Part shown: piece after piece, positions 1-64,000 of the stretch
Numbering within the stretch: the stretch's first letter is position 1
How the letters are laid out: each line of letters starts with the position of its first letter
The notes under the pieces: generated by a model
What the model saw: only the letters and a program-made list of their open reading frames with translations
Told to the model about the DNA's origin: nothing
The model's database searches: none
Translations under genes and position numbers: made by a program
Assembly: GCF_026343945.1 (NCBI RefSeq)
Contig: NZ_JAPKNJ010000001.1
Coordinates: 310,001 to 374,000, forward strand
Length of the DNA stretch: 64,000 nt
Direction: 5' to 3'
Source of the DNA: Kaistia algarum
GTDB lineage: Bacteria > Pseudomonadota > Alphaproteobacteria > Rhizobiales > Kaistiaceae

Positions 1-1
1 A

Positions 2-598
2 TCAGCCCGGCAGCAGAACCGTGTCGACCACGTGGATCACGCCGTTCGACTGATTGACGTCGGCGATCGTGACCTTCGCCTTGTTGCCAGCGGCGTCGGT
101 GACGATCACGTCCTTGCCGTCGAGCGAGAACTTCAGAACGGCTCCGTTGACGGTCTTGACCTCGGCGGTTCCGCCGCCCTTCTGGATCGCGTCGATAACG
201 TCCTTGGCGGCGAGTTTGCCGGGGACGACGTGATAGGTCAGGATCGCGACGAGCTTCGCCTTGTTCTCGGGCATCACCAGCGTCTCGACCGTGCCGGCCG
301 GGAGCTTGGCGAAGGCTTCATTGGTCGGCGCGAACACGGTGAACGGCCCGGGACCGGACAGCGTTTCGACCAGTCCGGCGGCCTTCACGGCGGCGACAAG
401 CGTCGTGTGGTCCTTCGAATTGACCGCGTTCTCGATGATGTTCTTCGAGGGATACATCGCGGCGCCGCCGACCATGACGGTGTCTTCGGCGAAGGCTGCG
501 GGGGCGGTAAAGGCAGCGCCGCTTGCAAGCACGCTTGCAAGCGCGAGGGCGCGAGAAACCCTGGCGATGGACGAGATCTTGGCGTTTGTCGGGATCAT
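2..598 (-). CDS. Secreted fasciclin-domain protein (copy 1)
   Basis: A 198-aa protein with an N-terminal signal peptide (hydrophobic stretch about residues 15-37, cleavage near AFA-ED) followed by one fasciclin (FAS1) domain. The FAS1 hallmarks are visible: VNSKDHTTLVAAVKAAGL, the H1-type box GPFTVFAPTNEAFAKLP, and the TYHVVPGK and GVIHVVDTVLLP segments near the C terminus. FAS1 proteins act outside the cytoplasm in adhesion or matrix roles; the ligand here is unknown. The ATG is preceded by GGAGACCACC, a good ribosome site. It lies downstream of a close paralogue in the same direction, so it is a tandem duplicate. The stop codon falls at the very left edge of the window. Confidence 0.9.
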   Translation of the reverse strand: MIPTNAKISSIARVSRALALASVLASGAAFTAPAAFAEDTVMVGGAAMYPSKNIIENAVNSKDHTTLVAAVKAAGLVETLSGPGPFTVFAPTNEAFAKLPAGTVETLVMPENKAKLVAILTYHVVPGKLAAKDVIDAIQKGGGTAEVKTVNGAVLKFSLDGKDVIVTDAAGNKAKVTIADVNQSNGVIHVVDTVLLPG

Positions 599-638
599 GG
601 TGGTCTCCGTTGCGGTCTGTTCATCCTGGGGGAAAGAA

Positions 639-667
639 GCGCGCCGGCGGGAGGAGAGCCGGCGCGC
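639..667 (-). terminator. Rho-independent terminator of fasciclin copy 2
   Basis: A perfect 10-bp stem (gcgcgccggc / gccggcgcgc) encloses a 9-nt loop. Read on the minus strand it is followed by TTCTTTCC, a modest T-rich tail. It lies just after the stop codon of the fasciclin gene at 679-1251 and before the next fasciclin gene, so the two copies are probably only partly co-transcribed. Confidence 0.6.
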
Positions 668-678
668 CGCGGGGCCGT

Positions 679-1251
679 TTAGCCCGGGAGGAGAACGGTG
701 TTGATGACGTGGATCACGCCGTTCGACTGTTCGACATTGGGGATCGTGACCTTGGCCGTGTCGCCCTTGGCGTCCATGATCAGGACCGACTTGCCTTTGC
801 GCATGAAGGTCAGGGACTCACCGTTGACGGTCTTGAACTCGGCCTTGCCGCCGCCCTTCTTGATCGCGGCGACGATGTCAGCAGCGGAAACATGACCCGG
901 CAGCACGTGGTAGGTCAGGATCGCGGTCAGGGTCTTCTTGTTCTCCGGCTTGACCAGCATCTCGACCGTGCCCTTGGGCAGCTTGGCGAAGGCGGCGTTG
1001 GTCGGAGCAAATACGGTGAACGGCCCGGGACCGGACAGGGTCTCGACCAGGCCGGCTGCCTTCACGGCGGCGACGAGCGTCGTATGATCCTTCGAGTTGA
1101 CGGCGTTCTCGACGATGTTCTTCGACGGATACATCGGCGCGCCACCGACCATCACGGTCTTGGCGAAGGACGGGCTCGACACGGCGACGGTGCCCGTGAT
1201 GGCGATGGCAGCGATGGCAGCGGCCCGCATAGCGTTCGAAAAGACATGCAT
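679..1251 (-). CDS. Secreted fasciclin-domain protein (copy 2)
   Basis: A 190-aa paralogue of the neighbouring gene. A signal peptide covers about residues 1-30 (AAAIAAIAITGTVAVSSPSFA, then K), and a single FAS1 domain fills the rest, with GPFTVFAPTNAAFAKLP and the C-terminal GVIHVINTVLLPG. The stretch from the signal cleavage site through the first FAS1 box is almost identical to copy 1, while the second half differs more. That pattern fits a fairly recent tandem duplication. The ATG has GGGAGATAACGAAC upstream. In mycobacteria, FAS1 proteins MPT70/MPT83 are controlled by SigK/RskA, and a sigma/RskA-like pair lies 3-4 kb to the right here. That regulatory link is inference. Confidence 0.9.
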   Translation of the reverse strand: MHVFSNAMRAAAIAAIAITGTVAVSSPSFAKTVMVGGAPMYPSKNIVENAVNSKDHTTLVAAVKAAGLVETLSGPGPFTVFAPTNAAFAKLPKGTVEMLVKPENKKTLTAILTYHVLPGHVSAADIVAAIKKGGGKAEFKTVNGESLTFMRKGKSVLIMDAKGDTAKVTIPNVEQSNGVIHVINTVLLPG

Positions 1252-1613
1252 GTTCGTTATCTCCCGATCTTCGATCGGCGATTCAATAGATCGCGATCTG
1301 TTGCCCGTTTCTCAGACGATCCGGAGGCAAAGCTGCCCCGGCATCGATCCAACAAGGTCGACATCAATCCCACTAACGTGAAGGATGCCTCCCGCTATAT
1401 TTGGACCGACATTTTCGTTGCTCTGATTTTGTCGGTCACATGAGCTTATACGGAAGCTTTTCCTATCTGGTTTCGGTCCGCACCGCCCGGATCGATCACG
1501 AACGCGTGATCCTGTTCGGAGCAATTCGTTCTGAGGGAGGACCGCGACGTAGGATGACTTTGCTTGCGCGGCGAAATTCACGGACCTATGGTCCGCAACC
1601 TGCGGAGCTTTTC

Positions 1614-2792
1614 ATGAAGACGACCAATCCCGTCTATACGGGCCTGCCGACGACGATTTTCGAGGTTATGTCGCGCCTTGCGATCGAGCATGGCTCGATC
1701 AATCTCGGGCAGGGTTTTCCCGACGTCGATGGACCGGAGGATCTTCGCCGCCTCGCGGCCGATGCCCTCATCGCCGGACCCAATCAATATCCCCCGATGA
1801 TGGGACTGCCCGAACTGAGGCAGGCCGTGGCCGAGGCCGATCGGCGCTTCTATGGACTGGAGCTCGATTGGAAGCGCGAGATCCTCGTTACCTCCGGCGC
1901 GACCGAGGCTCTCTCCGACATCATCACGGCGCTGATCGAGCCCGGCGACGAGATCGTGCTGATCGAGCCGCTTTATGACTGCTATCTGCCGCTGGTGCGC
2001 CGGGCCGGCGGCATTCCGAGGCTGGTGCGCCTGACGCCGCCGGAATGGAAGCTCGACGTTGCCGCGCTCGAAGCTGCCTTTTCGCCCAAGACCAAGGCCA
2101 TCCTCATCAACAACCCGATGAACCCGGCCGCCAAGGTGTTCAGCCGGGCGGAACTGGCAGTGATCGCCGAACTCTGCGTGCGCTTTGACGCCTACGCGAT
2201 CTGCGACGAGGTCTACGAGCATATCGCCTTCGATGGCCGCGACCATATCCCGCTGATGACCCTCCCCGGCATGCGCGAGCGCGCGATCCGGATCGGCTCG
2301 GCCGGTAAGACCTTCTCTTTCACCGGCTGGAAAGTCGGCTATGTCGCGGCGGCGCCGACCCTGCTCGACCCGATCGCCAAGGCGCACCAGTTCACGACCT
2401 TCACGACGCCGCCGCATCTGCAAAAGGCGGTTGCGGTTGGCCTGGCCAAAGGCGACGACTATTACGCGGAGCTGTCGGGCGCGCTGGCAGCCAAGCGCGA
2501 CCGCCTCGCCGCCGGTCTCGCCGCGCTAGGCTTCGGCGTCGTGCCGTGCGAGGGGACCTATTTCGTCTCCGCCGACGTCTCGCCGCTCGGCCTCGGCGCC
2601 AACGACGTAGAGCTATGCCGGCGCATGACCATCGAGGCAGGAGTCACGGCCGTCCCGGTCTCCGCCTTCTATGCCGAGAACGGCCCGTCGCATTTCGTCC
2701 GTTTCTGCTTCTCGAAGCGCGATGAGATTCTGGACGAGGCGCTGGCACGGCTCGGAACATGGATCGAGGGATTGCGCCGCGCCGTCGCCTGA
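1614..2792 (+). CDS. PLP-dependent class I/II aminotransferase
   Basis: A 392-aa fold-type I aminotransferase. Family features are INLGQGFPDVDGP near the N terminus, the cofactor region TSGATEAL, NNPMNPAAKVF with the conserved Asn/Pro, the ICDEVYEHI segment (PLP ring Asp and Tyr), and the Schiff-base lysine in GSAGKTFSFTGWKVGY. The C-terminal FVRFCFSKR carries the substrate-carboxylate arginine. The sequence resembles the kynurenine/DapC/methionine branch; the amino donor cannot be fixed from sequence. The reading frame extends upstream to 1401, but the ATG at 1614 has GGAG seven bases ahead and starts where the family homology begins. It stands alone between divergent and convergent neighbours. 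Confidence 0.9.
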   Translation: MKTTNPVYTGLPTTIFEVMSRLAIEHGSINLGQGFPDVDGPEDLRRLAADALIAGPNQYPPMMGLPELRQAVAEADRRFYGLELDWKREILVTSGATEALSDIITALIEPGDEIVLIEPLYDCYLPLVRRAGGIPRLVRLTPPEWKLDVAALEAAFSPKTKAILINNPMNPAAKVFSRAELAVIAELCVRFDAYAICDEVYEHIAFDGRDHIPLMTLPGMRERAIRIGSAGKTFSFTGWKVGYVAAAPTLLDPIAKAHQFTTFTTPPHLQKAVAVGLAKGDDYYAELSGALAAKRDRLAAGLAALGFGVVPCEGTYFVSADVSPLGLGANDVELCRRMTIEAGVTAVPVSAFYAENGPSHFVRFCFSKRDEILDEALARLGTWIEGLRRAVA

Positions 2793-2839
2793 CCGCCGCC
2801 CGCCGATAGGTTACGGGCTCCCATCGAAGCGTTTCGGCG

Positions 2840-4345
2840 CTAACGGGTGATCCGCTCGATCGGAATGAGCATCACCACGTGAAGGCCGCTCTCCTGCCAG
2901 TGGAATTCAAGTTCGCCGCCCAGTTGGCCGGCGATACTCATGCTGGCGAGGCGGCTTCCGAAGCCCTGATAGCGCGGCGGCCCCGAGACAGGTGGCCCGC
3001 CGGCTTCGACCCAATCCAGGCGCAGGTTCTCTCCCACCTGCGATCCGCGGATCGTCAACGTACCTTCCGCCGTCGACAGCGAGCCGTATTTTGACGAGTT
3101 CGTCGCCAATTCGTGCAGCACCAGCGCTAGGCTCGTTGCCGCGACCACACCGACTTCCACCTCGGGAGCCTCGATCGTGAGCTGCTCCGGCCGAAGGAGG
3201 TGCGGCGACAGGATGGCCTGGAAAAGATCGGCGAACGTCGTCTTTTCGATCTGGTCGAGTTCCGCCGTGATCGCCGGGCGGATCAGTTCATGTGCCGAGG
3301 CGAGCGCGACGAGGCGGCCGCGCAGAACGCCAGCCATCTCGTCGACGGTGCGGGCCGTGCGAGCCGTCATCGTGACCATGCCGCCGATGATCGCGAAGGT
3401 ATTTTTGATTCGGTGGTGCAATTCGCGAACAAGCAGGCGCCGCTTTTCTTCCGATGCACGCCGGTCGCTCACATCCACTGCCGCGCCGGAAACCCGAACC
3501 GCCCGTCCCGATCCGTCGCGAGAGGCCGTGCCGCGGATCATCACCCAGCGAATCGAGCCATCGGAATGCAGCAGGCGATGTTCGAGAGCAATGTCGCCGC
3601 CAGTCTCGATCGCGTGGCGGATCTCTTCCTCGACGGGCTCGCGATCCTCGGGATGGATCGCGGCCGTAAATTCGGATCGCGGCACGCCAAGGCGCGCTCG
3701 CTCTCCGTCGACCGAATAGAAGGCAGCGAAACGCTCATCGGTGAACATTTGCCCCGTCGCCAGATGCCAATCCCAAATCCCGATGACGCCAGCGGCGTTC
3801 AGAGCGTGGGAGAGACGCTCGCGATTGAGTTCCGCTTCCGCCTCGGCGAAATGGCGCCGGGTAGTCTCATGGACGATTGCCAGGACGCCCGCCGGCATGC
3901 CGGCTTCGTCAAATATCGGGCTGTAGTCGAGATCGAGCCAGACGTCCTCGGCAAAGCCGTTTCGCATCAGCACGAAATGCATGTCCTCGAACGACAGCGT
4001 CTCGCCACGAAATCCCGTTTCCAGAACGCGGCTGTTGAAGCTCGCCGCTTCCGGCCAGCTGTCGAGAACCTTGGAGCCGAGGATGGAGGGGTGGCGCGCA
4101 CCGGCGATTTCGGCATAGCCGGCATTGTAGAACATGATGCCATCTTCGCCCCAAAGCAGGGCGAGCGGCACCTTGGACGACAGCATGAAGGATAGCGTGG
4201 CGCGGAGATGGGAGGGCCACGCATCGATCGGACCAACCGCTGTCCGCTCCCAGCCATAGTTCGCGATCAGGCGCGCGACGTCGCCGCCATGAGACAGAAA
4301 TGCCGGAACGCCCAACCCGTCGCCTGTGCCGACGATTTCACGCAT
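2840..4345 (-). CDS. PAS-domain HWE-type sensor histidine kinase
   Basis: About 501 aa with no membrane segment, so a cytoplasmic sensor. It has an N-terminal PAS-like region (about 20-165, containing NAGYAEIAGA and a PAC-like end), a second PAS/PAC (about 178-300, EHRLLHSDGSIRWVMIRG), then an H-box ELHHRIKNTFAIIGG with the phospho-acceptor His near 311. The ATPase region follows (LHELATNSSKYGSLS). The HRIKN box and ATPase layout are those of the HWE/HisKA_2 kinases common in Hyphomicrobiales, often light- or general-stress-linked. No response regulator is adjacent. The frame opens with TTG at 4351; the in-frame ATG at 4345 is preferred. Confidence 0.85.
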   Translation of the reverse strand: MREIVGTGDGLGVPAFLSHGGDVARLIANYGWERTAVGPIDAWPSHLRATLSFMLSSKVPLALLWGEDGIMFYNAGYAEIAGARHPSILGSKVLDSWPEAASFNSRVLETGFRGETLSFEDMHFVLMRNGFAEDVWLDLDYSPIFDEAGMPAGVLAIVHETTRRHFAEAEAELNRERLSHALNAAGVIGIWDWHLATGQMFTDERFAAFYSVDGERARLGVPRSEFTAAIHPEDREPVEEEIRHAIETGGDIALEHRLLHSDGSIRWVMIRGTASRDGSGRAVRVSGAAVDVSDRRASEEKRRLLVRELHHRIKNTFAIIGGMVTMTARTARTVDEMAGVLRGRLVALASAHELIRPAITAELDQIEKTTFADLFQAILSPHLLRPEQLTIEAPEVEVGVVAATSLALVLHELATNSSKYGSLSTAEGTLTIRGSQVGENLRLDWVEAGGPPVSGPPRYQGFGSRLASMSIAGQLGGELEFHWQESGLHVVMLIPIERITR

Positions 4346-4454
4346 TACCAATGCCTTGCCACGAGAGCAGGTCCCCGATCCACTTCGGCTCCACAGCCCC
4401 CAACGACTTCACCACGATCGGGTTGCGAGGCTCGATCGGAATGTCGGTTCACCC

Positions 4455-5132
4455 TCATTCCGCGGGCAGCAGCGCGCCCGTGAAGACCACGGGGCCGGTT
4501 GCCTGACCGGTGGGCGAGCCGCCTTTCGGCTCGACGGATATCGCCAACAATTCGCCGGGTTTCAGGGACACTTGCAACGCCTTCAGGTCCGAGATGGCGT
4601 CTGCCGTTCCGAGAGAAACGGTCGGCCCGGAGGCCGGAACCTGCCAGAGTTCGAAACTGTGATCGGGGGGCGGCGCGTCTCCGACACGTCGCAGGCGAAT
4701 GGTCCGAGCCTCTGTATCGACCGATGCGACGAACGCCGGCTTGCCACCTTCGCCGCCGAGGATTGCGACATAGCTCGCGCCGGCCGGCGGTGCGACCTGC
4801 CGTTCGCCGATGATCACGACAGCGAGTATCGACGCGGCGAATAGCGTCGCCGCCGTCGCGAAGCGCCAACGCCGCACCGAACGCTGCAGCCGCACGACGC
4901 GGTCGCCGAGCCCATCGCGGATCCGCGCCTCGATCTTCGGCCACACGATATTGGGCGGCTCAGCCTCCCCGGCAAGATCGGCCAATGGCTGGAGGCGCTC
5001 AGCCCATTGCGCCACAGCGGCAGCAAGCGCCGGCTCGCGATGCAGCCGCGCCTCGACCTCGGCTCGCTCGGATGCATCGAGCGTCCCGAGGACATATTCC
5101 CCCGCCAGACCCTCCAGATCGTCATCCGCCAC
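4455..5132 (-). CDS. RskA-like anti-sigma factor
   Basis: A 225-aa membrane anti-sigma factor. The N-terminal cytoplasmic region (AGEYVLGTLDASERAEVEARL) is the zinc-free anti-sigma fold seen in RskA. One transmembrane helix sits at about 92-110 (FATAATLFAASILAVVIIG), and the C-terminal periplasmic part resembles the RskA domain (FELWQVPASG, GELLAISVEPKGG). It starts with GTG inside the end of the upstream sigma gene (11-nt overlap), and an AAGGAG site lies seven bases before the GTG. Overlap implies translational coupling, so sigma factor and inhibitor are made together. Release is presumably by regulated proteolysis, as known for the family. Confidence 0.88.
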   Translation of the reverse strand: MADDDLEGLAGEYVLGTLDASERAEVEARLHREPALAAAVAQWAERLQPLADLAGEAEPPNIVWPKIEARIRDGLGDRVVRLQRSVRRWRFATAATLFAASILAVVIIGERQVAPPAGASYVAILGGEGGKPAFVASVDTEARTIRLRRVGDAPPPDHSFELWQVPASGPTVSLGTADAISDLKALQVSLKPGELLAISVEPKGGSPTGQATGPVVFTGALLPAE

Positions 5133-5766
5133 CGAGGCACTCCTTCAACGAGATCAAGCTCCGCCGCAACAAGGTCTTCACGGTCGCTACCGGGCGGTCG
5201 AAACGATGCGACAATTCCTCCCGGCTCCAGCCATAACAATAGGCAAGCAACACCATGCCACGCCGGTCGACGTCCAATCCGTCGATGCAGCGGCGAAGCT
5301 GGCGCGAGGCGAGCACATCCGGCACGGATCCGGGAGCAGCGAGCCGATCGGCAAGTTCTTCATCGATCACCACCGCCGTGGCAGAGATCCGCTCGGCGCC
5401 GCGTCGGATGCTGTCGATCGCGGTATTGCGCGCGATCGTCGTCATCCAGGTGATCGGCGAGGCCAGCGTCGGATCAAACGCATCCGCGTGATCCCATATC
5501 CGCATGAAGGCCTCTTGTAGCGCTTCTTCCGCCGTGGCCTCGCTTATGGTGATACGGCGAATGACGGCGAAGAGTTTCGCGGAGCAGCGATCATAAAGTC
5601 GCTTGAACGACGTCTCGTTCCGTCGGGACACATCCGCCAGCAGCGCGACCAGTTCCCGCTGTCGCGCCTCTGCGTCGGCAATCTCAGCCAAGCCGTCCTC
5701 CACGACACCCTCGCGCCCAACATAGGGCAAGCATCGTCGTTCGGCCATCTCTGTCGAACGCGCCAC
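5122..5766 (-). CDS. ECF sigma factor (SigK-like)
   Basis: A 214-aa ECF sigma-70 protein. Region 2 is visible at about 55-115 (FKRLYDRCSAKLFAVIRRI, EEALQEAFMRIWDHADAFDP, SPITWMTTIARNTAIDSIRR), and region 4 at about 155-205 (DRRGMVLLAYCYGWSREELS, RPVATVKTLLRRSL). It is encoded immediately ahead of, and overlapping, the RskA-like gene, the standard sigma/anti-sigma arrangement. The frame starts at a GTG; an in-frame ATG seven codons later is an alternative. It is divergent from the ABC-F gene across a 63-bp gap. Region 4 is of the type seen in SigK/SigL group proteins. Confidence 0.9.
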   Translation of the reverse strand: MARSTEMAERRCLPYVGREGVVEDGLAEIADAEARQRELVALLADVSRRNETSFKRLYDRCSAKLFAVIRRITISEATAEEALQEAFMRIWDHADAFDPTLASPITWMTTIARNTAIDSIRRGAERISATAVVIDEELADRLAAPGSVPDVLASRQLRRCIDGLDVDRRGMVLLAYCYGWSREELSHRFDRPVATVKTLLRRSLISLKECLGGG

Positions 5767-5829
5767 GTGGCGAGATCGGCTTCCGAGGTAAGGCTTGCCC
5801 GCGGCCGGCCGGCAGCCTAAACCCCCGCC

Positions 5830-7635
<1,806 letters not shown>

Positions 7636-8682
7636 TCAGATCGGCCGGACGCTGTCGCGCACGACGAGTTGGCATTTCAAGCGGACATGCGAGATCGACA
7701 CCTCGCCGTCCTTGCCGGTCATGCGGCGCAGGAGATCGCGTGCCGCCAGCGTGCCAAGTTCCGTGCGCGGCTGGCGCATGGTGGTGAGCGCGGGATCGTA
7801 GTGGACGGCATATTCGGTATCGTCGAAGCCGGCGACAGAGACATCGCCGGGTATGTCGAGGCCCTGGTTCTTGAGCTGCCGCATGAAACCGAACGCCATC
7901 TCGTCGGCGGCAACGAACACGGCGGTTGGACGATCGTCCAGTGCGAAGAACCGCGAAGCGGCGCGCTCTCCTGAGCCGAAATCATAGTTGGTCGCGCCGT
8001 GCCAAAGAAGCGCGGGATCGACGGGAAGTCCGGCGGCGCGGAGCGCGTCGCCATAGCCCAGGCTCCGCTCGCGCGCTTCGAGGCTCGTATCGGCACCGGC
8101 GATGTGGGCGATGCGGCGGTGACCCCTGGCAATCAGATACGCGACCATTGCTGAGGCCGCTTGCCGATTGTCGACGTCGAATACCGAGAACTCGTCGGTG
8201 CCGGGGATTTCCGAGAACATCAGGGACATCGGCACAAGATCGGGGATCTGCACGAATTGCTCGTCGCGCGGAATATTGCCGGTGATGACGAGCACCCCAT
8301 CGACCTGGCCGGCGCGGATCAGGCGGGCGTAATGCGTCTCGCGTCGCGGGCTGTTGCGCGCATAGCCGATCAGCACGCCGTAGCCTGCCTCGGAAAATAC
8401 CTCCTCCAGAGCGTTCAGCACGGGGGTGAAGAACGAGTTGCCGATGCCCGGCAGCAGCACCAGAACCATGCGCGTCGACTTGGCCCGCAGCGACCGCGCT
8501 GCAGCATTCGGTGTGTAGCCGGTCTCGCGTATGGCGGTTAAGACAGCCTCCCGGGTCGCCTCGGTAACTCTGTCCGGCAGGGCAATCGCGCGGCTCACGG
8601 TTGCAGTGGAAACTCCAGCACGCCTCGCAACATCCTGAATCGTAACCGATCGCGTCACCGGCGCCCCCTTGTCAGAAGCCAT
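7636..8682 (-). CDS. LacI-family transcriptional regulator
   Basis: A 348-aa regulator. The N-terminal LacI helix-turn-helix is clear at residues 12-60 (VTIQDVARRAGVSTATVSRAI, then the hinge NAAARSLRAKSTR). A periplasmic-binding-protein-like effector domain follows (VLVLLPGIGNSFFTPVLNALEEVF, ITGNIPRDEQF, VSVAGFDDTEYAVHYDPALTTMRQP). It is divergent from the sugar ABC operon. The 14-bp palindrome at 8775-8788 in the shared upstream region is a typical LacI-family operator, so it most likely represses that operon and itself until the transported sugar or a derivative binds. The stop codon abuts the stop of the ABC-F gene. Confidence 0.92.
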   Translation of the reverse strand: MASDKGAPVTRSVTIQDVARRAGVSTATVSRAIALPDRVTEATREAVLTAIRETGYTPNAAARSLRAKSTRMVLVLLPGIGNSFFTPVLNALEEVFSEAGYGVLIGYARNSPRRETHYARLIRAGQVDGVLVITGNIPRDEQFVQIPDLVPMSLMFSEIPGTDEFSVFDVDNRQAASAMVAYLIARGHRRIAHIAGADTSLEARERSLGYGDALRAAGLPVDPALLWHGATNYDFGSGERAASRFFALDDRPTAVFVAADEMAFGFMRQLKNQGLDIPGDVSVAGFDDTEYAVHYDPALTTMRQPRTELGTLAARDLLRRMTGKDGEVSISHVRLKCQLVVRDSVRPI

Positions 8683-8743
8683 CGGCTCATTCTCCTCCCC
8701 GTGTTTTCGAGACTGTTCTTTTGCAGTGCAAAATAAATTCGCG

Positions 8744-8771
8744 TTGACAGTGGTCTCGGGAAGTATACGTT
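8744..8771 (+). promoter_or_regulatory. Likely sigma-70 promoter of the sugar ABC operon
   Basis: A perfect TTGACA at 8744-8749 is followed after 16 bases by TACGTT, a weak -10. It points toward the binding-protein gene and lies directly upstream of the LacI-type palindrome, which would then cover the transcription start region. The -10 assignment is tentative. Confidence 0.5.
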
Positions 8772-8774
8772 AGA

Positions 8775-8788
8775 TGTAATCGATTACA
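8775..8788. promoter_or_regulatory. LacI-family operator palindrome
   Basis: TGTAATCGATTACA is a perfect 14-bp inverted repeat with the central CG step typical of LacI/GalR-family operators. It sits between the divergent LacI regulator and the sugar operon, just downstream of a TTGACA box, where repressor binding would block transcription. Confidence 0.75.
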
Positions 8789-8884
8789 AGAATTCGGGCG
8801 CTCAAGTCCGGTGAAATCGGAGGCGAACGTTCGATCGGGCAGGCAAGCTCCGAGCGGGCAGCCTAAACAGGGAGGTGAGGAAGC

Positions 8885-10147
8885 ATGAGACACCTGAGCA
8901 AGATGCTCCTGGGTGCCGTCGCGGCGGTGGCCTTGGCCGGCGCCAGCAGCGCGGCGTACGCGACCGATGTGGAAGTCATCCACTGGTGGACGTCCAAGGG
9001 CGAGTCGGCAGCGGTTTCGCAATTCGCCAAGGCCGTCGACAATGACGGCGCCGGCGACCATTGGGTCGACAGCGCCATTGCTCTCGGCGAGACCGCGCGC
9101 GCCACGGTGATGCAGCGCGTTCTCGGCGGTGATCCGCCTGCCGCCGCCCAGTTCAATCCGGGCCGGCAGTATGAGGAACTGATCAAGGGCGGCAAGTTGC
9201 TCGACCTGACCGACGTGGCCACGGCTGGCAAGTGGGACGAAATCATCCGGCCGAAAGCGATCGCCAGCGCCTGCCTCGTCGATGGCCATTGGTGGTGCGT
9301 CCCGGTCAACATCCATTCGAACTACTGGGCCTGGTACTCCAAGCCGGCATTCGAAAAGGCCGGCGTGCCGGAGCCGAAGAGCCTTGCCGACTTCGTAGCC
9401 GCGGCGCCGAAGCTCAAGGAGGCCGGAATCATTCCGTTCGCCATCGGCGGCGACGGCAATGGCTGGCAGATTCAGCTCCTGTTCCAGGACATGGTGACCG
9501 AGGCGCTCGGCGTCGAAGCTCGCGACAAGATGTACACGACGAAGAGCGCCGAGATCGCCGGCGGGCCGGAAATGAAGGGCGTCTTCGAGCAGCTGCGGAC
9601 GCTGAAGCAGTATACCGATGACGGCTACGCGAACCGGAACTGGAACGACACCACCAATCTCGTCATCACCAACAAGGCGGGACTTCAGGTGATGGGCGAC
9701 TGGGCGCGCGGCGAGTTCGCGGCGGCTGGCATGACCGGCGTCAAGGACTTCGGCTGCATGATCGGCCTCAACGAGAGCAAGCCGGTCGTCAGCACGGACG
9801 GCGACATCGTCGTGTTCTTCAAGCAGGACAATCCGGAACTGGAAGCCGCCCAGAAGCGCATGGCCGCGCTGCTGATCAGCCCGGAAGTCCAGGTCGCTTT
9901 CAACAACGCCAAGGGCTCCATGCCAGTGCGTGGCGACGTCGATCTCGGCTCGGCCGATCCGTGCATGCAGAAGGCGCTGGAGGCCGTCAAGGATCCGGCC
10001 AAGATCGTCACGGCGACGAACCGGTTCATCACCGAGAACACCAACCAGCAGCTCAACGAGCTGGTTGCCCAGTACTTCGCCGACGACTCCGTCACGGCGG
10101 ATGCTGCCACGGCTAAGTTCGCGGAAATCATCAAGAACTCCGACTAG
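8885..10147 (+). CDS. Sugar ABC transporter substrate-binding protein
   Basis: A 420-aa family-1 extracellular solute-binding protein. A Sec signal peptide covers about residues 1-26 (MLLGAVAAVALAGASSAAYA), and the mature protein starts TDVEVIHWWTSKGES. That opening and the segments GGDPPAAAQFNPG, PVNIHSNYWAWYSKPAFEKAG and MGDWARGEF resemble glucose/mannose-type or glucoside binding proteins. It acts in the periplasm, delivering sugar to the two permeases encoded next. The ATG is preceded by GGAGGTGAGGAAGC, a strong ribosome site. It is the first gene of a six-gene operon under likely LacI control. The exact sugar cannot be read from sequence. Confidence 0.93.
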   Translation: MRHLSKMLLGAVAAVALAGASSAAYATDVEVIHWWTSKGESAAVSQFAKAVDNDGAGDHWVDSAIALGETARATVMQRVLGGDPPAAAQFNPGRQYEELIKGGKLLDLTDVATAGKWDEIIRPKAIASACLVDGHWWCVPVNIHSNYWAWYSKPAFEKAGVPEPKSLADFVAAAPKLKEAGIIPFAIGGDGNGWQIQLLFQDMVTEALGVEARDKMYTTKSAEIAGGPEMKGVFEQLRTLKQYTDDGYANRNWNDTTNLVITNKAGLQVMGDWARGEFAAAGMTGVKDFGCMIGLNESKPVVSTDGDIVVFFKQDNPELEAAQKRMAALLISPEVQVAFNNAKGSMPVRGDVDLGSADPCMQKALEAVKDPAKIVTATNRFITENTNQQLNELVAQYFADDSVTADAATAKFAEIIKNSD

Positions 10148-10163
10148 CGTCGGCTGAACGGAA

Positions 10164-10192
10164 GGAGGTGCCGTCGCCATGGCGGCACCTCC
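10164..10192 (+). other. Intercistronic stem-loop after the binding-protein gene
   Basis: A perfect 10-bp stem (ggaggtgccg / cggcacctcc) with a 9-nt loop lies 17 bases after the binding-protein stop codon. No T-run follows, so it is not a standard terminator. Such hairpins commonly protect the upstream mRNA end and raise binding-protein levels relative to permeases. Confidence 0.6.
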
Positions 10193-10281
10193 GTCACGCC
10201 GAACAGCCGGCATGGGCGCCGATGTCGTAGCGCGCCCGCGGTCCCCTTATTGTTCTGTCAGATGACCGGGCGTATTTCGCG

Positions 10282-11175
10282 ATGACGCAGACCAGAAAGC
10301 GCCGATTTCCTATCCATGCCGTCGTCGGCACTGTGCCGATGATCCTCGTTTCGGTCGGCGTGTTCGTCATCGGAATCGGTTTTTCCGTGCTTTGGTCCTT
10401 CACCAGCTCGAAGCTCTTTCCAAGCTATAACTTCGTCGGACTGTCGCAATACCGGCGGCTATGGGCCGATGATCGCTGGCTTATTTCGATCAACAACATC
10501 TGGTTCTTCGGCCTGATGTCCATCGCCTGCAACATGGTGTTTGGCTATCTGCTGGCTGTCTTCATGGATCAGCGCGTTCGCCAGGAAGACGCGCTGCGCT
10601 CCATCTTCCTCTACCCCTTCGCCATGTCCCTGATCGTGACCGGTCTTGTCTGGCAATGGGCCCTCGACCCCAATCTCGGGATCCAGCAGGCCATGCGGAA
10701 CTGGGGCTGGGAGAGCTTCACTTTCGCCCCACTGGTGCAGGCCAATACCGCGATCTACGGCTTGGTCGTTGCCGGCATTTGGCAGGGCTCGGGCGTGACG
10801 ATGGCGATCCTGCTCGCCGGGCTGCGCGGTATCGATTCCGAAATATGGAAAGCCGCCAAGATCGACGGCATCCCGACCTGGCGCACGCATGTGTTCATCG
10901 TTGCGCCGATGATGCGGGGCGCCTTTGCGACCGCCTTCGTGCTGCAATGCGTCGCCGTCGTCCGCGTTTACGATCTGGTCATCGCCATGACGGGCGGCGG
11001 ACCGGGCATCGCGACGACCATGCCGGCCGTCTACGTCATCCAGCTGATCACCGTCCGCCAGAATGTGGGACAGGGTATGGCAGCCGCGACTCTGATGCTC
11101 GCGCCTATCCTCCTCGTCCTCGCGATCGGCGGAATTCTACAGTGGCGCAATCGGCGCAAGGAATCGCGCGCATGA
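10282..11175 (+). CDS. Sugar ABC transporter permease (MalF type)
   Basis: A 297-aa inner-membrane permease with six or so hydrophobic segments, beginning at about residues 10-35 (VVGTVPMILVSVGVFVIGIGF). The cytoplasmic EAA loop is visible as IWKAAKIDGIPTWRTHVFIVAPMMR near residue 195-215, which contacts the ATPase. It follows the binding-protein gene after a 134-bp gap holding a stem-loop and overlaps the second permease by four bases (ATGA), a sign of coupled translation. No strong ribosome site precedes the ATG. Substrate is inferred only from context. Confidence 0.92.
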   Translation: MTQTRKRRFPIHAVVGTVPMILVSVGVFVIGIGFSVLWSFTSSKLFPSYNFVGLSQYRRLWADDRWLISINNIWFFGLMSIACNMVFGYLLAVFMDQRVRQEDALRSIFLYPFAMSLIVTGLVWQWALDPNLGIQQAMRNWGWESFTFAPLVQANTAIYGLVVAGIWQGSGVTMAILLAGLRGIDSEIWKAAKIDGIPTWRTHVFIVAPMMRGAFATAFVLQCVAVVRVYDLVIAMTGGGPGIATTMPAVYVIQLITVRQNVGQGMAAATLMLAPILLVLAIGGILQWRNRRKESRA

Positions 11176-12107
11176 CCGATACCAGCGTGGCAAGCCGAAT
11201 CGGATCCGAGCCAGAACGCGCGGGCACGTCTGTCGAGCCCTCAGGCCCAAAGCCGCGGCGCATATCGCCGGGGCGCATCGGCCTCTATGCCTTTCTCATT
11301 CTGTCGGCGCTGTTCTTCCTGATCCCGCTCTACATCATGATCGTCACCTCACTGAAGGGCATGCCCGAGATCCGGCTCGGCCATCTCTTCAACTTCCCCG
11401 GAGAGGTGACCTTCCAACCCTGGGCAGACGCCTGGCTACATGCCTGCACCGGCCGTGATTGCTTCGGCCTCAGCCCCGGCTTCCTAAACTCGGTGAAGAT
11501 CACCGTTCCCAGCGTCCTGATCTCGATCGTCTGCGCCTCGATCAACGGTTACGCGCTGACCTTCTGGCCCTATAAGGGCGCCAATCTGCTGTTCGGCCTG
11601 CTCGTGTTCGGGGCCTTTGTGCCCTATCAGGTCGTAATCTATCCCTTGATCATCGGACTGAGCTCCGTTGGGCTGTTCGCCTCGCTTCCCGGCATCATCA
11701 TCGTGCATACCATCTTCGGCATGCCGATCCTGACGCTGCTCTTCCGCAATTTCTATGCGGCGCTGCCGGCGGAACTGTTCAAGGCGGGACGCGTCGATGG
11801 CGCCGGCTTCTGGCGCATCTTCTTCTACATCATGCTGCCGATGTCGGTGCCGATCACGATCGTGGCGGTCATTCTTCAGGTAACCGGCATCTGGAACGAC
11901 TTCCTGTTCGGCGTCGTATTCGCCGGGCGACAGAACTGGCCGATGACGGTGCAGCTCAACAACATCGTCAATACGACGACCGGCGTCCGCGAATACAACG
12001 TCAACATGGCGGCGACGATCCTGACCGCGCTTGTTCCACTCGTCATCTATTTCGTTTCCGGCCGCTGGTTCGTTCGCGGCATCGCCGCCGGCGCCGTGAA
12101 GGGGTAA
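11172..12107 (+). CDS. Sugar ABC transporter permease (MalG type)
   Basis: A 311-aa permease partner. It has a hydrophilic N-terminal tail of about 35 residues, then a membrane segment (LYAFLILSALFFLIPLYIMI), the typical SLK motif, and the EAA loop AALPAELFKAGRVDGAGFW near residues 196-214. The frame runs open upstream to 10656, but the ATG at 11172 overlaps the preceding stop in the ATGA arrangement and gives the normal family length. It forms the heterodimeric channel with the upstream permease. The ATPase gene starts four bases after its stop. Confidence 0.92.
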   Translation: MTDTSVASRIGSEPERAGTSVEPSGPKPRRISPGRIGLYAFLILSALFFLIPLYIMIVTSLKGMPEIRLGHLFNFPGEVTFQPWADAWLHACTGRDCFGLSPGFLNSVKITVPSVLISIVCASINGYALTFWPYKGANLLFGLLVFGAFVPYQVVIYPLIIGLSSVGLFASLPGIIIVHTIFGMPILTLLFRNFYAALPAELFKAGRVDGAGFWRIFFYIMLPMSVPITIVAVILQVTGIWNDFLFGVVFAGRQNWPMTVQLNNIVNTTTGVREYNVNMAATILTALVPLVIYFVSGRWFVRGIAAGAVKG

Positions 12108-12110
12108 TCC

Positions 12111-13199
12111 ATGGCCACTGTCTCGATCCGCGATCTCGATATCGCATTCGGCTCCGTGAAGGTGCTGAAAGCCCTCGACCTCGACATCGCCGAGGGTGAG
12201 TTCGTCGTCCTGCTGGGACCGTCCGGCTGCGGCAAGTCCACCCTGCTGAATGCCGTGGCGGGCCTGCTCGACGTCGCCGCCGGCCAGATCTGGATCGGCG
12301 GCAAGAACGTCACCTGGGAAGAGCCGAAGGACCGCGGCATCGGCATGGTGTTCCAGTCCTATGCGCTCTATCCGCGCATGACGGTGAGGGGCAACCTTTC
12401 CTTCGGTCTCAAGATGGCGAAGACCCCGAAGGCCGATATCGAGGCTCGCGTCGCCAAGGCCTCGAAGATCCTGCAGATAGAGCCGCTGCTGGAGCGCCGT
12501 CCGTCCGAACTCTCGGGCGGTCAGCGTCAGCGCGTCGCGATCGGTCGCGCCCTGGTCCGCGACGTCGACGTCTTCCTGTTCGATGAGCCGCTATCCAATC
12601 TAGACGCCAAGCTCCGCACGGAACTGCGGGTCGAGATCAAGCGGCTGCATCACGAGCTCGGCTCGACGATGATCTATGTGACGCATGACCAGATCGAGGC
12701 GTTGACCCTCGCGGACCGCATCGCCGTCATGTATGGCGGCGTCATCCAGCAGCTCGCGACGCCAAAGGAAATCTATCGCCGGCCGGTCAACCGCTTCGTC
12801 GCCGGCTTTGTCGGCTCGCCCGCCATGAATTTCGTTGACGGCACGCTCGCCTTCGACGCCGGCCGGCCGAGCTTCTTGCTGTCCAACGGCGCCAGGATCG
12901 ATCTGACCGGCTACGAGTTCAGCGTCCCCCCCGTCGACGGCCAGAAGGCGACGCTGGGCGTGAGGCCGGAGCAGGTGGAGCTTGAGCGGAAGGGCGATCA
13001 TAGTTCCACGCTGCCGCTTGAACTCACCCTCCTCGAGCCCATGGGCGCCGACAGCCTCGTCTGGGGCCACCTCAGCGGTGCGCCCTTCTCTGTTCGCATC
13101 GACGGCGATACGCATGTCGCGACACCGCTGAAAGTGGATGCCTTCTTCTCGCCGAGCCATGCATCGATCTTCGACACGGCCAGCGGTAACCGGCTCTGA
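12111..13199 (+). CDS. Sugar ABC transporter ATP-binding protein (UgpC/MalK type)
   Basis: A 362-aa ATPase. Walker [10 protein letters not shown] lies near residues 36-44, Q-loop in [10 protein letters not shown], signature ELSGGQRQR, Walker [15 protein letters not shown] and H-loop YVTHDQIEALTLADR. The C-terminal third carries the MalK-type regulatory OB domain (NFVDGTLAF, LGVRPEQVEL, ISDSLVWGHL-like segment). It completes the importer, energising uptake from the cytoplasmic face. It follows the second permease by three bases and precedes the two catabolic genes of the operon. Confidence 0.93.
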   Translation: MATVSIRDLDIAFGSVKVLKALDLDIAEGEFVVLLGPSGCGKSTLLNAVAGLLDVAAGQIWIGGKNVTWEEPKDRGIGMVFQSYALYPRMTVRGNLSFGLKMAKTPKADIEARVAKASKILQIEPLLERRPSELSGGQRQRVAIGRALVRDVDVFLFDEPLSNLDAKLRTELRVEIKRLHHELGSTMIYVTHDQIEALTLADRIAVMYGGVIQQLATPKEIYRRPVNRFVAGFVGSPAMNFVDGTLAFDAGRPSFLLSNGARIDLTGYEFSVPPVDGQKATLGVRPEQVELERKGDHSSTLPLELTLLEPMGADSLVWGHLSGAPFSVRIDGDTHVATPLKVDAFFSPSHASIFDTASGNRL

Positions 13200-13256
13200 T
13201 TCGCCCTGCCACGTCCACCCGCCCGAAAGGGTGAGCCGCATCAAAGAGATGTTCTC

Positions 13257-14012
13257 ATGCCCCAGCACAAGATCTCGTTCCAGCTCTATTCGGCGCGCAA
13301 TTTCCCGCCGCTGGAGACCGTTCTCGAAGGCCTCGCCGCCATAGGCTATGACGCGGTAGAGCCCTATTATCCCCTCTATGGCGACGATGCCGCCGCCTAT
13401 CGCGCCAAGGTCGATGCGGTCGGCCTCGTCACGCCGACCTTCCATGCCCCGCTCGACGGCGTTGCCGGAGACACCGCCCGCTTCATAGACATTGCCGGCA
13501 CGATCGGCGCATCCACCATCGTCGTGCCCTATCTCGTCGCCGAGGAGCGGCCGACCAATATCGATGGCTGGAAGAAGCTCCACGACACGCTCGCCCGGGC
13601 GGCCGAGAAGGCAAAGGCCGCCGGATTTGGCCTCGGCTGGCACAATCACGACTTCGAATATGTCTCGTTGCCAGACGGCTCGCGGCCGATCGACCACCTG
13701 ATCGGCAATGGCGTCTCGGCTGAGCTCGACATCGGCTGGGTCGTGCGCGCCGGCAAGGATCCGGTGCGCGAGATCGAGAAGCTCGCAGGCGACACCATCG
13801 CCTTCCACATCAAGGACCTGGCGCCCGCCGGCACCACGGCCGAGGATGGATGGGCCGATGTCGGCACGGGCACGGTCGACTGGAAAGCCCTGAAGCCGCA
13901 TATCGATGGCGCGGCAAAGGCGCATGTCCTCGTCGCCGAGCACGACAATCCGGCGGACTGGAAGCGCTTTGCGGAGCGCTCCTTTGCTTCGATCAAGGCC
14001 CTCCTTTCCTGA
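13257..14012 (+). CDS. Sugar phosphate isomerase/epimerase (TIM barrel)
   Basis: A 251-aa xylose-isomerase-like TIM barrel protein (AP endonuclease family 2 fold). Landmarks are FQLYSARNFPPLETVLEGLAAIGYD at the first strand, LGWHNHDFEY with metal-site His, ELDIGWVVRAGKDP, FHIKDLAP and VLVAEHDNP with the late metal Glu. The metal-ligand pattern Glu/Asp/His is present. Members isomerise or epimerise sugars or cleave keto-glycosides. Paired here with a Gfo/Idh/MocA dehydrogenase and a sugar importer, it probably processes the imported sugar after oxidation; the exact reaction is not predictable. Confidence 0.88.
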   Translation: MPQHKISFQLYSARNFPPLETVLEGLAAIGYDAVEPYYPLYGDDAAAYRAKVDAVGLVTPTFHAPLDGVAGDTARFIDIAGTIGASTIVVPYLVAEERPTNIDGWKKLHDTLARAAEKAKAAGFGLGWHNHDFEYVSLPDGSRPIDHLIGNGVSAELDIGWVVRAGKDPVREIEKLAGDTIAFHIKDLAPAGTTAEDGWADVGTGTVDWKALKPHIDGAAKAHVLVAEHDNPADWKRFAERSFASIKALLS

Positions 14013-14023
14013 AAGACCACCCC

Positions 14024-15160
14024 ATGTCCACCGTTCACAAGATCGGCCTGATCGGCGCCGGCAACATCTCCGAAGCCTATCTGAAGCTGGCGCCGCTGTT
14101 TCCCGGCACAAAGATCGTCGCCGTCGCGGATATTGCGCCGGCCGCGGCCAAGGCCCGGGCCGACCAGTTCGGCATCGCTGCCATGACCGTCGATGAACTC
14201 CTGAAGAACAGCGAGATCGACACCGTCATCAACCTGACGATCCCGGCCGCTCACTATGAGATCAGCCATTCGATCCTCTCCGCTGGCAAGCATGCCTATT
14301 CGGAGAAGCCGTTCGCGCTCTCGGTCGACGACGGCAAGAAGCTCGTCGCGGAAGCCGACGCACGCGGGCTGAAGCTCGGCAGCGCACCCGACACCTTCCT
14401 TGGCGGCGGCGGCCAGACGGCGCGTCGCCTCATCGACGAGGGCAAGGTCGGCCACATCATCGCCGGCACCATGCATTTCATGGGTCACGGCATGGAGGCC
14501 TGGCATCCCAATCCCGGCTTCTTCTTCCAGCCGGGCGGTGGACCGGTGCTCGACATGGGACCCTATTACACTTCCGCGCTGATCAATCTGATCGGACCAG
14601 CCAAATCGGTCACCGCGATCGCGAGCAAGGGTTTCGAGGAGCGCTTCGTCACGGCCGAGGGTCCGATGAAGGGCAAGTCGGTACCGGTGCTGGTGCCGAC
14701 GACGATCAACGCCATCATCGAATTCGTCTCCGGCGCACAGGTGTCGTTCGGCGTCAGCTGGGACGTCTGGAAGCACGGCCATGAGAACCCTATCGAGCTC
14801 TACGGCTCGGAAGGAACGATGCTCGTGCCCGATCCGAACTTCTTCGGCGGGGCCGTCCGCTATTCGAAGGCCGGCGGCGACTATATCGAGGTCGACGCGG
14901 CCGAGGCGCCGTTCGGCCGCGCCAATTGGAGCGGCGAGCGGGCCAATTATCGCATGCTCGGCGTCGCCGATCTGCTCGATGCTGCCGAGACCGGCCGCGA
15001 GCCGCGCTGCTCGGGCCGCGTCGCGCTGCACGCACTCGACATCATGGTCTCGATCCTCGACGCAGCGGCAAGCCGCAAGGTCGTCGAACTCTCGACGACC
15101 ACGGAACGTCCCGCGCCGCTGACCGCCACCGATGCTGAGCGGCTGATCGCGTCGCGCTGA
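14024..15160 (+). CDS. Gfo/Idh/MocA-family sugar oxidoreductase
   Basis: A 378-aa NAD(P)-dependent oxidoreductase. The N-terminal Rossmann fold begins IGLIGAGNISEAYLKLAPLF (glycine motif near 8-13), followed by VAVADIAPAAAKARADQFG. The signature SEKPFALSVDDGKKLV carries the EKP lysine near residue 92, and the C-terminal sheet domain has MGPYYTSALINLIGP. The open frame extends upstream to 13850 but the ATG at 14024 starts the fold and lies 11 bases after the previous stop. Enzymes of this family commonly oxidise sugars to keto-sugars, often at C3. With the adjacent isomerase it suggests an oxidative route for an imported glycoside or sugar alcohol. Confidence 0.9.
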   Translation: MSTVHKIGLIGAGNISEAYLKLAPLFPGTKIVAVADIAPAAAKARADQFGIAAMTVDELLKNSEIDTVINLTIPAAHYEISHSILSAGKHAYSEKPFALSVDDGKKLVAEADARGLKLGSAPDTFLGGGGQTARRLIDEGKVGHIIAGTMHFMGHGMEAWHPNPGFFFQPGGGPVLDMGPYYTSALINLIGPAKSVTAIASKGFEERFVTAEGPMKGKSVPVLVPTTINAIIEFVSGAQVSFGVSWDVWKHGHENPIELYGSEGTMLVPDPNFFGGAVRYSKAGGDYIEVDAAEAPFGRANWSGERANYRMLGVADLLDAAETGREPRCSGRVALHALDIMVSILDAAASRKVVELSTTTERPAPLTATDAERLIASR

Positions 15161-15182
15161 CAGCACGTGCGGCACAAGATTG

Positions 15183-15207
15183 ACGGGGCCCGCGCGGCCC
15201 CGTTTTT
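15183..15207 (+). terminator. Rho-independent terminator of the sugar operon
   Basis: Stem acggggcc / ggccccgt with a 5-nt loop (cgcgc), followed by TTTT, 22 bases after the dehydrogenase stop codon. It ends the rightward sugar operon and lies ten bases before the end of the convergent leftward gene. Confidence 0.8.
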
Positions 15208-15216
15208 CGTTTGGGG

Positions 15217-15690
15217 TCAGTTACCCTTGGCGCTTCCCTGCGCGGGCGTCGCCAGCGGCGCACGCTCGGCCTGGGGCAGCGCCAGGACGGCGTCGAACAC
15301 CTTCGATTGGGTCTGCTCCTGCATGGCGCCGACTTCGAGCCGGATCTCGCGCAAATGCGCATCGATCGCCGCACGGTCCGGCTCGGGCGCAGCAACGAGC
15401 GGGCCGAGTTCGGCTCGGAGCGTCTTCAGGCGCTGGATGCGAGCCATCATATCCGGCTTCAGCGGCTCAAGGGCAGCCTCGACGGAGCGGACTGCATCGG
15501 GCGAAAGTCGTCCGCGCAGCCAGCGCAGCTCCATTTTGGCGGCGTGGGGGCTGCTCTCGTCGCGCGACGTGCGGAAGCGGAGCGTCTCGGTAAAGAGCGC
15601 GCCCAGGAAGTACGCATTCACCGCCAGCGAGACGACGGCAACGCCGGCGAGCCAGTTGCGGCCGCGCTTTCTTTCGGGCTTGGGTGCCAT
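15217..15690 (-). CDS. Periplasmic heavy-metal-sensor-like protein
   Basis: A 157-aa protein with a positively charged start and one N-terminal membrane anchor at about 13-32 (LAGVAVVSLAVNAYFLGALF). A helical periplasmic region follows with the pattern RWLRGRLSPDAVRSVEAAL ... IDAHLREIRLEVGAMQEQTQ, as in the Spy/CpxP/CnrX-like 'periplasmic heavy-metal sensor' group. No metal-binding His/Met cluster stands out, so a metal role is unproven. Its ATG directly follows the stop of the upstream one-TM protein gene. It is third in a cassette with an ECF sigma factor, a layout like cnrYXH, where such a sensor controls release of sigma. Confidence 0.7.
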   Translation of the reverse strand: MAPKPERKRGRNWLAGVAVVSLAVNAYFLGALFTETLRFRTSRDESSPHAAKMELRWLRGRLSPDAVRSVEAALEPLKPDMMARIQRLKTLRAELGPLVAAPEPDRAAIDAHLREIRLEVGAMQEQTQSKVFDAVLALPQAERAPLATPAQGSAKGN

Positions 15691-16170
15691 CTAGAAGCCG
15701 ATCTCGGCCGGACCAAAAAGAAGCGGATCGAGCTGGACTACCGTCATGCGCCCGTCCTCGCCGATGTCCGGACGCATCCATCCCGACGCGCCGCCAAGAA
15801 GACCGGCAATGACGATCACGGCAGCGACAGCGGCAAAACGGGAATAACGCGAATAGCGCGGGCTATGGCGCGGTTCGACCTTCGCCAGAACCTCATCGGC
15901 AATGCGGGCGACGGAGCCCTTCGACGCGATGCGATCATCCAGCGCCGCCGCCGTGGCGAGAAGTCGGCGGTCGGCGGCGATCGCCCCGTCGCGATAGGCG
16001 CGAAAGCCCCGGTCGGATAGGAGCGCCTCGCGGGCATGGCGCAGATGGGCAATATCCGGCCATTTCGAGAGGTCGGGCCCCCAGAGATCGACGGCGTCGC
16101 GAAGGCCGATCGGGCCGGCGTGCAGGCCGCTAGTTGGTTCGGAAGTGCGGTTGCTCATGGCTTTGTCCAA
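15691..16170 (-). CDS. Single-pass membrane protein, probable anti-sigma factor
   Basis: A 159-aa protein. It has a cytoplasmic-type N-terminal region of about 110 residues (LRDAVDLWGPDLSKWPD, LLSDRGFRAYRDGAI), one membrane helix at about 111-130 (FAAVAAVIVIAGLLGGASGW), and a short outer tail. It overlaps the end of the ECF sigma gene by 16 bases and is followed immediately by the heavy-metal-sensor-like gene. Position, size and topology fit an anti-sigma factor, although no zinc-binding ZAS motif (HxxxCxxC) is present. The function is inferred from context. Confidence 0.65.
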   Translation of the reverse strand: MDKAMSNRTSEPTSGLHAGPIGLRDAVDLWGPDLSKWPDIAHLRHAREALLSDRGFRAYRDGAIAADRRLLATAAALDDRIASKGSVARIADEVLAKVEPRHSPRYSRYSRFAAVAAVIVIAGLLGGASGWMRPDIGEDGRMTVVQLDPLLFGPAEIGF

Positions 16171-16892
16171 TCCTCCCCGGCGGGCTCCCCGTTCTCCGCG
16201 AGCAGCGTGCGAAGACGCCGACGCGCGCGGGCGAGAAGCGATTCATAGGCATGCTCGCCGATGCCCAGGATCGCGGCGGCTTCCGCCTGGCCGAGTTCCT
16301 GGAAATGGGCGAGGACGATCACGGCGCGCTGGCGATCCGAGAGCTGGTCGAGCGCCTCGTGCACCTGGCGGACCTCGTCGAGGCGGTCGAGATTGCGGTC
16401 GGGCGCGGCGCTCTCGTCCTCGTCCTCGATCAGATCGTCATAGTCGTCGATATCGACATGGGGACGTCGTCGGCGGATCCGGTCGATCGCGAGGCGATAG
16501 GCGACGCGGTGCAGATAGGTGCCGATGCGAGCCCGCGGCTCCCAGGTCGGCGCCTGGCGCCAGAGGCGCAGCAGCGATTCCTGGACGATCTCCTCCGCCT
16601 CCGACAGATCGGAGAGAATGGCGAGCACGAAGCGCGTCAGCCGTGGCGCCTCCGCGCCGATCAGCCGGGCGAAGACGTCCCGCTCGCCATTTGCGATCGC
16701 CTGCATCAGCGCCTCCTCGGCACGAAGCACGGCGTCTCTTCCGAAATCGTCCTTGCGCGACAAGGGCTGGACCCGACCTTTCGTCTCTTCGTGGGGAAGA
16801 CCGGCGTTGTGGCCGCCGGCGACGAGACGATACCCCATCCGGCCGCGAACCACAGCCACCTTCGCCTCATCGTGGGCACGGATCGGATCCAC
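16155..16892 (-). CDS. ECF-type RNA polymerase sigma factor
   Basis: A 245-aa sigma factor with region 2 at about 78-140 (FARLIGAEAPRLTRFVLAIL, EAEEIVQESLLRLWRQAP, RIGTYLHRVAYRLAIDRIRR) and region 4 at about 180-230 (LDQLSDRQRAVIVLAHFQELGQAEAAAIL, YESLLARARRRLRTLL). The roughly 60-residue N-terminal extension is unusual, and an internal start is possible. However, the GTG at 16892 has GGAGG five bases upstream. It begins nine bases after the RND pump gene and is followed by a membrane protein and a sensor-like protein, so the pump and a stress-type sigma module may be one operon. Confidence 0.85.
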   Translation of the reverse strand: MDPIRAHDEAKVAVVRGRMGYRLVAGGHNAGLPHEETKGRVQPLSRKDDFGRDAVLRAEEALMQAIANGERDVFARLIGAEAPRLTRFVLAILSDLSEAEEIVQESLLRLWRQAPTWEPRARIGTYLHRVAYRLAIDRIRRRRPHVDIDDYDDLIEDEDESAAPDRNLDRLDEVRQVHEALDQLSDRQRAVIVLAHFQELGQAEAAAILGIGEHAYESLLARARRRLRTLLAENGEPAGEDWTKP

Positions 16893-16901
16893 CGGCGCCT
16901 C

Positions 16902-19900
16902 CTATTCCGCGGCGATCGGCAGCTGCGGGACGTCTCGCGCGATCTCCCGGTCGGGCTGGGAGGGATGGCGCGCCTCGGCGCGCTCGACCTCGCGCAGTTC
17001 GCGAACGAGGCGCTGTTCCTCCGACGCACGCGGCTTGCCAAAGCGGGCGAGCAGCAGGAAGGCAACCGGCGTCAGGAAAAGCGTCGCCAGCGCCGAGAAT
17101 CCCAGCCCGCCGACCATGATCCAGCCGAGCGCGGCGCGTGCCTCCGAGCCGGCCCCGCCGGTCAGGATCAGCGGCAGGCCACCAAGAACGGTCGCGATCA
17201 TCGTCATCAGCACCGGGCGCAAACGGATGCGGCAGGCGTCGCGGATCGCATCGCGCACCGATAGCCCCTCGTCACGGAGCTGGTTGGCGAATTCGACAAT
17301 CAGGATGCCGTTCTTGGCCATCAGGCCAACCAGCATCACCAAGCCGATCTGCGTGTAGATGTTGATCGAGCCGCCGGAGAGCAGGATGGCATAAATGCCC
17401 GAAGCAACGCCAAACGGCACTGTGGCGAACAGGATCGCGGCCGAAATGAAGCTCTCGAACTGCGCGGCGAGCACCAGCAGGATGATGATCACGGCGAAGC
17501 CGAAAGTCTGCAGCACGCCGCTCGACGTCTCGTTCAGCGTCGCCGCCTCGCCGGTATAGACGACACCGATCCCGGCCGGCAGGCTCGGCACAGCCTTGTC
17601 GAGGATCTGCATCGCCGAGCCGAGATCGACGCCGGGCGCCAGCGTCGCCGTGATCGGTACGGCGCGGCGCTGCGACTGACGCGCCAGCGTGGGCGACGTC
17701 GAGCCCTCCGAGACACTGATGACCGAGGAGAGCGGCACCATCGCCCCGCTGGCCGTGCGGACCTGCACGTTCTCAAGATCGTTCGGCGTCACGATCATGC
17801 CATCCGGCGCCAAGGCGCGGATGTTGATCTTGTCATCGCCGATATAGAAATTGCCCATGTCGGCGCCGGCCAGCAGCGTCGAGACGATCGTGCCGACATC
17901 GGCGACGGAAATGCCGAGGTCGGCGGCGCGATCGCGGTCGATATCGACCGAGAGCTGGGGCTGGTTCAGATCATAGTTGAGCTGGACGCTGGTGAAGGCC
18001 GGATCGGACGACAGCGTGCCGATGAGGCCCGTCGCGGCCTTGGTGATGGTTTCATAGTCCGCGCCGGTGACGGCGAAGGTCAGGCCCTGGCCGCCGCCGC
18101 GAATGCCGAGGCTGTTCGCCTGGCGCAGATTGACGACGGCACCGGGGATATTGCGCAGCTTCGCCGAGAGCTCGGCGGCGATCGCCTGCTGGCTGCGCGC
18201 CCGCTCGCCCCATGGCGCCAGCGTCACGAACATGAAGCCGGAATTGGCACTGCCGAAATTGCCGGCGACCGAGAAGACATTGGTCGCCTCGCCCGATTTC
18301 AGCAAAGGCTGCACCGCCTGCGTGACGCGCGCCATCTGGCCTTGCGTATAGTCGACGGTGGAGCCCTGCGGCGCGGACATCGAGATGATGACGGCGCCGC
18401 GATCCTCCTGCGGCGTCAATTGCTGCGGCAGCAGCTCATAGGCAAGCACGGCTCCGCCCGCGAAGAGGACGCTGATGAGGATGACGACAAGCGGGGCGGC
18501 CAGCGCCGCGTCGAGCAGCTTCTCATAGAGCCGCTGTCCACCGCGGCCGAAGGCGCCGAGCGCGCGGAAAAGGATATTGTGCCGCTTGCCGTCGTTGGGC
18601 CCTTCCTCGAGATCCCCGGCAGACAGAAGACGCGACGCCATCATCGGCACCAGGGTGAGCGCCACGAAGGCGGAGAGCGCCACCGAGAAGGCCAGCACGA
18701 AGCCGAATTCGGAGAAGAGGCGGCCGGCCGTGCCCTTGAAGAAGGAAATCGGGATGAACACGGCGGCGAGCGTTGCCGTGGTCGAGATCACGGCAAAGAA
18801 CACCTGCCTTGCGCCCAGCACGGCGGCTGCGCGTGGCCCCATGCCCTCGTGGCGGCGGCGGGCGATGTTCTCCAACACGACGATGGCGTCATCGACGACG
18901 AGACCCGTTGCCAGCACCAGCGCCAGCAGCGTCAATATGTTGAGCGAGAAGCCCATCAGATACATCGCCGCTATGGTGCCCAGCAGCGACACCGGCACGG
19001 TGACAGCGGGGATCAACGTCGCGCGGAAAGAGCGCAGAAAGAGGTAGATGATGGCGATGACGATCCCGATCGCCAGCACGAGGCTGCGCTCCACCTCCTC
19101 GAACGAGCCGGCAATGAAATTGGCGTCGTCGGAAGTGATGCGGATCGAAACGTCCTTGGGCAGCGTGGCGGTCAGTTCGTCGACCGCGGTCCGCACATCC
19201 TTCGAGATCGACAGCGTGTTGGAGCTTGCCTGCCGCACGATGCCGAGGCCGACGCCGGTGCGGCCATTGACCTGAAGGCTTGACGATTTGGTCGCCGGTC
19301 CGAACACCACGTCGGCGACGTCGCCGATGCGCGTATCGCCCTTGATGCGGATCGCCTTGACGTCGTCGGCGCCCTTCACGCTGGCATCGGCGCGCACGAA
19401 CATGTTGCGGTTGGCGTCGGTCAGGTTGCCGGCGGGAACATCGAGCGCCACGGTGGCAAGCGCCGTCTTCAGATCCGTCACCGTCAGGCCATAGGCGGCA
19501 AGGCGCATCGGATCGATATAGATGGAGATCATCGGCGAGCGATCGCCATTGACCTGAACGTCGGCGACGCCGGGGACCGATTTCAGCCGGTCGACGATAA
19601 CGTCATTCACCAGTTGCGTCAGGTCCTCGATCTTCTGGCTCGACGAGGTGACGGCGAGGCGCATGATCGCGTCGCCATTGGTGTCGGCCTTGGCGATCGT
19701 CGGCGGGTCGGCATCGTCGGGCAGATTGCGCTGGGCATTGCCCACGGCATCGCGCAGGTCGCTGGCCGCGACGTTGATATCGGTCGAATCGGAGAACTGG
19801 ATTGTCACGCGGCTGCGGCCGCTGGTGGACTGAGACTGGATGTCGGTCCAGCCCGAGACGCCGGCCGCGGCGTTCTCGATAACGCTGGTCACCTCCTTGT

Positions 19901-20165
19901 CCATAGTGTCGGGCGAGGCGCCGGTGTAGGTCGTGGTGATGGTGATCACCGGCTGGTCGATATTGGGCAGTTCGCGGATCTCGACACCGCCGAAAGCAGC
20001 GAGGCCTGCCACGACGATCAGGAGATTGGCGACGATGGCGAGCACCGGCCGGCGTACGGAAATCGCCGAAATGCCGCCCAGAGAGATTCCTCCCTTCGGC
20101 ATGGGGTCATGATCGAGCGAATGATCGGGTGCGGGCACCGGCTTCGGCGGCTGGCTTTCGCTCAT
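16902..20165 (-). CDS. RND efflux pump inner-membrane transporter
   Basis: A 1087-aa HAE1-type RND transporter, close to the usual ~1040 plus a short N-terminal extension and a charged C-terminal tail of about 40 residues. The first membrane helix starts near residue 38 (VRRPVLAIVANLLIVVAGLAAFG). The proton-relay pair is present in GLVVDDAIVVLENIARR (TM4), and the second-half helices include FGFAVIIILLVLAAQFESF and GLMAKNGILIVEFANQL. It sits in the inner membrane and exports drugs or other toxic compounds with the adaptor encoded two bases upstream. No outer-membrane channel gene is adjacent, so a shared TolC is likely. Confidence 0.95.
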   Translation of the reverse strand: MSESQPPKPVPAPDHSLDHDPMPKGGISLGGISAISVRRPVLAIVANLLIVVAGLAAFGGVEIRELPNIDQPVITITTTYTGASPDTMDKEVTSVIENAAAGVSGWTDIQSQSTSGRSRVTIQFSDSTDINVAASDLRDAVGNAQRNLPDDADPPTIAKADTNGDAIMRLAVTSSSQKIEDLTQLVNDVIVDRLKSVPGVADVQVNGDRSPMISIYIDPMRLAAYGLTVTDLKTALATVALDVPAGNLTDANRNMFVRADASVKGADDVKAIRIKGDTRIGDVADVVFGPATKSSSLQVNGRTGVGLGIVRQASSNTLSISKDVRTAVDELTATLPKDVSIRITSDDANFIAGSFEEVERSLVLAIGIVIAIIYLFLRSFRATLIPAVTVPVSLLGTIAAMYLMGFSLNILTLLALVLATGLVVDDAIVVLENIARRRHEGMGPRAAAVLGARQVFFAVISTTATLAAVFIPISFFKGTAGRLFSEFGFVLAFSVALSAFVALTLVPMMASRLLSAGDLEEGPNDGKRHNILFRALGAFGRGGQRLYEKLLDAALAAPLVVILISVLFAGGAVLAYELLPQQLTPQEDRGAVIISMSAPQGSTVDYTQGQMARVTQAVQPLLKSGEATNVFSVAGNFGSANSGFMFVTLAPWGERARSQQAIAAELSAKLRNIPGAVVNLRQANSLGIRGGGQGLTFAVTGADYETITKAATGLIGTLSSDPAFTSVQLNYDLNQPQLSVDIDRDRAADLGISVADVGTIVSTLLAGADMGNFYIGDDKINIRALAPDGMIVTPNDLENVQVRTASGAMVPLSSVISVSEGSTSPTLARQSQRRAVPITATLAPGVDLGSAMQILDKAVPSLPAGIGVVYTGEAATLNETSSGVLQTFGFAVIIILLVLAAQFESFISAAILFATVPFGVASGIYAILLSGGSINIYTQIGLVMLVGLMAKNGILIVEFANQLRDEGLSVRDAIRDACRIRLRPVLMTMIATVLGGLPLILTGGAGSEARAALGWIMVGGLGFSALATLFLTPVAFLLLARFGKPRASEEQRLVRELREVERAEARHPSQPDREIARDVPQLPIAAE

Positions 20166-20167
20166 CG

Positions 20168-21337
20168 TCAGCTCCCCTTCGCCACGCCGCCGGCGGCTGC
20201 CTTGCCGCCTTCGGCATGCGCATTCAGCTCGGCTATCTTGGCGCCGTCGCGCAGACGCTGCAGCCCCTCCACCACGATCTTGTCACCCTCGGCAAGATCG
20301 GCCGACGAGACCAGCACGCGGCCGCTCTGCCTTTCGAGCACATTGATCGCGGCGCGCTTCACGCCGTCGCCGGCGACGCGCCAGACATAGGCGCCGTTGC
20401 GGTCCCATTGGATGGCAAGCGCCGAGAGCGCCAGTTGCTTCTCGCCCTGGAATGGCAGACGCACCTTGATCGACATGCCCGGCTTGACGCCCACGGCCTC
20501 GGCGGAGGCCGCATCGATCGTCGCCTCGACCTTCAGCGTACGCGCGCTGGCATCGACGCGGGTATCGATGGCGGAGACGACGCCCTTGATGACCGCATCC
20601 GGATCGCTATCGGCCGTTGCCGTGATCGGCTGGCCGATCGCGACGCGGCCCGAGAAGCGCTCCGGCACTAGGAAAGAGACCTTCATGACGGTCAGATCAT
20701 CGAGCGTTGCCACCACGGTCGACGTCGTGACGAGGTCACCTTCGGAGATATTGCTGATGCCGACGACCCCGGCGAAGGGCGCCACGATGGTGCGCCGCTC
20801 CAGCGCGATCTGGGTGCCGAGCAGCGCGATCTCGGCCTTGCGCTCGCCCGACTGCGCATCCTGCAGCGCCGACTGGGTCAGATTATTCGTGCTGGCAAGC
20901 TTCTGCGAGCGCTCCAGCGTCTTCTGGGCGTCGCTGAGGGCAACTTGCGCCAGATCGAGCGCCGCCTTCTGGTCGGCATCGTCGAGGCGGAGAATCGACT
21001 GGTCCTTGGCAACCTTGTCGCCGGCCTTGAACAGCACCTCGGTGACGATGGCGCTCACCTGCGGGTAGAGGTTGATCGAGCGAGGCACCAGCACGGTGCC
21101 GACGGCACGCACTTCCTCGCCCGTCACGTCGCTGCCCACGACATCCGTCACGACGGGAGTGGGACCTGAAACGCCGCGCCCGCCGCCACGCTGCCCTCCC
21201 TGCCCACCCCCCGCGGTCCCGCCGGACGCGACTTCGGCGCCGCCGAAGAGGCTGGCGCGATGCTGGAACGCGTACCAGCCAGCGCCGGCGAGCAGCAGCA
21301 CGAACACAGCGAGGAGAGCTTGCTTGCCGATGGACAT
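20168..21337 (-). CDS. RND efflux periplasmic adaptor (HlyD/AcrA family)
   Basis: A 389-aa membrane-fusion protein. An N-terminal anchor at about 5-22 (LLAVFVLLLAGAGWYAF) is followed by a Gly-rich linker. The lipoyl halves follow (VSAIVTEVLFKAGDKVAKDQ and TIVAPFAGVVGISNISEGD), with an alpha-helical hairpin between them (QSILRLDDADQKAALDLAQ ...). The beta-barrel and MP domains complete it (VRAVGTV, VLVSSADLAEGDKIVVEGL). The frame can start at a TTG at 21370, but the ATG at 21337 places the anchor at the N terminus. It bridges the RND transporter to the outer-membrane channel; the genes are two bases apart. Confidence 0.92.
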   Translation of the reverse strand: MSIGKQALLAVFVLLLAGAGWYAFQHRASLFGGAEVASGGTAGGGQGGQRGGGRGVSGPTPVVTDVVGSDVTGEEVRAVGTVLVPRSINLYPQVSAIVTEVLFKAGDKVAKDQSILRLDDADQKAALDLAQVALSDAQKTLERSQKLASTNNLTQSALQDAQSGERKAEIALLGTQIALERRTIVAPFAGVVGISNISEGDLVTTSTVVATLDDLTVMKVSFLVPERFSGRVAIGQPITATADSDPDAVIKGVVSAIDTRVDASARTLKVEATIDAASAEAVGVKPGMSIKVRLPFQGEKQLALSALAIQWDRNGAYVWRVAGDGVKRAAINVLERQSGRVLVSSADLAEGDKIVVEGLQRLRDGAKIAELNAHAEGGKAAAGGVAKGS

Positions 21338-21424
21338 GGTGATCCCGTTGATGATCCGACGAGGAGTCAAACGGGCGGCACCGACGCTTCCGTCGCGGAG
21401 CCAGCGGTTCTTCCGGACTTGCCG

Positions 21425-22324
21425 TCAGGCGCGCGGAGCCGCGGCCTCTCGGGTCTCGTGGAAATTGCGGCGCATATCGCGCGGCGTGCAGCCATAACGC
21501 TCCTTGAACGCCTCGTAGAAGCGGCTGAGCGAGCCGAAGCCAGCCTCGAAGGCGATATCGGCGATATCCCGCTCGCTGGCGAGCAGGCGGCCATGGGCGA
21601 GCATAAGGCGCTGCCGCGTCACATATTCGTTGATCGTCATGCCCAGCGTCTTGCGGAACAGCGTCATGGCATAGTTCGGGTGGAGTTCGACCGAGGCCGC
21701 GATATCGGCGACCGTGATCGGCTCGATCGCATGCTCGGCGATATAGCGCGCCATACGGTGGGCCCGGTCACGCTGGTGCTCGCCCGAACGCGGGTCCGAT
21801 TCGAGCGCGCGCCGCTCCTCCTCGTCGGACGCAAGGTCGCGCCAGCCATCGAGGATGATGCGCCGAAGGCGCAATGCCAGTTCATCGCGCACCAGGCCGT
21901 GCAACGTTGCGCCCGGCTGCGCCATATCAGCATGCCAGCTCTTGAACATCGGCTCATCGAAGGGCCGCAGCTTGTTGGCCACCAGCACGCCACCCTGCAG
22001 GATGGGCGTCTTCAGCGGCTCGCAACCTGGCATCGCGAGAAACATCTCGACCGGCAAGTCGATGCAGATGAAATAGGTCGGCTCCTCCACCTCAATGACG
22101 CGGTGGGGGATCGCCGCCCAGAAGAGTCCGAGATCACCTTTCCTTAGCGTCACTGTCCGACCGTTGAAGAGATAGGTCATCGCGCCGGCTAGCAGCATGT
22201 TGAACTCGACATGGCTGTGCACATGCGCCGAGCGCATGAGCTTGACCTTCCAGATGTCGCCGACGAGGAACTCGCTCCCGGGCGTCGTCCGGTGATCGGG
22301 ATCGACCAGGAACTCCTCGCTCAT
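21425..22324 (-). CDS. AraC-family transcriptional regulator
   Basis: A 299-aa regulator with an N-terminal cupin-like sensing domain (about 15-95, VHSHVEFNMLLAGAMTYLFNG). A C-terminal AraC DNA-binding domain with two helix-turn-helices follows at about 190-285 (ITVADIAASVELHPNYAMTLFRKTLGM and DIADIAFEAGFGSLSRFYEAFKERYG). The N-terminal architecture resembles MelR/sugar-sensing members. The longer open frame upstream is antisense to the ABC ATPase gene; the ATG at 22324 with GGAGAAGGGC upstream is chosen. It is divergent from the orphan ABC ATPase, a likely target. Confidence 0.9.
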   Translation of the reverse strand: MSEEFLVDPDHRTTPGSEFLVGDIWKVKLMRSAHVHSHVEFNMLLAGAMTYLFNGRTVTLRKGDLGLFWAAIPHRVIEVEEPTYFICIDLPVEMFLAMPGCEPLKTPILQGGVLVANKLRPFDEPMFKSWHADMAQPGATLHGLVRDELALRLRRIILDGWRDLASDEEERRALESDPRSGEHQRDRAHRMARYIAEHAIEPITVADIAASVELHPNYAMTLFRKTLGMTINEYVTRQRLMLAHGRLLASERDIADIAFEAGFGSLSRFYEAFKERYGCTPRDMRRNFHETREAAAPRA

Positions 22325-22522
22325 GCCCTTCTCCTCCCCGTCGAAGGATAGCCGAAGCGCGCCAGCTTCCAAGGCCCGCGACGCGAGGCGGAATTCCACC
22401 CCGCCTACAAATCGGGACTTTACTCCGGCGGCGGGATCGTGGACGGTAATTTCTGAGCCCGCTCGTATTGCAGGATCGACGTCGTCTGGCCGATCCATTT
22501 TAGCTTGTTGGAGGAACGTTCT

Positions 22523-23617
<1,095 letters not shown>

Positions 23618-23645
23618 CAGCGGGACGACCGGTCCCATAGTTTTC

Positions 23646-23682
23646 AAAAGGCCCGGAAAGCTCTGCTTTCCGGGCCTTTTTT
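23646..23682 (+). terminator. Strong Rho-independent terminator
   Basis: A perfect 15-bp stem (AAAAGGCCCGGAAAG / ctttccgggcctttt) with a 5-nt loop, running into a six-T tract, 28 bases after the ABC ATPase stop. The A-run on the left arm makes it possibly bidirectional. It isolates the orphan ATPase from rirA. Confidence 0.93.
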
Positions 23683-23802
23683 GCATGTCCACCATCGCGG
23701 ACATTGAAAGGGAGAAAAGAAGACTTTAAAGAGAAGGTTTAACGGATGGCCGTTGCGGAACCGTCACAGGGCGCGTTTCGCGGACTATGCAAGGGATGCC
23801 CT

Positions 23803-24288
23803 ATGCGCTTGACCCAGCAAACCAGCTATTCGATCCGCGTCCTTCTTTATTGTCAGGCCAATAATGAAGGGACGAGCCGGATCCGCGATATCGCCACGAC
23901 CTATGGCATATCGGAACTGCACCTCTTCAAGATCATGCATGTCCTCGTTGAGTCGGGTTTCATCGAGACGATCCGCGGTCGCAATGGCGGCATCCGCCTC
24001 GCGAAACCCGCGAGCGAGATCACGGTCGGCGCCGTCGTCCGCGCGACCGAGAGCAATTTCTTTTTGACGGATTGCTTCGATACGACCAATCGCGATTGCC
24101 CGCTGGTTGACTCCTGCGGCGTCAACCGCGTGCTCAGCGAGGCGCTCAGGGCCTTCTTCGCCGTACTCGACAGCTACACCATCGCTGACGTCGCCTCCGA
24201 TCGCGGACAGCTTCGCGGCCTGCTCGACCTTGGCGGCGCCGAGGCCCTGCACCCGCTCATGGCCGCATCCTTCGCAACACCATCCTGA
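23803..24288 (+). CDS. rirA: Rrf2-family iron regulator RirA
   Basis: A 161-aa Rrf2 protein starting MRLTQQTSYSIRVLLYCQAN, the usual RirA opening. The winged helix covers about 1-65 (RIRDIATTYGISELHLFKIMHVLVESGFIETIRGRNGGIRL), and the Fe-S cluster cysteines lie in CFDTTNRDCPLVDSC (three Cys near 89-103). RirA represses iron uptake genes when iron is sufficient in rhizobia and relatives. The frame extends upstream to 23746, but family length and an AAGGGA site support the ATG at 23803. The next gene pair includes a TonB protein behind a TGA-N9-TCA iron box, so local control is likely. NsrR-like NO sensing is the main alternative. Confidence 0.85.
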   Translation: MRLTQQTSYSIRVLLYCQANNEGTSRIRDIATTYGISELHLFKIMHVLVESGFIETIRGRNGGIRLAKPASEITVGAVVRATESNFFLTDCFDTTNRDCPLVDSCGVNRVLSEALRAFFAVLDSYTIADVASDRGQLRGLLDLGGAEALHPLMAASFATPS

Positions 24289-24309
24289 CGCCGTTCGCAC
24301 CGAATTATA

Positions 24310-24337
24310 TTGACTTTCATACTCATGTTTTTCTAGT
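24310..24337 (+). promoter_or_regulatory. Promoter with iron-responsive operator (RirA box)
   Basis: TTGACT at 24310 and TCTAGT 16 bases later form a plausible promoter for the signal-peptide protein and TonB genes. The 15-bp element TGACTTTCATACTCA (24311-24325) fits the iron-responsive operator pattern TGA-N9-TCA described for RirA targets and overlaps the -35 box, consistent with repression by the upstream gene product. Confidence 0.55.
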
Positions 24338-24389
24338 TGCGTGAGGCCCGCTGGTATCGGCGCGGCTCTCATTGGCAACGAGGTGAAAC

Positions 24390-24854
24390 ATGTCGGTTCG
24401 GTGCGGCGACAGGCGCGCTTCTCTTTCCGCAATAGGCGCTGGCGCCATCGCGCTGCTGGGCGCGACCCTGATGACGGGCGGCGCCGCCGTCGCGCAATCC
24501 GGCGATCCGGTCATCGCGCTGGAACTCAACGACGCGGCCGCCAACGCCAAGGCATGCCGCCTCTCCTTCGTCATCGCCAATAAGCAGACGATCGATATCG
24601 ACGACATGGCGCTTGAACTGGTGTTGTTCGACAAGGATGGCCGCGTCGAGCGCTTCGTCGTCGTGCGCAGCGGCAAGGTCCCGGCCGCCAAGAATCGCGT
24701 CCGGCAGTTCGATATCGCGGAGACAGCCTGCGCCGATATCGGCAGGGTTCTGCTGAACGATGTCAAGGAATGCAAGGGCGACGGGCTGACGCCGCCGCTG
24801 TGCAGCGATCGCATCCAGGCGTCGAGCCGCGCCGCCATCGGCTTCGAGAACTAG
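24390..24854 (+). CDS. Exported protein of unknown function beside TonB
   Basis: A 154-aa protein with an N-terminal export signal at about 9-36 (SAIGAGAIALLGATLMTGGAAVAQ; two arginines precede it as DRRAS, so Tat or Sec). The mature part has a beta-rich pattern (ACRLSFVIANKQTIDIDDMALELVLFDKDG) and four cysteines (KAC, TAC, KEC, LCSD), probably two disulfides. Similar proteins occur next to TonB/ExbBD genes in rhizobia. It precedes the TonB gene by 15-18 bases in the same direction, behind a putative RirA box. A role in TonB-dependent iron uptake is inferred from position. Confidence 0.75.
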   Translation: MSVRCGDRRASLSAIGAGAIALLGATLMTGGAAVAQSGDPVIALELNDAAANAKACRLSFVIANKQTIDIDDMALELVLFDKDGRVERFVVVRSGKVPAAKNRVRQFDIAETACADIGRVLLNDVKECKGDGLTPPLCSDRIQASSRAAIGFEN

Positions 24855-24872
24855 AACCGCCGGAGTTCCGTG

Positions 24873-26078
24873 ATGCTGCGTCGGCGCTGGATCGTCGCGA
24901 TCGGGTTGTCGTTCTTCGCCCATGCCGGATTGGTGCTGGCGCTGACACCGTCCGATGAGGCGGATATCGAGGCCGGCAGCGGCGCCGGCAGCCATGTCGT
25001 CGGATCGGTCGATGCCATTATCGGCATCGACATGCCAGTCGAAACGCCGAGCGAACCGGAACCGGCTGCAGCGCTCGAACCGATGGAGACCTCGGAGACA
25101 CCGGCGGCCGAGGCGGAGCCGCCGCCGCACCAGATGGAAGTCGCCGCACTGCAGCCTGCCGAGGCGGCTCCTGCGCCGCGTTCCGACGTCACGCCGCTCG
25201 CCGCTACTGCCGAACCGACGGAGGCTTCCGCCGCGAATGCCCCCGAGGTCGCTGCGCAGCCCGACAGCGCCGAGACACATTCGTCCGAGCCGGCCGAGAT
25301 CGCCGCTTCAACACCGCTTGAGGCAACAACGGCGCCTGCGATCGAGGCCGATCTCGCCGCGGCCCCAACCGTGGCGCGCGAGAGCGAACCTGTTGCCGCG
25401 CAAGCCTCCAGAGAAACGACGGAGGTGGCCGAGGTAAAGGCCTCCTCCACGAGTGAAACAGAGCTCCAGAACGCGGCGACCGCAACGCCGACCGCGACAG
25501 AAATTCAGACCGCCGAGACGGCGGCACTCGCGACCACGCCCGAAACGGCCGCGACGACGCCGGCCGAGACATTGACGGCGATCGAGCCGGCACCTCCCGC
25601 CCAACCCAAGGTGAAACCCGAGCCGAAGCCCGAGCGCAAGATCGCGAAGGCCAAGCCGGTGCCCGTGGAAAAGAAGGCCGAGAAACCCGCAGCCCCGCCG
25701 CGCGGCTCCAGCGAAACCTCCAGCCGCAAGGGCGCCGAAATCGCCGATGCCGATCGCGACAGCACCGATCCCGGGCTTGGCCGCAGCCGCGAGGCCGGCC
25801 GCGGCGCAGCGCTCGCCTCGGCCTATGCCGGGCGCGTTTCGGCCAAGCTGCGGCGAGCGCGCCGCTATCCCGATGGGACATCAGAGCGGGGTACCGCGCA
25901 TGTGGCGTTCAGCATCGGGGCGGGGGGAACGGTAAGCGGTCTTCGCATCGTCGCCAGTTCCGGCGATGGCGCCCTTGACGGCGCAGCATTGGACGCCGTC
26001 CGGCGCGCCGCCCCCTTCCCTCCCCCGCCCAAGGCCGGATTTGCCATCCGGGTCGCTATCGAGTTCGTATCGCGCTGA
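24873..26078 (+). CDS. TonB-family energy transducer
   Basis: About 401 aa. It has one N-terminal membrane helix (about 6-25, WIVAIGLSFFAHAGLVLALT) with the His expected in TonB anchors, then a very long Ala/Glu/Pro/Thr-rich periplasmic spacer (about 50-300) ending in a Lys/Pro run (PKVKPEPKPERKIAKAKPVP). The C-terminal TonB domain is at about 310-400 (YAGRVSAKLRRARRYP, GTAHVAFSIGAGGTV, AALDAVRRAAPFPPPP). It couples the inner-membrane proton gradient to outer-membrane receptors. ExbB and ExbD are not in the window. A GTG one codon earlier is an alternative start. Confidence 0.88.
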   Translation: MLRRRWIVAIGLSFFAHAGLVLALTPSDEADIEAGSGAGSHVVGSVDAIIGIDMPVETPSEPEPAAALEPMETSETPAAEAEPPPHQMEVAALQPAEAAPAPRSDVTPLAATAEPTEASAANAPEVAAQPDSAETHSSEPAEIAASTPLEATTAPAIEADLAAAPTVARESEPVAAQASRETTEVAEVKASSTSETELQNAATATPTATEIQTAETAALATTPETAATTPAETLTAIEPAPPAQPKVKPEPKPERKIAKAKPVPVEKKAEKPAAPPRGSSETSSRKGAEIADADRDSTDPGLGRSREAGRGAALASAYAGRVSAKLRRARRYPDGTSERGTAHVAFSIGAGGTVSGLRIVASSGDGALDGAALDAVRRAAPFPPPPKAGFAIRVAIEFVSR

Positions 26079-26140
26079 CCCCGCCTTGACGCGGCGCGGG
26101 TGGCACCCAACAATGCAGCCGCATCCGGGAGGCGCTCGTC

Positions 26141-26647
26141 ATGGAAGTTCGCGAAACGCTTGGCAAGATTGCGCTTTTCGCGGAGGTTCTGCCGTCAGCC
26201 GAACTCGATCACCTCGCCGCCCGCTGCCATATCGTGGATTATGAAGCCGGTACGGTGATGATGAGCGAGGGCGAATTCGGCACCTTCATGGTCGCAATCC
26301 TCTCCGGCCAACTCGAGGTTTCCGTCGTCGGCACGCGCCATCCCACCCGCGAGGTCGCGGTTCTCGGGCCGGGTGAGATCGTCGGCGAGATGTCGCTCCT
26401 GACCGGTGACCGCCGCGCGGCGAGCGTAACGGCGCTGGAGCCGACGCGTGTCGTCGAGATCACGAAAGTGGCGCTGGAATCGGTTTTCGTGCGCTCGCCG
26501 GAACTGCTCGACCGGATGGACGAAGTTCTGGCCGCGCGACGGGCCGAACTCAGCCGCATCGCCGACGACGAGCACGCCCACCGCCTGCTCGGTGTTCGTA
26601 CCGATGACATTGCGGGAGCCGTCCGGCGATTCTTCCGCGGCGGCTAA
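26141..26647 (+). CDS. Stand-alone cyclic-nucleotide-binding domain protein
   Basis: A 168-aa protein made almost wholly of one cNMP-binding domain. The N-terminal LGKIALFAEVLPSAELDHLAARC and the phosphate-binding cassette VGEMSLLTGDRRAASVTA (Glu and Arg retained, near residues 85-102) are clear. There is no HTH, so it is not a CRP-type regulator; the C-terminal 45 residues are helical. It probably senses cAMP/cGMP and acts through a partner. A CHASE2 adenylate cyclase lies about 0.6 kb away on the other strand, making it a plausible local receptor. Confidence 0.82.
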   Translation: MEVRETLGKIALFAEVLPSAELDHLAARCHIVDYEAGTVMMSEGEFGTFMVAILSGQLEVSVVGTRHPTREVAVLGPGEIVGEMSLLTGDRRAASVTALEPTRVVEITKVALESVFVRSPELLDRMDEVLAARRAELSRIADDEHAHRLLGVRTDDIAGAVRRFFRGG

Positions 26648-26701
26648 GGCTCCGGTTCGCCGGGAACGCGGAAGCTATGCGCCGCGCTGCAGCCAACGCC
26701 G

Positions 26702-27088
26702 TCAGCCCTGAAGCTGAACCAGGGCCAGCACCATCACGAGATAGGTGATCTGGTGCAGGAACTGGTCGGTTCCGAACGCCCACCAATAGGCCGCGTCACG
26801 CGTGGTCCAGCCGTAGAGGTTGCCGATGACGTTCTTCAGCCAGTCGATGTGATAGTGGACGATGAATTCGACCACCAGGATCACCGCCCCGGCCGTCAGG
26901 CTCACCGGATAGACAAGGAAAACCGGCAGCGTTCCGAGCATGTGGATGCCTGCATGAATGAGGCCGCCCGGATGGCCATAGGTGCCCTTGTTTTCGATCT
27001 GGTGGCTGGTTTGCAGGAAGAAATCACAGAGCAGGTGCTTCACCTGCAGGATCGCGAGGGCCGCTAGCACCGTCAGGGCTGGGGTCAT
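26702..27088 (-). CDS. DUF3307 membrane protein
   Basis: A 128-aa polytopic membrane protein with three to four hydrophobic segments (ALTVLAALAILQVKHLLCDF; GLIHAGIHMLGTLPVFLVYP; AGAVILVVEFIVHYHIDW; LHQITYLVMVLALVQ). The DUF3307 hallmarks are CDFFLQT, the GxxHAxxH motif (GLIHAGIHM) and HYHIDWLKN. The conserved His/Asp residues hint at metal binding, but the function is unknown. It is convergent with the cNMP-binding gene and monocistronic. Confidence 0.8.
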   Translation of the reverse strand: MTPALTVLAALAILQVKHLLCDFFLQTSHQIENKGTYGHPGGLIHAGIHMLGTLPVFLVYPVSLTAGAVILVVEFIVHYHIDWLKNVIGNLYGWTTRDAAYWWAFGTDQFLHQITYLVMVLALVQLQG

Positions 27089-27280
27089 CGAAGAGGCGGC
27101 TCCCTAGAGCGTTTCAAGCGAAACAAAAACCGATGCGCGCTGGCAAGGCGCCATGAAACAACGAGTTGGAGCTACTCTCCAATGCGGAGAAGGATGGAGA
27201 GGCTCTTCCGTCCAGCCCGCCATCATCCCTCAATTTGATTGAATGTAGGCAGAGTTGCGGACCTTCTAGTGTGACCTCGG

Positions 27281-29467
27281 TCACACATCAACTGTCGAAA
27301 CGTGGGATTTTTTCCCCTTCGCAGCCTGCGAGCGAAGTTTCTCCCCGATCCGCTCGTAATAGGTACCGAACGGGACCGGCGCCTCCATAGCAGCCTGTTG
27401 GCGAGCCGCTTCCGTCAGATCGAGATCGCCAGAGCCAAGCGCATCGATGAAGCGCCGATGCCCTGTCAGCCAATTCGCCGGGCTCGCCTTTGGCGCCAGG
27501 GTGAAGAGGCGCGTCGCGATCGTCTTGCCGCGAACCTGGACGCGGTCGACCTCGATGATCTCGTCGCGGCCGGCCAGGCGGGCGGTCTGCTCGCCCATCA
27601 ACAGGGTGAGCCCATATTCCTTGGTGAGCGATTCGAACCGGCTGGCGACGTTGACCTCGTCGCCGATGCAGGAATAGTCGAAGCGCGTGGCCGAGCCGAG
27701 ATTGCCGACGCAACACTCGCCCGTATTGACCCCGACGCCGATCTTGACCAAGGGCATGCTGCGCCCAGCGGCCTCGGCCTCGCGCTGCCAGGCTTCGTTC
27801 AGCGGCGCCATCGCGGCAAGCATTTCCTCGGCAGCATTGATCGCGTGGCGCGCGTGGTCCGGATCGTCGAGCGGCGCGTTCCAGAACGCCATGATCGCGT
27901 CGCCCATATATTTGTCGATCGTGCCGCGATGCTTCAGGATGATCTCGGACAGCGGCGTCAGCAGGTTATTGATGAAGCGCGTCAGTTCATGCGCCGTCAT
28001 ACCCTCGGAGATGGTGGTGAAACCGCGGACATCGCAGAAGAGCAGCGTCAGGACACGCACCTCGCCGCCAAGTTCCAGTCGCGACGGATCGGCGATGATC
28101 TCGTCGACCACATCCGGCGAGACATAATATTGGAACGCCCGGCGTACGCCGGCCTTCGACCGCTCCGCCTCGCGATAGGTGTAGAGCGCGGTGCCGATGG
28201 TGAGCAGGATCAGGACCAGCGCCGGATAGAGCACGTCGAACAGCAGCCCGCCCGGATCGAAGGCGAAATAGCCGGCGGCGAGCAGCCCGCCGATCGTCGC
28301 GAAACCCAGCAGTGCGCCGTGAATGGCCGAGAGGCGCGGCGCAATCACAGCAAGGCCGATGCCCAGCAGGACCATGACCAGCAATTCGACGCCGCGGGCG
28401 AAGTCGGGGCGCGCGAAGGTCCTGCCTGAGAGAATGTGCTCGATCACCTGCGCGTGGATCTCGACGCCCGGCACGGCGACATCAATCGGCGTGGCGCGGA
28501 GATCGAGGAGCCCGGCGGCCGAGGTCCCGACAAGGACGATGCGCCCGTTGACGGCGTCAGGCGCCATGGTGCCGTCGAGGACGCTCATCGCCGGGATAAA
28601 GCTGCCCGGATCGGACGGGCGGAAGCGCAGCCAGACGGCGCCCTCCGAATCCGTCGGCACGATGATGGCGCCGATCTTGATGTGATTGAGCCCCGTCGAA
28701 GCGCCGAATGCCTCCTCGCCGCTCGCATTGGAGGCCTTAAGGATATAAGAGCCGGCGCCTTGTGCTACCCGCAGCGCTTCGGCGGCGAGCGAGGGCACAT
28801 ATTGGTTGCCGACCCGGAAGACCAGCGGGACGCGGCGGACGATCTGGTCGCGGTCCGGGATCCAGTTGATCGAGCCGACGCCCTGCGCCGCCTGCTCAAG
28901 CGTCGGCAGGTTGCGGACCGCGCCAGTGAAATCGGGCACGTAAGCGCGCGGATCATCGCCGGCCGTGGCAAAGCCGACACGAAGCTCCGGCGGATCGCCG
29001 CCGCCGCGCGAAAGCGAAATGCCGAGTACCGAAGGGGTCGAGGCGAGGACCCCAGCAAAGACATTGTCATTGCCCGCGGCCGGATCGACCATACCCGCGA
29101 CGCGTGCCGCCTGTTCCGGCGGCAGGCGCTTCACCACCTCCTCGGGCGAGGTCTGGTCAGCTTCGGAGAACAGGATGTCGAAGGCGACGGCGGCGGCGCC
29201 GTTCGCGGTGAGGCGGCTCGCGAGCTCCGCCATCCGCGTCCGCGGCCAGGGCCATTGACCCAGCGCCTTCAGCGAAGCCTCGTCGATGTCGACGATCGCG
29301 ACCGGCTTGTCGGCGAGCGGCGGCGCCGGGTCGAGACGCTGGTAGAGGTCGAAACCGAGATAGCGCAGCGCCTGGACCGCGAAGGGGTCCGACAGGCGCA
29401 ACAATGTCGCCCCCGCGAGGAAGGCAGCGACGACAAGATAGTAAATCGGACGACCGGTGAGGCGCAT
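27281..29467 (-). CDS. CHASE2-domain class III adenylate/guanylate cyclase
   Basis: A 728-aa membrane cyclase. Helix 1 at about 8-25 leads into an extracytoplasmic CHASE2 domain (about 40-330: KPVAIVDIDEASLKALGQWPWPR, ADGNG-like loops, ILVGTSAAGLLDLRATP). Two to three membrane helices follow (about 340-430: LLVMVLLGIGLAVIAPRL, LYPALVLILLTIGTALY), then the catalytic domain (about 470-650). Catalytic motifs are present: metal-binding LLFCDVRGFT and KYMGDAIMAFW, and the transition-state pair in EVNVASRFESL. It makes a cyclic nucleotide, probably cAMP, in response to an external signal. A cNMP-binding protein is encoded close by. Confidence 0.93.
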   Translation of the reverse strand: MRLTGRPIYYLVVAAFLAGATLLRLSDPFAVQALRYLGFDLYQRLDPAPPLADKPVAIVDIDEASLKALGQWPWPRTRMAELASRLTANGAAAVAFDILFSEADQTSPEEVVKRLPPEQAARVAGMVDPAAGNDNVFAGVLASTPSVLGISLSRGGGDPPELRVGFATAGDDPRAYVPDFTGAVRNLPTLEQAAQGVGSINWIPDRDQIVRRVPLVFRVGNQYVPSLAAEALRVAQGAGSYILKASNASGEEAFGASTGLNHIKIGAIIVPTDSEGAVWLRFRPSDPGSFIPAMSVLDGTMAPDAVNGRIVLVGTSAAGLLDLRATPIDVAVPGVEIHAQVIEHILSGRTFARPDFARGVELLVMVLLGIGLAVIAPRLSAIHGALLGFATIGGLLAAGYFAFDPGGLLFDVLYPALVLILLTIGTALYTYREAERSKAGVRRAFQYYVSPDVVDEIIADPSRLELGGEVRVLTLLFCDVRGFTTISEGMTAHELTRFINNLLTPLSEIILKHRGTIDKYMGDAIMAFWNAPLDDPDHARHAINAAEEMLAAMAPLNEAWQREAEAAGRSMPLVKIGVGVNTGECCVGNLGSATRFDYSCIGDEVNVASRFESLTKEYGLTLLMGEQTARLAGRDEIIEVDRVQVRGKTIATRLFTLAPKASPANWLTGHRRFIDALGSGDLDLTEAARQQAAMEAPVPFGTYYERIGEKLRSQAAKGKKSHVSTVDV

Positions 29468-29563
29468 CGACGACGGACTCGGAAGGACTTAGCGACGATA
29501 GCCGAGGCCGTCCGATTGCGCGATTGCAAAGAAGCGGAAGTCGCCCTCTCCTGAGCCCTCCCG

Positions 29564-30343
29564 TCAGGCTGCCTCATCCTCCGGCGGGGCCATGGCGCCG
29601 GTCATGATCGCCACCGCATCCGACATGGAATGCCGCTTCGGATCGATGATGGCGATGCGCTTGCCAAGGCGGTGGATGTGGATGCGATCGGCCACCTCGA
29701 ACACATGCGGCATGTTGTGGCTGATGAGAACGATCGGCAAACCCCTCGACTTCAGCCGCAGCATCATCTCCAACACTTTGCGCGATTCCTTGACGCCGAG
29801 CGCCGCCGTCGGCTCGTCCATGATGACTACCCGGCTACCGAAGGCCGCGGCCCTTGCCACGGCGACGCCCTGGCGCTGGCCGCCCGAGAGCGTCTCGACC
29901 GGCTGGTTGATGTTCTGGATCGTCAGGAGACCGAGATCGGAAAGGTGCCGCCGTGCCTCGCGCTGCATGTAGCCGCTATCCAGCGTGCGGAAGATGCGGC
30001 CCATCCAGTCGTCGCGCCGCTTCTCGCGGCCGAGGAAGAGATTGTCCGCGATCGACAGCGCCGGCGAGACGGCCAGGTTCTGGTAGACGGTCTCGATGCC
30101 GCGATGGCGGGCCTCTATCGGGCTCTTGAACGAGACCGGCTGGCCGTTCAACCGGATCTCGCCGAAATCGGGGATCACGGCGCCGGTGAGCGCCTTGATC
30201 AGGGTTGACTTGCCGGCGCCATTGTCGCCGATGACGGCGAGGATCTCGTCCGGCAACAGGTCGAAATCAGCATTGTCGAGCGCCACGACGCGGCCATAGC
30301 GCTTGTTGAGGCCCCGGGCCTGGAGAACAGGTTCCACTTTCAT
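29564..30343 (-). CDS. frcA: Sugar ABC transporter ATP-binding protein (FrcA-like)
   Basis: A 259-aa single ABC domain, the short type found in fructose/ribose importers of rhizobia rather than the duplicated RbsA type. Walker A GDNGAGKST near 38-46, YQNLAVSPALSIADNLFLGRE, signature TLSGGQRQ, and Walker B RVVIMDEPTAALG. A GTG start seven codons earlier is possible, but the ATG at 30343 overlaps the permease stop codon in the ATGA arrangement. It is last in the order regulator, binding protein, permease, ATPase. The sequence strongly resembles the Sinorhizobium FrcA I know. Confidence 0.85.
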   Translation of the reverse strand: MKVEPVLQARGLNKRYGRVVALDNADFDLLPDEILAVIGDNGAGKSTLIKALTGAVIPDFGEIRLNGQPVSFKSPIEARHRGIETVYQNLAVSPALSIADNLFLGREKRRDDWMGRIFRTLDSGYMQREARRHLSDLGLLTIQNINQPVETLSGGQRQGVAVARAAAFGSRVVIMDEPTAALGVKESRKVLEMMLRLKSRGLPIVLISHNMPHVFEVADRIHIHRLGKRIAIIDPKRHSMSDAVAIMTGAMAPPEDEAA

Positions 30344-31458
30344 GTCGACAGCTTCCTGATCCACTGGTCGATGGTGACGGCGACGATGATCAGCACGCCG
30401 ACGGCGAAATCCTGCCAGAGCAGTTCGAGGCCGGAGAGCGCGAGGCCGTTGCGGAAGACGCCCACGATGAGCGCGCCGATCAGCGTGCCGATGATCGAGC
30501 CGCGCCCCCCGAACAGGCTGGTACCGCCGATCACGACGGCAGTGATCGAATCGAGGTTGGCGGTCTGGCCGGCCTGAGGGCTGACGCCGCCGATGCGGCC
30601 GATGAGGACCCAGGCGGCGATGGCGCAGATGAAGCCCGCGAAGGTGTAGACGCCGATCAGGGTCTTGGTCGTGCTGATGCCGGCGAGACGCGCGGCATCG
30701 GGATCGTCGCCCGTCGCATAGACGTGGCGGCCGAAGGCGGTCTTGTTGAGCACGTACCAGACGACCAGGGCGAGGACGAGCATCACCACCGAGCCATAGG
30801 TCAGCACCCAGCCCTTCAGGAAGGTCCAGTCGAGGCCCAGCGTCTTGGAGAAGAAGTCATAGGGCTTCACGATCGTGCCGGTCCATTGCAGGAACGGCGC
30901 ATGGTCCTCGACATCCTGCTGGCGGATGGTCTCGCTCCTGGAATACCAGGTATTGAGCGCGCCGAAGATCGACCAGGTGCCGAGCGTTACGATGAAGGGC
31001 GGCAGGCGCAGCAGCGTCACGATCAGACCGTTGACCAGGCCGCAGGCCATGCCGGCGATGAGGCCGAGCGGGAAGGCGATCTCGACCGGCACGCCATAGG
31101 CGACGGCCGTGCGGCCCATCACCACCGAGCAGAGGATCATGATGGCGCCGACCGAAAGGTCGATGCCGGCGGTCAGGATCACCAGCGTCTGCGCGACGCC
31201 GAGGATCGCGATGATCGTCACCTGCTGGAGCACCAGCGAGAAATTGAACGGCGCGAAGAATTTGCCCGGTGCGGCGATCGAGAAAATCAGGACGCCGAGC
31301 AGCAGCACGAAGAAGGGAATGCTGGTGGGAAATCGGTGCAGGAAGCCCTGCAGCCGCCGGACGAGGCCGACATCGCTCTCGTCGAAACTGGCGACCGTTT
31401 GATCGGCGCCCTCCAATCCGCGCTCGGCCACGGCCGAACCCGACGAATTGTCACTCAT
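30340..31458 (-). CDS. frcC: Sugar ABC transporter permease (FrcC/RbsC-like)
   Basis: A 372-aa permease with a hydrophilic 45-residue N-terminal tail and about ten membrane segments (FFVLLLGVLIFSIAAPG; TLVILTAGIDLSVGAIMILCSVVMG with the family GIDLSVG motif; GLIAGMACGLVNGLIVTLLRLPPFIVTLGT; VVIGGTSLFGGRGSIIGTLIGALIVGVFRNGL). These motifs define the RbsC/XylH/FrcC branch (carbohydrate uptake transporter 2). It overlaps the ATPase gene by four bases and follows the binding-protein gene after a gap with a strong stem-loop. Confidence 0.9.
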   Translation of the reverse strand: MSDNSSGSAVAERGLEGADQTVASFDESDVGLVRRLQGFLHRFPTSIPFFVLLLGVLIFSIAAPGKFFAPFNFSLVLQQVTIIAILGVAQTLVILTAGIDLSVGAIMILCSVVMGRTAVAYGVPVEIAFPLGLIAGMACGLVNGLIVTLLRLPPFIVTLGTWSIFGALNTWYSRSETIRQQDVEDHAPFLQWTGTIVKPYDFFSKTLGLDWTFLKGWVLTYGSVVMLVLALVVWYVLNKTAFGRHVYATGDDPDAARLAGISTTKTLIGVYTFAGFICAIAAWVLIGRIGGVSPQAGQTANLDSITAVVIGGTSLFGGRGSIIGTLIGALIVGVFRNGLALSGLELLWQDFAVGVLIIVAVTIDQWIRKLST

Positions 31459-31484
31459 GCGGCTATCCTCCCCGACGCCGTGGC

Positions 31485-31508
31485 GTGGGGGCGCGGCTGC
31501 GCCCCCAC
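31485..31508 (-). other. Intercistronic stem-loop between binding protein and permease
   Basis: A perfect 10-bp GC-rich stem (gtgggggcgc / gcgcccccac) with a 4-nt loop lies between the FrcB-like stop and the FrcC-like start. No T-run follows on the transcribed strand. It probably stabilises the upstream binding-protein message, giving excess binding protein. Confidence 0.65.
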
Positions 31509-31549
31509 CGTTTAACGTTCAGCACCGCCGGCCTGCCGGCACGGCAGCA

Positions 31550-32551
31550 TCAGCCCCAGCAGAGCTTCAGGCCCTCTTCGACGGAGATCGACGTCACGCC
31601 GTCCACGGGCTTCGAGGTGACAAGCTGGGCGCCGGTGTCGAGGAAGCCCATCTTCGGATCGATTTCCGGGATCTTGCCGGAATGGATCGCCTCAAGGGCC
31701 ATCGCCGCCATCTTCAGCGGGTATTGCTGGCTGGTGGCGCCGATCACGCCGGCCTCGACGTTCTTGACGCCCGGGCAACCGCCATCGACCGACACGATCA
31801 TGACGCTGCCGTCATCCTTGCCGACCGCCTTCAGCGCTTCCCACGCGCCGGCCGCGGCCGGTTCGTTGATCGTGTAGACGACGTTCACGTCCGGGCACTT
31901 CTGCAGCGCGTTCTCCATCGCCGTGCGGCCCTTCTCCTGGTCGCCCTGGGAGATTTCATGGTCGCAGATGCGCGCATCGGTCTCGTCGCCGATCTTGTTC
32001 GGGTCCATGACGTCGATGCCGAAGCCGGCCATGAAGCCCTGGTCGCGCAGGTAGTCGACGGTCGGCTGGTTGGTGGCGAGGTCGAGCAGAACGATCTTGG
32101 CGTCCTTGGCCTTGTCGCCCAGCGTGCCCTTGGCCCACTGGCCGATCAGCATGCCGGCCTTGCGGTTGTCGGTCGCAAACGTCGCCGTCGCGGCATCCAT
32201 CGGATCGAGCGGCGTGTCGAGCACGATGACCATCAGGCCGGCGTCGCGCGCCTTCTTGATCGTCGGCACGATCGCCTTCGAGTCAGACGGGACGATCGCG
32301 AAGCCCTTGGCGCCGGCGGCGATGAGGTTCTCGATCGCGGCCACCTGGCCGTCATTGTCGCCGTCATACTTGCCGGCGGCGGTGATCAGCGTAATGCCGA
32401 GCTCCTTGGCCTTCGCCTGCGCGCCTTCTCGCATCTTGACGAAGAAGGGGTTGGTCTCGGTCTTGGTGATGAGGCCGATAGTCTCGTCGGCCAGCACCGG
32501 CACGGCCGACAACGCGACAATGGCGCCGGCGAGCAACAGTTTCTTCAGCAT
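31550..32551 (-). CDS. frcB: Sugar ABC transporter substrate-binding protein (FrcB-like)
   Basis: A 333-aa periplasmic binding protein of the ribose/fructose type. A signal peptide covers residues 1-21 ([21 protein letters not shown]), and the mature part shows [70 protein letters not shown] and [19 protein letters not shown], ending in LCWG. These match the Sinorhizobium FrcB sequence I recall, so fructose, mannose or ribose are candidates. Neighbouring ROK and xylulokinase genes argue for a pentose or polyol instead. The long upstream frame is ignored; the ATG at 32551 has GGAGGAAACGAC in front. Confidence 0.88.
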
Positions 32552-32689
32552 GTCGTTTCCTCCCTGGTCGATCTCCCTTAGGCATTCGCGAAGCGACCAG
32601 ACCTCCGCGACGCACCCGGCTCCTCCCGGATCTCCCTGGCGACCACCCCTCCCCGGCGGCCGCCGCAATCAAACGCCATCCCGCCGGCC

Positions 32690-33940
32690 TCAGCCGGGGA
32701 CGGTCTCGCGCAGACCCCGCTCGTCATTCGATCGCATCAGGATCGAGGCGCGGGGTGAGAAAGAATAGAACATCGGCAGACTCGCGGCGCCGATCGCGCC
32801 GGCATCGCGGCCGAACGAGCCATGCACCAGGCGCGGCGGGCGGCGCGCTTCCGGGGCGTGTGCCGCCAGCGACGCGGCGAGCCGGCCGATCAGCGCATCG
32901 ACAAGGCCGGCATCGATGTCGGCGTCCAGCACCACGACCGGAACGTCGAGCAGCGCCATCGCCGTCCAGATGGCCGGCGTCAGGGCATCGACCGCATCGT
33001 CGAGCCATTCGCCGACGGCCGGGTGCTGCGCCACGAACGCCGCCTCGGCATCCAGTGGGGAGACGACCGGCACACCCGCCGCCAGCAGGTGCCGGGCGAG
33101 CGCATTCAGCGAGGCGCGGGTGATGAGCAATTCGCCGCCCTGGGGCGGCTTGGGCGCCGAGGCCAGCCGGCTGGGGCCGACTGGAATCACGGCGACGTCG
33201 CCGGCATTGCCATGGCTGCCACGCAGATAATCACCACCCGTGACCACGCCGCCGCCGATCGCGGGGCCGAGGAACAGATAGAGGAAATCGTCCATGCGCC
33301 GGCCGACGCCGTAGAACAGCTCCGCGATCGCGGCGGCGTTGCCATCATTCTCGCTGAACACCGGCAGGCCGGTCGCCTCCTGCAGCCAGGCACCGAAATC
33401 GACGTGATCCCAGAGACCGAACGTGTCCGGCGGCAAATCGAGCCGGCCGAGCCAGGAGCCGAGATTATAGGGCAGCGCCAGGCCGACACCCGCGAAGCGC
33501 TCGCGTGCCGGGCGATCGAGCAGTGAAAGCAATTCACGTATGTCGCGCTCGACCATGGCGAGCGCCTCTTCCGGCCGCGGCAGGACGATGTCATAGGCGC
33601 GCCGGGCGATCGGATGGCCGGCGAAATCGATCAGGATCGTCTCGATCGAGCGGCGGTCGAGACGGACGCCGATACCGTAAGCGCCCTTCGGGTTGAGGCG
33701 CAGCATGGTTGCCGGCTGGCCTCGGCCGCCATCATGGCGCTTGCCGACCGAAACGATCAGGCTCTGGTCCTCGAGCTTCTGGATGATCGCGCCTATGGCG
33801 GTGTTGGTCAGGTCGGCGGCGCGGGCAAGATCGGCCTTCGACGCCTCGCCCGCCCGGCGCAGCCGCTGCAGGACCAGGCGTTCATTGTAGCGGCGAAGCT
33901 GCGCGGAATTGCTACCGCGGCCGAGGCCGACGCTCTCCAA
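32690..33940 (-). CDS. ROK-family transcriptional regulator
   Basis: A 416-aa regulator. The N-terminal winged helix (about 14-65, RRYNERLVLQRLRRAGEASKADLARAADLTNTAIG) precedes a ROK sugar-kinase-like domain (GIGVRLDRRSIETILIDFAG, SENDGNAAAIAEL, FLGPAIGGGVVTGG, GSHGNAGDVAVIP). The zinc-binding CxCGxxGC motif of classical ROK repressors is missing. No ATG is available; a TTG at 33940 preceded by GGGGAGGAAGCT is an excellent start. It lies 138 bp upstream of the FrcBCA-like genes in the same direction, and a long AT-rich dyad precedes it, so it probably autoregulates and controls the transporter. Confidence 0.88.
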   Translation of the reverse strand: MESVGLGRGSNSAQLRRYNERLVLQRLRRAGEASKADLARAADLTNTAIGAIIQKLEDQSLIVSVGKRHDGGRGQPATMLRLNPKGAYGIGVRLDRRSIETILIDFAGHPIARRAYDIVLPRPEEALAMVERDIRELLSLLDRPARERFAGVGLALPYNLGSWLGRLDLPPDTFGLWDHVDFGAWLQEATGLPVFSENDGNAAAIAELFYGVGRRMDDFLYLFLGPAIGGGVVTGGDYLRGSHGNAGDVAVIPVGPSRLASAPKPPQGGELLITRASLNALARHLLAAGVPVVSPLDAEAAFVAQHPAVGEWLDDAVDALTPAIWTAMALLDVPVVVLDADIDAGLVDALIGRLAASLAAHAPEARRPPRLVHGSFGRDAGAIGAASLPMFYSFSPRASILMRSNDERGLRETVPG

Positions 33941-33972
33941 AGCTTCCTCCCCGAGGCGACTTCGAGGCCGCC

Positions 33973-33997
33973 ATTAATTTATCTTGCTACAATTAAT
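33973..33997. promoter_or_regulatory. AT-rich dyad, candidate ROK operator
   Basis: ATTAATT and AATTAAT form perfect 7-bp arms separated by 11 bases, 33 bp upstream of the ROK regulator start. AT-rich dyads of this kind are typical ROK (NagC/XylR) sites. The position suits autoregulation of the regulator and transporter genes. Confidence 0.5.
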
Positions 33998-34245
33998 CGC
34001 CGGGTCGGGAGCCGAGTCAATGCCAATTCGTCGCCGCGTTGCGACAGAAAAGCCAAGCATTCTGCGGCATTGCGAAGAGCGAGCGCTGTCGTTCGGCGCT
34101 GCGACGGGTCGTGCCGAGGATCTCTCTCGCGTTGTCTAAGACTTTTCCAAAGGGTATTGGAGCGGCTATGTGTCTGCTTTCCAAGCTACGATTTCGAGCA
34201 CAAGCTTAGTCGGCAACCTGCCTGCTGTCTGCGGAGGTAGATAAT
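33998..34245. other. Intergenic region without a recognised gene
   Basis: No convincing coding frame is seen between the ROK operator dyad and the small AT-rich gene. Base composition falls toward the right, in step with the AT-rich gene that follows. Together with the dyad, the gene-free gap is about 305 bp. Confidence 0.5.
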
Positions 34246-34500
34246 ATGAAATCTAGTACTGCAAGAATATTGAGACGGTATCTGCAGGCAATAGCGTTGG
34301 TACTTTTGGTTATATCGTCATATATGACTGGAAGTATTATCGTTTTCTTCTCTATTTTTCCAGTATTTCTGATATATTTCACCGACGTTTGTGAGAATTG
34401 TGGGTATATGATATATTTCTCTCCGAGACGAAGTGTATCCAGTTGGATAAACCCATTCTACTATCCCAACAAATGCCCACGGTGCGGCAATCATCTCTAG
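34246..34500 (+). CDS. Small membrane protein with zinc-ribbon cysteines
   Basis: An 84-aa protein of unknown function. Two hydrophobic segments (about 15-45, AIALVLLVISSYMTG and IIVFFSIFPVFLIYF) are followed by a tail with CENCG and CPRCG, a four-cysteine zinc-ribbon spacing. GCGGAGGTAGATAAT ahead of the ATG is a good ribosome site. The gene is clearly AT-richer than its neighbours and lies on the opposite strand between the xylulokinase and ROK genes, suggesting acquisition by transfer into the sugar locus. No homologue is recognised. Confidence 0.65.
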   Translation: MKSSTARILRRYLQAIALVLLVISSYMTGSIIVFFSIFPVFLIYFTDVCENCGYMIYFSPRRSVSSWINPFYYPNKCPRCGNHL

Positions 34501-34567
34501 CTAGGCGCACAATAGGCCTGCCCCTCCCCTCGGACCGAGGAAGGGCGATCCCGTCGCGACGGCCGGC

Positions 34568-36040
34568 TCAGCCCCGCGCAAACTCCTCGCGCAGCGAAGA
34601 ATAGAGCCGGCGGAAGCGTTCGATCTTCGGCTGGTAGGCATCGTGCCGTGAACGGTTCGGCTCGAAGACGTGGCGGACCGGCGGCGCCGGGCAGGCCTCC
34701 GCGGCGCTGATGCCCTCGCTGGCCATGATGGCGAGGCGAGCGGCGCCGAAGGCCGGCCCCTTCTCGCCGCCTTGATGGACAACGATCTCGATGCCCAGCA
34801 CATCGGCGAAGATCTGCATCCAGAACGGGCTGCGGGAACCGCCACCGATCGCGCCCATGCGGGTCGGCCGGGTTCCGGCCTCGGCGAGAACCGTCTGCGC
34901 GTCGGCGAAGGAAAAGGCGACGCCTTCGAGCACGGCGCGGATCAGGTCCGGCCGGCGCGTCGTTGGGTCGAGACCGAAGAAGACGCCACGCGCATAGGGA
35001 TCGTTATGCGGCGTACGCTCGCCGGCGAGATAGGGCAGGAAGACAAGGCCGTCGCGACCCTGCGGTGCCGCCTCGACCTCGGCGAGGAGCTTGCCGATAT
35101 CGGGCTCGCCGACCACACCTGCCGCCCAGGCGAGCGCGCTGGCGCCGTTCAGCATCGCCGCCATCTGGAACCAGCGGCCCGGCAGGGCATGGGCGAAGGT
35201 GTGGACGAAAGCGTCGGGATAGGGCCGGTAGGTCTCGTTGACGACGAAATATTGCCCGGAGGTACCGAGCGAGATGAAGGCGTCATTCTCGTCGATCGCG
35301 CCGATGCCGATGCCGCCGGCCGCAGCGTCTCCGGCGCCGCCTGCTACCACGACCCGGCCCGCAATTCCCCAGTGCCGGGCGATTTCCGGCCGCAACACCC
35401 CTGCCGCGTCGGACCCCTCCACCAGACGCGGCATGACCGCCATCGACAGTCCGGTCGCTTCCACAATCGCCTCGGACCAGCGCCGGGCCCCTTCGTCGAG
35501 CCAGAGCGAACCGGCAGCATCCGACATCTCGGAGACGTGGTCGCCGGTCAGGCGGAAGCGGACATAGTCCTTGGGCAGCAGCACATGAGCGACGCCCGCA
35601 AAGACTTCCGGCTCATGGTGCGCGACCCAGAGCAGCTTCGGGGCGGTGAAGCCGGGCATGGCCGGGACACCAGCGATGCGGCCAAGGCCCGGCACGAGGC
35701 GTTCGAGTTCGGCGCATTCCGCGTGGCTGCGGCCGTCATTCCACAGAATCGCCGGCCGCAGGACCTTGTCCGCCTCATCCATGAGCACGGCGCCATGCAT
35801 CTGCCCAGATAGACCGATGCCGGCGATCGCGGCGAAGGCGACTGGCGCGGCGGCGCGCAGGCGATGGACAGCGCGCTCGGTGGCATCCCACCAATCGACC
35901 GGATCCTGCTCCGACCAGAGGGGCTTCGGCCTCGAAATCGGTAACGGCTCCTCCGCCTCGGCAAGAATGGCCTGCGCCGAATCAATGAGCAGCGCCTTCA
36001 CCGCCGACGTCCCGACGTCGATACCCAAATAGCTCGCCAT
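34568..36040 (-). CDS. xylB: Xylulokinase (FGGY family)
   Basis: A 490-aa FGGY carbohydrate kinase of xylulokinase length. Phosphate-binding opening YLGIDVGTSAVKALLID, substrate region GIGLSGQMHGAVLMDEADKVLRPAILWNDGR (the QMHG motif is typical of xylulokinases), ATPase segments IGAIDENDAFISLGTSGQYFVV and MGAIGGGSRSPFWMQIFADVLG. It phosphorylates D-xylulose to xylulose 5-phosphate in the cytoplasm. The upstream extension to 36151 is rejected, because the ATG at 36040 with GGGAGGAATAT begins the fold. It lies beside the ROK/FrcBCA-like genes and suggests that they handle a pentose or pentitol. Confidence 0.92.
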   Translation of the reverse strand: MASYLGIDVGTSAVKALLIDSAQAILAEAEEPLPISRPKPLWSEQDPVDWWDATERAVHRLRAAAPVAFAAIAGIGLSGQMHGAVLMDEADKVLRPAILWNDGRSHAECAELERLVPGLGRIAGVPAMPGFTAPKLLWVAHHEPEVFAGVAHVLLPKDYVRFRLTGDHVSEMSDAAGSLWLDEGARRWSEAIVEATGLSMAVMPRLVEGSDAAGVLRPEIARHWGIAGRVVVAGGAGDAAAGGIGIGAIDENDAFISLGTSGQYFVVNETYRPYPDAFVHTFAHALPGRWFQMAAMLNGASALAWAAGVVGEPDIGKLLAEVEAAPQGRDGLVFLPYLAGERTPHNDPYARGVFFGLDPTTRRPDLIRAVLEGVAFSFADAQTVLAEAGTRPTRMGAIGGGSRSPFWMQIFADVLGIEIVVHQGGEKGPAFGAARLAIMASEGISAAEACPAPPVRHVFEPNRSRHDAYQPKIERFRRLYSSLREEFARG

Positions 36041-36518
36041 ATATTCCTCCCGTTCCGCGTTGCGCAGACAAGGCCGAGCCCTGGCGCCTGTCAACGGCAG
36101 GCTAGCGGCGCGCGCCCAGAAAGCCGGCAAAGCTTGAAAAAATCGCTCCAATTGCCTGTCAAAAAACGGAAATGCTTGGCTGGTAAGCGAGGGCCGTACG
36201 GGAGCAGAATCGGGACGTTGCGAGGGGCGTCCGGCTTAACCGCCGCGGCCCCGGCAAAGCCGAGGACGTCTGTCGAACAAGAGACAGGAGGCGCCTTTGA
36301 ATGCCGATTGTCTCCAACGGGAGTGCCTTCGATGCCCAAGACCTTCCAACGCCGCCATCGGCGCCGTGAAACCGCAGCGATGCGCTGCTGTCGTCGGAAC
36401 CCACTCTGAACGAACGCATTGGTTCACGTTGCGACACGCAAGACGTGAAATTTGATCGAGCTGTTTCTGACGCGGCCCGAGGCTTGCATAGCTTGGGTTG
36501 GCGCAAAGGGGTTTTTCG
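36041..36518. other. Intergenic region between xylB and a small rhizobial gene
   Basis: About 480 bp with several short overlapping frames on both strands, none with a ribosome site or recognisable protein pattern. It must contain the leftward xylB promoter and the rightward promoter of the small gene at 36519, but no consensus boxes stand out. Confidence 0.5.
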
Positions 36519-36734
36519 ATGTTCGACAATTACATCATCGAGATCGACGACAAGGCCGCCGGCATTCTGGTCCGGACGGGCCGTTCATTTGCCTTCCACG
36601 CCCTGGAGCGGACCTTCGCGGTCCTTGAGGGCGCACTCTTCACCGACGCGGTCGCCGCCGAGCGCGCCGCCCGCAAGGTTCGCCGCAAGAGCGGATCGTC
36701 GGGGCTGACCGTGGCGTTCGAAAACGTCGCGTAA
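36519..36734 (+). CDS. Small conserved rhizobial protein
   Basis: A 71-aa soluble protein beginning MFDNYIIEIDDKAAGILVR and continuing FAFHALERTFAVLEGALF, followed by an Ala/Arg-rich stretch. I recognise similar small proteins with the MFDNYIIE opening in many Hyphomicrobiales genomes; no function is known. The frame is open upstream to 36445, but the ATG at 36519 begins the conserved part. It appears monocistronic. Confidence 0.65.
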   Translation: MFDNYIIEIDDKAAGILVRTGRSFAFHALERTFAVLEGALFTDAVAAERAARKVRRKSGSSGLTVAFENVA

Positions 36735-36852
36735 GACCCAAATGAAAAGCGGCAACGAAATTGCGTTGCCGCCTGACACCTCGCTAATTCTCTTCGTCCA
36801 AGAACGTCGCACAGGACGGGTGATACGCCCGACCTGTGCGAATTTGCGTGAG

Positions 36853-37752
36853 CTATGCTACCCGGGCGGTGGCAATGACCGGCGCGTCGTCGTCGCGCTG
36901 GCGGCCGCCAAAGGCAGCGGCGACGCCCGAAATGAACGCACCAACCAACAGCGCAGCAACCGTGAGCAGCGCCGTGGTCAGGGCGACTTTGCGCGCCGCG
37001 TCAGCGGCTTCCTTCGCCTTCTGTTTCGCCGCCTCGATCTGAGCGAGACCGTCATCGATCCGCTTGGTTGCGTCGGCGGGGCTGATGCCGGTCCGGCTCG
37101 CGATCAGGCTGGCGAGATATTCCTTGTCGGCTGCCGGCACTTCGCCATTGGCGAGACCGTTCACGAGGATGCGCGTCGCCTCGCCCCGCGCCTCAGCGTC
37201 ACCCGCGGCCGAAGTAGCCGAAGGGGTTGCCGGTCGGAACATCGTGTCGACCAGGTAGCCCGTGGGATCGGTCAGGCTGGACGACTGCACTGCACCTTGC
37301 GTCGCGCCCTGCGCGGCCCCGGCGACGATCGCCGCGCCACTCTGCGCGCCCTGTGAAACGATGCCCGCGAGGGTGGACGAGAACGCCGCTGCGACGATCA
37401 ACGTCGCGAAGCACCAGGTGATGAAGCCATGCGCCGTATCGCGAAAGAAGACCTCATCGCCGTTGAGGTTGGTCCATTTGGTCCTGAGGCGACCTGTAAT
37501 GTAACCGCCAAACGCCGAAGCCACCCACTGCGTCGCCACAAACCAGATCACCGCCGAGACGGCGAATGTCGTGGCGGCCGCGCCGGCGCCCGACCATGGA
37601 GAGACTGCCGCTAGCCCCAAGCCGGAGCCAAGCAGCAGCATGACAAGCGACACCGCAGCCGCCACGACGGCACCGGCGATGATGGCGCCCCAGGAAACGG
37701 CCGAACGTGGCGATTCGGGTGTACCGACCGTCGATGTCTCAATCATTGCCAT
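36853..37752 (-). CDS. Membrane protein of unknown function
   Basis: A 299-aa protein with three membrane segments near the N terminus (about 18-45 AVSWGAIIAGAVVAAAVSLV; 60-80 FAVSAVIWFVATQWVASAFG; 110-130 ITWCFATLIVAAAFSSTL). A Gly/Ala/Gln-rich region, an amphipathic helical segment rich in Ala/Lys (about 225-265), and a last helix (VALTTALLTVAALLVGAFISG) follow. The layout resembles uncharacterised rhizobial stress-related membrane proteins. The ATG at 37752 has GAGGGGG upstream; the longer frame to 37890 lacks support. It is preceded, 11 bases away, by a 25-codon gene. Confidence 0.75.
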   Translation of the reverse strand: MAMIETSTVGTPESPRSAVSWGAIIAGAVVAAAVSLVMLLLGSGLGLAAVSPWSGAGAAATTFAVSAVIWFVATQWVASAFGGYITGRLRTKWTNLNGDEVFFRDTAHGFITWCFATLIVAAAFSSTLAGIVSQGAQSGAAIVAGAAQGATQGAVQSSSLTDPTGYLVDTMFRPATPSATSAAGDAEARGEATRILVNGLANGEVPAADKEYLASLIASRTGISPADATKRIDDGLAQIEAAKQKAKEAADAARKVALTTALLTVAALLVGAFISGVAAAFGGRQRDDDAPVIATARVA

Positions 37753-37763
37753 TGCCGACCCCC

Positions 37764-37841
37764 TCAACGGAAGAAGATTGCGAGAAGGATGATGATCGGG
37801 ATCGGAACACCGAGCAGCCAGAGAAGTATACCACGGCCCAT
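37764..37841 (-). CDS. 25-aa hydrophobic small protein
   Basis: A 25-codon frame starting MGRGILLWLLGVPIPIIILL and ending in a short Phe/Arg tail. It is preceded by AGGAGG with a 5-base gap, the strongest ribosome site in this part of the window. It would be a single membrane helix with a central proline pair. It lies 11 bases upstream of the multi-pass membrane protein gene on the same strand, so the two are almost certainly translated from one mRNA. It is too short for normal gene finders. Similar tiny proteins precede this membrane gene type in rhizobia, as far as I recall. Confidence 0.7.
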   Translation of the reverse strand: MGRGILLWLLGVPIPIIILLAIFFR

Positions 37842-38167
37842 AGTTGCCTCCTGTTAGATTGATTACCGTCACAAACGATTGCAGGCGCATGGAAGTTCCA
37901 TGCGGAGGCCAGAACGCTGTATTTTTTGGGGTCGCGCGTTGGCTGGGCTGTCAGTCCGGATTGGAGTCAGTCGGCTTGGGCCGAAGCCTCAACGCCGGGC
38001 GCCTTGCCACCCGGCAGAGCGCTTCATCTTCTGCGCCGGGGCGGGCTAAATAGGACACCGGGCTCCGACGGGAACGGTCGTGCCCGCAGGAGGCTGGAAA
38101 ATTCGGAGGCCGAGGTCGCACCTGTTGAAGATATCCGTCTTGGCTATGGTGACGCCCCAAGGACACC
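37842..38167. other. Intergenic region
   Basis: About 330 bp without a supported gene. It contains the leftward promoter region of the 25-aa gene; the rightmost part leads into the degenerate aminotransferase remnant. Confidence 0.45.
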
Positions 38168-38354
38168 CCGAACGACGCCCGCTTCGCGCGCAACGGAGAG
38201 ATCGAGCGCGCCGCTCAATCGCAGGATTCTCTTGACGCCATTCCACAACATGATGCTCGTCTCCCCGGCAACGAGAGAGGACGACGTGACGAAGCTGACC
38301 CAGATGCTGGCCGAGGCCTTTGACGAACTGATAGGCGCAGGAGACGGCTCATGA
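38168..38354 (+). pseudogene. 3' remnant of a class III aminotransferase
   Basis: The last 46 codons before the stop at 38352-38354 read RILLTPFHNMMLVSPAT followed by an acidic helix, a good match to the C-terminal end of class III (glutamate-semialdehyde-like) aminotransferases. Just upstream, in another frame, NDARFARNGEIERAA fits the preceding segment of the same family, implying a frameshift. The rest of the gene is absent. Its stop overlaps the glutamine-synthetase-like ATG (ATGA), so the original genes were translationally coupled. Confidence 0.55.
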
Positions 38355-39712
38355 CCGCGCGCGATGCCGCCGAGGCCGAGGCGTTCCTCGCCGCTCATCC
38401 CGAGATCCGGCAGATCGAGGCGTTCCTGACCGATCCTTCCGGCGTTCAGCGCGGCAAGATCCTGCGGCCGGAGGAGTTGGCCGGCGCTTATCGCCACGGC
38501 CGGCCCCTGCCCTGCTCCATCCTGTCGCTCGATATCACGGGCGCCGATGTCGAAGAGACAGGCCTCGTCTGGGACGAAGGCGATTCCGACCGCGATTGCC
38601 GCCCGGTGCCGGGGACCCTCACGCTGGCGCCCTGGCTCGATACGCCGACGGCACAACTGGTGCTTACCTCCTATGAGAAGGACGGCACGCCTACCGATGC
38701 CGATCCGCGCCATGCTGTCGCCCGCATCAAGGCGGCATTGGAGGCGGCGGGCCTTTTCCCGGTCGTCGCCATCGAGCTTGAATTCTATCTTGTCGACCGC
38801 GAGGCGATGCTGGCTGGTCGTCCAAGGCCGCCCTCCGGCAAGACCGGCTTCCGCCAATCGCAGCTCCAAGCGTATCTCCTGCAGGATCTCGAGGATTTCT
38901 CACCCTTTCTTGACGAGGTCTATCGCGGCGCCGAGGTGATGGGCCTGCCGGCGCGCACGCTGATTTCCGAATATGCGCCGGGCCAATTCGAGATCGTGCT
39001 CGGCCACCAGACCGATGCACTTAGGGCCGCCGACGACGCCGTGCTGTTCAAGCGGCTCGTCAAGGGCGTCGCCGAGCGGCACGGCTATGTCGCGACCTTC
39101 ATGGCGAAACCCTATGCGGCCTGGTCGGGTAGCGGCATGCATGTCCATGCGAGCCTCGCCGATTCCGCCGGCAGCAACCTGTTCGCTGGCGAGGGCGAGG
39201 CGAACTCTCTGCTGAAATTCGCCATTGGCGGCTTGCTGGCGACGATGGGCGAGAGCATCGCCATGTTTGCCCCGAACGCCAATTCCTACCGACGCTTCCG
39301 CCGCAATTCCTATGCGCCGGTCGGCCCGGCCTGGGGGATCGACAACCGGTCCGTCCCGGTCCGTGTGACCGCCGGCCCTCCGGCGAGCCGGCATCTCGAA
39401 CAGAGGGTCGCCGGTGCCGACGCCAATCCCTACATCGCTCTTGCCACCGTCCTGGCGGGAATGCTGGAAGGCATTGAAAAACAATTGGATCCCGGCGCGC
39501 CGATCATCGGCAACGGCTATGAGCAGATCGAGCCGAGCCTGCCGGCAAGCTGGCCCGATGCACTCGCCGCGGCTGGCGCCTCCGACTTCCTGCCCCGCCG
39601 CCTCGGCGAGCGTTTCGTGGAAGTTTACCTCGCCATCAAGCGCGCCGAATCCGAGCGCTTCTTCGCCGAAATCCCGGACCTCGACTATTCGCTCTATCTC
39701 CGCCTTGCATGA
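38351..39712 (+). CDS. Glutamine-synthetase-like gamma-glutamyl ligase (PuuA type)
   Basis: A 453-aa GS-fold ligase. Seen: N-terminal beta-grasp region (IRQIEAFLTDPSGVQRGKIL), catalytic-domain ELEFYLVD, EYAPGQFEIVLGH, FMAKPYAAWSGSGMHVHASL, FAPNANSYRRF and NRSVPVRVTAGP. The length and the AWSGSGMHVH motif fit gamma-glutamylputrescine synthetase or related polyamine/amine ligases rather than housekeeping GlnA; the adenylylation tyrosine site is not evident. It overlaps an aminotransferase remnant upstream, as in amine degradation clusters. The substrate is inferred, not shown. Confidence 0.85.
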   Translation: MTARDAAEAEAFLAAHPEIRQIEAFLTDPSGVQRGKILRPEELAGAYRHGRPLPCSILSLDITGADVEETGLVWDEGDSDRDCRPVPGTLTLAPWLDTPTAQLVLTSYEKDGTPTDADPRHAVARIKAALEAAGLFPVVAIELEFYLVDREAMLAGRPRPPSGKTGFRQSQLQAYLLQDLEDFSPFLDEVYRGAEVMGLPARTLISEYAPGQFEIVLGHQTDALRAADDAVLFKRLVKGVAERHGYVATFMAKPYAAWSGSGMHVHASLADSAGSNLFAGEGEANSLLKFAIGGLLATMGESIAMFAPNANSYRRFRRNSYAPVGPAWGIDNRSVPVRVTAGPPASRHLEQRVAGADANPYIALATVLAGMLEGIEKQLDPGAPIIGNGYEQIEPSLPASWPDALAAAGASDFLPRRLGERFVEVYLAIKRAESERFFAEIPDLDYSLYLRLA

Positions 39713-39770
39713 AGCATGATTTAACCTAGCGCGCGCAATCTCTCCCAAAGCGGAGCAAGAGGTAGATTTC

Positions 39771-42077
39771 GTGGCAAGCTTCGTCGAGGAAATCCGCGAA
39801 GATATTGAACACGCAACGCAATATTGCGACGTGCGCGATCTCTTGTCGGCATGGAGCTCGAAGGCCGGTGACGGACCGGTCGAACTGCAGCCTCTGTTTG
39901 AAGCTTTTCGACGCATCGAGGATCGGCTTATGGTCCTGCTCCGGCAGGAGGATGACTTCGTCTATCAACGCCTCGGCCGCTCCGTCGTCACGCTGATCGG
40001 CCGCGACCTGACCGGGCTGACCCTTCGCAGCATCGACAATCCGGGCGTCAAGCTGTTCCGCGAACGCTATCGTCGGATCGCCGCCGGGCAAACGCCATCC
40101 TTCTGCGTGATGCACGGTGTCGGACCCAGCGCCATCGGCGAGAATGAGAGGCTGATCCTTCCGGTACATTCCGAGGGCCGGCCTGGGCTTCTCGTGTATC
40201 TTCGCGGACGCGAAACGGAGAGCGAAATCCTCCGCTCCGTCTTTCACGCCAGCTCGGATTCGATTTCCGTGATCGAGGCCGTCCGGAATGACGATGGCAC
40301 GATCATCGATTTCCGCGTTGTGGCCGTCAACGCCGAGACGGCCCGCCGGCTGGACATGGTGCCCGACAGCCTGATCGGCCATGGCCTTTTGGAAATCTGG
40401 CCGATGACCGCCGGAAACGGTATGCTCCAGCGCTTCTCGAAGGCGGTCGACGAACAGAGCGCGGCCATTTTTGAAAGCCGGTATATGAGCCAGGGCAAGG
40501 AGGTCGAACGAGAGTTGCGGCTTGCCCCCTTCGGTGAATGCCTGACCGTCACCAATGTCGACATCGCGCCAGCACGCGCCGCCTCGCGATCGCTGGAGGC
40601 GCAGCGCAACGAACTCGTGACCGCGAACGCGCTGCTCGAGCGGCGCGCCCTTGCTTCGAAGGCCAGTCATGATGCGCTTCAGCAAACGACGCGCGAATTG
40701 CGCGAGGAGATCCGACGCAACAAAGTTCTCGAACTCGAACTGATCCATCTCGCCCGCCATGACAGCCTGACGGGACTGCCCAATCGGAGCTATTTCGAGC
40801 ACCGCTTTGACGAAGCCCTGAAGTCGGCCGGCGAGACAGGACAGCCGCTGGCGCTCTGCGTCATCGACATCGACCTTTTCAAGGAAATCAACGATCGATT
40901 CGGTCATGCCGCTGGAGACAGCGTGCTCAGGGAGGTGTCGCAACGCTTGTCGGCCGCCTTGGGTCCTGCGGATTTCGTTGGCAGAACGGGCGGCGATGAA
41001 TTCGCCGCCATTCTCGCCGGCCGGGAGGATGATGCGTCGATCAGCACCGCCGTGCAGAGACTGCTCCGGGCCGGAATGGCATCCTTCGCTCTCGATCGCC
41101 AGGATGTGCCGCTCAGCATCTCGGTAGGCGTCGCTATCTATCCGACGGACGTGACGAGCGCGCGTGAACTGATGGCCGCCGCCGATATGGCCGTCTATCG
41201 CGCCAAGCAGGACGGTCGCGGGCGTCCGGTCTTCTTCGAGCCCCAGCTTCGGTTCGAGGCCGAACGTCTCTATCGTCTTATCGGGCGCCTTTCCAAGGCT
41301 ATCGAGCTTGGCGAAATCCACCCCTATTACCAACCGCTTCTGGATCTTCGAACCGGGCAGATCATCGGCTTCGAGGCGCTGGCACGCTGGCATCACCCGG
41401 AAATGGGCCTGATCTCGCCCGCCCGCTTCTCCGAGGCGCTGGACGTTCCCGATGTAGCCGAGGCGCTGACTCGGCGGATGATCGATGCCGTCACGGAGGA
41501 TCTGGTGAGCTGGGATGGTCAAGCCGTCCCGACCCATGTCAGCGTCAACGTGACAGGCTTCGACCTCCGACAGCCCGGCTTCGCGGCGGCGCTCAACCAG
41601 AAGCTTGCGGCGAAGGGGCTTTCGAGCCGCCAGCTTGCCATCGAGGTAACGGAAACGACCGTGCTGTCTCGCGATGCCGATCGGATCAGCGAGACGCTCG
41701 CTGAGCTTCAGCGCCTTGGCTTCGGGGTGGCGCTCGACGATTTCGGAACCGGCTTCGCATCGCTCAGCCATCTCCTGAAGCTGCCCGTGGGAAGCATCAA
41801 GATCGATCGCTCCTTCGTGTCCGGCATCGAGACCAGCCAGAGAACCGCCGCGGTGGTGCGCTCGCTCGTCTCCCTCGCCGCCGCCCTTGATCTCGACATC
41901 GTCGCGGAAGGCGTTGAGACGCGCGAACAGCTCGATCTGCTTCGCGGCCTCGGATGCCATCTGGTCCAGGGCTATCTAATCGCCGAGCCCATGCCGGCCG
42001 GCGACGTCCCCAGCTTCACCAGGAGCTTTGCGCTTTCGCCACCAGGCCGACGCCGTCTCGCCAGGACAGCTCCGTAG
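39771..42077 (+). CDS. GGDEF/EAL dual-domain c-di-GMP protein with PAS-like sensor
   Basis: A 768-aa soluble protein. The N-terminal 120 residues are of unknown fold; a PAS-like domain lies at about 155-265 (VFHASSDSISVIEAVRNDDGTIIDFRVVAVN). A coiled-coil (about 275-325) leads to GGDEF (RHDSLTGLPNRSYFEHRF; intact GGDEF at about 407-411) and EAL (about 510-760: FEALARWHHPEMG at about 533-545, DDFGTGFASLSHLLKLPV, EGVETREQLDLLR). No RxxD inhibitory site precedes GGDEF. Both active-site signatures are intact, so synthesis and hydrolysis of c-di-GMP are both possible. The start is a GTG. Confidence 0.92.
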   Translation: MASFVEEIREDIEHATQYCDVRDLLSAWSSKAGDGPVELQPLFEAFRRIEDRLMVLLRQEDDFVYQRLGRSVVTLIGRDLTGLTLRSIDNPGVKLFRERYRRIAAGQTPSFCVMHGVGPSAIGENERLILPVHSEGRPGLLVYLRGRETESEILRSVFHASSDSISVIEAVRNDDGTIIDFRVVAVNAETARRLDMVPDSLIGHGLLEIWPMTAGNGMLQRFSKAVDEQSAAIFESRYMSQGKEVERELRLAPFGECLTVTNVDIAPARAASRSLEAQRNELVTANALLERRALASKASHDALQQTTRELREEIRRNKVLELELIHLARHDSLTGLPNRSYFEHRFDEALKSAGETGQPLALCVIDIDLFKEINDRFGHAAGDSVLREVSQRLSAALGPADFVGRTGGDEFAAILAGREDDASISTAVQRLLRAGMASFALDRQDVPLSISVGVAIYPTDVTSARELMAAADMAVYRAKQDGRGRPVFFEPQLRFEAERLYRLIGRLSKAIELGEIHPYYQPLLDLRTGQIIGFEALARWHHPEMGLISPARFSEALDVPDVAEALTRRMIDAVTEDLVSWDGQAVPTHVSVNVTGFDLRQPGFAAALNQKLAAKGLSSRQLAIEVTETTVLSRDADRISETLAELQRLGFGVALDDFGTGFASLSHLLKLPVGSIKIDRSFVSGIETSQRTAAVVRSLVSLAAALDLDIVAEGVETREQLDLLRGLGCHLVQGYLIAEPMPAGDVPSFTRSFALSPPGRRRLARTAP

Positions 42078-42225
42078 AGGGTTCCCGATGACGGGGCGCC
42101 GAGCCGGGGCCAAAACAGCGATATCTTTGGTCTGGCTGGGGCGGGAGGAGCCCGAGCGGCCGCTATATAGCTCATATGTTTCAGTATTTTACGTCTCAGT
42201 TCCCACGACATTTTAGTACAGAATA

Positions 42226-42585
42226 TTAGTACATCCAACGAGACCAATCTAGCTCGCTGCCCGATACGAGCACCGCGCGCTCTTTCCGCTGGGCGCGAAC
42301 GGGGGTGCTGTCGATCATCTGGATGTTGCCATGGTGCACGGCGGTGATGGCATCCATCAGCCGGCTCCACACGCCCGCCTTTCGCCATCGCACGAAACGG
42401 TTGTAGCAGGTGGCGCGAGGGCCATAGCGCTCGGGCAGGTCACGCCACGGCGCACCGGATCGCAGGACCCAGAAAATGCCGTTCAACACACAGCGATCAT
42501 CCACCCGCGGCACGCCTCTGGGCTTGTTGGGCAGAAGCGGCTCGATCACGCGCCACTCGAAGTCGGTCAGATCATATCGGCTCAT
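42226..42585 (-). mobile_element. IS5-family (IS427-like) transposase orfA, 3'-truncated
   Basis: A 119-aa product matching the N-terminal part of IS427-group transposases: SRYDLTDFEWRVIEPLLPNK, RVDDRCVLNGIFWVLRSGAP, DLPERYGPRATCYNRFVRW and the first catalytic Asp in QMIDSTPVR. After that it departs from the expected VHQHG... sequence and stops. OrfB is absent. It is a dead fragment marking the left border of the accessory island. Confidence 0.8.
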
Positions 42586-42629
42586 GCCAACGCTGAATCA
42601 GATGATCGCCACGAGGGAGAGCCCCCCGC

Positions 42630-42833
42630 TCAGAAACCGTATGCCCGGGGGTTGGCAAGCACGGTATCGGCGGTCACGTGAGGGTCCGTAACCTCCACCT
42701 GCTCCAGCAATGCGATCATCGCAGCCCGATCCCGCCGCCTGACCGCAACATCCCATTGATCGAGGATACCAACGTGAGATAGCCGCTCGTTGACGGTCAT
42801 ACCTGCCAAGCTCGGCTCGTCCTGCTGATCCAT
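42630..42833 (-). CDS. Small conserved hypothetical protein
   Basis: A 67-aa soluble protein (LAGMTVNERLSHVGILDQWD, then DRAAMIALLEQVEV and a TVLANPRAYGF end). I recognise this layout from small proteins common in alphaproteobacteria; no function is known. It lies on the same strand just upstream of the IS fragment. No strong ribosome site precedes the ATG. Confidence 0.6.
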   Translation of the reverse strand: MDQQDEPSLAGMTVNERLSHVGILDQWDVAVRRRDRAAMIALLEQVEVTDPHVTADTVLANPRAYGF

Positions 42834-43483
42834 AAACGAAGATTGGCACAGCGGCGCTCCAGCGCCAACGGTTTATGGGTTCACGTCCTAATACGCGCGA
42901 GCGCCGAAACCAATCGGCACGACATTGGCATTGAAGGCAGCCGTCTGTAATTTCCTTCGGAAGCCGACGTACGGCACCGCTAGTCAGGTTGTTCCCATGC
43001 TCGTGGGCGAGTCCTCGTGTTAGATGCTTCGGCTTTGTCGAGGGTACAACACGTATGCCTTGCTACGCTGATCTGTTGGGCATTTTCAACCAACTTGACG
43101 TCGGGACATTCGGCCTCGGCGCCGGGATACACCGAATATGAGGATATCCTCCTATCGCGCGATAGGCTGTCCTCACTGGCTCACCTCAGACTCACCGCTC
43201 GCGAGTCGACGGCAGCACGAGCCGCTCGCCGATATTGCCTGGAAAGATGGACCTCCTCTCAGGTTGAACGCCTGCTCAACTGCTGCGGTCGCGTATAGAG
43301 AGAAGGCCTGAATTCTGCTCGGTGTCGTCCCACCTCCGCCAATCGGTAGGACCAGTGCGTGAGAGGCAGTCCGTTGCGGAATCCAACGCCGGCTCTGCAT
43401 TCAGTGAAGCTACCGGACACCGATCAGTTGCAAGCAGTTCGCCGCTACACTAACCTCCGTAGCAACATCATGGAGATGCCTCT
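42834..43483. other. Intergenic region at the island border
   Basis: About 650 bp without a convincing gene. Short frames, for example 43017-43298 on the plus strand, lack ribosome sites and family patterns. Composition shifts to lower GC toward the TIR gene. It presumably holds the promoter of the TIR gene and an island junction. Confidence 0.5.
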
Positions 43484-46153
43484 ATGCGGCCGCCTTCAGT
43501 ATTTATTTCCTACTCGCATGCAGACGAATGGTTAAAGTCCGAGCTGATCACTCACCTGTCCGCACTGAAACGCAACGGCGCTATAGAGGTCTGGCACGAC
43601 CGACTCATTCCTCCTGGGAATTTATTAGCCGATGATATCGACGAAAAAGTTAACACATCCGATATATTTCTCTTCCTTGTCAGCCCCGCTTTCATAGAAT
43701 CCGACTACTGCTTTCACAAGGAGTACGAAACAGCGAAGACTCGGCAAGAACTTGGCGAGGCAGTTATCGTTCCAATTATCGTAAGAGAAGGTGACTGGGA
43801 TGTAGGAGGTCTTCGGAACTACAATGCTCTGCCGCCAGACGCTATAGCTGTAGCAAAGGACGCGTTGGACCGCACCCAACCTCAACAGCGTGATGGAAAG
43901 TGGGCCGCTGTGGTCGACGGCCTCAAATTGGTTCTCCAAGCTCTAAAAAAAAAGCGAACGCCTCCAAGCCTCCCGCAGGACTATATTGACCGTCTTTTTA
44001 TTGTTGACTTCATTCGTCATCCATCTCTCGCCGAATTTGACGAGCGTCGGATATTTGTAGATCCTGATATTTACTATGAGAACCGTAAGGAACAACTCAC
44101 AAGCTTTGAAGCATTTGCGGAATCCATAAAGCTGCAACCTGTCTCCATAATTACAGGCGGTGACCGTTCGGGGAAATCACTACTAGCAAAGAAATTGCAG
44201 TTCTTTCTTGACAGCTGCGAAGAACCTACCGCCTATATACGTGGCCGCTCAATCAAGAACGCGGATATTGTCGGTATCGCTGAACGCGCAATTCGATCGC
44301 AATACGGTGATACACCATATGATAGACGTTCTTTCTCGATTGTTATAGATGACTTCGATGAGTGCACGCTGGCGGACAACATTAAAGAGCGCATGATCGC
44401 GCTATTATCTGAAACATACGGTAGAATTATACTTTTTTCTTATACAAGCGCGCCGTCTGTTCTTTTTGCTGCAGACGGACTGCCCGACCCTCACGTCTTC
44501 AATATTAATCAATTGGCTCGCGACAAGGTATATCGCATCGTATTTAAGTGGAAAGAAATAGGTCTTTCTTCAGGATTAGTTCCTGATGATCGACACTTTT
44601 TAGAAACACTGGAAAAAATAAATCTCATATTTGACCAATCTGAGATTGAATGCTCTGCCTACTCGACCGTAACGTTTCTTGAGCTTCTCGACAACGCGGT
44701 CGGTGGCGATATTGCGATTTCGTCGTTCGCTTCCTGCTACGAAGCTTTGATTACCGCACGCCTTCAAACTGCGCGCGTTGATTGGCATAATTTTGACGAA
44801 GCCAAGAACTTCTTGGCCTACCTCGCTTTTCAGTCATTTGCTACCGTTGAATCCAGAGATGTTTCATCCGAGATGTTCGAGTCGGCACTGGATTTATTCG
44901 AACAGCGCTATCTTTCATCAAGGGCCGCACTGAGCCGGATGGCACTGGGATCCTTTCTTACGAAAGACGAGGACGGCGGCTATTTTTTCCGCGAAGAGTA
45001 TCTATGGTATTTTCTATGCGCCCGTCACGTTGCCAAAGACCTATCGGTCGATGACCGGACATCATATGAGAGATTTGTTAAAACGTGTTCGATGAACATA
45101 TTCCAGAAGAAGTACGCAAACATTGCTATATTTATCGCATACTTCTCATCCGACAACCTTGTTCTGAGCTGCTTGACCGACACACTTAAGGGACTATTCT
45201 CTAAGGCGGAAGCGTGGGAACTTTCGGACGGAATTCGGGAGATAATGCTCGGTATCGGCCCCGGCACTGGCCTATATATCACTGCATCCAATGACGTAGA
45301 TCGAAATCGTCTTGCGATTCTTCGCGAGAAGATAAACGACATAGTGGGTGACGCGATGAAAGTCGTGGCACGATATACGCTTCCATTTCTTCACTCTAGT
45401 ATCGCCGATTCCGAATTCGTAGAAGCAATTAGTAGCGACGAGATCGACGGGGATTCGTACATGCGCAGTGTGAATGCGCTACTGCGAACGCACTCTGTCC
45501 TTGGTCAAATATTGTCGACGCGTGCTGGAACATTCGGCGCTGATGTTCTTCTAGATTGTATAACAAACATGGTGCACGCTAGCGGAAGGTATGCGTCACT
45601 GAATCACGCCATAGCAACCGTCCTCATGCATGAGGACGATGAGACCACTCATGCTGAGGTTCAGCGTGCAATTTCTGGTGACTTGTCCCCACAAGAAAAA
45701 CTCAAGAAGGTTCAGCGGATATTCGCTTTCTGGTCTGTGTACCTATCTCAAGCTGGCTTGGCGCGGTATCTCAGCAACGCTCACGCGATCCGAGCATTAG
45801 AGACATTGCGCGACCGCAATGAAATCGAGAGTCGCCTCCATCGCGATCTTCCATTTAACTATACCAGTGTTCTCATAATTGCGAGATTGTACCATACAGG
45901 AAAAATAAGCAGGACTGACATTGAGGATTGCTTAGAGCGTTATGGCCCTCACAGCGCAGTCTTACAATTGCTGAAGGTCGCGATCCATATCTATACGTAC
46001 TATATGCCCCTTGAGACTGAGGAAAAGCAGTGGCTGGCCGCTAAGCTCTCGCTCCCGGTGCAGAAGCTTGAGGCGCAGCGGTTTCGCCGTTCTGCCATTG
46101 GTAGGGACATAATTCGTAAGACGCGGATACTTCCAAATCCAAAAAGGGATTAG
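43484..46153 (+). CDS. TIR-domain STAND-like NTPase, probable antiphage defence protein
   Basis: An 889-aa protein. Residues 1-145 form a bacterial TIR domain (VFISYSHADEWLKSELITHL, EVWHDRLIPPG, DIFLFLVSPAFIESDYC, KEYETA), with the expected NADase glutamate at E80. A P-loop NTPase follows: Walker A GGDRSGKS at 225-232, Walker B FSIVIDDFDE at about 284-293, and a sensor-like RIILFSYTSAP near 315. The remaining 500 residues are helical with no recognised repeats, probably the sensor. TIR-STAND proteins typically deplete NAD+ or make a signal when a phage protein is detected. GGAG precedes the ATG. The gene is clearly AT-richer than its surroundings and sits among phage and IS remnants. Confidence 0.85.
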   Translation: MRPPSVFISYSHADEWLKSELITHLSALKRNGAIEVWHDRLIPPGNLLADDIDEKVNTSDIFLFLVSPAFIESDYCFHKEYETAKTRQELGEAVIVPIIVREGDWDVGGLRNYNALPPDAIAVAKDALDRTQPQQRDGKWAAVVDGLKLVLQALKKKRTPPSLPQDYIDRLFIVDFIRHPSLAEFDERRIFVDPDIYYENRKEQLTSFEAFAESIKLQPVSIITGGDRSGKSLLAKKLQFFLDSCEEPTAYIRGRSIKNADIVGIAERAIRSQYGDTPYDRRSFSIVIDDFDECTLADNIKERMIALLSETYGRIILFSYTSAPSVLFAADGLPDPHVFNINQLARDKVYRIVFKWKEIGLSSGLVPDDRHFLETLEKINLIFDQSEIECSAYSTVTFLELLDNAVGGDIAISSFASCYEALITARLQTARVDWHNFDEAKNFLAYLAFQSFATVESRDVSSEMFESALDLFEQRYLSSRAALSRMALGSFLTKDEDGGYFFREEYLWYFLCARHVAKDLSVDDRTSYERFVKTCSMNIFQKKYANIAIFIAYFSSDNLVLSCLTDTLKGLFSKAEAWELSDGIREIMLGIGPGTGLYITASNDVDRNRLAILREKINDIVGDAMKVVARYTLPFLHSSIADSEFVEAISSDEIDGDSYMRSVNALLRTHSVLGQILSTRAGTFGADVLLDCITNMVHASGRYASLNHAIATVLMHEDDETTHAEVQRAISGDLSPQEKLKKVQRIFAFWSVYLSQAGLARYLSNAHAIRALETLRDRNEIESRLHRDLPFNYTSVLIIARLYHTGKISRTDIEDCLERYGPHSAVLQLLKVAIHIYTYYMPLETEEKQWLAAKLSLPVQKLEAQRFRRSAIGRDIIRKTRILPNPKRD

Positions 46154-46312
46154 GTCCTCCGCGTCAAGACTGCGCGTGACCCCAGAGGTCATAGGCACCG
46201 CCCCGGAATCCCTCAGAGAAGAGAGGACACCGTCCTGCATCTCTTGCAGGATCTCACCCCGCCTCTTGGCGGCATCAAAAGTCTGTCCGCTGTAGGCGGG
46301 CTGATAAGCCAT
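46154..46312 (-). pseudogene. 5' fragment of a phage gene, cut off by the TIR gene region
   Basis: A frame begins with ATG at 46312 behind GGAGACC and encodes about 40 credible codons (MAYQPAYSGQTFDAAKRR, GEILQEMQDGVLSSLRDSG). It then runs antisense into the end of the TIR gene. It follows the virion-protein gene by 16 bases in the same direction, as expected for the next gene of a phage structural operon. The rest of the gene is missing. Confidence 0.5.
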
Positions 46313-46328
46313 GGTCTCCTATGGGTGG

Positions 46329-48746
46329 CTATTTGCCCCGAGCAAACGGGTGCTGGAAGTTCTTCTCGCGGTCCTGAATGGACATGCCTTCCTCGTCCCC
46401 GAAGTGCGGACGGTAGGCGAGCATGAAGCCGGTCTTTCCGTCGGCGAGAGGCAGCGGAACGAAGCCGAATCCCTTCGGGAGCCGGTCCTTGTAGAGTTCC
46501 TGCAGTCCCTCGATGGTGTCCGGTACGACCGCGTCGGTGAACGTGGAGGGCGCGGCCGATTCCATCTGCTTGGGGAGGATTACGCCAGTCCCGCGCTGCG
46601 GAAGATTGACCAACGGAGGACGGGTCTCCAGCTTCATCGACGTTCCCGGCACCAGCACGATAGGCATGGCGCCAGCCGCGTCGTCGGGATTGTCGTGAGC
46701 GACGGCGTAGGCGCCGCTCGAATTGGCCGCCGCATAGGAGCTATCGAGGGAGACGTGCTCGACTGAGCCGTCCCCTGCGAACAGCTCCCTCGCGCTCCTC
46801 CCGACCTGCTTCAGCTCATCCTCATAGACCTTCACCGTGTTCACCGGCTGTCCGGTGTTGGGATTCGTCACGTCGAACCCGAGGGAGACGCGGGGCTGAG
46901 GCTTGCCGTTCTCGTCCATCCAGATCGGAGGCAGATCGGTATTCATCGAGAGCATGTAGGTGCCCCCATTGGACGGAAGGACTTCGATGCGACCCTTCAT
47001 GCGAGTGACCGCGTCGGTGATCGCCTTGTAGGGGTCGAGGATGCCGTGCGCCTCATATTCCGTGAACGTCCTCATTACCTCGTTGGCGACTTCTTGCCGA
47101 ATGTAGCTGGGCGCTTGGACGCTATCGCCGAAGAGACCTCCCCACGATCGCCCGCCGATGACGGAAGACAGCGTGTCGTTGATCGCCGTGTTGAGCTTGG
47201 CGACGCTCTTTTCCTGCGTATCGCCGAAGACCTGAGCCCACGTCGGGACGCTCTTCGGATCGCGATTTCGCAGGGAGTTGACGTAGGCCGCTGCCTTGTC
47301 CCACCCGTCGTGCGTCGAGTTCTGACGCTGGATGACCTGATCGAAGTAGCGAGACGCCGCATCGTTCAGGAACGAGCCGGTCACCAGACTGACGCCGCGC
47401 TCGTGCTGGATCACATCCAGAAGCTGAAGCGCCTTCATCTGCGTCGCCGGATCGTTGAACGACATCAGAGCCGAGCTGAGCTGAGCCTTGTAGTCCTCCG
47501 GGATGTTGCCGTTCGTCTTCGCGAGGATCAGCCCGACCTGGGCGGGATCGCCGCTCAGGATGCTGTCGATGCCCTTCGCCTTCAGATAGGTCGGCAGGTA
47601 CTTCTTCATCACGTCGACATCGAGCGGCGAACCGTTCAACATCGCGTCCACATGCTCGACGTTGAGCTGGATATCCACGCGCTTGTCGAGAGCCTTCTGG
47701 ACGGTGCCCATGAGCCCGTCGATGGCTGAGCCCGCGCCGTACTTGTGCTCGGTCGCGATCATGTCCGAGACGAGCACATTGATCTCGTCCTGAGACATCG
47801 TCTCGATCTTGCGGGCGCGCTCGTCGAGCGCCTTCACGGCACCGAGCGCCTCCATCGTGTTGATCTGCATGTGATCCGACACGGCCTTCTCTTCGACCGC
47901 CGCATAGGCGTCGGGGAAGGACTCAGCGAACGACTTGCCGTTCACTCCCGTGCCGGGCTTCTGAAGCACCGACAGCATCGAGATCGATTTGTCGGGGTTC
48001 AGCTTGATCGCAGCGGAGACCGCAGCGGCGACACGGGGAGCGGCTTCGCTCGGGTTGAGCGGATCGAGCGTGCGCGCGGCCGAGACGTAGAACGCGAGGC
48101 GATCGGGAGTGAAATCTCCAGCCTTCGCTTCGGCCGCGATGACGGACTTGAGGTTGTCGACGCCCTGCGAGATCTGGATGCGGACGGCGTTCTCTTGGTG
48201 CGTCGCAACAGTCTGTTCCGAGCCCTTGTAGAAGGCCGCGAGGATCTGCCCTTCGAGTGCGGGATCTTCCGCACCCGACAGGTTGTCCTTCACCCACTGG
48301 TCCCGCGCGGCGACGATATCGCCCTTCGGGTTCTTCGGAGCGAAGTCCTCCAGATACCACTTGTTGAAATCCTGGACCGCGTCGTAGCCGGTGCGCCCGG
48401 CGACCAGAGACCGATAGGTGTCGAAGTAGTCGAGGTCGTCCTGCTGCGCAGCGTCCATCGGTCGGCCCGCATAGAAGTCGCCCTGGGCTTGATCCTTCTG
48501 CGCAGCGTTCTCTTGCTCGATACGCTGGCGCTCGCCGATCATGATGCCGTCGCGGACGCTGCTCAGAGCGCCGGAGGCGGCGCCGAAGAACTGACCAAAG
48601 GCGTTGGAAAGGCCGTCCAGTCCCTCGGCCGTGGAGCGGAACTCCGGGATGGCGCGAGGAACGACTTGCGTCTGGACGGTAGGGGACGTGGTGGAGATCC
48701 CCGAGCCTCGGATTGAGGTACGAGAGGATCGGATTTCCTTCGCCAT
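46329..48746 (-). CDS. Podovirus-like internal virion protein
   Basis: An 805-aa soluble protein rich in Ala, Gln and Asp, with helical segments and no signal peptide. The early part (EFRSTAEGLDGLSNAFGQFF, YDAVQDFNKWYLEDFAP) and overall size and composition resemble internal core proteins of T7-like phages (gp15 class). This is pattern recognition, not a demonstrated homology. It is GC-rich, so unlike the adjacent TIR gene. No capsid, portal or tail genes remain nearby, so it is an isolated structural gene from a degraded prophage. Confidence 0.55.
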   Translation of the reverse strand: MAKEIRSSRTSIRGSGISTTSPTVQTQVVPRAIPEFRSTAEGLDGLSNAFGQFFGAASGALSSVRDGIMIGERQRIEQENAAQKDQAQGDFYAGRPMDAAQQDDLDYFDTYRSLVAGRTGYDAVQDFNKWYLEDFAPKNPKGDIVAARDQWVKDNLSGAEDPALEGQILAAFYKGSEQTVATHQENAVRIQISQGVDNLKSVIAAEAKAGDFTPDRLAFYVSAARTLDPLNPSEAAPRVAAAVSAAIKLNPDKSISMLSVLQKPGTGVNGKSFAESFPDAYAAVEEKAVSDHMQINTMEALGAVKALDERARKIETMSQDEINVLVSDMIATEHKYGAGSAIDGLMGTVQKALDKRVDIQLNVEHVDAMLNGSPLDVDVMKKYLPTYLKAKGIDSILSGDPAQVGLILAKTNGNIPEDYKAQLSSALMSFNDPATQMKALQLLDVIQHERGVSLVTGSFLNDAASRYFDQVIQRQNSTHDGWDKAAAYVNSLRNRDPKSVPTWAQVFGDTQEKSVAKLNTAINDTLSSVIGGRSWGGLFGDSVQAPSYIRQEVANEVMRTFTEYEAHGILDPYKAITDAVTRMKGRIEVLPSNGGTYMLSMNTDLPPIWMDENGKPQPRVSLGFDVTNPNTGQPVNTVKVYEDELKQVGRSARELFAGDGSVEHVSLDSSYAAANSSGAYAVAHDNPDDAAGAMPIVLVPGTSMKLETRPPLVNLPQRGTGVILPKQMESAAPSTFTDAVVPDTIEGLQELYKDRLPKGFGFVPLPLADGKTGFMLAYRPHFGDEEGMSIQDREKNFQHPFARGK

Positions 48747-48749
48747 AGG

Positions 48750-48962
48750 CTAGGCCGCTCCAAGGAGTGTAGGCGACGATCCAAACGCTGCATTTGGATT
48801 CCACGACGCAAGCTTGGCGGCACGTCCTATGGTCGAGGCGGGGAAAGCCCCAATGCTGCTGGTCCTGTCGGGCCGGCGGTTGGTCGATTCGGTGGCTGTA
48901 TGTGTCATGAGTCCGAAATAGGACCGCCTAAAGGGCGGCGGGCGGGTGGTGGTGTCAGTCAT
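48750..48962 (-). CDS. Possible small phage protein
   Basis: A 70-codon frame (MTDTTTRPPPFRRSYFGLM ... ending in PTLLGAA) ending three bases before the virion-protein ATG on the same strand. No ribosome site is visible and the composition is low-complexity. An internal ATG at 48908 is an alternative. It is listed only because the tight spacing suits a phage operon. Confidence 0.3.
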   Translation of the reverse strand: MTDTTTRPPPFRRSYFGLMTHTATESTNRRPDRTSSIGAFPASTIGRAAKLASWNPNAAFGSSPTLLGAA

Positions 48963-49003
48963 GCCGCGCGGGGCGGTGACAGGGTCGAGAAGCCGACGTG
49001 GCG

Positions 49004-49333
49004 TTAGCTCGCTGCGTACGGCGGAATGAACAGATTGTCTCGCCGCAGATTGAGCGGGTCGCCGTCTCGGCTGGTCGCTGGATTCTGTCGCCTTTTTCGA
49101 TGGACGATAAGATCTGCGACAGCCGGGCGAAGCATGGGGACGCGCTTCGTAGAAATGCCCCTGATGAAGACGTACGGAGCGCTTCGAGACGAGGAAACGT
49201 CCCAAACGGGGCTGTACCCCTCCTCCATCAGGCGGTCGAAATCTTCCGCGAACAGTCGTGCCTTCTTGCCGCCCATCAGCGTCACAACAACAATCGCGCT
49301 ACCGTCTTCATCGGCCGTCCGATTGATCGGCAT
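49004..49333 (-). CDS. HNH/AP2-like phage protein fragment
   Basis: About 109 aa from the ATG at 49333; the frame is open to 49420. A beta-rich start (AIVVVTLMGGKKARLFAEDFDRL) leads to a C-terminal RRQNPATSRDGDPLNLRRDNL. This resembles the DGNPLNxRxxNL end of HNH/AP2-type homing endonucleases and phage DNA-binding proteins. The HNH histidines are not seen, so this is probably a degenerate or DNA-binding-only version. Confidence 0.45.
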   Translation of the reverse strand: MPINRTADEDGSAIVVVTLMGGKKARLFAEDFDRLMEEGYSPVWDVSSSRSAPYVFIRGISTKRVPMLRPAVADLIVHRKRRQNPATSRDGDPLNLRRDNLFIPPYAAS

Positions 49334-49395
49334 TGGGTCACTCAAAAGCGCGCGCATCGTTCTCTGCATGGAGAGCTGTGGAGACGCGAGGACGG

Positions 49396-49566
49396 CTAGG
49401 CAAGATTGCGAACGCTCCAATCCCTGATGAGAAATCGAATGGTCGCACCAAGGGTCATTTGACCCATCGGGAGGACGCGTCGGGCAATCGCCGCGAGGAT
49501 GGCGCGTTCGTCTTTCGAGAGTCGGATGGACAGATGTTCAGTCATCACCGAGCGAGCATGTATCAT
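49396..49566 (-). CDS. Small ribbon-helix-helix-like protein
   Basis: A 56-codon frame with start at 49566 behind AAAGGAAAAGC. The protein contains EHLSIRLSKDERAILAAIA followed by a second helix (TLGATIRFLIRDW), the beta-helix-helix pattern of Arc/CopG-type DNA-binding proteins. It lies 62 bp upstream of the HNH/AP2-like gene on the same strand. It is probably a phage or island regulator. Confidence 0.5.
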   Translation of the reverse strand: MIHARSVMTEHLSIRLSKDERAILAAIARRVLPMGQMTLGATIRFLIRDWSVRNLA

Positions 49567-49707
49567 GCTTTTCCTTTCATATTTGATCGATCAGCAACTA
49601 TCATAGGTGTAGTCACTGTAACTATTCGTATTGCAAAAAACTAACAGGGGCTTGCGTCGACGGCTTGAACCTGAGATTGATTCGATGATCATCAAGAGGA
49701 TTTGTTG

Positions 49708-49995
49708 ATGTCCGCTCTAATTCATCTCTCGGACTATGTGCCGTCCGCCCCGTTTGTCACAAGAGCCGTGCGGGAGGTCCAGATTGCTTGTGGCGACTGG
49801 CAACTGGAGGCGTGCTTCGACGACGAAGAGCCGTCCGTGTTGGCCGTCCATCGGCTCGGCTTCGAAATTGGCTTCTATTGGTCGCGCGATGGCTGGGTCT
49901 GTGTAGACCTAGAGGGCAGCGTTCTGCTTGGCCCATGGACCAGTCTGGAATCTCTCCTCAGAGAGGCAGTCCTGCCTAAGCGCCCTTGGTTCTAG
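49708..49995 (+). CDS. Hypothetical protein
   Basis: A 95-aa soluble acidic protein (LIHLSDYVPSAPFVTRAVRE, WSRDGWVCVDLEGSVLLGPW). GAGGA lies seven bases before the chosen ATG, two codons inside the longest frame. No family is recognised. Its 3' end overlaps the convergent XRE regulator gene by 20 bases. Confidence 0.5.
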   Translation: MSALIHLSDYVPSAPFVTRAVREVQIACGDWQLEACFDDEEPSVLAVHRLGFEIGFYWSRDGWVCVDLEGSVLLGPWTSLESLLREAVLPKRPWF

Positions 49996-50317
49996 AGCTA
50001 CGGCTGTTGCCGAAGATCATTTCCCAGTAGTGCGGCTCGTAGTGGAACATAAGACGCTTGGCGAAGACCGATCGATCTACGCCAAACGCATCGGCCCATA
50101 AATGCATCTGCTTAGGCGACAACGCCGTCTTTCCCTGCTCAATCTGCCCCACATTCGTATACCAGCCGATTTCGACCAGCTGAGCCAGTTCGAGTTGCGT
50201 GAGGCCATTCGCCTGGCGTAAGTGCCTGATATAGGCGCCAGCCTTGCGGCGCTCTTCTTCACGTTCTTGAGCTTCGATGCTGCGCATATCTTTTGAATGC
50301 ATTTGTTGATGTTCCAA
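49976..50317 (-). CDS. XRE-family helix-turn-helix regulator
   Basis: A 113-aa Cro/CI-type regulator. A charged N-terminal helix (about 1-25) precedes the HTH at about 28-85 (YIRHLRQANGLTQLELAQLV, WYTNVGQIEQGKTALSPKQM, LWADAFGVD). An in-frame ATG at 50302 is an alternative start. A 7-bp-arm dyad at 50337-50355 just upstream suggests autoregulation. It is AT-richer than the flanks and belongs to the island. Confidence 0.75.
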   Translation of the reverse strand: MEHQQMHSKDMRSIEAQEREEERRKAGAYIRHLRQANGLTQLELAQLVEIGWYTNVGQIEQGKTALSPKQMHLWADAFGVDRSVFAKRLMFHYEPHYWEMIFGNSRSSRTKGA

Positions 50318-50336
50318 ATATACTTCATTTTATGAG

Positions 50337-50355
50337 TATGTCAAAGTGTGACATA
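50337..50355. promoter_or_regulatory. Dyad operator upstream of the XRE gene
   Basis: TATGTCA-AAGTG-TGACATA: perfect 7-bp arms around a 5-base centre, 20 bp before the XRE start codon. Its position and symmetry fit binding by the XRE dimer. Confidence 0.5.
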
Positions 50356-51010
50356 AAAAGCGGGCGTTCAGGTTATTTTCGTATCGACAACATATACTTA
50401 TGATAACTTCTGCACAGAGATCATAGTTTTCGCATTATCGTTGGGGCCGAAGCCGGCCGGGCGGCGACCGCGTTCCGCCCTAGCGGCGCGTCGCAGTTGC
50501 CACCCGGTCTTACGGCGCGCGAACCATGACACTCATCAGATTGTCATAGAGCCCAATTCGAACGAGTCACGCTCAGCCCCGAAGGACCGATCTCGGATCG
50601 TCGTCACACTCAGCCGACCTCCGCCGGACGCTGGGATCATCAATCGTTGTCGTCGATGACAGCTGTCATTGGCGCGCGGGATTGAGCGCTGCGGAATAGC
50701 GAAGGCCTCGGAGGGGTATCTCCGGTCAACCTCACGTCCAGTGCGAGGCTACTCGCCCTCCAAAAGGACACGCGAATGCTCCCCTCTTTCAGTCGGTCGG
50801 GCCGGAAAGGTTCTCTCGAATGGTCGAAAAGTCGTCAGACCAAGCGATACCCCTTTCAGGGCTGCAAGTTCGAACTGCCGTTCGTGACGAAAAACAATCG
50901 GATCGTTCGAGGCGAGTTTTTCGCTCGTCAGCAGGGCTTCTCTCGATTGGAGAAGAAAACGTACCACCTAGCGGCACTGCTTGGTTCGGCGGCACTGGCG
51001 ATGCTGCCTT
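50356..51010. other. Intergenic region within the island
   Basis: About 655 bp. The left 80 bp are AT-rich, the rest GC-rich. Frames on both strands (for example from 50776 rightwards) have no ribosome site or recognisable motif and overlap the recombinase gene antisense. Probably decayed sequence. Confidence 0.45.
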
Positions 51011-51577
51011 CTATGGCTCAACGGCTAGTTCCAGCGCCCGATAAACGCTGCCTCGCCCTATCCCGAGCGCCTTTGCGATCTCGGTCACGGTCTTGCCTTC
51101 GCGATGCAGCGCCCTGGCGTCGTCCGCCTTCAGCTTGGCTGTCGGCTTGCGACCCGTGTATTTCCCCTCTGCCTTCGCCTTGGCGATCCCCTCCCGTTGG
51201 CGCTCCAGCATCATCTCGCGCTCAAATTGGGCGAAGCCGGAGAAGATGTTCAAGATCAGACGGCCCGTGGCACTACGGGTGTCGACTGTCTCGCCCCCAA
51301 GGTTCAGCACCCGCAGCGCCACACCCTTCCTGTCCAGTTCCCGCACGATATCCCACAGGCCGACCGTGGAGCGGGCCAAGCGGTCAACCTTCGTGACCAC
51401 GAGCGTGTCTCCCTCGCGGGCGAAGTCCATTGCGGCCTTGAGCTGCTCTCTGGGGGCGATGGAGGAGACGTGCTCCGCATAGAGCCGTTCGCACGCTGCG
51501 GCCTCCAGGTCGCGACGCTGGGCAAGCAATCCCGCCTCCTGTTCAATGGTCGAGGTGCGGGCGTAACCGATAAGCAT
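51011..51577 (-). CDS. Serine recombinase (resolvase/invertase family)
   Basis: A 188-aa small serine recombinase. It starts MLIGYARTSTIEQEAGLLAQ with the catalytic serine in YARTST, followed by the REGDTLVVTKVDRLARS and GRLILNIFSGFAQFEREMMLERQREGI motifs. The C-terminal HTH contains GKTVTEIAKALGIGRGSVYRAL. The frame is open to 51658, but the ATG at 51577 begins the fold. Such enzymes resolve cointegrates or invert DNA in transposons and phages. No matching Tn3-type transposase is nearby, so it marks a partial element. Confidence 0.85.
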   Translation of the reverse strand: MLIGYARTSTIEQEAGLLAQRRDLEAAACERLYAEHVSSIAPREQLKAAMDFAREGDTLVVTKVDRLARSTVGLWDIVRELDRKGVALRVLNLGGETVDTRSATGRLILNIFSGFAQFEREMMLERQREGIAKAKAEGKYTGRKPTAKLKADDARALHREGKTVTEIAKALGIGRGSVYRALELAVEP

Positions 51578-51755
51578 GATGGGCTCCGAAATGTCCGATA
51601 GGCTCCAGGCTATCGAGTCACGTCGCGTCCGAAATGTCAACACCATTCTATTGGACATCTTTGAGCGACCAAACGGACACGTCCGCTAGGGCAAGGTCCA
51701 TTGGACAGAAGCGCACTCCCAGCCCAATGTCTGACGCGCTTGGGGAGGTGCGGAT

Positions 51756-52578
51756 ATGACGGTGCAATTTAGTTCCTATGTTGGGGTGGACTGGAGCGGT
51801 GGAGGTAAGGCGCACGCTTCGTCCACGGGTCTGGCTGTCGCTGAGGCCTCGGAAGCGCACGCGTCGCTTGTCAGGTGGCATCAGAAGAAACGCAGCCGAC
51901 CCGAGCTTGCAGATTGGCTGGCATCGCGACTGAAGCTCGACGTCTCACCCGTGTGCATCGGTCTCGACTTCGCTTTCGGATACCCACACGGCGCGATGCA
52001 GGGAGTGTTCGGCGCGTCGTCGTGGCGCGAATTGGCCGACCGTCTCTACGATCTCTTCCGCACCCACGAATTGGCCCGGGATGTCATCATCCGCGATCAA
52101 CTCACAGCCGAAATTCAAGGGCAATGGCCCGTTTCGCACCAACGAGGATCGGACCAATGTCCGCTTCTATCTTGACCGTGGCGTCCCCTACTATCGGCTT
52201 GTGGAGACCTTCGTCCCTCAGGCGATAAGCCAGTGGTATGTCGGCAGCGGCGCGACAGTCGCCTTCTCGACACTCACGGGCCTTGCAGCCCTCGGCTCAC
52301 TTCTCGCGCGGCGCGATCGGAGCGAGGTAGCCTTTGCGGTTCATCCATTCGAAGCACCGAGAGCAGGAACTCATGCACTAGTCGAGGTCTACCCAGCGAT
52401 ATGGCCAAAGCACTCTGACGTGACGGCCAACGAGCACCAGCGGGATGCTTTGCGTGCTGCCAACGGATTGAGGGGACTCGGGGCCCGCGTCTTCTCAGTG
52501 CCGCCGCTGTCCACTCTCGGGACTGACGGAGTTGAGACCCGCATCGGCGAAGAGGGGTGGATTGCGGGGGTGGTGTGA
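51756..52578 (+). pseudogene. Frameshifted RNase-H-like (DUF429-type) gene
   Basis: Two consecutive frames read as one protein. The first (from 51756) starts SYVGVDWSGGGKAHASSTGL, the RNase-H-like opening, and continues VCIGLDFAFGYPHGAMQGV. The second (to 52578) carries FRTNEDRTNVRFYLDRGVPY and VEVYPAIWPKHSDVTANEHQ. The switch lies around 52100-52140 and costs one frame step. The function would be nuclease-like or unknown. A sequencing error at one base would restore the gene. Confidence 0.6.
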
Positions 52579-52701
52579 GGCAGTCATGATAGTGAACTCG
52601 TCGGCCGGGGGGCCTTCAACTGGGGGGCACAGGGGGCGCTGGCGTTTGCGCTCGGGGGAATATATGCCTCTAATTGCAGAGCCATTTTTTGAGATCGCAC
52701 C

Positions 52702-52927
52702 ATGAGTCGTCTCAAGTCGTCGCCCAGCCGCTCTTCCGCACTTCTCGCGTCATCCCTTTGCTTTCTGCTCGGCCTCGGTGTGGGTCTCTCCTACTCGTCG
52801 ATTACGAAACCGACACCCACTCCGATCAATGAGACATACGAACAGGCACGCGCCAAGGCTCTCGCTCGCTGGACTGCTTTCGAACTGAAGGAAGCCGCCA
52901 TGATGGCTCAAGCCGACGCAGAGTGTG
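52702..52927 (+). pseudogene. Small membrane-anchored protein interrupted by the Mu-like prophage
   Basis: The frame starting at 52702 encodes a Ser/Arg-rich start, a membrane helix (SALLASSLCFLLGLGVGLSY) and a helical segment (ETYEQARAKALARWTAF) for about 75 codons. It then enters the repeated sequences interpreted as the prophage left end and continues as apparent junk to 53049. A small anchored protein truncated by phage insertion is the simplest reading; the identity of the gene is unknown. Confidence 0.4.
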
Positions 52928-53268
52928 GGTGGACATCAGTAATGGCAGGTGGCGGGATTGAGCAGGAAAAGGCGGGATTGCGTGAGAAAATGGCGGATTG
53001 GCGCGGTTTTCCGGGGCGTGGGTGGTGTCTAGAGCGGATGAGGCGGTAGACATCTGAAATGGCACCCAAAGGGGCTGGCGGACAGCGAAAATGGCAAGGC
53101 GCGCGGGAAGGTTGAGCGGCTGCAAGTGGCCTTTGAATAGGGCCGGAATCGGCCTTTGAGGCCGGTTTGAGCGCTGGTCAGACGGCGGGTCGAGGCCCGA
53201 AAACAGTGGCTTTGTTGTGCGAAGCTGGGCCCACCAAGTTGGAACTCCGGAGAATCGGGAAAATGGCG
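52928..53268 (+). repeat. Repeated end elements, probable transposase-binding sites
   Basis: GGTGGACATCAGTAATGGCA (52928-52947) and GGTAGACATCTGAAATGGCA (53045-53064) match at 17 of 20 positions. A weaker copy GGCGGACAGCGAAAATGGCA is at 53077-53096. Shorter AAAATGGCG cores occur at 52987-52995 and about 53260-53268. All point the same way. Multiple directly oriented end sites are how Mu-type transposases recognise the phage left end. No gene is supported across 52928-53327. Confidence 0.55.
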
Positions 53269-53327
53269 GAACGCCGCCAAATCGCGTCGTCGAACCTGGA
53301 ACAAATGCGCCTTCGCAATTTGAGCCG

Positions 53328-53927
53328 TCACCCGCATCGACCATCCCGGTGTGTCGATCGACAGAAGCGCGGAGTGGCGTCCCGACAGAATGCCGGAAAG
53401 CTCGTCGCGGCTCCGGCGTCGCACCATTTCATGAGGTCGCCTGCGCCTTTGTCGTTTGTGCCTGAGAAGCGGCCCACGACCAGAAGATCGTTTGTGCGGA
53501 TATTATCCGGAATGCCGTTGAGCACGATCTGGAAGCCGTCCGCGAACCTTTGCGGCGGATCAATGTTGACGATGACCTCACCAAACTCGGGAGACAGTCT
53601 CTTCCAAGACAGAAACATCCGGCGCTCCGCGTCGGTGGCCTTCGACAGATCATAGCATTGGGCCTGGGCCCATAGTCCGAAGCTTCGCTTGTTCGCAGCA
53701 GCCCACCGTAGTGCGGTCACCGCCTGAGCAATGCCGGTATCGATCGACCAATCATCCGGCTGCACCGAAACAACGAGTTGTCGATATCGGCCGTCGGCGC
53801 TCAACTGATCATAGAAACCGGCCAATTTGGGCAGTTCCGTCTCGCATGAATCCGGCTCTGCCGAAGCGATTCTAAGGGTGCCGGATAAGGCGATGATGGC
53901 GAGGCCCAGCGCCACAAGCCACTTCAT
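53328..53927 (-). CDS. Secreted protein carried at the prophage left end
   Basis: A 199-aa protein with a signal peptide at residues 1-23 (KWLVALGLAIIALSGTLRIASA, then EPDSC). The mature part contains paired cysteines and motifs LPKLAGFYDQLSADGRYRQL, FGLWAQAQCYDLSKATDAERR, VNIDPPQRFADGF and a Cys-rich end. The first frame Met is five codons upstream; the ATG at 53927 best fits the signal peptide. It lies between the end repeats and the repressor, where Mu itself has no gene, so it is a probable cargo (moron) gene expressed from the lysogen. Function unknown. Confidence 0.65.
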   Translation of the reverse strand: MKWLVALGLAIIALSGTLRIASAEPDSCETELPKLAGFYDQLSADGRYRQLVVSVQPDDWSIDTGIAQAVTALRWAAANKRSFGLWAQAQCYDLSKATDAERRMFLSWKRLSPEFGEVIVNIDPPQRFADGFQIVLNGIPDNIRTNDLLVVGRFSGTNDKGAGDLMKWCDAGAATSFPAFCRDATPRFCRSTHRDGRCG

Positions 53928-53948
53928 GCTCAAGCGTCCCACCCCCGC

Positions 53949-54668
53949 TTAGATCGTCCGTCCAACCCACCGCACTCGACCGACGATATGCAGCTTGTCG
54001 AGCATGTCGGCGGAAATGATCTCGGGATCATAGCGCACGTTTTCTGAGATGAGCGAGACGGTTCCGTCAACTTTGCGGTGCACACGCTTCACCAACAAGT
54101 CGCCATCCTTGACGATGACGTAGATGCAGCCGTTGCGAACCTCGCGGATCGACACGTCGACCAGCATTAGCGCTCCGTCGGGGATCAGGGGTTCCATCGA
54201 ATCCCCGTCCGCCGTCAGCACCGCGGCATTGGCCGCTGAGACACCGATCTCGCGGAGCCAGTCAGCCCGGAAGGCGACGCGTTCGGAAATATCCTCCGAA
54301 ATCGGACGCAGACCGTGCCCTGCCGATGCGGATACCTCATAGCGAGGCACGAAGGCGAACTCATTCAGGTGCGTCGTGAGGCTTGCCGTCAGCGCACTGG
54401 CCTCCTCATCAGCGAGGATTCGGTTGCCCCGGCCCGTCGCCAGCCATTCAACGGATACGCCACCCGCCTTCGCTAGAGCGATAAGAGTGCCGAGATTCGG
54501 TTCACCTCCGTGAAGAAGCTTGTGTATGCCCGCCTGCGAAATGCCGGCGTCAGTGGCAAAAGCCGCCTGTGTCGACCCATCCATAAGTGCCCGCAGGCGA
54601 TCGGAAAACCCGCCTGAAACCTGCGGTTCTGAAGAGATTGCGGTGACGCGTGATTTTGTCTTCACCAA
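53949..54668 (-). CDS. Phage repressor, HTH plus S24 peptidase domain
   Basis: A 239-aa CI/LexA-type repressor. The HTH lies at about 20-75 (FSDRLRALMDGSTQAAFATDAGISQAGIHKLL), and an S24 domain at about 125-230 has the nucleophile serine in ADGDSMEPLIPDG and the general-base lysine in GDLLVKRVHR. It keeps the prophage silent, and RecA-stimulated self-cleavage would make it damage-inducible, unlike Mu's own c repressor. The start is TTG at 54668 or GTG one codon later. Operator-like repeats lie between it and the rightward Ner-like gene. Confidence 0.88.
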   Translation of the reverse strand: MVKTKSRVTAISSEPQVSGGFSDRLRALMDGSTQAAFATDAGISQAGIHKLLHGGEPNLGTLIALAKAGGVSVEWLATGRGNRILADEEASALTASLTTHLNEFAFVPRYEVSASAGHGLRPISEDISERVAFRADWLREIGVSAANAAVLTADGDSMEPLIPDGALMLVDVSIREVRNGCIYVIVKDGDLLVKRVHRKVDGTVSLISENVRYDPEIISADMLDKLHIVGRVRWVGRTI

Positions 54669-54725
54669 AGCAATCGTTCTCGTTGACGGAAATCACCTAA
54701 GAGATTATGGTCGTCACCAAAGTGA
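54662..54725. promoter_or_regulatory. Phage operator region with rightward early promoter
   Basis: Three spaced elements are seen: TCACCAAAG (54662-54670), AATCACCTAAGAGATT (54691-54706) and the dyad TCACCAAAGTGA (54714-54725). A promoter TTGACG (54683) - 17 bp - TATGGT (54706) points to the Ner-like gene, with the middle element filling its spacer. Repressor binding would shut the early promoter, while the first copy overlaps the repressor start codon. Confidence 0.6.
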
Positions 54726-54728
54726 TTA

Positions 54729-55073
54729 ATGCTCCCTAAAAAGCCGGCGTCCAATGCCGGCTCCAAGGTCGGGGATAAGCAGGTGCGGCAACAACAAAAG
54801 CCGAAAGGCTGGGATCGACACGCGATCAAGGCGGAGGTCCATCGTCGAGGTGGCACCCTCGTCGAAATCGCCCGTGAAAACGGCCTCGAACCGTCGTCCA
54901 CGAAGGTTGCCCTGCGCCGGCGGCACCGGGCAGGCGAGAAAGCGATTGCCGCCTTTCTCGGTGTCGACCCGGCCGATCTGTGGCCGGAGCGCTACCGCAC
55001 GGGATTCGCCCCGCGCTCCCTTCATACCGCAGGCCGGCACCGCGCGGCCAGTCTGAAACACACCGCCGCGTAG
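54729..55073 (+). CDS. Ner-like DNA-binding protein
   Basis: A 114-aa protein. Its centre (about 25-90: GWDRHAIKAEVHRRGGTLVEIARENGLEPSS, then AIAAFLGVDPADLWPERY) is the Ner/Nlp winged HTH family. In Mu, Ner turns down early and repressor transcription after induction. It is the first rightward gene behind the operator region. No ribosome site precedes the ATG, so translation may be leaderless or start elsewhere. The C-terminal 25 residues are a basic extension. Confidence 0.85.
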   Translation: MLPKKPASNAGSKVGDKQVRQQQKPKGWDRHAIKAEVHRRGGTLVEIARENGLEPSSTKVALRRRHRAGEKAIAAFLGVDPADLWPERYRTGFAPRSLHTAGRHRAASLKHTAA

Positions 55074-55092
55074 ACATAGGGGGACGCAACGC

Positions 55093-55239
55093 ATGCGCGC
55101 GCTTCTGGATGCCCTTCGATCGATGAGCCGGCGCGATGTCATCGCTCTGGCGATCGAGTTCGGCGCGGTCGGGCTCCTCTTTAGCGGGGCGGTCGTCGCT
55201 GCCAAGGTTGGCGAGATCATTCTGTCGGTGCCGCAATGA
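55093..55239 (+). CDS. Small membrane protein, phage early region
   Basis: A 48-aa protein: an amphipathic start (MRALLDALRSMSRRDVIALA) and one membrane helix (EFGAVGLLFSGAVVAAKVG). Its stop overlaps the next ATG (ATGA). Function unknown; such small membrane proteins are frequent in transposable phage early operons. Confidence 0.55.
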   Translation: MRALLDALRSMSRRDVIALAIEFGAVGLLFSGAVVAAKVGEIILSVPQ

Positions 55240-55340
55240 CGCGCCGGGTCGATCGCGTGAAGCTCTCGGCCTGGGCTGGGGTGATCCTCCTAGCCGCCTC
55301 GGCATGGCTCGTGCTCGCCATCACGCTCGGGGTGATCTGA
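55236..55340 (+). CDS. 34-aa membrane peptide, phage early region
   Basis: A 34-codon frame with a basic start (MTRRVDRVKLSAW) and one hydrophobic helix (AGVILLAASAWLVLAITLGV). It overlaps the genes on both sides by one to four bases (ATGA and TGATG), strong evidence of real, coupled translation despite its size. Function unknown. Confidence 0.55.
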   Translation: MTRRVDRVKLSAWAGVILLAASAWLVLAITLGVI

Positions 55341-55597
55341 TGGCCGCTGTCGTCATCGCATCCCAAAATGTGAAATCACCGACCGGCCTCTCCTACTTCA
55401 CCGGACAGATTTCGCTCGAGACCGCCGCCTCCGGCTGCCTCGTCTGGATACCGGGCACGTCGTGGTTCGCCGAGGAGGCGCTCCGCATCGCCGAGGTCGA
55501 AGCCGCGCGACGGCTTGTCGCGGAATTCTCCCAGCGCTCGCCGTCGTGGCGCTCGTGGTTCGTGATGATCGCCCATCGCGTGGAGGCTGCAGCGTGA
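55340..55597 (+). CDS. Small phage early protein
   Basis: An 85-aa soluble protein (SPTGLSYFTGQISLETAASG, EVEAARRLVAEFSQRSPSWR). It begins at the stop of the previous peptide and overlaps the next GTG (GTGA). No family recognised. Confidence 0.6.
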   Translation: MAAVVIASQNVKSPTGLSYFTGQISLETAASGCLVWIPGTSWFAEEALRIAEVEAARRLVAEFSQRSPSWRSWFVMIAHRVEAAA

Positions 55598-55830
55598 ACC
55601 GGCCGACGCTCCGCCAGCAATATGAGGAGCTGGAACTTCTCTATCTCGAGAACCGCAATTGGCTCGCCGATCTGGAGCGGGCCGGCAAACGGACGCCCAC
55701 GGAGCGAGGCTTGAAGGCGCAGCGTCTCCTGATCCTCCGTGCCGCTCGCAACACGCTCTTCCGGCTCGCCAGCGAAACACTGGACGGCGCCGGCGACGTT
55801 CGACCCTCCGACTTCGAGACCGCTGCATGA
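55594..55830 (+). CDS. Small helical phage early protein
   Basis: A 78-aa, strongly helical protein (LRQQYEELELLYLENRNWLA, RGLKAQRLLILRAARNTLFR) starting with GTG. It overlaps the genes on both sides by four bases. No family recognised. Confidence 0.6.
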   Translation: MNRPTLRQQYEELELLYLENRNWLADLERAGKRTPTERGLKAQRLLILRAARNTLFRLASETLDGAGDVRPSDFETAA

Positions 55831-56651
55831 CGACGATTCACGTCCCACTCAACCTGATCGACATCCCCGCTGACCGCCTTCGCGCGCTCGATGCCGAATG
55901 GGTCGAAGCGCTGGCCATGATGATGCGCCAGGAAGGCCAATTGCAGCCGATCACGCTTCGGCCGAGCGGCGATCGGTACTCGCTGGTCTTCGGGGAACAC
56001 CGTTTCGCTGCCGTCGCCCGCAATGGCTGGGCGGATATCGAGGCCAGCGTTCGGGAAATGACCGACGACGAGGCCCGCCTCGCCGAAATCGACGAGAACT
56101 TGATCCGCCGCGAACTCGGTCCGCTCGATCGGGCGCTGTTCCTGGCGGAGCGCAAGCGCGTTTGGGAGCGGCTTCACCCGCAAACGCGGGACGGTGGCGA
56201 CCGTAAGTCCTCGGAATTCAAGGCGAAAAATCAGATCGCCAAGTTGGCGATGCGGTTTTCTGAGGAAGTTGCGGAGAAAGTCGGGCTATCCGAACGTTCC
56301 GTGCAGCGCGCCTGCGACATCGCCTCCGGCCTCCGCCCTGATGCCGTCACCGACATCCGTCGCACCTATCTGGCGAACCATCAACGCGATCTCGAAGCCT
56401 TCTCGAAGCTCTCGCCCGACAGCCAGAGGATCGCGCTGGAGAAGCTGACATCCGGCGAGGCGGAGACCATCAAGGCCGCCTTCGCCGAGCCGGGCGAGCG
56501 CATCGGACCGCCGCCGGTAACGAGCGAAAAAATGCTCGGTCTCTGGTCCCGCATGGCTGCGAAGGAGAAGCGACGCTTCCTGGAGACGATCGGTGTCGAT
56601 GCTGACGCGCACGATCGTATCGTCAATCCGCGCAGGCGGGAGGTCCGCTAG
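55827..56651 (+). CDS. ParB-like N-terminal domain protein
   Basis: A 274-aa protein with a ParB/Spo0J N-terminal domain at about 1-90 (VPLNLIDIPADRLRALDAEW, EGQLQPITLRPSG, LVFGEHRFAAVARNG with the GEHRxxA box). A KorB/ParB-like HTH follows (about 120-180: RFSEEVAEKVGLSERSVQRACDIASGL). The GEHR motif is the CTP-binding box of the family. No ParA partner is adjacent. In Mu-like phages of this type it may bind phage DNA during transposition or regulate early genes; the role is inferred. The ATG overlaps the previous stop. Confidence 0.82.
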   Translation: MTTIHVPLNLIDIPADRLRALDAEWVEALAMMMRQEGQLQPITLRPSGDRYSLVFGEHRFAAVARNGWADIEASVREMTDDEARLAEIDENLIRRELGPLDRALFLAERKRVWERLHPQTRDGGDRKSSEFKAKNQIAKLAMRFSEEVAEKVGLSERSVQRACDIASGLRPDAVTDIRRTYLANHQRDLEAFSKLSPDSQRIALEKLTSGEAETIKAAFAEPGERIGPPPVTSEKMLGLWSRMAAKEKRRFLETIGVDADAHDRIVNPRRREVR

Positions 56652-56654
56652 GTC

Positions 56655-57140
56655 ATGGGCAAGCGCGCGGCCCGGCCAACAGAACAGGGCGACCTCTTCG
56701 CCGCCGCGGAGCTGTTCCCGGTGCGCCGCCCGGTCGAGCGCGTCCGGCCGGTCGATCTGTCCCTCCGCATCAAGACCGCTATGGGCGAGGCGCTGAAGAA
56801 ATCGCCGAAGAACGCCTTTGCCGTCGCTGCCGAGATCTCGGAAATGACGGGCCGCGAACTGACCGCCGACGCGCTCTATGCCTACACCGCCCCGACCAAG
56901 CCCGAACACGACATCTCGCTCACCCGCTTCGTCGCCTTCGTTCGCGCTACAGGCGCCAACTGGCTTTGGGGTGTCCTCGTCGAAGATGACGGGCTCATCG
57001 TGCTGGAAGGGCGGGAGGCTCATCTTGCCCAGCTTGGTCTCCTGCAGCAGGAGCAGGCCCGGATCACTGACCAGATCAAGACGCTGAAGGGCGAATTGAA
57101 ACATGCGCCGGTCACCGTGCGTAGGCGGGGGCGGACATGA
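56655..57140 (+). CDS. Phage early protein beside the transposase
   Basis: A 161-aa protein. After a basic start comes a helical core (RIKTAMGEALKKSPKNAFAV, AAEISEMTGRELTADALYAY) and SLTRFVAFVRATGANWLWGV, then a coiled-coil (about 125-150). The pattern resembles proteins encoded just before transposase A in rhizobial Mu-like phages. It overlaps the transposase ATG by four bases. No biochemical role is known. Confidence 0.65.
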   Translation: MGKRAARPTEQGDLFAAAELFPVRRPVERVRPVDLSLRIKTAMGEALKKSPKNAFAVAAEISEMTGRELTADALYAYTAPTKPEHDISLTRFVAFVRATGANWLWGVLVEDDGLIVLEGREAHLAQLGLLQQEQARITDQIKTLKGELKHAPVTVRRRGRT

Positions 57141-59056
57141 GAGAGTGGTTCTCGCCCGACGACATTCTATCTGTCGGATCGGCATCCCTGCCGGACAGCG
57201 TCCGTGGCTTCAACAAGCTGGTGCTGCGGGACGGCTGGCGAACCGATCGCAAGCGCGCCCGCACGGCCGAACGCCAGGGCGGCGGCTGGGAGTATCATCT
57301 ATCCCTCCTGCCCATCGACGCGCAGCGTCGCCTTATCGAGGCGGAGCGCGCTGGCGACGAAGACGCGGTCGAAGCCAGTTTGAGCCTCGTTTGGCAGGCT
57401 TTCGAGGCCTTGCCGCAGAAGGCGAAGGACGAGGCGGCATCACGCCTTGCCGCCGTCGATCTCGTAGAGACGCTGTCGCCTCAGATCGGCCGTCAATCCG
57501 CCATTTCTCAGGTTTCCGCCCGCACCTGCACGCCCGTCCGCACCCTCTATCGCTGGCTTCAGACGGCGGCGGCCGTCGCCCGTGCCGACCGGCTTGCCGC
57601 GCTGGCGCCGCAGCGTAAGGGCGGCACGGCAAAGGCCGACTGCGATCCACGCGCCTGGGACTATCTCGTCGCGGACTATATGCGGAAATCCCAGCCAGCC
57701 TTTGAGGCCTGCTATGGTCGGATGCTCGACGCCGCGCGCGAGCATGGATGGTCGCCGATCCCCTCGGCGAAGACGCTCAAGCGCCGTCTGGATGCGCAGT
57801 TCCCGCCGAGCGTCCAGGCGCTTGCCCGCAAGGGGACGCGGGCCGCGAGCGCGATCTTCCCGCACCAGACGCGCGACCGCTCGATCTTCCACGCCATGGA
57901 GGCGGTCAACGCCGACGGTCACCGCTTCGACGTGTTCGTGCGCTGGCAGGACGGCACGATCGGCCGCGTCATGATGACGGCCTTCCAGGATCTCCATTCC
58001 GGCATGATCGTCGCGCATCGGCTCGACCGTTCCGAGAACTGGACGGCGGTGCGCCTCTGCCTCGCCGACATGATCGAGGCCTATGGCGTGCCGGACCATG
58101 TCGTGTTCGACAATGGTCGCCACTTCGCCTCGCATTGGCTGACAAACGGGGCGAAGACGCGGTTCCGCTTCAAGATGCGCGACGACAAGCCAGACGGTGT
58201 GCTCGTGGCGCTCGGCGTCCAGGTCCATTTCGCGACGCCCTATCACGGCCAGGCCAAGCCGATCGAGCGCGCCTTCCGCGACATGTGCGAGGAGATCGCC
58301 AAGCACCCGAAATGCGAGGGCGCCTATACCGGCAACAGCCCGGTCGCAAAGCCGGAGAACTACGGCAAGCGGGCCATCCCGATCGACGATTTCGCGGCGC
58401 TGGTGAAGGCGGAGATCGCCCGGCACAACGCTCGACAGGGCCGTCGTTCCGCCGTCTGCAATGGCAGGTCCTTCGCCGAAACCTTCCGCGAGAGCCTGGA
58501 GGCGCCGGGGACGCTGGTCCGCCGGGCGACAGCCGAACAGCGCCGGCTCTTCCTGCTCGGCGCCGAGGGCGTCACCTGCCTCCGCCCGACCGGCGAGATC
58601 CACCTCGCCAACAACCGCTACTGGGCCGAACCGCTCGCCGACCTCGCCGGGCGTCGGGTCACGGTCCGCTTCGATCCGCAGAATTTGCACCTGCCCGTCG
58701 CGATCTACCGGCAGGACGGATCGTTCCTCTGCGAGGCGGACTGCATCGACAAGACGGGGTTCTTCGACAGCGAGGCGGCCTCGGACCATAGCCGCCGCAA
58801 ACGTCAGTTCGTGAAGGCTCGCCGCGCCGTGCTGGACATGGAGCAGCGCCTCACCATCGACGAGGCCGCCGCCTTCCTGCCGGCGCCGCCGCCGATCGAG
58901 CCCGTCATGCCGAAGGTCGTCCGCATGGTTGCCGGTGCTGGTTCACGGCCAGGCCAAGCCGAAGTCTGGGACAGCGAGGCCTTCGGCCGTGCCGTCCGGA
59001 TGCTGGAGGGGGACGTCGTGCCCTTCCGGCAAAAAGAAGACGGGGGCGGCCGCTAG
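57137..59056 (+). CDS. Mu-type transposase A
   Basis: A 639-aa DDE transposase. An N-terminal winged-helix and HTH region (about 1-150: MREWFSPDDILSVGSASLPD, the Mu HTH start) is followed by the RNase-H-like core. Its acidic residues are at D260 (EAVNADGHRFDVFV), D325 (HVVFDNGRHFAS) and E377 (AKPIERAFRDMCEEI), in good register with Mu A D269/D336/E392. The beta-barrel and C-terminal tail complete it. It binds the phage ends and joins them to target DNA. The E377-containing PIER motif shows the catalytic core is intact. Confidence 0.95.
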   Translation: MREWFSPDDILSVGSASLPDSVRGFNKLVLRDGWRTDRKRARTAERQGGGWEYHLSLLPIDAQRRLIEAERAGDEDAVEASLSLVWQAFEALPQKAKDEAASRLAAVDLVETLSPQIGRQSAISQVSARTCTPVRTLYRWLQTAAAVARADRLAALAPQRKGGTAKADCDPRAWDYLVADYMRKSQPAFEACYGRMLDAAREHGWSPIPSAKTLKRRLDAQFPPSVQALARKGTRAASAIFPHQTRDRSIFHAMEAVNADGHRFDVFVRWQDGTIGRVMMTAFQDLHSGMIVAHRLDRSENWTAVRLCLADMIEAYGVPDHVVFDNGRHFASHWLTNGAKTRFRFKMRDDKPDGVLVALGVQVHFATPYHGQAKPIERAFRDMCEEIAKHPKCEGAYTGNSPVAKPENYGKRAIPIDDFAALVKAEIARHNARQGRRSAVCNGRSFAETFRESLEAPGTLVRRATAEQRRLFLLGAEGVTCLRPTGEIHLANNRYWAEPLADLAGRRVTVRFDPQNLHLPVAIYRQDGSFLCEADCIDKTGFFDSEAASDHSRRKRQFVKARRAVLDMEQRLTIDEAAAFLPAPPPIEPVMPKVVRMVAGAGSRPGQAEVWDSEAFGRAVRMLEGDVVPFRQKEDGGGR

Positions 59057-59101
59057 AGACGGCCACCCCCGAATGTAGTCACGAAACAGAAGGACCATCT
59101 C

Positions 59102-60118
59102 ATGTCGGAAACTTCGGGACAAGAGCCGGCGGGCGGCTGGGGCGAGCCGAAAGGATCGCCAAAGCTGTTGGACGCCGATTTGCGGGACTGGCGCGAGGTG
59201 CGTGGTCAGATCGTCGCCCATGCCATGACGCAGAACCTGACGCGCTCGGATGTCGCCCGCGGGTCGACCATTCCCTTACCCACGCTGACGCAGTGGATCG
59301 ACGGCACCTATGCCGGTTCCTACATCAATACGACGGAGCGCGTGCGTCGCTATCTGTTGACGATGGAGGGCGCGCGCCAACAGGTGCTCGCCCTGACCGC
59401 GCTGAAGGCGCCCGGCTTCGTCGAGACGCCGTCGTCCCGCGAGCTGATCGACACGCTCGCCTACGCGCAATCCTCGCCCGAACTGATCGTTGCCACGATG
59501 GCGGCCGGCATGGGTAAGACCACCACCTGCCGCGAATATGCGTCGGGTCGCTCGGCCGTCTTCGTCGTCACGATGCGGCCGACGACGTCAGGCGTGCACG
59601 CGATGCTCCAGGAGCTGGCGCAGGCGCTTGAGGTGCCGGAGCGCAACCCCGCGCGGCTCGACCGCTCCATCGGCGAGCGGCTGAAGCGCAACGGCCGCCA
59701 TACGCTGCTGATCGTCGACGAGGCGCAGAACCTTGCCGACAAGAGCGTCGATCAGCTCCGCTACTTCCTCGATCTCTATGGCTGCGGCATCGCGCTGGTC
59801 GGCAATGAGGAGGTCTATACGCGCTTCGGCAAGCCGGAGCCGCGCGCCGGCTACGGCCAGATCCATCGCCGTGTCGGCAAGCGGATGCAACGGATGGCGC
59901 CGCTCGACGGCGACATCGCCGCCTTGCTCGACGCCTGGGAGGTAGAAGACGGGGAATGCCGCCGCCTGCTCGCGGCGATCGGCCGGAAGCCGGGCACGCT
60001 CGGCCAAATCGACAAGACCTTGCGCCTCGCCGCGATGATCGCGGCCGGCGGCGGCACCCCTGTCGTTGCCGACCATATCCGCTCGGCCTGGCGCAACCGT
60101 TCCGGGGAGGCGATCTGA
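59102..60118 (+). CDS. MuB-type ATP-dependent target-DNA activator
   Basis: A 338-aa AAA+ ATPase. An N-terminal HTH (about 25-80, LTRSDVARGSTIPLPTLTQW) precedes Walker A AAGMGKTT (near 135-142) and Walker B HTLLIVDEAQN (near 200-210). C-terminal helical domain ends GGTPVVADHIRSAWRNR. MuB binds target DNA, activates transposase A and gives target immunity. It follows the transposase after 45 bp with AGAAGGACC before the ATG, and its last base overlaps the next gene. Confidence 0.92.
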   Translation: MSETSGQEPAGGWGEPKGSPKLLDADLRDWREVRGQIVAHAMTQNLTRSDVARGSTIPLPTLTQWIDGTYAGSYINTTERVRRYLLTMEGARQQVLALTALKAPGFVETPSSRELIDTLAYAQSSPELIVATMAAGMGKTTTCREYASGRSAVFVVTMRPTTSGVHAMLQELAQALEVPERNPARLDRSIGERLKRNGRHTLLIVDEAQNLADKSVDQLRYFLDLYGCGIALVGNEEVYTRFGKPEPRAGYGQIHRRVGKRMQRMAPLDGDIAALLDAWEVEDGECRRLLAAIGRKPGTLGQIDKTLRLAAMIAAGGGTPVVADHIRSAWRNRSGEAI

Positions 60119-60348
60119 TGCTCTCCGACTCCATCCGCGAAATGCGCCGCCACCTCGACGAGTACCGGGGCAGCGGCGTCGAGATGAGCCCCGAGGGTGT
60201 CGAGGGCCACGTCATGATGTTGCGTGCCTTCGAGATTGAGGCTCGCAACATGGAGGAGCGCCTCGACAGCCTGGCCGCGATCGGCCGCCATGCGCCGATC
60301 CTGCCGCAGGGCGGCAAGGTCGTCGCCTTTCCGGCGAGGCCGTCATGA
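60118..60348 (+). CDS. Small helical phage protein
   Basis: A 76-aa protein (SDSIREMRRHLDEYRGSGVE, VMMLRAFEIEARNMEERLDS), helical throughout. It starts at the stop of the MuB-like gene and overlaps the following ATG by four bases. No family recognised. Confidence 0.65.
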   Translation: MLSDSIREMRRHLDEYRGSGVEMSPEGVEGHVMMLRAFEIEARNMEERLDSLAAIGRHAPILPQGGKVVAFPARPS

Positions 60349-60815
60349 ACCTGCCGCTTGTTCACGTCGAGCGGCCGGCCGCCGAACCGCCTCGAAAGAT
60401 CGGCGTCAATCGCGCCGCCCTGTTCGCGCGACTGGCATCCGGTAGCAAGTCACCGCGTCGGGCGCTCGCCGCACTCATGCGGCTGGGTGCCCTCGACCGA
60501 CCGCGCCGGGCGCGCGTGATCCCGATCCGGGCGGTGCCCGGCTCGCAGATCAGCGCGGCCGAAATCATCGCCGAGATCGCTTCCGGTCTAGGCCTGACGG
60601 TCAACGACATCCTGTCGCGCTCGCGCGGCCGGACGCTCTCCCAGGCGCGCCATGAGGCGATGTACGAGGTCGCCCGCCGCACCCGGCTGTCCCTTCCCAC
60701 GATCGGCCGCGCCTTCGGCGATCGGCACCACGCAACCGTCGTGGCGGCCGTGCGCCGGCACGCCGCCCGCAACCACCTGCCGCCAGCGCGCGGCCTTAGC
60801 CCTAGGAAGATCTGA
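60345..60815 (+). CDS. DnaA domain IV-like protein
   Basis: A 156-aa protein. Residues about 70-140 (IIAEIASGLGLTVNDILSRS, RGRTLSQARHEAMYEVARRT, IGRAFGDRHHATVVAAVRRH) follow the DnaA C-terminal DNA-binding domain closely, including the D-H-A-T-V signature in GDRHHATV. There is no AAA+ domain. The N-terminal 60 residues are unrelated. It probably binds DnaA-box-like DNA, perhaps linking phage transposition to host replication or acting as a regulator. That role is inference. Confidence 0.8.
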   Translation: MNLPLVHVERPAAEPPRKIGVNRAALFARLASGSKSPRRALAALMRLGALDRPRRARVIPIRAVPGSQISAAEIIAEIASGLGLTVNDILSRSRGRTLSQARHEAMYEVARRTRLSLPTIGRAFGDRHHATVVAAVRRHAARNHLPPARGLSPRKI

Positions 60816-60817
60816 TC

Positions 60818-61489
60818 ATGACCATGACTGATATCGCCCCGAGCGCCGTGCCGTTCCCCGAGGTCTCGCCCGGCGTCTTTGACGTGGGCGGCAAGCTGAT
60901 GATGGTCGACAGCAAGAACGGCTACGCCCCCGTGTCGACCGTCAAACCGATCGACAAGCTGACCGACGAGACCGTCCGCAAGATGGTCGACCATGCCCGC
61001 GACCTCTCCGGCCAGATCGCCCGGTTCAAGGGTCATTGCTTTGATGACGTCGGCTCGCTGCAGGCGCTGATCGCGCAGGAATACAAGGCCACGCTCGGCG
61101 GGCCGAAGGGAAATATCTCCCTGACCACATTCGACGGCCGTCTGAAGGTCACCGTCCAGGTCGCCGACCAGCTCACCTTCGGGCCGGAGCTGCAGGCGGC
61201 AAAGCGGCTCGTGGATGCCTGTCTGGCCGAGTGGACCACCGGCTCGCGCGACGAACTGGTGGCGATCGTCAACCGCGCCTTCTCCGTCGACAAAGAGGGC
61301 CAGATCAACCGCGCCGAGATCTTCATGCTGCTGCGCGTGGCGATCGAGGATGAGCGCTGGCAGTCGGCCATGCGGGCGGTGCGGGACTCGATCCGGATCA
61401 TCGGGTCGAAGACCTATATCCGCTTCCACGAGCGCGAAAGCGTCGACAGCGCCTGGCGCCCGATCACCATCGACCTTGCTGCAGCGTGA
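60818..61489 (+). CDS. DUF3164 family phage protein
   Basis: A 223-aa protein matching the DUF3164 group of Mu-like phages: KQL-type start MVDSKNGYAPVSTVKPIDKL, ISLTTFDGRLKVTVQVADQL, LVAIVNRAFSVDKEGQINRA and DSIRIIGSKTYIRFHERE. Function unknown; the family occurs in early regions of transposable phages. AGGAAG precedes the ATG by eight bases. Confidence 0.82.
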   Translation: MTMTDIAPSAVPFPEVSPGVFDVGGKLMMVDSKNGYAPVSTVKPIDKLTDETVRKMVDHARDLSGQIARFKGHCFDDVGSLQALIAQEYKATLGGPKGNISLTTFDGRLKVTVQVADQLTFGPELQAAKRLVDACLAEWTTGSRDELVAIVNRAFSVDKEGQINRAEIFMLLRVAIEDERWQSAMRAVRDSIRIIGSKTYIRFHERESVDSAWRPITIDLAAA

Positions 61490-61499
61490 GGGCGGGACG

Positions 61500-61736
61500 A
61501 TGGAAACCACGATCCACACAGCCGAGGACGCATTGGCCTCGCCCGACGTCGTCAAGTCAGTCGAACTCGAGATCGACTATTTCACGGACGAGGTCGTGCT
61601 CCGGGTCGCCCTCGCGAATTCGGCGCTCGCGGACGCCTTCCGTGACCGGATCCTGGCGGCGATGAAATCGGGCTCGGTGAAGATCGGCCCGATGGTCCTC
61701 CGCACGCCCGACCCCTTCGAGGTTGAGGAGGTTTGA
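61500..61736 (+). CDS. Small phage protein, paralogue of next gene
   Basis: A 78-aa acidic protein (EIDYFTDEVVLRVALANSAL, FRDRILAAMKSGSVKIGPMV). Its core aligns by eye with the next gene product (hydrophobic strand, helix, strand), suggesting duplication. No known family. Confidence 0.6.
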   Translation: METTIHTAEDALASPDVVKSVELEIDYFTDEVVLRVALANSALADAFRDRILAAMKSGSVKIGPMVLRTPDPFEVEEV

Positions 61737-61738
61737 CC

Positions 61739-61954
61739 ATGGCTGTGAAAGTCGAAAACGTCACCCGCCCGCTGGCCGAGGCCGGCTGCCTCGAATGGTC
61801 TTCGGCCGACCTGTACGACCGGGCCGGCGAGATCGTGATCACGCTCCGGTTCACCACGCCGGAACTCGCGAGCGAGGCCTACGACACGATCGCGGCCGAG
61901 CTGCAGCAGGACAACTTCCGGCTCGGCTCGCTCAACATCCAGCGGGGGGGCTGA
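61739..61954 (+). CDS. Small phage protein, paralogue of previous gene
   Basis: A 71-aa acidic protein (DRAGEIVITLRFTTPELASE, DTIAAELQQDNFRLGSLNIQ) with the same strand-helix-strand core as its upstream neighbour. The ATG lies two bases after the upstream stop; a TTG start is possible two codons earlier. Function unknown. Confidence 0.6.
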   Translation: MAVKVENVTRPLAEAGCLEWSSADLYDRAGEIVITLRFTTPELASEAYDTIAAELQQDNFRLGSLNIQRGG

Positions 61955-61957
61955 GCG

Positions 61958-62641
61958 ATGGTCGCCTATTCCTTCAAGGCGCGCTTCATCCCGAAGATCG
62001 AGGATGGATCGAAGCGCCACACCATCCGAGCCGATCGCGCCCGGCACGCGCGAGCCGGCGAACCGGTCCAGCTCTACGAAGGCATGCGCACCCGCACCTG
62101 CCGGCTGATTGGCGCGCCACAATGTCTGCTCGTCGGGCCGATCCGGATCTTCGTCCATCTGGATCGGATCGAGTGCGGGCCGTGGACGTATCGGACGGCC
62201 GGCGAACTTGACCTCTTTGCCGAGCGCGACGGCTTCGAGGATTGGGCCGACATGTGCGATTTCTGGATGGATGAACACCCCAGCACCGCCGTATTCTCGG
62301 GGCAGATCATCTTTTGGGATCATGAGTATTTCGCCCAGCCGGGTGTCAGCACGGGTGGCGACGGTGATCTCTTTCGCCTGATCGATGTCGTCACAACGGG
62401 GCTGGTAACTCTGCCGTCGTGGGGACCCGGAGACTATGAAGGTCTCCGCGCGTATCACCGCGCGGGCAATGCGATCCTCGACCAACTGGCGCACTCGGAG
62501 GGTGCCAAGATCAGCCGTCGAGGCGACGCCTGGACGCTCGCCATGGCAGGCGTCCGCGCCTCCAGCACCGGCGGCGCCGCCACCCTGCTTCGCAACTGGC
62601 GCGCTGGCGCTCAGAAGCGGTTTGCGGGAGGTGCTGCATGA
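61958..62641 (+). CDS. ASCH-domain phage protein with C-terminal extension
   Basis: A 227-aa protein. The first 120 residues look like an ASCH/PUA-like RNA-binding domain (SFKARFIPKIEDGSKRHTIR, GEPVQLYEGMRTRTCRLIG, IFVHLDRIECG). A different C-terminal part (about 130-227) includes FRLIDVVTTGLVTLPSWGPG and a helical Ala/Arg-rich tail, not seen in standard ASCH proteins. It may be two fused reading units or a phage-specific extension. It overlaps the next ATG. Confidence 0.65.
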   Translation: MVAYSFKARFIPKIEDGSKRHTIRADRARHARAGEPVQLYEGMRTRTCRLIGAPQCLLVGPIRIFVHLDRIECGPWTYRTAGELDLFAERDGFEDWADMCDFWMDEHPSTAVFSGQIIFWDHEYFAQPGVSTGGDGDLFRLIDVVTTGLVTLPSWGPGDYEGLRAYHRAGNAILDQLAHSEGAKISRRGDAWTLAMAGVRASSTGGAATLLRNWRAGAQKRFAGGAA

Positions 62642-62886
62642 GCGTCCCCGGCCTCTATTGGCGGCCCAGCGAGGCGCGCCTGAAATCTTTCTCGATCGCA
62701 TCGGCCAAGGTCGGCTCCGTCCTCAAGATCGAGCTGCATGTCACGGATGCGCTGCGGCTCGGCATGCTGCTGCAGGACCTCGCCGAGACCCAGCGCGACC
62801 AGGACGCGCCTGCTCGGTCGGCACCGAAGAGGCCGGCAGGGCCACTGTTGCTGACGGATAGGAGGGATCATGACCGATCTTTCTAA
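62638..62886 (+). CDS. Small phage protein
   Basis: An 82-aa protein (SFSIASAKVGSVLKIELHVT, ALRLGMLLQDLAETQRDQDA) with a charged tail. Its start overlaps the previous stop and its end overlaps the DUF2786 gene start by 17 bases, typical of the compact phage operon. The N-terminal half resembles the strand-helix core of the two small genes at 61.5-62.0 kb. Confidence 0.55.
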   Translation: MSVPGLYWRPSEARLKSFSIASAKVGSVLKIELHVTDALRLGMLLQDLAETQRDQDAPARSAPKRPAGPLLLTDRRDHDRSF

Positions 62887-63598
62887 ACTTCGCGCCAAGC
62901 TTGGCGCCTTGCGGGCGAAGACCACCGCCAATGGCTGCACCGAGGCCGAGGCGATGGCGGCTGCCGAAAAGGCAGCCTCCCTGATGGAAGAACATGGGAT
63001 CAGCGAGGCCGATCTGGATCGCGGCGCGTTTGAGGAGATCGCCGTTGAACTCGGCGCGCGCCGCTCGCCGCTTGATGCGGTCTGGAAGACCGTTGCGAAA
63101 TTCGCGGACTGCTACGGGTATCTGCTCCGCGATGGCGGGCGCTGGCGCTACGTGTATTTCGGCCGGGAAGCCGACGTGCTCATCGCGGAGTATGTCCACG
63201 AGGTCGTTCGCCGCGCAGCCGGAACCGCCGTGACCCGGTTCAAGACATCGCCGGCGTACCAGTCGCGGCGGAAGCCAAAGACGCGCGCCCAGGCGTTGAA
63301 GGCGTTTCTAGAAGGCTTTTCGATATCGATCCAGGCGAAGCTCATTGCCGGGCTTTGGAAGCGCAAGGGTGGCGAGGCCGGCGGAGCGCGTGATCTCGTT
63401 GCCGACCAGCAGGCGACGCTGAAAGCCGAGCTGGAGCGCCGCGGTATCACCTTTGACAATCTGCCAGCCGTCGCATCGGCATCGGGGAAGTTCCGCGACA
63501 GCGTGCGCGCCTCCGGCTTTGGAGCCGCGCAGAAAATCGCGATCGAGGCCGGTGTATCCGGTCCCGGACCATCGCCAGTCGGAAGGCTGCTATCGTGA
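62870..63598 (+). CDS. DUF2786 family phage protein
   Basis: A 242-aa protein. The N-terminal 45 residues are DUF2786 (LRAKLGALRAKTTANGCTEAE, AASLMEEHGISEADL). A longer domain follows (SPLDAVWKTVAKFADCYGYL, YVYFGREADVLIAEYVHEVV), as usual in phage members. Function unknown. AGGAGG precedes the ATG. Confidence 0.82.
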   Translation: MTDLSKLRAKLGALRAKTTANGCTEAEAMAAAEKAASLMEEHGISEADLDRGAFEEIAVELGARRSPLDAVWKTVAKFADCYGYLLRDGGRWRYVYFGREADVLIAEYVHEVVRRAAGTAVTRFKTSPAYQSRRKPKTRAQALKAFLEGFSISIQAKLIAGLWKRKGGEAGGARDLVADQQATLKAELERRGITFDNLPAVASASGKFRDSVRASGFGAAQKIAIEAGVSGPGPSPVGRLLS

Positions 63599-63897
63599 CT
63601 CGCCCTCGCATTGTCTCTGAGCTGATCAGCGACGAAGTCGTGCCGTGCTGCCCGCACTGCCAATCCACCGGAATTGGCGCCGCCCGGATCTCCGTCGTCG
63701 ACCTTGTCGACGCCTGGAAGGATCTCGCCGAGCGCGTGCCGGTCGACGCCGACGGCTACGCCTGGACGCACGGTCTCACGATCGACTGCCCCGACTGCAG
63801 ACATCCCTGCGTGGTGCAGATCGCATGGCCGAAGATCTCGCTCGTTGCCGCGCGCACCGACGCCGATCACCGCCTGCTGGAAAGAGCGCAAGCATGA
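63595..63897 (+). CDS. Small zinc-ribbon-like phage protein
   Basis: A 100-aa protein starting with GTG inside the preceding stop. Two cysteine pairs (PCCPHC near residues 17-22 and CPDCRHPC near 73-80) suggest one zinc-binding site. It overlaps the next gene by four bases. Function unknown. Confidence 0.6.
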   Translation: MTRPRIVSELISDEVVPCCPHCQSTGIGAARISVVDLVDAWKDLAERVPVDADGYAWTHGLTIDCPDCRHPCVVQIAWPKISLVAARTDADHRLLERAQA

Positions 63898-64000
63898 CCG
63901 ACGACGTCCTGAAGATGTTCGAATATGCCGATCTCCGGCCGGCCAGGACGACAGATGTCCCGGCTGTTCACGACCTCGTCGAGTTCACGCTGTTCGATGG
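63894..64000 (+). CDS. Phage gene, 3' end beyond the window
   Basis: The first 35 codons (DDVLKMFEYADLRPARTTDV ...) of a further gene in the same operon, overlapping the previous stop as ATGA. Too short to assign. Confidence 0.5.
   Translation, partial: MTDDVLKMFEYADLRPARTTDVPAVHDLVEFTLFD

Follow-up and report, generated by a model that had tools for sequence, protein, structure and literature searches.

The closest characterized relative of the protein described here is DS-8 (DefensePredictor system 8; NF053861), a single protein that combines a metallophosphatase with a NACHT domain and is reported, from plaque tests, to protect E. coli from phage (DefensePredictor paper, PMC13092281). According to the same source, this protection required metallophosphatase residues together with a NACHT residue, and the authors consider, by homology with human SMPDL3A, that the metallophosphatase degrades a cyclic nucleotide, which is still unidentified (PMC13092281). 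The TIR-NLR of P4-like satellites is described as a single-gene antiphage protein with a TIR domain and a STAND NTPase, and exchange of its N-terminal domain (SIR2, nucleases) is reported as well (Rousset et al., 2022, PMC9122126). PDC-S60 is a candidate label for phage defence in PADLOC, and no paper using it was found in the open-licence literature. In Thoeris, the TIR protein ThsB acts with a separate effector. At the level of titles and abstracts, no TIR on the NTPase-sensor body of DS-8, referred to below as the chassis, was described in the open-licence literature; PMC7159879 and PMC8195603 could hold such architectures.

The DNA analyzed here, called the window, is a stretch of 64,000 nucleotides from Kaistia algarum. 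It contains an open reading frame at positions 43484–46153 on the forward (+) strand, which runs uninterrupted from ATG to stop and encodes a protein of 889 amino acids, designated P0001. A Shine-Dalgarno-like GGAG was recognized by sequence inspection 8 bases 5′ of the ATG (43472–43475, +). Since its close relatives are 40–67% identical over the full length, P0001 is more than a chance reading frame. The gene is AT-rich, as the original prediction had noted, with a GC content of 47.6% compared to 63.4% for the whole window, and a GC3 of 48.9% compared to 68–86% in six other window frames. The gene, which is complete, looks acquired, is apparently a single-gene system, and probably represents a functional defence gene.

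The N-terminus of P0001 is a TIR domain (residues 6–105; 43499–43798, +), which was matched by the Pfam families TIR_2 (residues 6–105, E 1.1e-14) and TIR (residues 7–100, E 7e-7). Its best PADLOC match was the ThsB-type model PDLC00420 (residues 4–124, E 1.1e-34). Conservation was assessed in an alignment of 48 sequences (A1), comprising P0001, 44 close TIR relatives, and the three distant proteins P0052, P0053, and P0057, with the six short relatives P0012, P0045, P0047, P0049, P0050, and P0051 left aside. Residue E80 (codon 43721–43723, +), which we take from general knowledge of TIR NADases to be the catalytic glutamate, was a glutamate in 48/48 sequences, so that the TIR domain is intact, as predicted. 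The P-loop NTPase that follows has a Walker A motif, GGDRSGKS, at residues 225–232 (44156–44179, +), with G225, G230, and K231 present in all 48 sequences, and a Walker B motif, IVIDDFDE, at residues 286–293 (44339–44362, +), in which D289 was likewise invariant (48/48). Thus, Walker A lies where it had been placed, and Walker B is present but starts at residue 286 and not 284. Despite both motifs, the Pfam search of P0001 gave no NTPase family above the cut-off.

The C-terminal half had been considered unclassified, with a sensor that could be new, and neither claim withstood comparison with known defence families, in which a high-confidence match was found. The NCBIfam model NF053861 (DS8_antiphage) matched residues 179–856 of P0001 (44018–46051, +) at E 3.3e-64, covering model positions 327–993 of 994. 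The score was 217.1 bits, below the curated equivalog cut-off of 790, and the TIR replaces the metallophosphatase; therefore, P0001 is not DS-8 itself. P0001 showed no Metallophos match in Pfam, and an hhalign comparison of the TIR with the metallophosphatase returned a probability of 3.5%. The PADLOC profile PDLC05050, labelled PDC-S60, matched residues 190–772 at E 5.7e-23, a match that was judged without the PADLOC cut-off, and the same profile also matched the metallophosphatase proteins P0078 and P0079. These two, the ones scored among the six metallophosphatase-type proteins, reached 843.7 and 849 bits, respectively, on the DS-8 model, and thus lie above its cut-off. The unrelated TIR-caspase protein P0054 did not match the DS-8 model. 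The expectation of about 500 C-terminal residues with no recognized repeats held, as no repeat family was found among the Pfam matches to P0001 listed up to E 1. A PDB search with the family profile returned TIR-bearing chains and two weak P-loop chains.

When the P0001-type chassis was compared with the metallophosphatase-type chassis by hhalign, the two profiles were aligned at E 8e-49 with an identity of about 17%. In order to test against similarity confined to the P-loop, the comparison was repeated with the sensor only, using 52 close TIR rows against the six metallophosphatase-type proteins. Residues 360–889 matched the sensor profile of the metallophosphatase (DS-8) type at E 3.5e-29 over 471 columns with 15% identity. 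Single members also matched the sensor profile in 5/5 cases (P0078, P0101, P0099, P0052, and P0057; probability 95.6–99.3%), of which the matches of P0078 (283 columns) and P0057 (only 179 columns) are partial. The controls were clean: the last 500 residues of eight out of eight other TIR- or repeat-bearing proteins stayed below 1% probability, as did 10/10 column-shuffled profiles. By these profile comparisons, the part of P0001 from about residue 165 to 889, with the P-loop NTPase and a sensor half in which Pfam finds no domain, belongs to the DS-8/PDC-S60 chassis as a divergent version. P0001 and DS-8 are thus both single proteins with an N-terminal enzyme, a P-loop/NACHT NTPase, and homologous C-terminal sensors, whereas the enzyme is a metallophosphatase in DS-8 and a TIR in P0001. 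With only 15–17% identity between the chassis, a shared trigger or mode of activation should not be assumed. The satellite TIR-NLR resembles P0001 in carrying TIR and STAND NTPase in one gene, but its sensor is described as consisting of tetratricopeptide repeats (PMC9122126), and by that description it is set apart from the DS-8-like sensor of P0001, which has no Pfam repeat. What is new in P0001, as far as these comparisons reach, is therefore the pairing of a TIR with a DS-8-like chassis, along with the swapping of effectors around it, and not the type of sensor.

A search with the chassis of P0001 (residues 165–889) returned 73 proteins at E ≤ 1e-5, including P0001 and further TIR proteins. 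Five of these relatives (P0084, P0087, P0091, P0089, and P0090) had chassis 46–49% identical to that of P0001 and carried an alpha/beta-hydrolase with the nucleophile motif HSLGG at the N-terminus; in P0089 and P0090, the start of the hydrolase domain is missing. P0084 exceeded the Pfam cut-offs for DUF676 and Abhydrolase_6, P0091 that for Abhydrolase_6, and P0087 that for DUF676 by 0.1 bit. The only match of P0089 was to DUF676, below the threshold, and P0090 had none, so both were placed by alignment and motif. In all three of the hydrolase proteins scored (P0084, P0087, and P0091), the match to the DS-8 model was confined to the chassis. Distant chassis matches with a metallophosphatase were P0099, P0101, P0102, and P0103. 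Since TIR, hydrolase, and metallophosphatase each occur on a DS-8-type chassis, one NTPase-sensor chassis is found, at the level of sequence homology, with three unrelated enzymes, and the metallophosphatase of DS-8 now appears as one among several effectors that can be exchanged. The hydrolase fusions of the P0084 type are possible hydrolase-type antiphage receptors in their own right. Five further proteins (P0012, P0047, P0049, P0088, and P0093) have the chassis without an effector domain, which may reflect truncated gene calls, split genes, or loss of the effector.

A second TIR group was found in gamma-proteobacteria (P0052 and relatives), with 405 proteins at E ≤ 1e-5 to the chassis of P0052, 120 of them listed. 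These TIR-NACHT proteins of Vibrio, Shewanella, Pseudoalteromonas, and relatives (P0052, P0104, and others) have the same order of TIR, NTPase, and DS-8 sensor as P0001, but their chassis are only about 18% identical to that of P0001. By hhalign, with a profile built from 28 of the 115 returned members over 800 amino acids, their chassis was nearer to the metallophosphatase type (E 1e-107) than to the P0001 type (E 1.5e-39). The TIR of P0001 was 39–45% identical to the TIRs of this group (23 rows listed), and the TIRs of the unrelated proteins P0056 (44.5%) and P0058 (45.6%) were equally near. Consequently, the TIR is no guide to the direction of the effector exchange, and has the appearance of a mobile effector module. 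The chassis trees, which included 19 of the 52 close TIR rows of the hhalign profile, were ambiguous in this respect. In the best rooted tree of 41 rows, from which P0057, P0099, P0101, and P0103 were removed because of their long branches in a 45-row tree, the hydrolase clade (100/100) was nested within the TIR clade, and the 45-row quick tree gave the same nesting. The alternative topology with all 19 TIR rows in one clade was not rejected (p-AU 0.277), and a tree without outgroups cannot tell the direction of exchange.

Within the close family (45 rows), the best-conserved stretch of 40 residues was 681–720 in the sensor half, with a mean identity of 0.77, followed by the first 40 residues of the TIR with 0.74. 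The adjoining segment GQILSTRAGT (residues 674–683; 45503–45532, +) contains G674 and R680, which were invariant in A1, and its GQ(I/V)(I/L) portion was kept in the gamma-proteobacterial TIR rows and the metallophosphatase rows of a mixed 15-row alignment. The stretch 681–720 and GQILSTRAGT may together form a structural or ligand-binding core. The sensors of many STAND receptors evolve fast, and the sensor half of this family is unlike them.

The distribution of the gene is sporadic. A full-length P0001-type gene was present in one of 14 genomes of the genus, which is the genome of P0001 itself, and an order-level search of 397 genomes (E ≤ 1e-30) found it full-length in the same genome only, with one more genome having the TIR only. 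Named relatives occur in Mesorhizobium, Chelativorans, Rhizobium, Methylobacterium, Ensifer, and Bradyrhizobium. The DS-8 model gave matches in 17 out of 398 genomes of the phylum at E ≤ 1e-20, none of which was above the cut-off, and in one of 14 control genomes (Bacillus subtilis). In 11 of the 19 DS-8-model matches listed for the phylum search, coverage was limited to the metallophosphatase end of the model (ending at or before position 298). These 11 (L105–L114 and L116) are open frames of 214–1181 amino acids, the longer of which may put a metallophosphatase on other chassis. Among 72,556 plasmid records, 41 matched, with four of the matches covering 80% or more of the protein; these four are three Vibrio TIR proteins and a Paenisporosarcina protein annotated as a metallophosphoesterase, with an Eco57I-type methylase gene 1 kb away. 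The family was matched in 0/50,697 phage records, and relatives were seen at seven loci of IMG/VR viral contigs, where five match beyond the TIR region and the best segments are 24–42% identical. A phage-borne family is unsupported by these numbers.

The surroundings of the gene had been described as insertion-sequence and phage remnants next to a Mu-like prophage, a picture that was borne out in part. A fragment of an IS4/5 transposase (DUF4096) lies to the left at 42226–42585. The frame directly downstream (46329–48746, −) encodes 805 amino acids with a host-like GC content of 62.6%; searches of PHROGs, Pfam, and phage records gave no match to it and thus lend no support to a phage origin. 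A serine recombinase of the resolvase/invertase family is encoded at 51011–51658 (−), in the interval that separates the TIR gene from the Mu-like genes. The Mu-like prophage genes, an S24 repressor, the MuA transposase, and MuB, are indeed present at 53949–60118 (Pfam, PHROGs), but "next to" holds only loosely, as 7.8 kb separate the stop codon of the TIR gene from the repressor gene and the three genes lie 7.8–14 kb off. That the gene is cargo of this prophage is unsupported, though not wholly improbable, given that its stop codon is at 46.15 kb and the repressor, MuA, and MuB genes occupy 53.9–60.1 kb. The left flank gene, in which GGDEF and EAL motifs were read from the sequence, matched one congener at 65% and others at 51–55%. 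In four congener stretches extending about 10–18 kb past this gene, tblastn (E 1e-8) matched none of the window frames to the right of 42.1 kb; the region is thus variable in these stretches, and a clean junction could not be drawn. Direct repeats of at least 18 bases flanking the gene were absent within 40.5–52 kb. Among the relatives, L002 has a phage integrase gene 2.9 kb away, L003 a resolvase gene just upstream, and the Vibrio plasmid relative L118 a recombinase-family gene nearby. Pfam and PHROGs recognized no defence gene among selected window frames, and Pfam found no known defence domain in 10 neighbors of the relatives L002–L005, half of which (5/10) had no match at all.

By analogy with DS-8 and the TIR-STAND receptors, we consider it fairly probable that P0001 is a single-gene STAND-type antiphage receptor in which a DS-8-like NTPase-sensor controls a TIR. 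The sensor half would bind a phage-derived ligand, ATP binding by the NTPase would drive oligomerization, and the clustered TIR domains would cleave NAD+, by which the infected cell would be stopped. The original prediction of a TIR-STAND-like NTPase with a probable antiphage role is thus strengthened by the homology of its body to an experimentally validated antiphage protein. Points against the receptor reading are the high conservation within the sensor half and the absence of recognized defence genes among the selected neighboring frames searched. That the same receptor would answer plasmids, integrative elements, or general cell damage instead of phages is an unlikely reading: no phage trigger is known and some relatives reside on plasmids or near integrase or resolvase genes, but DS-8, the nearest characterized relative, is reported to be validated against phages (PMC13092281).

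The similarity of the TIR to the ThsB model (E 1.1e-34) would suit a Thoeris-like role, in which the TIR makes a signaling nucleotide for a separate effector and does not deplete NAD+ itself. We regard this as quite unlikely, as no effector partner was seen among selected window frames, where a ThsA-type effector in particular was sought with PHROGs and Pfam, or among the 10 neighbors of L002–L005 checked with Pfam. While ThsB is separate from its effector, the TIR of P0001 is fused in one chain to its own NTPase and sensor, and related bodies carry a self-contained hydrolase or metallophosphatase at the same place. Finally, its atypical composition, the adjoining transposase fragment, and its presence in one of 14 genomes of the genus could mark the gene as a decaying passenger that sits in a variable region and has no function today, but its 889 codons are uninterrupted, its catalytic and Walker residues are intact, and it aligns with its relatives over the full length, which makes this highly improbable.

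The antiphage receptor with its own TIR effector thus being the preferred reading of P0001, a broader proposal can be put forward tentatively, and we lean somewhat against it at present. The DS-8-type NTPase-sensor would be an effector-agnostic chassis that takes a TIR, an alpha/beta-hydrolase, or a metallophosphatase interchangeably; the metallophosphatase of DS-8 would then be a triggered cell-arrest effector and not a cyclic-nucleotide modulator, the hydrolase form would be a new antiphage receptor of the lipase or esterase type, and the conserved segment around residues 641–720 would have a single conserved ligand. Those TIR and hydrolase forms that were scored lie below the DS-8 cut-off, and consequently annotation by NF053861 would not tie them to DS-8. 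A TIR or a hydrolase at the position of the metallophosphatase makes two views testable, namely that the DS-8 enzyme is simply a plug-in effector and that several enzymes share a single type of sensor.
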